In this document: one piece after another, positions 1-35,246 of the stretch
How the letters are laid out: each line of letters begins with the position of its first letter
How positions within the stretch are numbered: position 1 is the stretch's first letter
NCBI GenBank assembly: GCA_023259135.1
Contig: JAHFQX010000003.1
Span: 1 to 35,246, forward strand
Direction of reading: 5' to 3'
Origin: Betaproteobacteria bacterium
Lineage (GTDB): Bacteria > Pseudomonadota > Gammaproteobacteria > Burkholderiales > JAHFQX01
DNA: 35,246 bases
The notes under the pieces: generated by a model
What the model saw: only the letters and a program-made list of their open reading frames with translations
Database searches by the model: none
What the model was told of the DNA's origin: nothing
Position numbers and translations under genes: made by a program

Positions 1-682
1 TCCGGAATTCGGCGAGCGCGTCGCGGCGGAGTTGGCCCGCGGCAGCGGGCTGCCGTTCCGGAGCGCCGCCAACAAATTCGCGGCGCTGGCCGCCCATGAC
101 GCGCTGCTGAACGCCCACGGCGCCCTCAAAACCCTGGCCGCGGCGCTCATGAAAATCGCCAACGACATTCGCTGGCTGGCCTCGGGACCGCGCTCCGGAC
201 TGGGGGAGATCGGCATTCCGGAGAACGAGCCGGGCAGCTCCATCATGCCCGGCAAGGTCAATCCGACCCAGTGCGAGGCGCTGACCATGCTGTGCGCTCA
301 AGTCTTCGGCAACGACGTCGCCATCAACATCGGCGGGGCTTCGGGAAACCTCGAGCTGAACGTGTTCAAGCCCCTCATCGCCCATAATTTCCTGCAAAGC
401 GTGCGGCTGCTCGCCGACGGCATGGCGAGCTTCGAGAAATACTGCGTGCGCGGCATCGAGCCCCGGCGGCAGCGCATCGCGGAACTGATGCAACGCTCCC
501 TGATGCTGGTCACCGCCCTCACCCCCCACATCGGCTACGATCGAGCCGCCGAAATCGCCAAGCGGGCCCACCGGGACGGCAGTACCCTGAAAGAAGCGGC
601 ATTGGCGCTGGGCTACGTCACGGCAGAGGAATTCGACCAGTGGGTGCAACCGGAAAGAATGGTGGGCCCGCAGGCGCCGTAA
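1..682 (+). CDS. fumC: Class II fumarate hydratase, C-terminal part
   Basis: Fumarase C interconverts fumarate and malate in the cytosolic citric acid cycle. The frame is open from the left edge (first full codon at base 2), so the N-terminal half lies outside the window; about 226 residues are visible. The fumarase/aspartase signature [13 protein letters not shown] is intact and is followed by the family's [14 protein letters not shown] and NLELNVFKP segments; the C-terminal small domain ([20 protein letters not shown]) is also typical. It is convergent with glmS, only 15 bp separating the two stops. Argininosuccinate lyase and aspartase share the signature, but the C-terminal domain fits FumC best. 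Confidence 0.93.
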
Positions 683-697
683 GCGTCCCGGCGCCGA

Positions 698-2551
698 TCA
701 TTCCACGGTCACGCTCTTGGCCAGGTTGCGGGGCTTGTCGACGTCGGTGCCCTTGGCCAGGGCGGCGTGGTAGGCCAGCAGTTGCAGGGGCACCACGTGA
801 AGGATGGGGCTCAAGGCTCCGGCGTGGCCGGTCAGCTTGATGACATGGATGCCGTCGGCCTCGTGGAGGTGGCTGTCGGCGTCGGCGAACACATAGAGCT
901 CGCCGCCCCGGGCGCGGACTTCCTGAAGATTGGATTTGAGTTTCTCCAATAACGCATCGTTGGGAGCCACCGCCACCACCGGCATGTCCCGATCCACCAG
1001 CGCCAGCGGCCCGTGCTTGAGCTCGCCGGCGGGATAAGCCTCGGCGTGGATATAGGAAATTTCCTTGAGCTTCAGCGCCCCTTCCATGGCGATGGGATAG
1101 TGGATGCCGCGCCCCAGGAACAGCGCATGGCGCTTGCCGGCGAAACGACTGGCCCATTGAGCAATGGCGGGTTCCTGGGCGAGCACATGAGAAAGCGCCA
1201 TGGGCAAATGCCGCAACGCCACGATGTGCTCCCGCTCCGCCCGCGCGTCGAGCCGGCTCCGCAGCTTGGCCAGCACCAGGGTCAGCAGGAACAACGCCGC
1301 CAACTGGGTGGTGAAGGCCTTGGTGGAGGCCACGCCGATCTCGGGTCCGGCGCGGGTCAGGAACTTCAAATCGGCTTGCCGCACCAGGGCGCTCTCCGCC
1401 ACGTTGCACAGCGCCAAGGTGGCGCGGTGCCCCAAGGCCTTGGCATGCTGCAACGCCGCCAGGGTGTCGGCGGTCTCGCCGGATTGGGAAATGGCCACCA
1501 CCAGCGCGTCGGGATTGGGAACGCTATGCCGGTAGCGGTATTCGCTGGCGATCTCCACGGTGCAGGGAATGCCGGCGATGGCCTCGATCCAATGGCGGGC
1601 CACCATGCCGGCGTGGTAGCTGGTGCCGCAGGCCAGCACGGTGACGGCGCCGACCCGGCCCAAGACCTCGACCGCCCCCACGCCGAACAACTCCGGAGCG
1701 ATGGAAGACGCGCCGGTGACCATCTCCAGGGTGGCGGCCACCGCGCCGGGTTGTTCAAAAATTTCCTTTTGCATGAAATGTCGATAGGGCCCCAGCTCCA
1801 CCGCGTCGGCGCTGAGCTGGCTTTCGTGCACCGGACGCTGGGCGGCCTGGCCCGCGGCATCGACGATGCGGTAGCCGTCCAAGGTCAATTCCGCCACGTC
1901 GCCTTCTTCCAGATACACCATGCGCCGGGTGACTTGCAGCAGCGCCGAAGCGTCCGACGCGGCGAATTGCTCGCCGTCGCCCAGGCCCAGCAGCAGCGGG
2001 GCGCCCTGGCGGGCCACTACCAGGCGCTCGGGGGCCTCGGCCCAGATCACCGCGATGGCGTAGGCGCCTTGCAGTTCAGCCACGGCGCGGCGGGTGGCCG
2101 TCAATAGGTCGCCGGCGTCCTTTAGGTGGAAATCCACCAGATGGGCGATGACTTCGGTATCGGTGTCGGAGCTAAAGACGTAGCCGAGTTGTTGCAGCCG
2201 GCTCCGCATGGACTCGTGGTTTTCGATGATACCGTTATGCACCAGGGCCACCCCCTTGCCGCTGACATGGGGATGGGCGTTGCCTTCGGTGGGGGCGCCG
2301 TGGGTGGCCCAGCGGGTGTGAGCGATGCCAATGGGGCCTTGGATGCCGTCGGCCTTGACCTGTTCCTCCAGGGCCGCCACCCGGCCGACGCTGCGCAGTC
2401 GCTGCAAACCCGCCTTGAGCGGAGCCGCGGGGTCGCCGTTCAACACCGCCAGCCCGGCGGAGTCATAGCCTCGGTATTCCAGCCGCTTCAAGCCTTCCAG
2501 CAAAACGGGAACCACATCGCGCCGGGCCACGGCGCCGACAATGCCGCACAT
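698..2551 (-). CDS. glmS: Glutamine--fructose-6-phosphate aminotransferase (isomerizing)
   Basis: GlmS makes glucosamine-6-phosphate from fructose-6-phosphate and glutamine, the entry step to UDP-GlcNAc for peptidoglycan and LPS. The protein has 617 residues, close to the usual 610. It begins MCGIVGAV, so Cys2, the glutaminase nucleophile, is free after Met removal. The N-terminal class II amidotransferase domain ([16 protein letters not shown]) is followed by two SIS sugar-isomerase domains ([17 protein letters not shown]) and the conserved C-terminal end KSVTVE. It lies 14 bp after glmU, and a GAAAGGA ribosome site overlaps the end of glmU, so the two are almost certainly co-transcribed. 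Confidence 0.97.
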
Positions 2552-2565
2552 GAAAATTCCTTTCG

Positions 2566-3945
2566 CTACTTTTCGTTGGGGTCGGACTTACGGGGTCGCC
2601 GCCAGCCGCTCACCGTGACTTGCTTGGCCCGCGACACGGTCAGCGCGTCCGGCGGCGCATCCTTGGTGAGGGTGGTGCCGGCTCCCAGAGTGGCGCCCCG
2701 CCCCACTGTCACCGGCGCCACCAATTGAGTGTCGGAGCCGATAAAGGCGTCGTCCTCGATGACGGTGCGGTGCTTGTGGGCGCCGTCGTAATTGCAGGTG
2801 ATGGTGCCGGCGCCGATGTTGACCCGGCGGCCCACCGTGGCGTCTCCCACGTAGGCCAGGTGATTGGCCTTGGAGCCCTCGGCCAGCCGGCTGTTTTTCA
2901 CTTCCACGAAATTGCCGATATGCACGTCCCGCCCCAGTGCCGTACCGGGGCGGATGCGGGCGTAGGGGCCGATGCGACAGTCGGCGCCGATCTGGGCGTC
3001 TTCTAGATGGCTGAACGGAAACACGCGTGTATTGGCGGCCACCTCCACATCACGCAACACGCAGTTGGCCCCGACTGCCACGCCGTCTCCCAGGGTCACC
3101 CGGCCTTCGAACACGCAGTTGACGTCGATGAATACATCCCGGCCGCAACGCAGCTCGCCCCGCACATCGAGGCGGGCCGGGTCGGCCAGGCTCACTCCCT
3201 GATCCATCAGCCGCCGGGCGGCGCGGGCCTGGTAATGGCGTTCCAGCACGGCCAATTGCGATTGGCTGTTGACCCCCAGCACCTCCCAGGCCTCGGCGGC
3301 CTCCACCCCCGCCACGGCCACGCCGTCGGCGATGGCCAGGGCCACCACGTCGGTCAGGTAATACTCCCGCTGAGCATTGGCGTCGGTCACGCGCTCCAGC
3401 CACGCCGCCAAGCGGCGGGTGGGGGCAGCCAGGATGCCGGTGTTGACTTCGGTGATGGCCCGCTGTTCGGCGGAGGCATCCTTCTCCTCGACGATGGCCC
3501 GAATCTCACCCGCATCGTCCCGCGCGATCCGGCCGTAACCGGAAGGGTCCGCAAGCCGCGCGGTGAGGATCGCCAAGCCGTCGCGGCCCGCCTGCGCCAC
3601 TTGCCGCAGAGTTTCGGTCCGTACCAGAGGCACGTCGCCGTAAAGCACCAGGGTGATTCCTTCCGGGTCCAGATGGGGAAGGGCCTGCCGGACCGCGTGG
3701 CCGGTGCCCAACTGGGGTTCCTGCTTGGCGAAACCAAGATCGGGGGCCGCCAGCGCCTCGGGCACCTGTTCGCCACCGTGGCCGTAGACCACGCAAATCT
3801 TGGCGGCGCCCAAGCTCCGGGCCGTATCGACGACATGGGACAACATCGGCCGGCCGGCCAGACGGTGCAGCACCTTGGGGCGCTCGGAACGCATCCGGGT
3901 GCCTTGGCCGGCGGCGAGAATGGCAATGTTCAAGGACAGGGTCAT
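2566..3945 (-). CDS. glmU: Bifunctional UDP-GlcNAc pyrophosphorylase / GlcN-1-P acetyltransferase
   Basis: GlmU acetylates glucosamine-1-phosphate and then joins it to UMP, giving UDP-GlcNAc. The ATG at 3945 gives 459 residues (E. coli GlmU has 456) and places the nucleotidyltransferase signature [18 protein letters not shown] at residues 10-27. The open frame runs 101 codons further upstream, but that part does not resemble the family. The N-terminal half is the uridylyltransferase domain (YGDVPLV, NTGI, YYLTD); the C-terminal half is a left-handed beta-helix with hexapeptide repeats ([33 protein letters not shown]). It is the first gene of the glmU-glmS operon. The functional link is direct: GlmS supplies the amino sugar that leads to GlmU's substrate. 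Confidence 0.96.
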
Positions 3946-4005
3946 GGCATAAGATTTCAGCGCTCGTTCTGCGGGGCGCCCGAAAAAGCGTTTGGCCGGA
4001 TACTC

Positions 4006-4011
4006 ATTATG
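4006..4011 (-). promoter_or_regulatory. Possible -10 element for glmU-glmS
   Basis: On the minus strand CATAAT (5 of 6 matches to TATAAT) lies about 60 bp upstream of the glmU start. No good -35 hexamer stands 16-18 bp further up; a TTGTGC is present but only 14 bp away. The call rests on the -10 match and the location alone. Confidence 0.25.
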
Positions 4012-4112
4012 CCCCAACCGCTCGGGCACAATACACGAGCATTTCGTTTGGATTTGGCATAAACTGGCGGAGCTATCGAGGATTATCAAAGCAAGTAACA
4101 CAGGAGAAATAG

Positions 4113-4251
4113 GCTTTTCGCCCTGTCGAAAGGCAACAGCCGTGCCCCGACCGTTCATGCGTCGGCACGCTAGCATGAACGGGCCGGTGGTGTCACGCAG
4201 TTGAGCAATCCTCAATAGGTCATTGTAGCCGCGCCGTGTAAGCAACACGGC
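4113..4251 (+). promoter_or_regulatory. Hairpin-rich 5' leader of the chemosensory operon
   Basis: The 338-bp gap between glmU and the first cheW has no convincing gene. Its right half holds a series of inverted repeats. Hairpin 1: GCTTTTCG 4113-4120 with CGAAAGGC 4127-4134 (one G-U). Stem A: CGTGCC..GAC 4141-4151 with GTCGGCACG 4161-4169. Stem B: CCGTTCATGC 4151-4160 with GCATGAACGG 4173-4182, a perfect 10-bp match whose 5' arm is exactly the loop of stem A, so A and B either exclude each other or form a pseudoknot. Hairpin 3: TTGAG 4201-4205 with CTCAA 4211-4215. Hairpin 4: GCCGTGT 4233-4239 with ACACGGC 4245-4251. None has a U-run, so these are not simple terminators. A purine-rich ribosome site follows at 4272-4280. 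I could not match it to a known riboswitch. Stem B might instead be a DNA operator. Confidence 0.5.
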
Positions 4252-4283
4252 CGAAACCCCGCAGAGCCTATGGAGGGGGAATT

Positions 4284-4742
4284 TTGGTTTCCTTTAACCA
4301 TTTGCTTGTTTTTGCGCTGGATGACGTCCGCTATGCGCTGCTGCTGGCCAGCGTCGAGCGGGTGGTTCGCGCCGTGGAAATCACGCCCCTCCCGGACGCT
4401 CCGGACATTATCCTGGGGGTGATTAACGTCCAAGGTCGAATAGTGCCGGTGGCCGACATCCGCAAGCGCTTTCGGCTGCCCGCGCGGGGAATCGCCCTCA
4501 GCGACCAAATCGTCATCGCCCATATCCCCAGTCGCCCCTTCGCGCTCGTGGCGGATACGGTTTACGGCATTGTGGAATGCCCCGAGCGGGAGATCATCGC
4601 CTCGGAGCGGATTCTCCCCGGCCTGGAATATGTGGAGGGCATCGTAAAAATCGACAGTGGCATGATTCTCATCCACGATCTGGACAAGTTCCTCGCCCTG
4701 GATGAAGAAAAATCCCTGGAACAGGTAATGAAAAATGCCTGA
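4284..4742 (+). CDS. CheW-like coupling protein (WspB position)
   Basis: This 152-residue single-domain CheW protein should bridge the chemoreceptor and the histidine kinase in a cytoplasmic signalling array. CheW features are visible: [32 protein letters not shown], then [19 protein letters not shown]. No ATG exists in frame near the N-terminus; the TTG at 4284 is chosen because a GGAGGGGG ribosome site lies about 4-10 bp before it. The ATG at 4270 is in another frame. The gene opens the operon and its stop overlaps the next start by 8 bp, a sign of coupled translation. In gene order it matches wspB. The rare TTG start and structured leader suggest that expression may be limited at translation, which is inference. 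Confidence 0.88.
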
Positions 4743-6159
4743 GGCCAATGCCCGAATGGTTCTGCAAGATTCGCTTTTGTCCCGCCTGAGCGAGGCTCTT
4801 GCCGCCCAGATGGGCCTGCACTTTCCGAAAGAGCGCTGGCGCGATCTGGAGCGCGGGATTGCCGCCGCCGCCCGCGACTTCCATCTCCCGGATGCGGAAG
4901 CGTGCGCGCGCTGGCTCCTATCCGCGGCGCCGGCGCGAGATCAGATCGAGGTTCTCGCCAGCCACCTGACCGTGGGGGAAACCTATTTCTTCCGCGAGCC
5001 GCGGAGCTTCGAGATCCTTGAGCAGCAGATCCTGCCGGAACTCATCCGTTCCCGCCGCGATGGGGAACGGCGCCTGCGGATCTGGAGCGCCGGCTGCGCA
5101 ACGGGCGAGGAGCCCTATTCCATCGCCATGCTCCTCGACCGGCTGATCCCCGATCCCGGGGAATGGAACGTCACCCTTCTGGCGACCGACATCAACCCGC
5201 GTTTCCTCGGAAAGGCGGCGGAGGGCGCGTACGGCGCATGGTCGTTCCGCGGCACGCCGGACTGGATCCGGGAGCGGTATTTCAAGACGCGGCGGGATGG
5301 GCGCTTCGAGCTGGACCCGCGCATCAGAAAGCGCGTGACGTTTTCCTATCTCAATCTCGCCGAAGACGCCTATCCGTCGCTCGCCGGGAACACCAACGCG
5401 ATGGACGTGATTCTGTGCCGCAACGTGCTGATGTATTTCGCCGCGGAGCGCGCCGCGAAGGTCGCCGACGGCCTGCACCGCTGCCTTCTCGACGGCGGGT
5501 GGCTGATCGTCGGTCCGGCAGAAACTTCCCATACGCTGTTTTCCCGGTTCGCCACCGTCAATTTCCCCGGCGTGGTTCTGTATCGCAAGACGGCGCATGC
5601 CGGACCGCGGCCGGTCTTCGGGCAGCGGGTTTTGCCGCGCCAGGAGCCGTCGCCGCAGGCAGGCGTTGCGTCGCCGGAGCCCCTCGTCCAGAACCTCCCC
5701 ATCCCGCGGGAGCCGCCGCGCGAGACGATCCGCGCGGAGGAGCCGGGATTGGACGGCAGGGCGCGGAGTTGCGCCAACGAAGGCCGGCTCGCGGAGGCGG
5801 CTAAGTGGTGCGAGCAGGCGATCGCCGCCGACAAGCTGAACCCGGCGCGCCATTATCTTCTCGCCAACATCCGGCGCGAGCAGGGGCAAAACGACGCGGC
5901 GGCGCAATCGCTCCAGCACGCGCTCTACCTCGATCCGGATTTCGTGCTCGCGCATTTCGCGCTGGGCAATCTTCGCCTGTCGCAAGGCCGGCGCCGGGAG
6001 GCGGAGCGGCATTTCGAAAATGCGCAGGCGCTGCTGCGCTCGCGCCCGCAGGACGAGATCCTCCCGGAAGCGGAGGGGCTGACCGCCGGCCGGCTCGGCG
6101 AGATCATCGCCTCTGTGCGCTCGATCCTGCCGCGCGCGAATAAGGAGCAGCCGGCATGA
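4735..6159 (+). CDS. CheR-type MCP methyltransferase with C-terminal TPR repeats (WspC-like)
   Basis: This 474-residue protein should methylate glutamates on the partner receptor using S-adenosylmethionine, setting the adaptation level. The CheR N-terminal helical region ends in HLTVGETYFFRE; the SAM-binding motif WSAGCATGEEPYSIAM starts at residue 117; LLATDIN and DVILCRNVLMYF complete the methyltransferase core, ending about residue 285. A proline-rich linker leads to two or more TPR units (about residues 335-450; ARHYLLANIRREQGQND, AHFALGNLRLSQGR). CheR with TPR repeats is the architecture of WspC. The receptor lacks a C-terminal CheR-docking pentapeptide, which fits a TPR-based docking mode. 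The gene overlaps cheW upstream by 8 bp and the next gene by 4 bp (ATGA). Confidence 0.92.
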   Translation: MPEANARMVLQDSLLSRLSEALAAQMGLHFPKERWRDLERGIAAAARDFHLPDAEACARWLLSAAPARDQIEVLASHLTVGETYFFREPRSFEILEQQILPELIRSRRDGERRLRIWSAGCATGEEPYSIAMLLDRLIPDPGEWNVTLLATDINPRFLGKAAEGAYGAWSFRGTPDWIRERYFKTRRDGRFELDPRIRKRVTFSYLNLAEDAYPSLAGNTNAMDVILCRNVLMYFAAERAAKVADGLHRCLLDGGWLIVGPAETSHTLFSRFATVNFPGVVLYRKTAHAGPRPVFGQRVLPRQEPSPQAGVASPEPLVQNLPIPREPPRETIRAEEPGLDGRARSCANEGRLAEAAKWCEQAIAADKLNPARHYLLANIRREQGQNDAAAQSLQHALYLDPDFVLAHFALGNLRLSQGRRREAERHFENAQALLRSRPQDEILPEAEGLTAGRLGEIIASVRSILPRANKEQPA

Positions 6160-6782
6160 ACGCCAACGAGTCAAGCTCGCGCGCGGCCGTGGATTGGCGC
6201 GAGGTCGAGCGGCGCATGGAGGCCGCCCGCGCCGCCGTCGAGCGCGTCTGGGCGCCGGCTCCCGAGGAAAGCAAACGCATCCTCAAGGCAAGGGCCCGGG
6301 CGCTCGCCCGGCAGCCCGAGCAGGCGGAGGCCGCCGGCGAGTACCTCGAAGTCGTCGAGTTCGTCCTGGCCTACGAGAACTACGCCGTCGAGACCCGTTA
6401 CGTGCGCGAGGTGTATCCGCTGGAAAACCTGACGCCGCTGCCGTCCACGCCGGCCTTCGTGCTGGGCGTCGTCAACCTGCGCGGCGAGATCCTCTCGGTC
6501 CTCGACCTCAAGAAATTCTTCGAGCTGCCGGAGAGGGGACTCACTGATCTCAACAAGGTCATCGTCCTGGAATCCGGCGGCATGCTCTTCGGCATCCTCG
6601 CCGACGCCGTCGTGGGCGTGCGCCACGTTGCGGCGGCCGGAATCCAGCCGTCGCTGCCCACGCTCACCGGCGTGCGCGAGGCGTATCTCAAGGGCGTGAG
6701 CGCGGAGCGCACGGTGATCCTCGACGCGGGAAAGCTCCTGGCGGACGAAAAAATCATCGTCCGGGAACGGGTGGAAGGATAG
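6156..6782 (+). CDS. CheW-like coupling protein with N-terminal extension (WspD-like)
   Basis: A second CheW protein of 208 residues. The CheW domain occupies roughly residues 65-205 (VEFVLAYENYAVETRYVREV, FVLGVVNLRGEILSVLDLKKFF, VIVLESGGMLFGILADAVVGV). It is preceded by about 60 residues of charged helix with ERVWAPAPEESKRILKARARALA, the extension expected in WspD and in CheW proteins paired with CheR-TPR. Its ATG overlaps the cheR stop as ATGA. Two different CheW proteins on either side of a CheR-TPR gene is the Wsp order, which suggests that this array uses both in one complex. Residues that distinguish its receptor and kinase contacts cannot be judged without a structure. Confidence 0.9.
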   Translation: MNANESSSRAAVDWREVERRMEAARAAVERVWAPAPEESKRILKARARALARQPEQAEAAGEYLEVVEFVLAYENYAVETRYVREVYPLENLTPLPSTPAFVLGVVNLRGEILSVLDLKKFFELPERGLTDLNKVIVLESGGMLFGILADAVVGVRHVAAAGIQPSLPTLTGVREAYLKGVSAERTVILDAGKLLADEKIIVRERVEG

Positions 6783-6820
6783 GGAATCACTGAGCGAATT
6801 CGGCGGAACGGAGAACGGCC

Positions 6821-8458
6821 ATGAAATGGTTCCTCGATTTGACCACGCGCGGCAAGCTGTTCGCCGCTTTTGGGCTGATGATCGCCCTCCTGGCGACAAC
6901 GATCGCGAGCGCTTACCTCGGGATCGCGGCGATCCGGGAGTCGCAAAAAAACCTCTACGAGAAAGACTTCGCCAATGCCCTGGATCTGATGACCCTTCGC
7001 GCCGAGCAGAACGGAGTGCGGGCCGCGTTGCTCAGCATGATGGCGGTTACGCGGCAGTCCGAGCGGGATATCTGGCGTCAGGAGGTCAATCAGCGCAGCC
7101 AGGAAATCGCCGAAACCATGCAACGATTGCTGGAGCGCAACCGTAATGAACCGCGACTCTCCGCCCGGATCGAAGAGCTGAAGACGGTGGGCCGGGCGTT
7201 CGCGCAGACGCGCGATGCCGAAGTTATCCCGCTGATCCATGCGGGCAAGACGGAGGAAGCCAGGACGCTGGTGCTCGGCATCCAGGAAGAACGCTACGGC
7301 AAGATGCGCGCCATCGCCCAGGATCTGGGCGAGACGGCGGTGGAACGGGCCCGCGCCGCCGTGGAGGAATCCGAATTAAAGACGGCGCAAACGATGTTCC
7401 TATTCATCGCCCTCGGCATCGTGGCCGTGCTGCTGGCGGTGGCGCTGGTGCTGCTGCTTTCCCGGATCATCGCCGCGCCGCTCAGGACGATCTCCGGCAT
7501 CGCCGGACAAGTGGCCGCGGGCGATCTCACCGTGAACGCTCCGCAGGACGATCGCGCCGACGAGGTGGGCGATCTTGCGCGTGCGTTCCGCGCGATGATC
7601 GAGAATCTGCGGCGCACGACGCGCGAGATCAACGAGAGCGTCGGCGTGCTCGCCTCTTCGTCCTCCGAGATCCTCGCCACCACCACGCAGGTGGCTTCGG
7701 GGGCGGCGGAGACGGCGACCGCGGTAAGCGAGACCACCGCCACGGTGGAGGAAGTGAAGCAGACGGCGCAGGTCTCGAGCCAGAAGGCGAAATACGTGTC
7801 CGAGAGCGCGCAGAAGGCGGCACAGGTCTCGCACTCGGGCAAAAAGGCGGTCGAGGACGCGACCCAGGGCATGCACCGCATCCAGGAGCAGATGGAGGCG
7901 ATCGCCGGGAGCATCGTGCGGCTCTCCGAGCAGAGCCAGGCGATCGGGGAGATCATCGCCACCGTCAACGACCTGGCGGAGCAATCTAACCTCCTGGCGG
8001 TCAACGCCGCGATCGAGGCGGCGCGGGCGGGCGAGCAGGGCAAGGGCTTCGCGGTGGTGGCGCAGGAGGTAAAAAGCCTCGCCGAGCAGTCCAGGCAGGC
8101 GACCGCTCAGGTGCGCGCGATCCTCACCGACATCCAGAAAGCGACCAGCACCGCAGTGCTCGCCACCGAGCAGGGAACCAAGGCGGTGGAGGCCGGAGTG
8201 AAGCAGTCGGCCGAGGCGGGCGAATCCATCCGGCTGCTCGCCGAAGGCATCGCGGAGGCGGCGCAGGCGGCGACCCAGATCGCCGCTTCCAGCCAGCAGC
8301 AGATGGCGGGCATGGACCAGGTGGCCCTCGCCATGGAGAACATCAAGCAGGCCAGCAGCCAGAACGTCGCCGGCACCCAACAGGCGGAGGCCGCAGCGCA
8401 GCAACTGCACGAGTTGGGACAGAAACTGAGCGCCCTGATCGGGGGCAAGGCCGCCTGA
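6821..8458 (+). CDS. Transmembrane methyl-accepting chemoreceptor (WspA position)
   Basis: A 545-residue inner-membrane receptor. TM1 spans about residues 11-34 and TM2 about 191-214, enclosing a roughly 155-residue periplasmic four-helix-bundle type sensor, helical and without recognisable ligand motifs. A HAMP domain follows (about 215-268; [20 protein letters not shown]), then the MCP coiled coil. The signalling hairpin tip is canonical ([30 protein letters not shown]; about residues 387-425). The C-terminus ([10 protein letters not shown]) lacks the NWETF-like pentapeptide for CheR docking. GAGAACGG lies just before the ATG. In Wsp the receptor gene comes first in the operon; here it is fourth. 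The stimulus is unknown; surface contact is the Wsp precedent. Confidence 0.94.
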
Positions 8459-8467
8459 GCCGGGGTG

Positions 8468-8568
8468 CTGTAGGGCGGGCTATGCCCGCCGGATCAAGCC
8501 TGCCCTGAGCCCTTCGATAAACTCAGGACAGGCTTGTCGAAGGGATGTCGGGCGCAGCCCGACCTACG
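8468..8568. repeat. REP/BIME-like nested palindromic repeat
   Basis: The 154-bp gap between mcp and cheA is almost entirely nested inverted repeats. Left unit: GGCGGGC-TAT-GCCCGCC at 8474-8490. Right unit: GTCGGGC-GCA-GCCCGAC at 8547-8563. An outer GTAGG (8470-8474) pairs with CCTAC (8563-8567). Between them an AAGCCTG..CCTGAG arm (8496-8509) pairs with 8522-8535 (13 of 14), and the loop CCCTTCGA (8510-8517) is complementary to TCGAAGGG (8537-8544). Two REP-like units facing each other around a core is a BIME layout. Sequences of this look are common intergenic repeats in GC-rich proteobacteria. It lies inside an otherwise tight operon and may fold in the mRNA and change the mcp to cheA ratio. 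Confidence 0.8.
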
Positions 8569-8612
8569 GATGGTTTTACCTTTGAAATGGAAATGGAATA
8601 ACTCGAAGAACC

Positions 8613-10883
8613 GTGGCCAGGAAGAACGACGAACTGCTGAAAAGACTCCTCGCGACCTTTCGCGTCGAGGCGGACGAGCATCTCCAGGCGATGTCGTCGG
8701 GACTGCTCGCGCTGGAGAAAATGCCGCAGGGAGAAGAACGGGCGGCGCTCATCGAGAAGGTCTTCCGGGAAGCGCACAGCCTGAAGGGCGCGGCGCGGGC
8801 CGTGAACCTCGGGGAGATCGAGGCGATCTGCCAGTCGCTGGAAAGCGTGTTCGCCGGGCTGAAGGGCGCGCGGATCGCCGTCTCGCCGCCGCTGTTCGAT
8901 CTCTTGCACCAGGCGCTCAACGCTCTCGGCGGCTTGCTTGCCGCGGACGCCGCCGCGCCTGGGGCTCGCCCGCCGGCGATCGGGCCGCTGACCCGGCGGC
9001 TCGATGAGGCGTCCCAAGGGATGCCGCCCAAACCCGAAGCGCGCGCCGAATCTGCGGTGGCCGCTGACGTGCATCTCCCGCCTCCGGCGCCTGGCCTGGC
9101 GTCTGGGACGGTCAGGGTCTCCACCGCGAAACTCGACGCGGTGATGCGGCAGACCGAGGAGTTGCTGTTGCCGCGGCTGGCGGCTGGCCAGCGCGCCGGC
9201 GATCTGCGCGAGACCGCGGCCGCGCTTGCCGCCTGGAAGAAACAGCGGGCGCGGATTCAACCGGCGCTGCGGCTGATCGAACAAGCGCTCGGGCGAAGCG
9301 GCGCGGCGAACCGCGCCGCCGGGGCGCAGCACGAGTTCGCGAAGCTGCTCGAATATCTGGATGAGGAAGACCTGTTCCTGAAAACCCTCGAAGGCCGGCT
9401 GGCGCGGCTCACAAAGTCCGCCGAGCGCGATTGGCGCATGCTATCCGGTATGACCGGCAGCCTGCTGGAAGAGGTGAAAGAGATGCACCTGCTGCCGTTC
9501 GCTTCGGCGATCGAAATTTTTCCGCGCTTCGTGCGCGATCTTGCGCGCGATCGGGGCAAGGAGGTGGAGCTACTCGTTCAGGGAGGCGAGATCGAAATTG
9601 ACCGGCGAATCCTGGAAGAGTTGAAAGACCCGCTCATCCATCTGCTCAGGAACTGCATTGATCACGGCATCGAGGCGCCGGCGGCGCGCGGGGAAAAGCG
9701 CAAGCCGGCACACGGAACGATCGCGCTTTCGATCTCGCAGCGGGACGGCGGCAAGGTCGAGATTCTCGTCGCCGACGACGGCGCGGGCATTGACGCGGCC
9801 AGGGTGAAAGCGGCGGCCCTCAAGCTCGACTTGGTTTCCGCCGAGGAGGCGGAGCGGCTCGGCGAAGCGGAGGCGCTGGCGCTCGTGTTCCGGTCCGGCG
9901 TTTCCACCAGCCCCATCATCACCGATGTCTCCGGGCGCGGGCTCGGACTCGCGATCGTGCGGGAAAAGATCGAGCGGCTGGGCGGCACGGTCGCGATCGA
10001 GTCGCACCCCGATACGGGAACGCGCTTTCGGATCGTCCTGCCGCTGACGCTCGCCACCTTCCGCGGCGTGCTGGTGCGCGCCGGCGGGCAGCTTTTTGTC
10101 ATTCCGGCGGCGAGCATCGTCCGAGCGGCGCGGGTGGCCGCAGGGGACATCCGGACGGTGGAAAACCGGGAAACGATCACGCTCGGCGGGCAGGCGGTTG
10201 CGCTGGCCGGCTTGGACGATGTGCTGGAGCTGCCGCGCAACGGAGCGACGGGAGAATCGGCGGGCCATGCGCAGGCGCTCGTACTCGGCCTGGGCACAGA
10301 GCGCATCGCGTTCCGGGTGGACGAGGTTCTCGGGGAGCAGGAGGTGCTGGTCAAGACGCTGGGTCCGCAGCTCGCGCGCGTGCGCAACGTCACCGGCGCG
10401 TGCGTGCTCGGGACCGGCCAGGTAGCGCCGGTGCTCAATGCGGCCGATCTCATGAAATCGGCCGTGAAACGGGCGGCGCCGCCGCTCGCCCCCGCCGTGG
10501 AAGAGCCCGCCGGAGCGCAGCAACGCGCCATTCTGGTGGTGGAGGACTCGATTACCTCGCGGGCGTTGCTCAAGGGGATACTCGAATCCGCCGGCTACCG
10601 GGTCGTCACCGCGGTGGACGGCAGCGATGCCTACACCGCGCTCAAGACCGAAACCTTCGATCTGGTGGTCTCCGACGTGGAGATGCCGCGCATGGACGGG
10701 TTCGACCTCACCGCGAAGATACGCGCCGACAAGAGCCTGTCGGAATTGCCGGTGGTGCTGGTCACGGCGCTGGAATCGCGCGAGCATCGCGAGCGCGGCA
10801 TTGACGCCGGCGCCAATGCCTACATCGTGAAAAGCAGCTTCGATCAGAGTAATTTGCTGGAGGTGGTTCGGAGGCTGATTTAG
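8613..10883 (+). CDS. Hybrid chemotaxis histidine kinase CheA-REC (WspE-like)
   Basis: A 756-residue cytoplasmic kinase that phosphorylates itself and then response regulators under receptor control. The HPt domain (1-110) carries phospho-acceptor His55 in AHSLKGAAR. No clear P2 domain follows. The dimerisation/ATPase part has the N box LRNCIDHG (Asn347), G1 box DDGAGID (388-394) and G2 box GRGLGLA (441 on). A CheW-like P5 domain spans about 475-610, and a C-terminal REC domain about 632-756 with acceptor Asp688 (VVSDVEMPRMDG) and VKSSFD. A fused receiver is the hallmark of WspE. The start is GTG 8613, giving MARKND; the ATGs just upstream are stopped at once by TAA. The fused receiver may compete with the downstream regulators for phosphate, as a sink (inference). 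Confidence 0.94.
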   Translation: MARKNDELLKRLLATFRVEADEHLQAMSSGLLALEKMPQGEERAALIEKVFREAHSLKGAARAVNLGEIEAICQSLESVFAGLKGARIAVSPPLFDLLHQALNALGGLLAADAAAPGARPPAIGPLTRRLDEASQGMPPKPEARAESAVAADVHLPPPAPGLASGTVRVSTAKLDAVMRQTEELLLPRLAAGQRAGDLRETAAALAAWKKQRARIQPALRLIEQALGRSGAANRAAGAQHEFAKLLEYLDEEDLFLKTLEGRLARLTKSAERDWRMLSGMTGSLLEEVKEMHLLPFASAIEIFPRFVRDLARDRGKEVELLVQGGEIEIDRRILEELKDPLIHLLRNCIDHGIEAPAARGEKRKPAHGTIALSISQRDGGKVEILVADDGAGIDAARVKAAALKLDLVSAEEAERLGEAEALALVFRSGVSTSPIITDVSGRGLGLAIVREKIERLGGTVAIESHPDTGTRFRIVLPLTLATFRGVLVRAGGQLFVIPAASIVRAARVAAGDIRTVENRETITLGGQAVALAGLDDVLELPRNGATGESAGHAQALVLGLGTERIAFRVDEVLGEQEVLVKTLGPQLARVRNVTGACVLGTGQVAPVLNAADLMKSAVKRAAPPLAPAVEEPAGAQQRAILVVEDSITSRALLKGILESAGYRVVTAVDGSDAYTALKTETFDLVVSDVEMPRMDGFDLTAKIRADKSLSELPVVLVTALESREHRERGIDAGANAYIVKSSFDQSNLLEVVRRLI

Positions 10884-10924
10884 CAAGAAGCAAGAGGCAA
10901 GAGGCAAGAGGCGGGAGGCGGGAA
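10883..10924. repeat. Tandem 7-bp repeats, left border of S23 cassette
   Basis: Six consecutive heptads starting on the last base of the cheA stop: GCAAGAA, three GCAAGAG, GCGGGAG, GCGGGAA. The reverse complement of the same unit (NTCTTGC) fills the other side of the four-helix-bundle gene, so GCAAGAGGC at 10904-10912 is matched by GCCTCTTGC at 11445-11453. The two sets therefore act as inverted borders around the inserted gene. Confidence 0.8.
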
Positions 10925-10954
10925 GAAGAGCGAGCAACAGGGGGGTGCGAGGCA

Positions 10955-11335
10955 ATGATTCAATCGTACAAGGACCTTCAGGTTTTTCGGCTTTCGTATG
11001 AGCTTGCGATGGAGGTGTTCCGGTTGACGAAGAAGTTTCCGAAAGAGGAGTTGTACTCGCTCACCGATCAGGTGCGTCGGTCCTCGCGGTCGGTGACCGC
11101 GAACATCGTCGAGGGCTGGTCCAAGAGGCGTTACGAAAATGTGTTCAAGCGGCACCTGCTCGACGCCATCGGATCGTCCGATGAAACCAAGGTGTGGCTG
11201 GCTTTCGCCGCCGACTGCAAGTACATCACGAGCGATGAACGCCAAACCTTAACGGGGAGATTCGACGAACTCGGCAAGATGCTCCATCGGCTGTTCGAAA
11301 ACTGGAAGACATACGCCGTGGAGAAAGTATCATGA
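10955..11335 (+). CDS. Four-helix-bundle protein of the S23 / 23S rRNA IVP family
   Basis: A 126-residue protein starting IQSYKDLQVFRLSYELAMEVF and continuing FPKEELYSLTDQVRRSSRSVTANIVEG, the signature of the four-helix-bundle family first described as proteins encoded in intervening sequences of 23S rRNA. The family is related to the Avd accessory protein of diversity-generating retroelements. Its biochemical role is unclear; family members form basic pentameric bundles that may bind nucleic acid. GAGG lies just before the ATG. It interrupts the expected cheA-cheB junction and is bordered by inverted 7-bp repeats, which suggests it arrived as a cassette. No 23S rRNA, reverse transcriptase or template/variable repeat pair is present, so neither classic context applies. 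Confidence 0.88.
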   Translation: MIQSYKDLQVFRLSYELAMEVFRLTKKFPKEELYSLTDQVRRSSRSVTANIVEGWSKRRYENVFKRHLLDAIGSSDETKVWLAFAADCKYITSDERQTLTGRFDELGKMLHRLFENWKTYAVEKVS

Positions 11336-11344
11336 TGTGGGAAA

Positions 11345-11466
11345 CCGGAAGCAAGATGCAAGAAGCAAGAAGCAGGACTTGCTTCCCGCGCTCCCGCATC
11401 TTGCTTCCTGCTTCTTGCTTCTTGCATCTTGCTTCCGGCCTCTGGCCTCTTGCATCCTGCTTCCCG
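11345..11466. repeat. 33-bp perfect inverted repeat made of 7-bp units
   Basis: Bases 11345-11377 are the exact reverse complement of 11406-11438, with a 28-base spacer. Both arms are built of heptads (AGAAGCA, AGATGCA on the left; TTCTTGC, ATCTTGC on the right), and degenerate TTGC-type heptads continue to about 11466. In RNA this would be a very stable stem ending about 36 bases before the cheB start. It has no U-run, so termination is not indicated; it could stabilise the upstream mRNA or reduce cheB expression. The repeats also extend the cheB frame upstream by 46 low-complexity codons that are not part of the protein. Confidence 0.85.
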
Positions 11467-11474
11467 GGGAACCC

Positions 11475-12542
11475 ATGATCAAGGTCCTAATAGTGGAAGA
11501 TTCCCTCGTGGTGCGCGAGTTTCTCGTTCACATTCTCGGCGCGGACCCCGAGATCGAAGTCGTCGGCGCGGCGCACGACGGCGAGGGCGCGCTGGAGGCC
11601 GTGCGGCGCTGGCGGCCCGACGTGATCACCATGGACATCCACATGCCCAAAATGGACGGGTTGGAGGCCACGCGCCGGATCATGGAAACCGAGCCGACGC
11701 CCATCGTCGTCGTAAGCGGGAGCACGGACCCTGGGGAGGTGGCGACGACGCTCGATGCGCTGGAGGCGGGCGCGCTGGCGGTGCTGCGCCGCCCGGCGGG
11801 AGTCGGCCATCCGGAGCATGAGGCCACGGCCCGTGAACTGGTGCAGATGGTGAAACTGATGTCGGAAGTCAAGGTGGTGCGGCGCTGGCCGCGGGCGCGG
11901 CGCGGAACTCCGCTCCCACGCCCGACGGAGATGGGCCTTGCGCAGGAGCCGGCGAAAGTCCGGCTCGTGGCCCTCGGCGCCTCGACCGGCGGCCCGCCCG
12001 TGCTCCAGACCATTCTTGCCGCGCTGCCCAAGGATTTTCCGGCGCCGATCGCGATCGTCCAGCACATGGCGGCGGGATTCATCGGCGGGTTCGTCGAGTG
12101 GCTGGCGCACTCTTCCCGCCTGCCCGTGCATCTCGCCACCCACGGCGAATTCATGCTTCCCGGCCACGTCTACGTCGCGCCTGACGAGCGCCAGATGAAG
12201 GTCGAGCGCGGCGGAAGGATCGCCCTGACCGGGGGCGAACCCGAGAACGGACTGCGGCCCTCGGTTTCGTATCTGTTTCGTTCGGTCGCCGAGGTCTACG
12301 GCTGCGACGCCGTCGCCGGCCTGCTCACCGGCATGGGACGCGACGGCGCCGAGGAGTTGCGGCGGCTAAAGGAGAAAGGCGCCGTCACCTTCGCCCAGGA
12401 CAAAGACAGCTCGGTGGTTCACGGCATGCCGGGCGAGGCGATCCGGCTCGACGCGGCGATGCTGGTGCTGCCGCCGGAGAAAATCGCCCCGGTGCTGGCA
12501 AATCTGGCAAACCATAGAGGCAACACGAGGCGCGATCCATGA
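11475..12542 (+). CDS. CheB-type protein-glutamate methylesterase (WspF-like)
   Basis: A 355-residue enzyme that removes methyl groups from the receptor once its receiver is phosphorylated, opposing the CheR. The ATG at 11475 puts MIKVLIVEDS at the start; upstream codons come from repeats. The receiver (about 1-125) has acceptor Asp54 in TMDIHMP. The conserved lysine before proline is replaced: the sequence reads VLRRPAG, with Arg106 in its place. The methylesterase domain (about 162-350) keeps the triad: Ser170 in GASTGGP, His197 in VQHM and Asp290 in GMGRDGA. Its stop overlaps the start of the next gene by 4 bp, linking the output regulator to this array. Loss of WspF in known Wsp systems locks signalling on, so the receiver change is worth noting. 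Confidence 0.93.
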   Translation: MIKVLIVEDSLVVREFLVHILGADPEIEVVGAAHDGEGALEAVRRWRPDVITMDIHMPKMDGLEATRRIMETEPTPIVVVSGSTDPGEVATTLDALEAGALAVLRRPAGVGHPEHEATARELVQMVKLMSEVKVVRRWPRARRGTPLPRPTEMGLAQEPAKVRLVALGASTGGPPVLQTILAALPKDFPAPIAIVQHMAAGFIGGFVEWLAHSSRLPVHLATHGEFMLPGHVYVAPDERQMKVERGGRIALTGGEPENGLRPSVSYLFRSVAEVYGCDAVAGLLTGMGRDGAEELRRLKEKGAVTFAQDKDSSVVHGMPGEAIRLDAAMLVLPPEKIAPVLANLANHRGNTRRDP

Positions 12543-15500
12543 AACCCAAAAAGAATACAAACAGCGGCGTGGAAATCCTCATCGCCGAGGACAGTCCGAC
12601 CCAGGCGGAACAACTGCGCTACCTGCTCGAGGAGCACGGCTTCGCGGTCACGGCCGCGCCCGACGGCAAGCAGGCCCTGGCGGCGGCCCGCCGGCGCAAG
12701 CCGACGCTCGTCATCAGCGACGTCATGATGCCGGAGATGGACGGCTTCGCGTTGTGCCGGGAGATCAAGCGCGACGAGCGGCTCAAGGACATTCCGGTGA
12801 TCCTGCTCACCTCGCTCTCCGACGTGCGGGACATCATGCAGGGCTTGGAGTGCGGCGCCGACAATTTCATCCGCAAGCCGTACGAGGAACGCTACCTGCT
12901 CGCCCGCGTTGATTACCTGCTGATGAACCTGGAGCTGCGCAAAAGCCAGAAGATGCGCATGGGGGTGGAAATCTATCTCGGCGGGCGCAAGCACTTTATC
13001 AGCGCCGAGCAGCAGCAGATCGTGGACCTGCTGATCTCGATCTACGAGGAGGCGATCCACATCAACGAAGAGCTGAAGGAGCGGCAGCGCGAGCTGGCGT
13101 ACTCGAATCGCTCGTTGAGCGGGCTTTACCACGTTGCGGAGGGGCTGAACCGCGCGGTGGGCGAGCGCGAGGTGTGCGAGAAGGCGCTCGAGCACGCGAT
13201 GGAGCTGCCGGGGGTGCAGGCCGGATGGATTTCCCTGTGGGAGCAGGAGAACAACGCTTTCCGGACGGCGGCAGTGCGCAACCTTCCTCCTGCGCTGCTC
13301 CGGGAAGGCGCGATGGAGGGCGAGTGCGAGTGCCGGCGCCGTTTTCTCGCGGGAGAGCTGGACCGCGTCACCAATATCCTGGAGTGCGAGCGGCTGAAAG
13401 GCGCCTCGGGCGACACGCAGGGCCTGCGCTACCACGCCAGCGTGCCGTTGTGGATCGGCGACCGGAGCCTGGGCATTCTGAGCCTGGTGGGAGCCGAGCA
13501 GGGCCTGTTCCAAGACGGCGAGCTGGAAACGCTCTACGGGGTCGGGCACCAGGTGGGCATCGCGCTGGAGCGCGCCCGGCTGCACGAGCGCCTGGAGCAA
13601 CTGGTGGAGCAGCGCACCGCCGCGCTCACCGCCGAGATCGCCGAGCGCAAGAAAGTGGAGGCGGCGCAGGCGCGGCTGGTGGCGATTCTCGACGCGACCA
13701 GCGATTTGGTCGGCATCACCGATTCCCGGGAGAGAATCATCTATCTCAACGCCGGCGGGCGCGGGATGCTGGGGATCGGCCCGGAGGAAGACCTTTCCAT
13801 AAGCACCATTGCCGATTACTGTTCCGCGGAGCAGCGGGATCTCGTCCTCACCAAAGCCATCCCGGCGGCGGTGCGGGACGGGGCGTGGTCCGGGGAGACC
13901 CAGGTGCGCTCCCGCGACGGCCACGATATCCCAGTCTCCCAGGTCATCCTCGCCCACAAGGATGAGAGCGGAAATCTACGCTACCTTTCTACCATCGCCC
14001 GCGACATTACCTTGAGCAAAAAACAAGAGGCGCGGATCATGCGCCTCAACCGCGTGTACCACGTGTTGAGCGGCATCAACGGCACGATCGTGCGCGTGCG
14101 CGACCGGCAGCAGCTTTTCGAGGATGCCTGCCGCATCGTGGTGGAGCACGGCAAGTTCATTTTCGCATGGATCGGCACGCTCGACGCAGGCACGCAACAG
14201 GTTACGCCGGTCGCCAGGGCGGGACACGAGGATGGCTACCTGTCGCGGATCAATCTCAGCGCGCGGGAGGATGCCCCGGGAAGCTGCGTGTTGATCGCGC
14301 GCGCCCTCACCCAGGCGGCGCCGGTGGTGTGCAACGACATCGCCTCGGATGAGCGCACGGAGGGATTGCGCTCCGAAACGCTCGCGCGCGGCTATCGTTC
14401 GGTGGCGGTGTTTCCTTTTATCGTCGAAAGCCAGCCGGTCGGCGTGGGCGTGATTTACGCGTCGGAGCCGGGCGTTTTCGACGAGGAGGAAATGAGGCTG
14501 CTCACCGAACTGGCCGGCGATATTGCGTTCGCGCTGGATCACCTCGAAAAGGAGCAGCGGCTCAATTACCTCGCCTATTTCGACGCCATCACCGGGCTTC
14601 CGAACCAGGCGTTGTTCCTGGAGCGTCTCGACCGGCACCTGGCCGGCGCGCGCAGTGACCGGAAAACATTTTCCGTGATCATGCTCGACCTCGACCGCTT
14701 CGGCGCCATCAACGAAACCCTCGGGCGGCAGGCCGGAGACGAACTGCTGCGCCAGTTCGCCCGGCGCCTGGAGCAGGCGCTCGAGGAAAGCGACGTGGCG
14801 GCGCGTCTCGCCGCCAACCGTTTTGGCATTGTCAGGCGAAGCGTGGACGACAGCACCGAGGTGGCCCATCTCCTCGAGCGGATTCTTCTCGATATCGAGG
14901 CACTGCCGTTCCGGGTGAACGGCAACGAGCTGCGGATCTCGGTCCGGGCCGGAATCGCCCTGTTCCCCGCCGACGGCGCGGATGCCGATGGCCTGTACCG
15001 CAACGCCGAGGCGGCGCTGAAAAAGGCCAAGCTCTCGGGAGACAAGTATCTGTTCTACACCGCCGAGCTCAACGCCCGGGTGGCCGAAAACCTGGCGCTC
15101 GAAAACAAGCTGCACCGGGCGCTGGAGCAGCGGCAACTAGCGCTGCATTACCAGCCGAAAATTGATCTCGGGACGGGACGGATCAGCGGGCTGGAGGCGC
15201 TGATGCGCTGGAACGATCCCGAGGCCGGGCTGGTGCCGCCGGTGAGGTTTATCCCCATCCTCGAGGAAACCGGGCTGATTCTCGAGGCCGGCCGCTGGGC
15301 CATGGAGCAGGCGATCGAGGATTGGGGAAAGTGGCGGGCGAGCGGCCTGCGGCCTCCGCGCGTCGCCGTCAACGTCTCGGCGATCCAACTGCGGCAGAAG
15401 GATTTCGTCGCCACGGTCGAGCGCATGCTGAGCGGCGCGGAAGACACGTCCGGCGCCCTGGAGCTGGAGATCACCGAGAGCCTGATCATGCAGGACATCG

Positions 15501-15868
15501 AAGCAAACATCGCCAGGCTCAAGGCCGTCCGGGACATGGGGGTCGGGGTGGTGATCGACGACTTCGGCACCGGCTATTCCTCGCTTAGCTATATCGCCAG
15601 GCTGCCGATCAACGCGCTGAAGATCGACCGGGCGTTCATCGTCAACATGACGGGCAAGCCGGACGATCTGAGCATCGTCTCCACCATCATCTCCCTGGCG
15701 CATTCCCTGAATCTGAAGGTTGTCGCCGAGGGGGTCGAGACCGAGGAGCAGGCGAAGCTCCTGCGGCTGCTCAAGTGCGACGAAATGCAGGGATACCTGT
15801 TCAGTCCGGCGGTGCCCGCGGAGCAGATCGAGCGCTTCCTGCGGGAGAAGAAATCGCTGCCAGGGTAA
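12539..15868 (+). CDS. Response regulator REC-GAF-PAS-GAF-GGDEF(degenerate)-EAL, probable c-di-GMP phosphodiesterase
   Basis: A 1109-residue cytoplasmic output protein in the place of WspR. Order: REC (about 8-125, Asp61 in ISDVMMPEMDG, lysine in IRKPYEE); coiled linker; GAF (about 195-355) with Cys263, Cys265 and Cys283; PAS (about 380-500); second GAF (about 515-665); GGDEF (about 680-840); EAL (about 855-1100). The GGDEF signature reads AANRF at 758-762 and the RxxD inhibitory position reads EESD, so cyclase activity is not expected. The EAL domain keeps its metal and catalytic residues: E886 in EAL, N945, E977, D1007-D1008, K1028, E1064, Q1084. Predicted reaction: c-di-GMP to pGpG, switched by phosphorylation from the CheA. 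A decayed GGDEF can still bind GTP and activate an EAL in other proteins. Only 4 bp overlap with cheB. Confidence 0.93.
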   Translation: MKPKKNTNSGVEILIAEDSPTQAEQLRYLLEEHGFAVTAAPDGKQALAAARRRKPTLVISDVMMPEMDGFALCREIKRDERLKDIPVILLTSLSDVRDIMQGLECGADNFIRKPYEERYLLARVDYLLMNLELRKSQKMRMGVEIYLGGRKHFISAEQQQIVDLLISIYEEAIHINEELKERQRELAYSNRSLSGLYHVAEGLNRAVGEREVCEKALEHAMELPGVQAGWISLWEQENNAFRTAAVRNLPPALLREGAMEGECECRRRFLAGELDRVTNILECERLKGASGDTQGLRYHASVPLWIGDRSLGILSLVGAEQGLFQDGELETLYGVGHQVGIALERARLHERLEQLVEQRTAALTAEIAERKKVEAAQARLVAILDATSDLVGITDSRERIIYLNAGGRGMLGIGPEEDLSISTIADYCSAEQRDLVLTKAIPAAVRDGAWSGETQVRSRDGHDIPVSQVILAHKDESGNLRYLSTIARDITLSKKQEARIMRLNRVYHVLSGINGTIVRVRDRQQLFEDACRIVVEHGKFIFAWIGTLDAGTQQVTPVARAGHEDGYLSRINLSAREDAPGSCVLIARALTQAAPVVCNDIASDERTEGLRSETLARGYRSVAVFPFIVESQPVGVGVIYASEPGVFDEEEMRLLTELAGDIAFALDHLEKEQRLNYLAYFDAITGLPNQALFLERLDRHLAGARSDRKTFSVIMLDLDRFGAINETLGRQAGDELLRQFARRLEQALEESDVAARLAANRFGIVRRSVDDSTEVAHLLERILLDIEALPFRVNGNELRISVRAGIALFPADGADADGLYRNAEAALKKAKLSGDKYLFYTAELNARVAENLALENKLHRALEQRQLALHYQPKIDLGTGRISGLEALMRWNDPEAGLVPPVRFIPILEETGLILEAGRWAMEQAIEDWGKWRASGLRPPRVAVNVSAIQLRQKDFVATVERMLSGAEDTSGALELEITESLIMQDIEANIARLKAVRDMGVGVVIDDFGTGYSSLSYIARLPINALKIDRAFIVNMTGKPDDLSIVSTIISLAHSLNLKVVAEGVETEEQAKLLRLLKCDEMQGYLFSPAVPAEQIERFLREKKSLPG

Positions 15869-15916
15869 ACCGGGGAAATAAACTGGGGCTATCTCTAGCG
15901 TTTTTGCCCATCCGCC

Positions 15917-17968
<2,052 letters not shown>

Positions 17969-18023
17969 AATGGCAGGCGTTTTTAATCGTGGTTCATTTT
18001 TTAATTTAGGAGACGAAGGTATC

Positions 18024-18350
18024 ATGAAAAGCAAACTGATGATCTTGGCAGCGGGTCTGATGGCGGCGGCCGGCGGGGCGCAAGCCGCGGTGGACGCCAA
18101 AGCCGCGGAAGCCCTGGCGCAAAAGAGTAACTGCCTGGCCTGCCACACCGTGGACAAGAAGCTGGTGGGCCCGGCCTACAAGGACATCGCGGCCAAATAC
18201 AAGGGCGACAAAGGCGCGGAAGCCAAGCTGATCGAGAAGGTCAAGAAAGGCGGCAGCGGCGCCTGGGGAACGATTCCCATGCCTCCCAACCCCCAGGTCA
18301 AGGACCCGGACCTCAAGACCTTGGTGGAGTGGATTCTGTCCATCAAGTAG
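18024..18350 (+). CDS. Small periplasmic class I c-type cytochrome (c551/c552-like)
   Basis: A 108-residue precursor. Residues 1-21 form a Sec signal peptide ending AQA, so the mature protein has about 87 residues and is exported to the periplasm. One haem is attached at Cys37 and Cys40 in CLACH with His41 as ligand; Met86 in GTIPMPPN is the likely sixth ligand. The length and the GPAYKDIAAKYKGD and LVEWILSIK segments fit cytochrome c551/c552, small electron shuttles to terminal oxidases or nitrite reductases. GGAG lies 10-15 bp before the ATG. It has its own candidate promoter and a strong terminator, so it may be a single-gene unit. The electron-transfer partners are not in the window. Confidence 0.95.
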   Translation: MKSKLMILAAGLMAAAGGAQAAVDAKAAEALAQKSNCLACHTVDKKLVGPAYKDIAAKYKGDKGAEAKLIEKVKKGGSGAWGTIPMPPNPQVKDPDLKTLVEWILSIK

Positions 18351-18368
18351 CGGAATTCGCTTTCGCGA

Positions 18369-18396
18369 AAAAAGCCGGTGGTTCAGCCGGCTTTTT
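18369..18396 (+). terminator. Rho-independent terminator after cytochrome c
   Basis: AAAAAGCCGG (18369-18378) pairs perfectly with CCGGCTTTTT (18387-18396) across an 8-base loop, giving a GC stem followed by a T-run. The A-tract on the left makes it potentially bidirectional. Confidence 0.9.
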
Positions 18397-18444
18397 CATG
18401 TCCGGAATCCGCCAATGGAGGCGGGTCCGGCCCGAGCGCTGAAA

Positions 18445-18473
18445 TTGACAAGCGTGGAGGGTATTCTCATAAT
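18445..18473 (+). promoter_or_regulatory. Sigma-70 promoter of the liv operon
   Basis: TTGACA (18445-18450, perfect) with a 17-bp spacer and CATAAT (18468-18473, 5 of 6), 43 bp before the livK start. It is the best promoter in the window and lies just past the cytochrome terminator, so livK begins its own transcription unit. Confidence 0.85.
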
Positions 18474-18516
18474 CCTCGCAGCATCCACAGTCTGTCATTA
18501 ATCAAAGAGGAAACAG

Positions 18517-19746
18517 ATGAAAATCGCAAACCGATGGGGACTCGCCCTCGCCATGGTCATTTTCGCGGGCTTGACCGGTTGCGGTAAAAAAGAGGAACCG
18601 CCGGCTCCGGCTCCCGCCGCCCAACCCGAAGTGACGGTCAAGATCGGTCACGCCGCGCCGCTGACGGGGCCCCAAGCCCACCTGGGCAAGGACAACGAAA
18701 ACGGCGTGCGGCTGGCCATCGACGAGCTCAATGCCCAGGGCCTGGAAATCGGCGGGGCCAAGGTCAAATTCGAGTTGCTGAGCGAAGACGATCAGGCCGA
18801 TCCCAAGACCGGCACCCTCGTCGCCCAGAAGCTCATCGATGCCAAGGTGAGCGGGGTCATCGGCCACCTCAACTCCGGCACCACCATCCCGGCTTCCAAG
18901 CTCTACAACGACGCCGGCATTCCCCAAATCTCCCCCTCCGCCACCAACGTGACCTACACCCAGCAGGGCTTCAACACCGCCTTCCGGGTGATGGCCCACG
19001 ACGGCCAGCAGGGCAAGGTGCTGGGCGAGTTCGCGGTCGCCAAGCTGGGCGCCAAGAAAATCGCCATCATCGACGACCGCACGGCCTACGGCCAAGGGCT
19101 GGCCGACGAATTCGAGAAAGCCGTCAAGGGCGCGGGGGCCTCGGTAGCGGCCCGGGAGTTCACCAACGACAAGGCCACCGACTTCATGGCCATCCTCACC
19201 AAGATCAAGGGCAAGCGTCCCGACTTGGTGTTCTATGGCGGCATGGATGCCCAGGCCGGCCCCCTGGCCAAGCAGCTCAAGAGCCTGGGAATCAAGGCCA
19301 AGCTGTTGATGGGCGACGGCGGCAGCACGCCGGAATTCGTCAAGCTGGCCGGCGACGGCGCGGAAGGAGCCTATAGCTCGCTGCCGGGAGTGCCCTTGGC
19401 CCAAATGCCCGGCGGCCAAGCCTTCGGCGATAAATTTACCGCCAAGTACGGCCAGATCCAGCTTTACGCTCCGTATTGCTACGATGCCGTGTACGTGATG
19501 GTGGAAGCCATGAAAAAGGCTAATTCGACGGAGCCCGCCAAATATCTGCCGGAACTGGCCAAGATCGCCTACAAGGGAGTGACCGCCGACATCAGCTTCG
19601 ACGACAAGGGCGACATCAAGGGCGGGGCCATTACCCTTTACCAGGTAAAAAACGGCAAGTGGGAAGTGCTGGAAACCATCGGCGGCGCCGCTCCCGAGTC
19701 CGCTCCCGCCCCCGCGGCAGCGGACGGCGCGGCGAAAACTCAATAA
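18517..19746 (+). CDS. livK: Branched-chain amino acid type ABC substrate-binding lipoprotein
   Basis: A 409-residue type I periplasmic binding protein that delivers substrate to LivHM. The N-terminus has a lipoprotein signal with lipobox LTGC, Cys22 being the lipidated residue; most proteobacterial LivK proteins are soluble. The lipid anchor is followed by a Pro-Ala linker (about 27-36) and the protein ends in a second Ala-Pro tail. The core is typical: VKIGHAAPLTGPQAHLGKD, GVIGHLNSGTTIPASKLYN, KIAIIDDRTAYGQGLADEF. AAAGAGG precedes the ATG. Substrate cannot be read from sequence: Liv-type binding proteins take branched-chain amino acids, amides, urea or aromatic acids. The nearby BadI-like gene makes an aromatic or alicyclic acid possible but unproven. 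Confidence 0.93.
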   Translation: MKIANRWGLALAMVIFAGLTGCGKKEEPPAPAPAAQPEVTVKIGHAAPLTGPQAHLGKDNENGVRLAIDELNAQGLEIGGAKVKFELLSEDDQADPKTGTLVAQKLIDAKVSGVIGHLNSGTTIPASKLYNDAGIPQISPSATNVTYTQQGFNTAFRVMAHDGQQGKVLGEFAVAKLGAKKIAIIDDRTAYGQGLADEFEKAVKGAGASVAAREFTNDKATDFMAILTKIKGKRPDLVFYGGMDAQAGPLAKQLKSLGIKAKLLMGDGGSTPEFVKLAGDGAEGAYSSLPGVPLAQMPGGQAFGDKFTAKYGQIQLYAPYCYDAVYVMVEAMKKANSTEPAKYLPELAKIAYKGVTADISFDDKGDIKGGAITLYQVKNGKWEVLETIGGAAPESAPAPAAADGAAKTQ

Positions 19747-19781
19747 CCCGCCGCTAAAGAGGCGGCGCGAAAACGTCACCG

Positions 19782-19808
19782 GCGGCACCTTCGGGTGCCG
19801 CTTTTTTT
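19782..19808 (+). terminator. Rho-independent terminator between livK and livH
   Basis: GCGGCACC (19782-19789) pairs perfectly with GGTGCCGC (19794-19801) around a TTCG tetraloop and is followed by seven T. It lies inside the operon, so it probably lets only part of the transcripts through, giving more binding protein than membrane components. A second promoter for livH was not found. Confidence 0.9.
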
Positions 19809-19823
19809 GGAGCCCATCGGCCC

Positions 19824-20753
19824 TTGGACATTTTTATCCAGCAATTGGTCAACGGCGTGGTGCTGGGCAGCATCTACGCCCTGGTGGCCCTGGGCTATAC
19901 CCTGGTGTACGGCATCCTCGGGCTGATCAATTTCGCCCACGGCGAGCTGGTGATGGTGGGAGCCCTGGTGGCCTTGTCGGTGGTGCGAACCCTCAGCCCG
20001 CTGCTGCCTGGACTACCGGGCTGGGTCTTGGCGCTGCTCGGCACCGCCGTGGCGGCGGGCGTCTGCGCCTTGTTGGCGATCCTGATCGAGCGCGTGGCGT
20101 ATCGGCCGCTGCGCCATGCGCCGCGCCTGGCGCCGTTGATTACCGCCATCGGCGTTTCCATCGCGCTGCAGAATCTGGCGATGGTAATCTGGGGCCGCCA
20201 GTATCACTCCGTGCCGCCCTTGCTGCCGGCCGCTTCCCATCAATTCGCCGGGGCCGCCATCACCGAGGTGCAAATCCTCATCGTTGCGTTGGCCGCCCTC
20301 TTGATGGCCGGGCTCATCGGGCTGGTCCATCGCACCCGATTGGGACGGGCCATGCGGGCCTGCGCCGAGAATATCCAGGTAGCGGAGCTGATGGGGGTCA
20401 ACGTCAACGCCATCGTCGTCGCTGCCTTCGTCATCGGCGCGGTCCTGGCGGCGGTGGCGGGGGTCATGGTGAGCGCCAATTATGGCCTGGCCCACTACCA
20501 CATGGGATTCCTGCTGGGGCTCAAGGCTTTCACCGCGGCCGTGCTGGGCGGCATCGGCAACGTGGGGGGAGCCATGCTGGGAGGATTGCTGTTGGGCATC
20601 ATGGAAAGCCTGGGCGCCGGTTATCTCGAAGACCTCAGCGGCGGCTTCCTGGGCAGCCACTATCAGGATGTGCTGGCCTTCTTCGTGCTGATCCTGGTGC
20701 TGGTGTCGCGGCCCTCCGGACTGCTGGGGGAGCGGGTGGGGCAGCGGGCATGA
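19824..20753 (+). CDS. livH: Branched-chain amino acid type ABC transporter permease LivH
   Basis: A 309-residue inner-membrane permease with about eight hydrophobic segments. It begins MDIFIQQLVNGVVLGSIYAL and has the LivH-typical GLINFAHGELVMVGA and GLKAFTAAVLGGIGNVGGAMLGG. The start is TTG at 19824, with GGAG about 12 bp upstream in the tail of the terminator; no ATG fits. It forms the membrane channel with LivM and overlaps livM by 4 bp. Confidence 0.94.
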   Translation: MDIFIQQLVNGVVLGSIYALVALGYTLVYGILGLINFAHGELVMVGALVALSVVRTLSPLLPGLPGWVLALLGTAVAAGVCALLAILIERVAYRPLRHAPRLAPLITAIGVSIALQNLAMVIWGRQYHSVPPLLPAASHQFAGAAITEVQILIVALAALLMAGLIGLVHRTRLGRAMRACAENIQVAELMGVNVNAIVVAAFVIGAVLAAVAGVMVSANYGLAHYHMGFLLGLKAFTAAVLGGIGNVGGAMLGGLLLGIMESLGAGYLEDLSGGFLGSHYQDVLAFFVLILVLVSRPSGLLGERVGQRA

Positions 20754-21819
20754 AGCGCCGGTGGACGCTGTGGATCGCTTATGCGCTGCTGGCCGCGGCG
20801 CTGGCGGCGCTGCCTTTCTTGGTGGAGCAAAACCTGGGCCGCACCTGGGTCCGCACCCTGGACTTCGCCCTGCTGTACATCATGCTGGCCCTGGGGCTGA
20901 ACATCGTGGTGGGCTACGCCGGACTGCTGGATCTGGGCTATATCGCTTTCTACGCGGTGGGGGCCTATGCCTATGCCTTGCTGGCTTCCCCCCACTTCGG
21001 CATCCACGGGCCGTTCTGGGCGCTGCTGCCCCTGGGGGCGATGCTTGCCGCCTTGTTCGGCGCGCTGCTGGGGGCGCCGACTTTGCGGCTGCGGGGGGAT
21101 TACCTGGCCATCGTCACCCTGGGCTTCGGCGAAATCGTCCGCATCTTTCTCAATAATCTCAACGCTCCCGTCAACATCACCAACGGCCCCCAGGGAGTCA
21201 ATCTGGTGGACCCCATCCGACTCGGCAATTGGTCGTGGGGGCGCTCCCAGAGCTGGCTGGGCGTGGAATTCAGCAGCGCCCAGCTCTACTACTACGTGTT
21301 CTTGGCGTTGGCCTTGCTGATTATTCTCGCCAGCCTGCGGCTGGAGAATTCCCGCATCGGCCGCGCCTGGGAAGCCATCCGGGAAGACGAGGTGGCGGCG
21401 GCGGCGATGGGCATCAACACCCGCAACATCAAGCTGCTGGCCTTCGCCATGGGGGCTTCCTTCGGCGGCGTGTCGGGGGGGCTGTTCGCCAGCTTCCAGG
21501 GCTTCGTCAGCCCCGAGAGCTTCGGCTTGATGGAATCCATCACGGTGCTGTGCATGGTGGTGCTGGGGGGCATGGGCCACATCCCCGGCGTGATTCTCGG
21601 CGCGCTGCTGCTGACGCTGATGCCCGAGGTGTTGCGCCATACCATCGTGCCGCTGCAAAAAACCCTGTTCGGCCAAGTGGTGGTGGACGCCGAGGCGGCT
21701 CGCATGCTGCTGTTCGGACTGGCGCTGATTTGGGCGATGCAGTGGCGGCCGGCGGGCTTGTGGCCCTCCCCGACGCGGCGCCGGGAGCTGGCCCGGCGGC
21801 AGCAGCCGGAGGCGGGCCC

Positions 21820-21823
<4 letters not shown>
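20750..21823 (+). CDS. livM: Branched-chain amino acid type ABC transporter permease LivM
   Basis: A 357-residue permease, second half of the channel. LALGLNIVVGYAGLLDLGYIAFYAVGAYAYALL and the cytoplasmic loop GRAWEAIREDEVAAAAMGINTRNIKLLAFA are hallmarks of LivM, the latter containing the EAA-like coupling region. The C-terminus is basic and cytoplasmic. It overlaps livH (ATGA) and livG (GTGA), so the four genes are translationally coupled. Confidence 0.94.
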
Positions 21824-22592
<769 letters not shown>

Positions 22593-22596
<4 letters not shown>

Positions 22597-23300
22597 GCCT
22601 GCTGGAAGTGCGGGGCTTGCAAGTGGCCTACGGCGGCATCCGGGCGGTGCGGGGCATCGACCTGGACGTCCCGGAGGGCGAGGTGCGCTGCCTCATCGGC
22701 GCCAACGGCGCGGGCAAGACCAGCACTTTGAAAGCGCTATCCGGATTGCTGACGCCGGCCGCCGGCGGAATTCGCTACGACGGGCAAGACATCGTGGGCA
22801 TCCCACCTCACCGGCTGGTGCGGCAAGGCTTGGCAATGGCGCCGGAGGGACGAGGCATCTTCGGCCGCCTGACGGTGCTGGAAAATTTACAGATGGGGGC
22901 TTATTCGCAAACCGGATCGGCCCGCATCCAAAGCAGTCTGGAACGCGTCTTCGAGTTGTTTCCCCGCTTAGCTGAGCGGCGCCGGCAAACCGCCGGAACC
23001 TTGTCGGGGGGCGAACAGCAGATGCTGAGCCTGGGCCGTGCCCTCATGGCCCGTCCCCGTCTCTTGCTGCTCGACGAGCCCACCATGGGACTGGCTCCCC
23101 GCATGGTCAGCGCGGTGTTCGATGCGCTGCGGCTGATCGCCGGGCAGGGAGTCACCTTGCTGCTGGTGGAGCAGAACGCGCGCATGGCCTTGCGGCTGGC
23201 GAATTACGGCTATGTGCTGGAGAGCGGAACCGTGGCCTTGCAGGGAACCGCGGAAACCCTGGCCGAAGACCCCAGGGTCAGGGAAGCCTACCTGGGCTAG
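22593..23300 (+). CDS. livF: ABC transporter ATP-binding protein LivF
   Basis: A 235-residue ATPase, partner of LivG. Walker A GANGAGKTSTL, signature LSGGEQQMLSLGRAL, Walker B LLLLDEPTMGLAP and switch LVEQNARMAL are intact, and the C-terminus DPRVREAYLG is typical of LivF. The GTG at 22593 overlaps the livG stop by 4 bp. The 3' end overlaps the convergent TonB-like gene by 23 bp, with no terminator visible between them. Confidence 0.95.
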
Positions 23301-23988
23301 GCGAAAGAATAGGGGAGCGGCGGGATTCCGGCCCCCCCGGGTCGACGGGATCCAGGTCGTAATTCACGCGCACCACCAGCCGGCTTTTCACCTTGCGGCC
23401 ATCCTTTTCGCCCGGGGTGAAGCGGGCTTGCCGGAAAGCCGCGATGGCGGAGGCTTCGAACAGATCCTCCGGCTCGGCGCTCAGCACCGAAACATCGTCT
23501 ACCGATCCCAATTCGTTGATCAGCAGCAACAGGGTCACCACCCCGCTTTGGTTCCGTTGGGCGGCTTGTTCCGGATAAGCCGGCTCGACGCGCTCCAGGG
23601 CGCGGGGATAAACATCCAGTTGGCGGGCTGGATAATAAGTGGGGTCGCCGATGAAGGGTACGCCACCCGGCGGTGGCGGCGGAGCCTGGGCGGTTTCCTC
23701 CGGTTGCGGCGTCGGCGGCGCAACCGGCTCCGCTTCGGGGGCTTCGATGGGAGACTTCGCATCGCTGGGAGCCGATGGCAGCGCGACAACGCTGGCCGAA
23801 GCCGGGATCAAGTGGGCCCGGATGGCCCAACGGCCGCCGGCGGGCGAGGCGGGCCGGGCGCCCACTCCCAGCATCAGCGCCAGGTGCAGCGCCACCGAGG
23901 CCGCCAAGGCCGCCGACAGCCGGAATGCCAGCGGGGCTTGGAGCGACTCGCGCAATCCGAGAAGCCCAGTTTTTTTCGCGATGCTCAT
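23278..23988 (-). CDS. TonB-like energy transducer protein
   Basis: A 236-residue protein with one N-terminal membrane segment (about residues 22-44; FRLSAALAASVALHLALML), a Pro/Glu-rich periplasmic spacer (about 75-110, with APPPPPGGVP) and a C-terminal TonB-like domain with repeated beta-strand pattern (VEPAYPEQAAQRNQSGVV, FEASAIAAFRQARFTPGEKDGRKVKS). TonB couples the proton motive force to outer-membrane receptors, together with ExbB and ExbD, which are not in this window. The start ATG at 23988 gives a sensible short cytoplasmic tail; the open frame runs on upstream as a shadow of dsbC. It follows dsbC by 38 bp on the same strand. The receptor it serves is unknown. Confidence 0.82.
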   Translation of the reverse strand: MSIAKKTGLLGLRESLQAPLAFRLSAALAASVALHLALMLGVGARPASPAGGRWAIRAHLIPASASVVALPSAPSDAKSPIEAPEAEPVAPPTPQPEETAQAPPPPPGGVPFIGDPTYYPARQLDVYPRALERVEPAYPEQAAQRNQSGVVTLLLLINELGSVDDVSVLSAEPEDLFEASAIAAFRQARFTPGEKDGRKVKSRLVVRVNYDLDPVDPGGPESRRSPILSPSPGRLP

Positions 23989-24026
23989 CCAGGGGCGCGG
24001 GCCGGGGGCGATGCTCCCGCGAAAAA

Positions 24027-24743
24027 TCAGCGGCTCGCCGCGTCCAGCGCCTTTTCCAACTGAGCCGCGGAGATAGCTCCGGGCACCCGTTGACCGTCGG
24101 CGAAAAACAGCGTGGGGGTGCCGGTGATCCGCAGTTTCTGGCCGAGCTTGACGATTTTGTCCACGGGGTTGTCGCACTTGTCGGTGGCCCTGGGGTTGGT
24201 TCCGGACAATATCAGATCTCCCCAGGCCTTGGCCGGATCGGCGGAACACCAGATGCGCCGTGCCTTCTCGGGCGCCGCCGGATGCAGGCTCTCGAGGGGA
24301 TAGAGAAAAGTGTAAAGAGTGACATTGGTGACCTTGACCAGTTCTTCTTCCAGCCGCCGACAGAACGGACAATCGGGGTCGGAAAAAATCGCCAGCTTGC
24401 GCCGGCCGTCGCCTTTCACCGTCTTGAAGGCCCACTCCAGCGGCAGGCTGTCGAACTTGACGGCCGCCAGTTTTTTCCTGCGCTCCTCGGTGACGTTAGC
24501 CAGGTTGCGGGTTTCTATGATGTTGCCGTCCACCAGAAAACTGAAGGGCTCGTCGGTATAGAACACTTGCCCTTCCACCACGACTTCGTAAAGACCCAGG
24601 TACGGGGTGCGGGTAACGCTTTCCACCCTGGCCTTGGGAAATTTGGCCTGGAAGGCTTTCTTCACCGTGGCTTCATCGGCCCAGGCCCCGGCGGCACTTG
24701 CCGTCAGAGCCAGACTCAACAACAAACTTACTAAACCGCGCAT
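24027..24743 (-). CDS. dsbC: Periplasmic disulfide isomerase DsbC
   Basis: A 238-residue precursor with signal peptide (about 1-22; ends AGAWA). The N-terminal dimerisation domain (about 23-90; YEVVVEGQVFYTDEPFSFLVDGNII) is followed by a thioredoxin fold with active-site CPFC (Cys125-Cys128) in FSDPDCPFCRRLEE and the cis-proline loop ITGTPTLFFADG. A second Cys pair (IWCSAD, DKCDNP) fits the structural disulfide of DsbC. It rearranges wrong disulfides in the periplasm and is kept reduced by DsbD. AAGGA lies before the ATG. It follows the UbiH-family gene by 22 bp, a pairing I associate with betaproteobacteria. Confidence 0.94.
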   Translation of the reverse strand: MRGLVSLLLSLALTASAAGAWADEATVKKAFQAKFPKARVESVTRTPYLGLYEVVVEGQVFYTDEPFSFLVDGNIIETRNLANVTEERRKKLAAVKFDSLPLEWAFKTVKGDGRRKLAIFSDPDCPFCRRLEEELVKVTNVTLYTFLYPLESLHPAAPEKARRIWCSADPAKAWGDLILSGTNPRATDKCDNPVDKIVKLGQKLRITGTPTLFFADGQRVPGAISAAQLEKALDAASR

Positions 24744-24765
24744 GGTGATCCTTGAGGTTGTCCGG

Positions 24766-25944
24766 CTACGCCATGGCGGCGCGGGCCAGGAATTTTTTAA
24801 GGGGAGCCAGCCGGTCGGTGACCCGCAGCCCACAATCGCCCAACACAGCCATGGCCGGCTGGCGGCTGGCAAACATGCGCTGCAAGCCGTCGGTGGCCCA
24901 CTGCACCCCCAGGATGTCTTCCCGGCGAGCCCGCTCGAAGCGGCGCAACACCCCCTCATCGCCGATGTCCTCCCGGGGACCACGCTCCGACAAAACCTTG
25001 GCTAGTTGCTCGGCATCCCGCAGGCCCAGGTTGACGCCTTGTCCCGCTAAGGGGTGAACGCCGTGGGCCGCGTCCCCCGCCAAGGCGAAGCGGGGTTTCA
25101 CCAGCCGCTCCACGCGGCAAAAGCGCAAGGGAAAAGCCGCTGCGGGAGTAATGAGTTCCATATCCCCGAGGACCTGTCCGGAAGCCTCCGCCACGGCGGC
25201 GCATAATTCCGCGGAAGACATGGCCATCAATCGCTCCCCCTGATCAAGATTCGCCGACCAGACCATGGATACCCTCCGGCCCGGCAAGGGCAGCAGCGCC
25301 AGCACGCCATCCTCCCGGAACCATTGCCGGGCCATGCCCCGGTGGGCGCGGCCGCAGGCGAAATTGGCCACCACCCCGCGCTGGTCGTAGTCTCGTTCAT
25401 GCCACGGCATCCCCGCCCACTGCCGAGCTTGGGAGCGGACGCCATCGGCCCCCACCGCCAGTCTGGCGAGCAATTCGCCACCATCCCCGAGTCGCGCCGC
25501 GATGCGATCCGGAAACCATTCCAACGATGTCGCCCGGGCCGGCCGGAACAGCCGCAAATGGGCTTGCCGCCTCAAAATGGGCTCCAGGGCGGATCGCATG
25601 GCCCGCTCTTCGACGATGGTGGCCAAAGCCCGGACGCCAGATCGGTAGGCGCTGAATTCCAGAGCGGGCTCGTTCCCGCGAGTAAAAATCAGCATGCCGG
25701 TGACCGCCGCGATACGCTCCCGAGGAATGGCGCTCCATGCTCCCCAGCGGTCCAGAAAAGCGCTCCGGCCCGGGCCGATCGCGTAAATCCGGCTGCCCCA
25801 TTCGTGGGGTTCCGCTTCCGGTTCGCGGGGCTCCACCAGCGCCGTTCGCAACCCCTCCCCCGCCAAGGCAAGGCTCAGGGCCGAGCCCACCAGCCCGGCC
25901 CCCAGCACGATCACGTCATGCTCAATTTGTGCTGTCGATGACAT
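24766..25944 (-). CDS. UbiH/UbiI/COQ6-family FAD-dependent hydroxylase
   Basis: A 392-residue flavoprotein monooxygenase. The N-terminal FAD motif is VIVLGAGLVGSALSLALAGEG, the mid motif AVGADGVRSQAR carries the conserved DG, and the C-terminal FAD ribose motif is FALAGDAAHGVHPLAGQG. This combination defines the ubiquinone ring hydroxylase family, which adds a hydroxyl to C1, C5 or C6 of the ring using NAD(P)H and oxygen; which position cannot be told here. The ATG at 25944 starts just before IEHDVIVLG; upstream codons overlap the acyl-CoA dehydrogenase remnant, whose 3' end overlaps this gene by 23 bp. It heads the ubi-dsbC-tonB row. Confidence 0.88.
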   Translation of the reverse strand: MSSTAQIEHDVIVLGAGLVGSALSLALAGEGLRTALVEPREPEAEPHEWGSRIYAIGPGRSAFLDRWGAWSAIPRERIAAVTGMLIFTRGNEPALEFSAYRSGVRALATIVEERAMRSALEPILRRQAHLRLFRPARATSLEWFPDRIAARLGDGGELLARLAVGADGVRSQARQWAGMPWHERDYDQRGVVANFACGRAHRGMARQWFREDGVLALLPLPGRRVSMVWSANLDQGERLMAMSSAELCAAVAEASGQVLGDMELITPAAAFPLRFCRVERLVKPRFALAGDAAHGVHPLAGQGVNLGLRDAEQLAKVLSERGPREDIGDEGVLRRFERARREDILGVQWATDGLQRMFASRQPAMAVLGDCGLRVTDRLAPLKKFLARAAMA

Positions 25945-26134
25945 AGCGCCCGATGATATTGCGCTGGATCTGGTTGGTGCCCTCGATGATCTGGGTGACG
26001 GCATCCCGAAAATAGCGCTCGATGGGGTTGTCCTTGGAAATCTCCGCCGCCCGCGGGGCGACCCGGTTGCGGGCCGCCGTCTCGATCATTTTCCGCAACT
26101 GCTGCTGGTCTTCCAAAGAAAAATGCGCTGCCAT
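25922..26134 (-). pseudogene. Acyl-CoA dehydrogenase remnant with internal deletion
   Basis: A 70-residue open frame made of the two ends of an acyl-CoA dehydrogenase. Residues 1-37 match the N-terminal helix pattern (EDQQQLRKMIETAARNRVAP, then RAAEI), and from about residue 38 the sequence is the family's extreme C-terminal motif ERYFRDAVTQIIEGTNQIQR, which includes the IxEGTN segment holding the catalytic glutamate in many members. The family's usual length is about 380, so roughly 300 residues, including most of the FAD and substrate site, are gone, yet the junction is in frame. A perfect AGGAGG ribosome site stands before the ATG. A dehydrogenase is impossible; a translated small protein remains possible. 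Confidence 0.8.
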
Positions 26135-26298
26135 CGACTCCTCCTGAAAGCGCTATCCGAACAAACAAGCTTTGGTATGCATCACCGGGCTCAATCATGC
26201 AGCCCCCGGGACGGCGGCGCAACACCGCTGGCGCCGTTGTGCCGGGGACGCTAGAATTCAAGCCTTTCCCGTCGCGTTTTCACTGTGAGTTCTCAATC

Positions 26299-26862
26299 AT
26301 GCCGCTATCCGCTTCTGCCCCTCGCAAGCTCAGCCATCACCGGACCATCCATTGCCGCGGCTATGAACGGGAAGACGGCCTGTGGGATATCGAGGGCCAT
26401 TTGGTGGACGCCAAGACCTTCCCGGTTCCCTTCGCCCATCGGAACGGCATGATCCAGCCCGGCGAACCCATCCACGAAATGTGGGTGCGATTCACCATAG
26501 ACCTGGATTTCTTGATCCATGACGTGGAGGCCGTCGCGGATTCCCACCCCCATAGGGCTTGCGGGGAAGTCCCGCCCCGCTTCAAGCGTCTCAAGGGACT
26601 CACCATCGGCCCGGGGTGGAAGAAAAAAGTCGGCGAGCTGCTGGGCGGAACCCAGGGCTGCACCCATTTGGTGGAGCTGCTGGGACCCTTGGCCACCACG
26701 GCCTACCAAACCCTTTACCCGTTTCGCAAGGAGCGGGACATGGCCGCCGGCACATACCGGCCGGCGGTGCTGGATACTTGCCATGCCCTGGCCAGCGACG
26801 GCGAGGCAGTGCGCATGCTCTGGCCGGAACACTACACCGGTCGCCGCGAAAAAGCCGGCTGA
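26299..26862 (+). CDS. DUF2889 family protein
   Basis: A 187-residue protein starting MPLSASAPRKLSHHRTIHCRGYEREDGLWDIEGHLVDAK, which is the pattern of the DUF2889 family. It contains IHEMWVRFTIDLDFLIHDVEA and ends in a helical part with GGTQGCTHLVELLGPLATTA. No signal peptide, membrane segment or known catalytic motif is seen. Its function is unknown. It is divergent from the acyl-CoA dehydrogenase remnant (164 bp between starts) and convergent with the BadI-like gene, and both neighbours concern CoA-thioester catabolism, so a role there is a guess from context. Upstream, TAGAAT at 26252 could be a -10 without a clear -35. The ribosome site is weak. Confidence 0.85.
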   Translation: MPLSASAPRKLSHHRTIHCRGYEREDGLWDIEGHLVDAKTFPVPFAHRNGMIQPGEPIHEMWVRFTIDLDFLIHDVEAVADSHPHRACGEVPPRFKRLKGLTIGPGWKKKVGELLGGTQGCTHLVELLGPLATTAYQTLYPFRKERDMAAGTYRPAVLDTCHALASDGEAVRMLWPEHYTGRREKAG

Positions 26863-26868
26863 GCCGGC
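26849..26868 (-). terminator. Terminator of the BadI-like gene
   Basis: Read on the minus strand, GCCGGC-TCA-GCCGGC (26868 to 26854) is followed by five T (26853-26849). It begins 8 bp past the stop of the BadI-like gene and overlaps the stop codon of the convergent DUF2889 gene. Confidence 0.7.
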
Positions 26869-26876
26869 CTTTCCCG

Positions 26877-27674
26877 TTATTTCGCGTATTTGTGGAAGTC
26901 GGGCTTGCGCTTCTCGTTGAAGGCGGCCACTCCTTCCCGTGACTCGTCGGTGCCATAGTACAGCCGCACCGCCTCGAAGCCCAGGGCGCCGATGCCCCGG
27001 ATATTTTCCGAGTCGGCGTTGAAGGAGCGCTTGGCGATGGCGATGGCAGTGGGGCTCTTCTCGGCCAGCTCGGCGCACCAGCGGTCCACCTCAGCGTCCA
27101 ATTCCTCGTGGGGCACCACTTTGTTCACTAGCCCCATTTCCAGCGCTTCCTTGGCGCTGTAGCGGCGGCACATGTACCAGATTTCCCGGGCCTTCTTTTC
27201 GCCGACGCAACGGGCCAGGTAAGCGGTTCCGAAACCCGGATCCACCGAGCCTACCTTGGGGCCGACTTGGCCGAATTGAGCTTTCTCCGAAGCGATGGTC
27301 ATGTCGCACAGCACCGCCAGCACGTTGCCGCCGCCGATAGCGAAACCCTGCACCTTGGCAATGACGGGGACCGCCGCGTCCCGAATCAGGGACTGCAATT
27401 CGTCCATGGGCAGTCCCAGCCGACCGCGGCCGCCGTAGCTGCCGGTGGCGCCGGAGGAGCCGTGGGCGGATTGGTCGCCGCCAGTGCAGAATGCCTTGTC
27501 GCCGGCGCCGGCAAGCACGATGGCGGAAACGCCCTTGTCGCAACTGGCATCCCGGAAGGCCAGAATCAGCTCTTCAACCGTTTGGGGGCGGACTGCGTTA
27601 TAAACCTGGGGGCGATTGATAGTGATATAAGCCGTCCGATTCTTTTTTTGGTAGAGAACATCGGTGAATTCCAT
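26877..27674 (-). CDS. badI: 2-ketocyclohexanecarboxyl-CoA hydrolase (BadI-like), crotonase family
   Basis: A 265-residue crotonase-fold enzyme. BadI opens the ring of 2-ketocyclohexanecarboxyl-CoA to pimelyl-CoA in benzoate and cyclohexanecarboxylate breakdown. The sequence follows the BadI pattern closely along its length: AIVLAGAGDKAFCTGGDQSAHG, GRLGLPMDELQSLIRD, VQGFAIGGGNVLAVLCDMTIASE, FGQVGPKVGSVDPGFGTAYLAR, EKKAREIWYMCRRYSAKEA and DESREGVAAFNEKRKPDFHKY. The oxyanion-hole glycines (CTGGDQ, GGGN) are present. MenB and other enoyl-CoA hydratases are related; the VGSVDPGFGTAYLAR and EIWYMCRRY segments favour BadI. AAGGA lies before the ATG. No other bad, ali or pim gene is in the window apart from the dehydrogenase remnant. 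Confidence 0.83.
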   Translation of the reverse strand: MEFTDVLYQKKNRTAYITINRPQVYNAVRPQTVEELILAFRDASCDKGVSAIVLAGAGDKAFCTGGDQSAHGSSGATGSYGGRGRLGLPMDELQSLIRDAAVPVIAKVQGFAIGGGNVLAVLCDMTIASEKAQFGQVGPKVGSVDPGFGTAYLARCVGEKKAREIWYMCRRYSAKEALEMGLVNKVVPHEELDAEVDRWCAELAEKSPTAIAIAKRSFNADSENIRGIGALGFEAVRLYYGTDESREGVAAFNEKRKPDFHKYAK

Positions 27675-27765
27675 GTTGGGTTCCTTAGTGATGTGTTGAG
27701 TTCGTGAGACCTCGCCGCACCCAATCCGGCAGCGACCGAGGGAATCCCGATTATACCGTTCGGCC

Positions 27766-27794
27766 TTGGGACGGCGGCCTTGACATGCTAGAAT
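27766..27794 (+). promoter_or_regulatory. Candidate lpxC promoter
   Basis: TTGGGA (27766-27771, 4 of 6), a 17-bp spacer and TAGAAT (27789-27794, 5 of 6) preceded by TGC, an extended -10. It lies 44 bp before the lpxC ATG. A TTGACA at 27780 is present but has no -10 at the right distance. Confidence 0.5.
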
Positions 27795-27837
27795 ACTGTT
27801 TCAAAAAGGATTGGCGGACTACCGCCGAATTGGCCTC

Positions 27838-28755
27838 ATGATCAAACAGCGCACATTGCGCCGCATCATCGGCACCACCGGGGTCGGGCTCCATTCCGGC
27901 CGCAAGGTCACCCTGACCCTGCGGCCGGCCGCGCCCAACGCCGGCATCGTGTTTCGCCGCGTGGATCTGCCCGAGCCTCGGGAAATCCGCGCCGATCCTC
28001 TGCGCGTCGCCGATACCCGCTTGTCCACCTGCCTGGAACAAGACGGGGCGCGGGTTTCCACCGTGGAGCATCTGATGTCCGCCTTGGGAGGCTTGGGAAT
28101 CGACAACGTTTATATCGACCTCAGCGGGCCAGAAGTCCCCATCATGGACGGCAGCGCGGCGCCCTTCGTGTTCTTGATCGAGTCCGCCGGGATCGAGGAA
28201 CAGCCCGCGGCCAAGCGCTTTATCCGCGTTCTCGAACCGGTGGAAATCCGGGAGGGCGACAAATGGGCCCGACTGGCCCCGCATCCGGGCTTCCGCATGG
28301 AATTCAGCATCGACTTTCGCCACCCGGCTTTCCCCCCCCACACCCGCCACGGCGCCCTGGAGTTCAGCGCCGCCGCCTATGTGAAGGAAATCAGCCGGGC
28401 CCGCACCTTCGGTTTCGTCCAGGACGTCGAAGCCATGCGCGCCCAGGGGCTGGCCCTGGGGGGCAGCCTGGACAACGCCATCGTCATGGATGAGTACCGG
28501 GTTCTCAACAGCGACGGGCTGCGCTACGAAAACGAGTTCGTGAAACACAAAATGCTGGACGCGGTGGGCGACTTGTACCTGCTGGCCCATCCCTTGATCG
28601 GCCTGTTCAGCGCCCACAAATCCGGGCACGGCCTCAACAACCAATTGCTCAGAAAGCTGCTGGCCCAAGCCTCGGCCTGGGAATACGTGGAATTTCCCCG
28701 GCAAGAAGAGGCTCCGGCTTTTCTTGCCGGCTTGCTGCAACCGGCCGCTCACTGA
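27838..28755 (+). CDS. lpxC: UDP-3-O-acyl-N-acetylglucosamine deacetylase
   Basis: LpxC carries out the committed step of lipid A synthesis, a zinc-dependent deacetylation. The 305 residues equal the E. coli length. The start [21 protein letters not shown] is chosen over the TTG at 27811 because of this family match. Zinc and catalytic residues are in place: Glu77-His78 in [10 protein letters not shown], the His and Asp of [11 protein letters not shown], and the catalytic His in [10 protein letters not shown]. The best ribosome site, AAGGA at 27806-27810, is 27 bp from the ATG, but a GGCGG-ACTA-CCGCC hairpin (27813-27826) lies between them and would shorten the distance. It overlaps the convergent DciA-like gene by 7 bp. 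Confidence 0.97.
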
Positions 28756-29204
28756 CCCTCGGCGGAAGATCGGCTTTTTCCGTCCCGGGCCGTCAAGCTG
28801 GCCACCGCCCGCTTCAGGGGCGAATCGGGAAGCCTCTCCTCCAACTGCCTTAAGGCCGACAAAGCCCGTTCGCTAAGGGGCGGGCGCTCCAGAGCAAGCG
28901 GCGGCGGATCATCCCAGGCAACTTGCACCGTCACCGAAATTCCTTTAACCTCAACCCCCTGATTTCTAAGCCCCAGCATCAAGCTTGGGATAAGTTGCCG
29001 CAATTTGGCCGCTACCGCCCCGTGGTCGACCCACACCGACAGGATACCGTCCCGAAAAATGCCGACACGGCTCGACCGCGCCAAGTCCGCGGGACACACC
29101 CGAGCGAATGCCTGCTGCAAAGACAGCAGCAAATGGGCCTGGGTCCGGTAGCCCCGTAATTCGGGGGATCCATCCAAGTAATCGGTCAGCCGGCGGGTGG
29201 CCAC
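28749..29204 (-). CDS. DciA-like DUF721 protein
   Basis: A DUF721 protein of about 151 residues from the GTG at 29204 ([12 protein letters not shown]). DciA loads the replicative helicase DnaB in bacteria without DnaC. The DUF721 core is visible: [52 protein letters not shown], here without the usual N-terminal arginine-rich stretch beyond TRRL. A longer frame to an ATG at 29282 exists but would run 53 bp into the divergent peptidase gene, so the GTG is preferred; no clear ribosome site decides it. A DUF721 gene between lpxC and secA is the common order in beta- and gammaproteobacteria. The last 40 residues are low in similarity to anything I recognise. Confidence 0.75.
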
Positions 29205-29229
29205 GATAAGCGGCTTTTTGGGAGGGGAC

Positions 29230-30117
29230 GTGAATATTAATATTATTCTGGTTTCCGGCAACCTGGCAAAAACCCGAACCATTTCCTTGACCGGACTTCA
29301 GCTCTCTATCGCTGGACTGTTGCTGATCGCGCTGGCCGCCATCCTCGCCCTGGGCCTACTCCCAAGGCTGTCGCCCCCCTCCGCGGCGGCGAATATTTTC
29401 GGCGCCAAGGACGAGGCATTCTACTTGCGGGAAAGCCTCAACAAAATGGCCGCCAAGGTCGGGCAGATGCAAGCCCAACTGCATCGCCTGGATGCCCTCG
29501 GGGAACGGCTGGTCAAATTGGCCGGCTTGAAACCCCAGGAATTTCTATTCGACCAAGCTCCGGGAGCCGGAGGACCCTTCTCCGCCGGGTCGGCGCGTGA
29601 AATCAATTTCGCCGAACTGGGAGAGCGGCTCGACGCGCTGACCCGCGGCTTGGAGCAACGCAGCGACCGGCTATCCGTCCTCGATGCCTGGTTTACCGCC
29701 AGCCAGGGGCCAAAACAACTGATCCCCTCGGCCCTCCCGGTGCAAACCGGCTGGTACTCCTCCAATTTTGGCTGGCGCCTCGATCCCTTCAACGGTCAAA
29801 ACGCTTTCCACGAAGGCATCGACTTCATGGCCGAGCCGGGAACCCCGGTATCCGCCGCCGCCGGAGGCGTGGTGGCCTACTCCGATTACCATCCTCAGTA
29901 TGGTAATATGATCGAAGTCGATCACGGCAACGGCCTTGCCACTCGCTATGCCCACCTCTCCAAGCGGGGGGTAAAAACCGGGACGGTGGTGAAGATGCGG
30001 GAACAGATTGGGGAGATCGGGAACACGGGCCGCTCCACCGGAACGCACCTGCATTTTGAAGTCCGCCAACAAGGCGCCGCGCAAAACCCGGTCCGCTTTC
30101 TGCAACTGCCGGGATAG
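29230..30117 (+). CDS. M23 family (LytM) metallopeptidase, membrane-anchored
   Basis: A 295-residue peptidoglycan endopeptidase. An N-terminal membrane segment (about residues 24-45; [18 protein letters not shown]) anchors it to the inner membrane; a coiled-coil part follows (about 65-150), and the C-terminal LytM domain spans about 180-290. Zinc ligands and catalytic histidines are kept: His194 and Asp198 in HEGIDF, His273 and His275 in THLHFEV, so it should be active on peptide cross-links rather than being a degenerate EnvC-type activator. The GTG at 29230 is chosen for the GGGAGGGG ribosome site just before it. It diverges from the DciA-like gene with 25 bp between starts and is followed by a strong terminator before secA. 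Confidence 0.93.
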
Positions 30118-30134
30118 ACCATCGCCGGATCCAG

Positions 30135-30187
30135 GCGATAGAGGCAAGGGACGCTGGGCCGCGTCCCTTGCCTCTATCGCTTTTTTT
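30135..30187 (+). terminator. Very strong rho-independent terminator before secA
   Basis: A perfect 20-bp stem (30135-30154 with 30161-30180) closes a 6-base loop, TGGGCC, and runs into seven T (30181-30187). It ends the peptidase transcript 32 bp before the secA ATG, so the secA promoter must overlap it or secA is expressed by read-through. Confidence 0.95.
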
Positions 30188-30218
30188 ACAGGTTCGCAAA
30201 GCGCATCCTTTACACTCC

Positions 30219-32948
30219 ATGATTCCATCCTTGCTCACCAAGATTTTCGGCAGCCGCAATCAGCGGTTGCTCAAGCGGTATTTCCAAGCCGTGCGGACCG
30301 TCAACGGCCTGGAAGACGCCATGACCCGGCTCACCGACGCCGAATTGCGGGCCAAAACCGAGCTTTTCAAAAAACGCTTCGGAGATGGGGAATCGCTGGA
30401 TCAACTGCTCCCCGAGGCTTTCGCGGTGGCCCGGGAGGCCGGTCGCCGGGCGCTGGGGATGCGCCACTTCGACGTGCAGTTGGTGGGCGGCATGGCTTTG
30501 CACCAAGGCAAGATTTCCGAGATGCGCACCGGAGAGGGTAAAACCCTGGTGGCCACCCTGGCCGCTTACCTTAACGCCCTGGCCGGAAAAGGCGTCCACG
30601 TGGTAACGGTCAACGATTACTTGGCCAAGCGGGACGCCGAATGGATGGGCAAGCTCTACCGCTTTCTCGGGCTCACGGTGGGCGTCAATCTCAGCCAGAT
30701 GGAGCATGTCGAGAAACAGGCCGCCTACGCCGCCGACATCACTTACGGCACCAACAACGAATTCGGCTTCGATTACCTGCGGGACAACATGGTGTATCAG
30801 GTCTCGGAACGGGTACAGCGGGAGCTGAACTACGCCATCGTCGATGAGGTCGATTCCATTCTCATCGACGAGGCCCGCACTCCCCTCATCATTTCCGGCC
30901 AAGCCGAAGACTCAACCGACCTCTATTATCAGATGAATGCCCTGATGCCCAAGCTCACCCGGCAGAAGGAGGAAGAGGGGCCGGGGGATTTCTCGGTGGA
31001 CGAAAAATCCCACCAAGTGCTGCTCACCGAAGCGGGCCATGAACACGCCGAGGAGCTGCTCACCCAGGCCGGACTGTTGCCGGAAGGCGGCAGCCTCTAC
31101 GCCGCCGCCCATATCGGCCTCATGCACCATCTCTACGCCGCGCTGCGGGCCCACAATCTATATCACCGGGATCAGCACTACGTGGTCCAAGACGGCGAAG
31201 TGATCATCGTCGACGAATTCACCGGGCGGCTCATGCCCGGCCGGCGCTGGTCCGAAGGACTGCACCAGGCGGTGGAGGCCAAGGAAGGCGTACCGATCCA
31301 GCGCGAAAACCAGACCCTGGCTTCCATTACTTTCCAGAATTATTTCCGTATGTACCGCAAGTTGGCGGGCATGACCGGCACCGCCGATACCGAGGCCTAC
31401 GAATTCCAGCAAACCTACAACCTGGAAACGGTGGTCATTCCCACCCACCACCCGATGATCCGGGAAGACCGGATGGACCAGGTATTCCGTTCGGGCAAGG
31501 AAAAATTTCAAGCGGTCATCGCCGATATTCGGGATTGTCATCAACGGGGCCAGCCGGTGCTGGTGGGCACCACCTCCATCGAGACCAACGAATTCCTGGC
31601 AGGCTTGCTCAGCAAAGAGCAACTGCCCCACCAACTGCTCAACGCCAAGCAGCATGCCCGGGAAGCCGACATCATCGCCCAGGCCGGCCAGCCGGGCATG
31701 ATCACCATCGCCACCAACATGGCCGGCCGGGGCACCGATATCGTGCTGGGGGGCAACCCGGAACCGGAAATCGCCCGAGTGGAAGCGGACGCCTCCCTGG
31801 ACGAAGCGCAAAAAGCGTCCCGCGTCGAGCAACTGCGGACCGAGTGGCAGGCCCGTCACGATCAAGTGACGGGCCTCGGCGGGCTGCACATCATCGGCAC
31901 CGAGCGCCACGAGTCCCGACGGGTGGACAACCAGTTGCGGGGCCGGGCCGGCCGCCAGGGGGATCCCGGTTCCAGCCGCTTTTACCTATCCCTGGAAGAC
32001 TCTTTGCTGCGCATCTTCGCCTCCGATCGGGTGGCAGCCATCATGGACCGCTTGAAGATGCCGGAAGGCGAGGCCATCGAACACCCTTGGGTGACCCGCG
32101 CCATCGAAAATGCCCAGCGCAAGGTGGAAGCCCGCAACTTCGATATCCGCAAGCAATTGCTGGAATACGACGACGTCGCCAACGACCAGCGCAAGGTAGT
32201 CTACCAGCAGCGCAACGAACTCCTGGAGAGCGAGGACATTGCCGACGTGCTCGACAATCTGCGGCAAGGCGTCGTGAAAGAATTGTTCATTCAGCACATC
32301 CCGCCGGACAGCGTCGAGGAACAATGGGACATTCCCGGCCTGGAGCGGATACTGGCCGCCGAGCTGCAATTGTCGCTGCCCATCCAGCAATGGATGAAAG
32401 ACGATCCCGGCCTCGACCCGGATGCCTTGCTGGCCCGCCTGACCGAGGCGGCCCATACCCACTACCGCGCTAAGCGGGAAAAAGTGGATCTCGCGGGGAT
32501 GCGTCTCTACGAGCGGGCCGTCATGTTGCAAAGCCTGGACCAGCATTGGCGCGAACACCTGGCCGCCCTGGATCACTTACGCCAGGGCATCCATCTGCGC
32601 GGTTATGCCCAGAAGAATCCCAAGCAGGAATACAAGCGGGAAGCCTTCGAGCTGTTTTCCGCCATGCTGGATTCGGTGAAGGCCGAAGTCACCCGGGTGT
32701 TGATGAGCGTCGCCATCCGCGGCGCCGAGGACATGGAAGAAGCGGAACGGCCCCCGGCCCTGGAAAACGTGGCCTATCGCCACGACGACCTGGCCCCCGC
32801 CTTGGCCGAAGAGGCAGCAGAGCAATCCGCGGCCGCCGAACCCGCCCCCAGCCCGATGCGCCGGGAAGGCAAAAAGATCGGCCGCAACGATCCCTGCCCC
32901 TGCGGTTCCGGAAAAAAATACAAGCACTGCCACGGTCGGCTCACCTGA
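30219..32948 (+). CDS. secA: Preprotein translocase ATPase SecA
   Basis: SecA is the ATP-driven motor that pushes unfolded proteins through SecYEG. The 909 residues match the usual length (E. coli 901). Walker A GEGKT is at residues 105-109 in [16 protein letters not shown]; Walker B lies in [20 protein letters not shown]; the second helicase half has [10 protein letters not shown] and [22 protein letters not shown]. The C-terminal zinc/SecB-binding tail [12 protein letters not shown] is intact. The ATG at 30219 gives [14 protein letters not shown], the family's N-terminus; no clear ribosome site is visible. It sits downstream of lpxC as in most proteobacteria, but the SecM gene that regulates secA in enterics is absent. 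Confidence 0.98.
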
Positions 32949-32992
32949 GCGATGGGTTCCGGCTCGGGAATTTCCGGGAGGGTTCTTCTGCC

Positions 32993-35110
32993 TTAGCTTT
33001 TTTCCCGATTGAGGCGCACCACCTCGGAAATGCTCCGCAACCGCCGCATCACCTGGGCCAAATGCATACGGTTGGAGACCTCGATAGTGAAATGCAGCGT
33101 CGTGTAGCCCCCCCCTTCGGACGGCTCCATTCCGACGCTGTCGATGTTGGATTGCGCTTCGGCGATGGCGGACGCCACTTTGGCTAATACCCCGGGCTGG
33201 TTAGCCGCCACCAGTTTGATGTTCACCTGAAACAGCTTCTCCACATCTGGCGCCCAGCCGACATCCAGCCAGTGATTCGGATCGGAGCGCAGCTTGGCCA
33301 ACACCGGACAATCGTGGGTATGGATCACCATGCCCTGGCCTTTTTTGATCGAAGCGACGATGGGGTCCCCGGGAATCGGCCGGCAGCATTTGGCGAACTG
33401 CACCGCCATGCCCTCGGAGCCCCGAATCAGCACCGGCTCCACCGGCCCGATCTGCTTTGAAGCATGTTCTCCGGCAAACAGCAGCTTGCGGGCCACCACC
33501 ATATTGTGGCGCTTGCCTAGACCGATGTCCGCCAGGACCTCTTCCCGGGATTTGGCGTTGGTCTCCCGGAGGAAGCGCTCCCAATGCTCGTCGTCCACCT
33601 GCCGCAATGCCGGCTGCAGGGCCGCCAGAGCCTGCGCCAACAGGCGCTCCCCCAGCCGCACCGATTCCCTGTAATGCATGGTTTTGAGGAAATGGCGGAT
33701 ATTGGAGCGAGCTTTGCCCGTCGCCACGAAATTGAGCCAAGCGGGGTTCGGGTTGGCATGGGCGGCGGTGACGATCTCGATGCGGTCCCCGTTGCGTAGC
33801 TCGGTACGCAGCGGAACCAGCTCGAAGTTGATTTTGGCCGCCACGCAGCGGTTGCCCACGTCGGTGTGGACGGCGTAGGCAAAATCCACCGCGGTGGCTC
33901 CCCGCGGCAGGGCCATGATCTTGCCCTTGGGAGTAAACACGTAAACTTCGTCGGGAAACAGGTCAACCTTCAGGTGCTCCAAAAACTCCGCGGCATCCTT
34001 GGTTTCGGAATGCATCTCCAGCAAGCTTTGCAGCCACTGGTGGGTTTTTTGGTGCAAATCGCTGAAGGAGGTTTCCGCATGGCTCTTGTACATCCAGTGG
34101 GAAGCCACCCCCGCCTCGGCGATTTTATGCATCTCGGCGGTGCGGATCTGCACCTCGACGGGAGTTCCGAAAGGGCCGAACAGCGCCGTGTGCAGCGACT
34201 GATAGCCATTGGCCTTGGCAATCGCGATATAGTCCTTGAACTTTCCCGGAATCGGCTTGTACAGGCCGTGCAGGGCGCCCAGCGCCAGGTAGCAGGCTGG
34301 AATGTCCTTGACGATCACCCGGAAACCGTAGACATCCTGGACCTCGGAAAAGCTCAGGGATTTTTCTTGCATCTTTCGATAGATGCTATGCAAGTGTTTT
34401 TCCCGGCCGGTGACGGTAGCCTCGATCCCGGCATCCGCCAGCCGCTGGCGGATCGCCTCCAAGATTTTTTCCACCACATCCCGGCGGTGCCCCCGCGCCG
34501 CCTGCACCGCCTTGGCCAAGACCCGGTAGCGATTAGGGTGCAGGTAACGGAATCCCAGGTCGTCCAATTCCTGGTAAACGACATTCAGCCCCAGTCGATT
34601 GGCGATGGGCGCATAGATTTCCAGGGTTTCCGTGGCAATCTGGCGGCGCTTGGCCGGGGTCATGGCATCCAGGGTGCGCATATTGTGGAGCCGATCGGCC
34701 AGCTTGATGAGGATGACCCGCACATCCCGGGCCATGGCCAACACCATTTTCCGGAAATTCTCCGCCTGGGCCTCCGCCCGCGTTTGAAACTCGATCTTGT
34801 CGAGCTTGCTGACGCCATCCACCAGATCGGCAACCGGCTTGCCGAAAGTTTCGGAAATCTGGACGCCGGTGACCTTGGTGTCTTCCACCACATCGTGCAG
34901 CAGCGCCGCCATCAGCGCCTGGGGATCCAGCCGCCACTGGGCAAGAATGCCGGTTACCGCCAGCGGGTGGGAAATATAAGGCTGCCCGCTCTTCCGATAT
35001 TGCCCTTGGTGGGCGGCTTCGCTGAAACGGTAGGCGTTGCGAACCTGAGCTACGTCCTCGGATTTGAGGTAACCCGCCAGATCATCGAACAACGCCTCCA
35101 CCGGAGCCAT
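32993..35110 (-). CDS. spoT: Bifunctional (p)ppGpp synthetase/hydrolase SpoT
   Basis: A 705-residue RelA/SpoT-family protein that makes and degrades the stringent-response alarmone. The N-terminal HD hydrolase domain is intact (His48, His72-Asp73 in LLHDVVEDT, and LADRLHNMRTL), so hydrolysis is expected. The synthetase domain follows (GREKHLHSIYRKM, VYGFRVIVKD, YQSLHTALFGPFGTPVEVQIRT). TGS (about 385-445; VYVFTPKGKIMALPRGATAVDFAYAVH) and a C-terminal ACT domain (about 630-705) complete it. The synthetase segment reads GREKHLHSIYRKM, and both domains look competent. It follows rpoZ by 85 bp on the same strand, a common operon, and converges with secA, 44 bp apart. Confidence 0.96.
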   Translation of the reverse strand: MAPVEALFDDLAGYLKSEDVAQVRNAYRFSEAAHQGQYRKSGQPYISHPLAVTGILAQWRLDPQALMAALLHDVVEDTKVTGVQISETFGKPVADLVDGVSKLDKIEFQTRAEAQAENFRKMVLAMARDVRVILIKLADRLHNMRTLDAMTPAKRRQIATETLEIYAPIANRLGLNVVYQELDDLGFRYLHPNRYRVLAKAVQAARGHRRDVVEKILEAIRQRLADAGIEATVTGREKHLHSIYRKMQEKSLSFSEVQDVYGFRVIVKDIPACYLALGALHGLYKPIPGKFKDYIAIAKANGYQSLHTALFGPFGTPVEVQIRTAEMHKIAEAGVASHWMYKSHAETSFSDLHQKTHQWLQSLLEMHSETKDAAEFLEHLKVDLFPDEVYVFTPKGKIMALPRGATAVDFAYAVHTDVGNRCVAAKINFELVPLRTELRNGDRIEIVTAAHANPNPAWLNFVATGKARSNIRHFLKTMHYRESVRLGERLLAQALAALQPALRQVDDEHWERFLRETNAKSREEVLADIGLGKRHNMVVARKLLFAGEHASKQIGPVEPVLIRGSEGMAVQFAKCCRPIPGDPIVASIKKGQGMVIHTHDCPVLAKLRSDPNHWLDVGWAPDVEKLFQVNIKLVAANQPGVLAKVASAIAEAQSNIDSVGMEPSEGGGYTTLHFTIEVSNRMHLAQVMRRLRSISEVVRLNREKS

Positions 35111-35195
35111 ATCGGGGCATCCCGGAACAGGCTCCCCCCGTTGCTGCTGGCCGCCGTCCGCGGAAACCGGACGGGGATCATGCGAAGGGCGGGGG

Positions 35196-35246
35196 TTAGG
35201 CCTGCCCTCGATTGAGAATCTCCTTGCCGTACTTGCCTTGAGCCAG
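35196..35246 (-). CDS. rpoZ: RNA polymerase omega subunit, C-terminal end
   Basis: Only 16 codons and a TAA are inside the window, reading LAQGKYGKEILNRGQA. This aligns by eye with the end of short betaproteobacterial omega subunits, whose tail runs REIAAG-x-x-G-x-E-x-L, whereas gammaproteobacterial omegas usually have a longer acidic tail. Position just upstream of spoT on the same strand is the normal rpoZ place. The identification rests on very few residues plus context. Confidence 0.65.
   Translation of the reverse strand: MAQGKYGKEILNRGQA

Follow-up and report, generated by a model that had tools for sequence, protein, structure and literature searches.

The DNA stretch analyzed here (the window, 35,246 nucleotides) harbors a complete chemosensory operon at positions 4284-15868. 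Judged from its sequences, the operon is of the ACF type and related to Wsp, and its CheA places it outside the Wsp clade. The last gene encodes a regulator whose predicted function as a c-di-GMP phosphodiesterase is well supported by sequence comparisons and a structure model. We regard the combination of both, a phosphodiesterase output of a non-Wsp array, as likely.

Pfam confirmed the Wsp-like inventory of genes that the first-pass annotation had proposed for this region, all of them residing on the forward strand. The operon begins with a CheW coupling protein (4284..4742; Pfam CheW, 5e-27), a CheR methyltransferase with fused TPR repeats (4735..6159; CheR, 1.4e-49, and TPR), a second CheW with an N-terminal extension of about 60 residues (6156..6782; CheW at residues 66-198) and a membrane chemoreceptor composed of a 4HB_MCP_1 sensor, HAMP and MCPsignal (6821..8458). 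These are followed by a CheA-REC hybrid kinase (8613..10883; Hpt-HATPase-CheW-REC by Pfam and trees) and by CheB, containing REC and methylesterase domains (11475..12542), whose open reading frame extends from 11337 to 12542 with an in-frame ATG at 11475. The output regulator (12539..15868) comprises REC, a linker, GAF, PAS, GAF, GGDEF and EAL. Its gene shares a 4-base overlap with cheB, in line with the suggested coupling, and the Pfam order likewise established the MCP as the fourth gene. In 62 of 70 related loci with at least four upstream matches, the order CheW-CheR-CheW-MCP was found 5' of cheA. A chance assembly of the operon was ruled out, because gene order and coupling are kept in kin. 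The ACF type is defined by a CheR-TPR and a multidomain response regulator within the cluster of a non-flagellar array (PMC3447774); judged by gene content, all of these were found here, in a genome without FliMN. Among the best 25 NCBIfam rows per protein, only two CheB subfamilies, a GGDEF domain model and TIGR02436 (IVP protein) exceeded the cut-off; the best model for the regulator was phosphodiesterase DibA with 457.5 bits (cut-off 980). A plasmid search disclosed solely kin below 45% identity among the 40 rows listed of 258.

The named loci used for comparison are the best 80 of at least 568 confirmed in the scan. Genomes of the order were a sample of 300, from which 34 regions were taken, i.e., 29 best matches and five with open frames below 1000 residues. 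L092-L094 (the same as L058, L061 and L060) and the fragment L128 were excluded before counting. The output classes D, E, H, I, G and U were assigned by hand, as were the placement of L075, L117, L134 and L170 in D and the choice of the L135 regulator, and all output counts are raw and ignore kinship. Part of the kinase domains was detected with two homemade query segments, and four of the 38 'H' loci (L130, L136, L163, L165) showed no kinase in the first regulator.

The architecture REC-GAF-PAS-GAF-GGDEF-EAL was confirmed by Pfam, and the anticipated state of both c-di-GMP domains was also found. The GGDEF domain looks dead, with a signature (AANRF) in which neither the glycines nor the acidic residues of GG[DE]EF are kept, and the EAL domain is intact, its nine sites reading ENEEDDKEQ. 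GG[DE]EF was absent from all 36 loci with a fused EAL output, while all nine EAL sites were present in 34 of them (window counted in both cases). The data indicate that a phosphodiesterase-only output is a conserved state, and they rule out a lone decayed gene. In the window, AANRF is even more degraded than the [SN]AD-x-F usual among kin. Intact GGDEF and EAL signatures occur in a more distant branch with REC-GAF-GGDEF-EAL regulators (L078-L080, L083, L084), but in view of the missing glycines and acids and of the degeneration throughout the fused-EAL loci, a bifunctional or mainly cyclase output is hardly to be expected.

Within the EAL domain, Q872, E886, R890, N945, E977, D1007, D1008, K1028 and E1064 showed no variation across the 26 aligned regulators. 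By motif matching, all of them except K1028 correspond, in this order, to Q161, E175, R179, N233, E265, D295, D296 and E352 of RocR, which are catalytic, metal and substrate residues (PMC7911125). The domain matched structures of MorA, MucR and DosP, with RocR (3sy8) among the matches, and the EAL part of the structure model agreed with the MorA and MucR EAL domains at 41-46% identity and 1.5-1.8 A. The model of the whole regulator reached a mean pLDDT of 81 and a pTM of 0.40, and because of the latter value the domain arrangement is not readable from it. LapD GGDEF-EAL structures were also matched in the fold search, more weakly; nevertheless, a LapD-like role of the GGDEF-EAL pair, as a c-di-GMP receptor without catalysis, is improbable, since the EAL residues for catalysis and for binding of metal and substrate are kept without exception in the 26 regulators. 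Mean identity among kin was 0.67 for EAL, 0.67 for REC and 0.51 for GGDEF, i.e., the EAL domain changes at the same rate as the receiver and more slowly than GGDEF. In the GGDEF domain, N725 and D734, paired by motif with PleD N335 and D344 (residue roles: PMC7911125), were also invariant in the 26 aligned regulators. As the degenerate domain keeps these positions, it may serve regulation by binding guanine nucleotides.

Membership in Wsp, by contrast, did not withstand the CheA tree (careful version, 45 hand-picked rows), in which Wsp formed a separate clade with 100/100 support. This clade consists of seven rows, one of which (L192) joined the set once the first tree had been built, and uniting the window with it was rejected (p-AU 0.0045). 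In the CheB tree (39 hand-picked rows), where long branches meet, Wsp was separate at 100 when the tree was left free, and the constraint window plus Wsp gave a p-AU of 0.128. The window receiver is 27-31% identical to the receivers of four WspR proteins, the fifth giving no alignment above the length limit, and none of the five WspR matched the linker of the window regulator. A wspA-wspF synteny with the MCP in first position was not found, the MCP being the fourth gene, nor was a WspR (REC-GGDEF) or WspH output present at the end of the operon. We therefore consider it very improbable that a true Wsp system has swapped WspR for an EAL regulator. The same gene content, the composition with CheA-REC and CheR-TPR and the CheB tree, which did not reject this grouping, speak for such an exchange, but it is largely refuted by the CheA and receiver sequences, and the MCP position differs in the 62 loci mentioned above.

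The receiver pointed to another kinship. It shares 43-84% identity with the receivers of sister clusters that have a histidine kinase or EAL as their last part, and receiver plus linker are common to sister clusters with differing outputs. Because these relatives share sensor and receiver while the last parts differ, the array gives the impression of a sensor that is reused with exchangeable outputs. Eight related loci combine a kinase output with an EAL gene downstream of it; this phosphorelay control of an EAL enzyme resembles the Roc/Pvr REC-EAL regulators, which are driven by a two-component sensor kinase and not by a chemosensory array. Ten related loci carry GGDEF genes in the cheA-cheB gap, and 12 of these 13 genes read GG[DE]E[FI], five strictly GG[DE]EF. 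No GGDEF gene was found in this gap of the window operon. The chances are about even that these loci form a widespread chemosensory class built on one orthologous receiver-linker adaptor with a repeatedly swapped output. One mainly beta-/gammaproteobacterial branch would have converged on c-di-GMP degradation via two wirings, a direct REC-GAF-GGDEF-EAL fusion with degenerate GGDEF and a kinase-Hpt-REC-EAL relay, and the ten loci with additional GGDEF genes would possess a push-pull c-di-GMP controller. In the same reading, this is the sole chemosensory array found in the window genome, which belongs to a cell that has ATPases for pilus retraction and shows nothing pointing to flagella.

According to the proposed mechanism, CheA would phosphorylate the receiver of the regulator, and the signal would travel through the linker helix and the GAF/PAS modules to the EAL domain, which would hydrolyse c-di-GMP, while the degenerate GGDEF domain would make none. 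The REC domain of CheA itself could act as a phosphate sink. Most likely, an active kinase leads to higher phosphodiesterase activity and thus to less c-di-GMP. This has been reported for Pseudomonas aeruginosa CheA and Pch, and on this analogy we clearly favor this sign. The opposite control, in which the phosphodiesterase is inhibited once its receiver is phosphorylated and an active kinase raises c-di-GMP by release of a brake, as in Wsp, is rather unlikely. The sign is not fixed by sequence, and the GGDEF genes in the gap of related loci would agree with c-di-GMP rising overall when the array is activated, but the CheA phosphorylation site is required for Pch activity (PMC3861689) and the window operon carries no such gene. 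Of the "opposite-sign Wsp" proposed by the first-pass annotation, the predicted phosphodiesterase output thus stands, while the sign is one that we infer and the name Wsp is to be taken as an analogy, because CheA lies outside the Wsp clade and the receiver is not WspR-like.

Searches of the genome disclosed one MCP and one CheB, both in the window operon, two PilT/PilU-family ATPases, and neither FliMN nor a PilZ match. The bacterium seems to be devoid of flagella, and a role in flagellar chemotaxis was ruled out by the lack of FliMN. Since a second MCP or CheB was not found and PilT/PilU-family ATPases are present, it is attachment, matrix or pilus behavior, rather than swimming, that the output probably controls.

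The cheA-cheB gap of the window contains a gene missing from the list of the first-pass annotation. It encodes a four-helix-bundle protein of the 23S_rRNA_IVP family (10955..11335, forward strand; Pfam, 7.3e-32) and is the only one of this family found in the genome. Heptamer-like GCAAGAA/GCAAGAG repeats start at the cheA stop codon (10883..10925), and inverted heptamer-like repeats with a strong predicted RNA hairpin lie between the IVP gene and cheB (11348..11467). All seven matches of a 20-base form of the repeat (one mismatch allowed) in the own genome were located around the IVP gene. Probably, this gene was inserted and has no role in signalling; together with the strong predicted hairpin it could lower the expression of cheB and the regulator. 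An anti-phage function of the IVP protein was discarded, as PADLOC gave no match, and the literature searched on IVP genes and repeats contained nothing recognised as relevant.

Among known systems, Wsp of Pseudomonas (WspABCDEF-WspR) resembles the window operon in its 4HB_MCP_1 receptor, the sensor type also described for WspA (PMC8846402), two CheW, CheR-TPR, CheA-REC, CheB and a multidomain c-di-GMP regulator. It differs by its separate CheA clade, the MCP in first position, the receiver of WspR, and GGDEF instead of EAL catalysis. Kessler 2021 reported 794 wsp clusters with WspR or WspH as the only outputs (PMC8552884), and the c-di-GMP-linked chemosensory arrays covered by a review act through cyclases (PMC8846402). 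Chemosensory cluster 2 of Halomonas, an array with CheA-REC and CheR-TPR, also has a c-di-GMP enzyme as output, which however is a cyclase (receiver domains and GGDEF), and shows another gene order (PMC5907407). The Frz-like CheA/Y clusters (CheA-REC) of Geobacter were described as closest to Myxococcus xanthus Frz, P. aeruginosa cluster 3 and Rhodospirillum centenum cluster 3 (PMC2577667). Geobacteraceae also carry members of the window class (L149, L158); the published clusters were compared by description, and FrzE was not among the tree rows.

The first-pass annotation knew of no named system with this output, which, in the literature listed and consulted, holds true for a receiver-fused EAL. 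However, a 2012 census of clusters with CheR-TPR already recorded EAL in one response regulator and GGDEF plus EAL in two, with PAS or GAF present in some, and the CheA-controlled Pch has been published (PMC3447774, PMC3861689). As far as described there, the census does not contain the clade, the conservation of the degenerate GGDEF, the shared receiver or the relay wiring. Beyond its counts, the titles and abstract beginnings listed in our literature search included no chemosensory operon whose EAL output is fused to a receiver. With such an enzyme, one can ask in a genetically clean way if the adaptation of a chemosensory array is able to lower c-di-GMP. The swapping of outputs behind a single receiver also shows how chemosensory arrays get rewired. 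A functional parallel is Pch/DipA (PA5017) of P. aeruginosa, an EAL phosphodiesterase with GAF, PAS and a degenerate GGDEF, which is placed and activated by the chemotaxis kinase and promoted by CheA phosphorylation, the phosphorylation site of CheA being needed for low c-di-GMP (PMC3861689). As described in that source, Pch lacks a receiver domain and acts together with the flagellar array, and the authors proposed a receiver adaptor, without identifying it. The window genome yielded no array besides this one, and its regulator, with a receiver built into the enzyme, may be viewed as a covalent version of the adaptor proposed for Pch.

The chemosensory genes of the window form a single operon (4284-15868), which encodes in this order CheW, CheR-TPR, another CheW extended at its N terminus, a receptor of the 4HB-HAMP-MCP type, CheA ending in a REC domain, CheB and an output regulator of 1109 residues composed of REC-GAF-PAS-GAF-GGDEF-EAL. 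The parts and the regulator make-up claimed by the first-pass annotation were all recovered; absent from its list was a 23S_rRNA_IVP-family gene (10955-11335) between cheA and cheB. CheA possesses the Hpt motif HSLKG (His 55) and Asp 688 in its REC domain, and the receiver Asp 61 of the regulator was invariant in all 26 aligned regulators. The proposed translational coupling of the regulator to cheB agrees with a 4-base overlap of stop and start. Among 33 measured loci of the fused-EAL class, whose regulator after cheB carries REC plus EAL in one protein, this gap ranged from -23 to +15 bases in 30 and was -128, -104 and +86 in the others, using first possible starts. A repeat-like stretch, GATAAACTCAGGACAGGCTTGTCGAAGGG, resides between the receptor gene and cheA (8459-8612). 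It occurs once in the genome, allowing up to three mismatches, and therefore is not a dispersed repeat here.

The GGDEF domain had been called dead-looking and the EAL domain intact, which was confirmed by the signature AANRF, the missing RxxD site and nine EAL sites that all carry the standard residue (E, N, E, E, D, D, K, E, Q). GG[DE]EF was missing in each of 36 fused-EAL regulators including that of the window, the commonest form being [SN]AD-x-F, and 34 of the 36 loci retained all nine EAL sites. In L072, the sequence end cuts the regulator (7/7 readable sites intact), and in L075 the regulator is split over two ORFs and one EAL Asp reads Ala. The motif-matched equivalents of RocR Q161, E175, R179, N233, E265, D295, D296 and E352, whose roles are given in the available text of PMC7911125, were invariant in the 26-regulator alignment. 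Mean pairwise identity was 0.67 in EAL, 0.67 in REC and 0.69 in the REC-GAF linker, versus 0.51 in GGDEF, 0.54 in either GAF and 0.31 in PAS. Thus, EAL and receiver are held most tightly, and the GGDEF active site has been lost while N725 and D734 were kept. These two residues match by motif PleD N335 and D344, described as GTP-binding or specificity residues in the accessible parts of PMC7911125 and PMC5907407. With a mean pLDDT of 81 and a pTM of 0.40, the predicted structure is usable for single domains and not for their arrangement. Its EAL domain superimposed on those of MorA and MucR, both EAL enzymes, with an rmsd of 1.5-1.8 A (41-46% identity), and a fit to the GGDEF-EAL tandem of MorA gave 2.9 A (40%); the top-ranked matches, to DosP, were long and loose (rmsd 37-41 A).

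CheA relatives were sought in a sample of 300 genomes from the taxonomic order of the window. At 1e-60, 173 of them gave a match, and 34 regions were fetched. The named genomes contributed 80 loci, the best of at least 568. Removal of three duplicates and one fragment left 110 loci, which with the window and six outgroup rows made 117 rows. The order CheW-CheR-CheW-MCP upstream of cheA is common to 62 of the 70 loci that show four or more hits upstream, so that the receptor's fourth position, already pointed out, is the usual one. The exceptions are two Wsp clusters, three loci without the first CheW in the available sequence (L058, L104, L156) and three with an interposed REC gene (L077, L081, L082). 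In six clusters from the same taxonomic order, the receptor gene comes first, and in five of these cheB is followed by a REC-GGDEF regulator; in L091, which belongs to this set, cheB and another frame were not told apart. For the one of these outputs that was examined, the best solved relative was 3bre (446 bits), and entries named WspR came next.

In a carefully built CheA tree of 45 rows, the six clusters and L192 formed a clade (100/100) with the window elsewhere, and a constraint uniting window and Wsp was rejected (p-AU 0.0045). L192 had been fetched as an outgroup and was relabelled Wsp once the first, 117-row tree placed it inside Wsp. The CheB tree, built from 39 rows of which five were Wsp, also set Wsp apart (100). 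Here the test did not reject the corresponding constraint (p-AU 0.128), and the program gave a long-branch warning. The CheA tree thus spoke against the Wsp-type membership that had been suggested. The window receiver showed 27-31% identity to four WspR receivers (for a fifth, no alignment exceeded the length limit) but 43-84% to those of non-Wsp clusters, a set comprising fused EAL, histidine kinases, REC-GGDEF (L152) and REC-GAF-GGDEF-EAL with intact GGDEF (L078-L080, L083, L084). The 79-residue REC-GAF linker was matched in 81 of 85 of these regulators, window counted, and in none of five WspR regulators compared. Of all these comparisons, that of the receivers argues most clearly against Wsp membership.

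In the 117-row CheA tree, a quick one (LG+G4), the window fell into a firm set of 37 rows (support 97), nested in a 47-row branch that is not firm (82). Without correction for relatedness, the set held 24 fused-EAL, seven kinase-plus-EAL, three kinase-only and three unclassified loci, and the branch 30, eight, four and five, respectively. Its 42-row sister branch, likewise uncorrected, contained 34 loci assigned to the kinase class, whose regulator ends in a histidine kinase, six unclassified loci, a single REC-GGDEF locus and L170, a fused-EAL locus. In four of the 38 loci assigned to the kinase class (L130, L136, L163, L165), the first regulator shows no kinase. Fused-EAL loci L067, L070, L072, L073 and L075 diverge ahead of both branches. 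In the kinase-plus-EAL loci (L099, L106, L107, L110, L113, L116, L119, L135), a REC-(GAF)-histidine kinase-REC regulator is followed by an EAL gene. Pfam confirmed HisKA, HATPase and Hpt in 3/3 regulators scanned and REC plus EAL in 7/7 downstream genes (all but that of L116, where an additional kinase ORF intervenes). Thus, the predicted phosphodiesterase output recurs in two wirings. Of the four kinase-only loci in the 47-row branch, L097 and L102 end soon after the regulator, and the available sequence of the Dyella loci L122 and L126 gave no EAL match. GGDEF-EAL genes within the next few genes of L133, L138 and L167, sister-branch kinase loci, count against a clean split between the branches. 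In the GAF-GGDEF-EAL gene of L167 (5565-8210, Collimonas silvisoli), both signatures are degenerate (EAL sites DNEEDNKKQ; GGNTF), and its product is possibly a non-catalytic c-di-GMP receptor.

Fused-EAL carriers include Sulfuriferula multivorans, Thiobacillus denitrificans, Rhodanobacter, Dyella flava, Simplicispira, Haliea, six Nitrosospira and two Nitrosovibrio records. Family members L118, which lies among fused-EAL rows in the 117-row tree, L130 and L132 come from records whose titles name a Klebsiella pneumoniae MAG and methane-archaeal MAGs; these contigs are possibly mislabelled or contaminant. In L129 (13404-22650, a Gammaproteobacteria-labelled MAG), two extra regulators, REC-GAF-PAS and REC-GAF-GGDEF-EAL, directly follow the fused-EAL regulator and are perhaps fed by the same CheA.

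Between cheA and cheB, ten loci (L058, L061, L064, L096, L104, L105, L107, L108, L116, L121) contain GGDEF or GGDEF-EAL genes, up to three per locus and 13 in total. Ten of these, from nine loci (L092 and L093 standing for L058 and L061), were scanned: six were HAMP-GGDEF, three PAS-GGDEF or PAS-GGDEF-EAL, and one had a Cache match below cut-off. Signatures were GGDEF, GGEEF, GGEEI, GGDEI and, once, GGDDF; the odd GGEEI occurred in 6/13. The window gap harbors no GGDEF gene, its place being taken by the IVP gene. Heptamer-like repeats, inverted relative to each other, flank this four-helix-bundle gene (10883-11467), and strong RNA folding is predicted there (z -5.5, 20 shuffles). IVP genes also occupy this junction in L144, L153, L165 and L168, filed under four different phyla. 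Short tandem-like repeats flanked all seven IVP genes inspected by eye, out of eight in the collected loci (L168 was under the comparison's limit). The repeat unit varies among loci, but two pairs have similar units: the window with the second L153 copy, which is also the closest protein to the window IVP (209 bits), and the first L153 copy with L159. Intervening sequences of rRNA are removed by RNase III; the window arrangement is reminiscent of them but sits in messenger RNA.

The window genome spans 2.58 Mb in 86 contigs, with a completeness of 99%, and is the sole representative of its family in the collection used. Searches of it gave one CheB, one MCP and, at 1e-60, one CheA, no match for FliMN, and two adjacent PilT/PilU-family ATPases; the array is thus unlikely to be a spare flagellar system. 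The genome gave 14 GGDEF and 14 EAL matches, some of the latter being pieces of one gene, and none for PilZ; c-di-GMP receptors are not obvious.

We suggest that receptor and couplers set the activity of CheA, which would phosphorylate CheB for adaptation and the regulator receiver; linker and GAF/PAS modules would relay the signal to the EAL domain, which would degrade c-di-GMP. In its available text, the review PMC8846402 ties chemosensory arrays to c-di-GMP via cyclases, and Kessler 2021 (PMC8552884) gives only WspR or WspH as outputs of 794 clusters. For Geobacter, the accessible part of PMC2577667 draws a parallel between CheA/Y clusters and Frz, Wsp and R. centenum Che3. The first-pass annotation knew of no named system with this output, and the searchable literature listings contained no description of the architecture as a class. 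A 2012 census (PMC3447774, available portion), however, tallies one EAL and two GGDEF-EAL regulators among CheR-TPR clusters; the architecture has therefore been counted before. The probable sign of the output, less c-di-GMP when the kinase is active, is taken by analogy from Pch of P. aeruginosa. According to the accessible parts of PMC3861689, Pch combines GAF and PAS with a degenerate GGDEF and an EAL domain, and depends on the phosphorylation site of CheA to lower c-di-GMP. It lacks a receiver, and the authors suggested a receiver adaptor, whereas the window enzyme carries a receiver in the same polypeptide.
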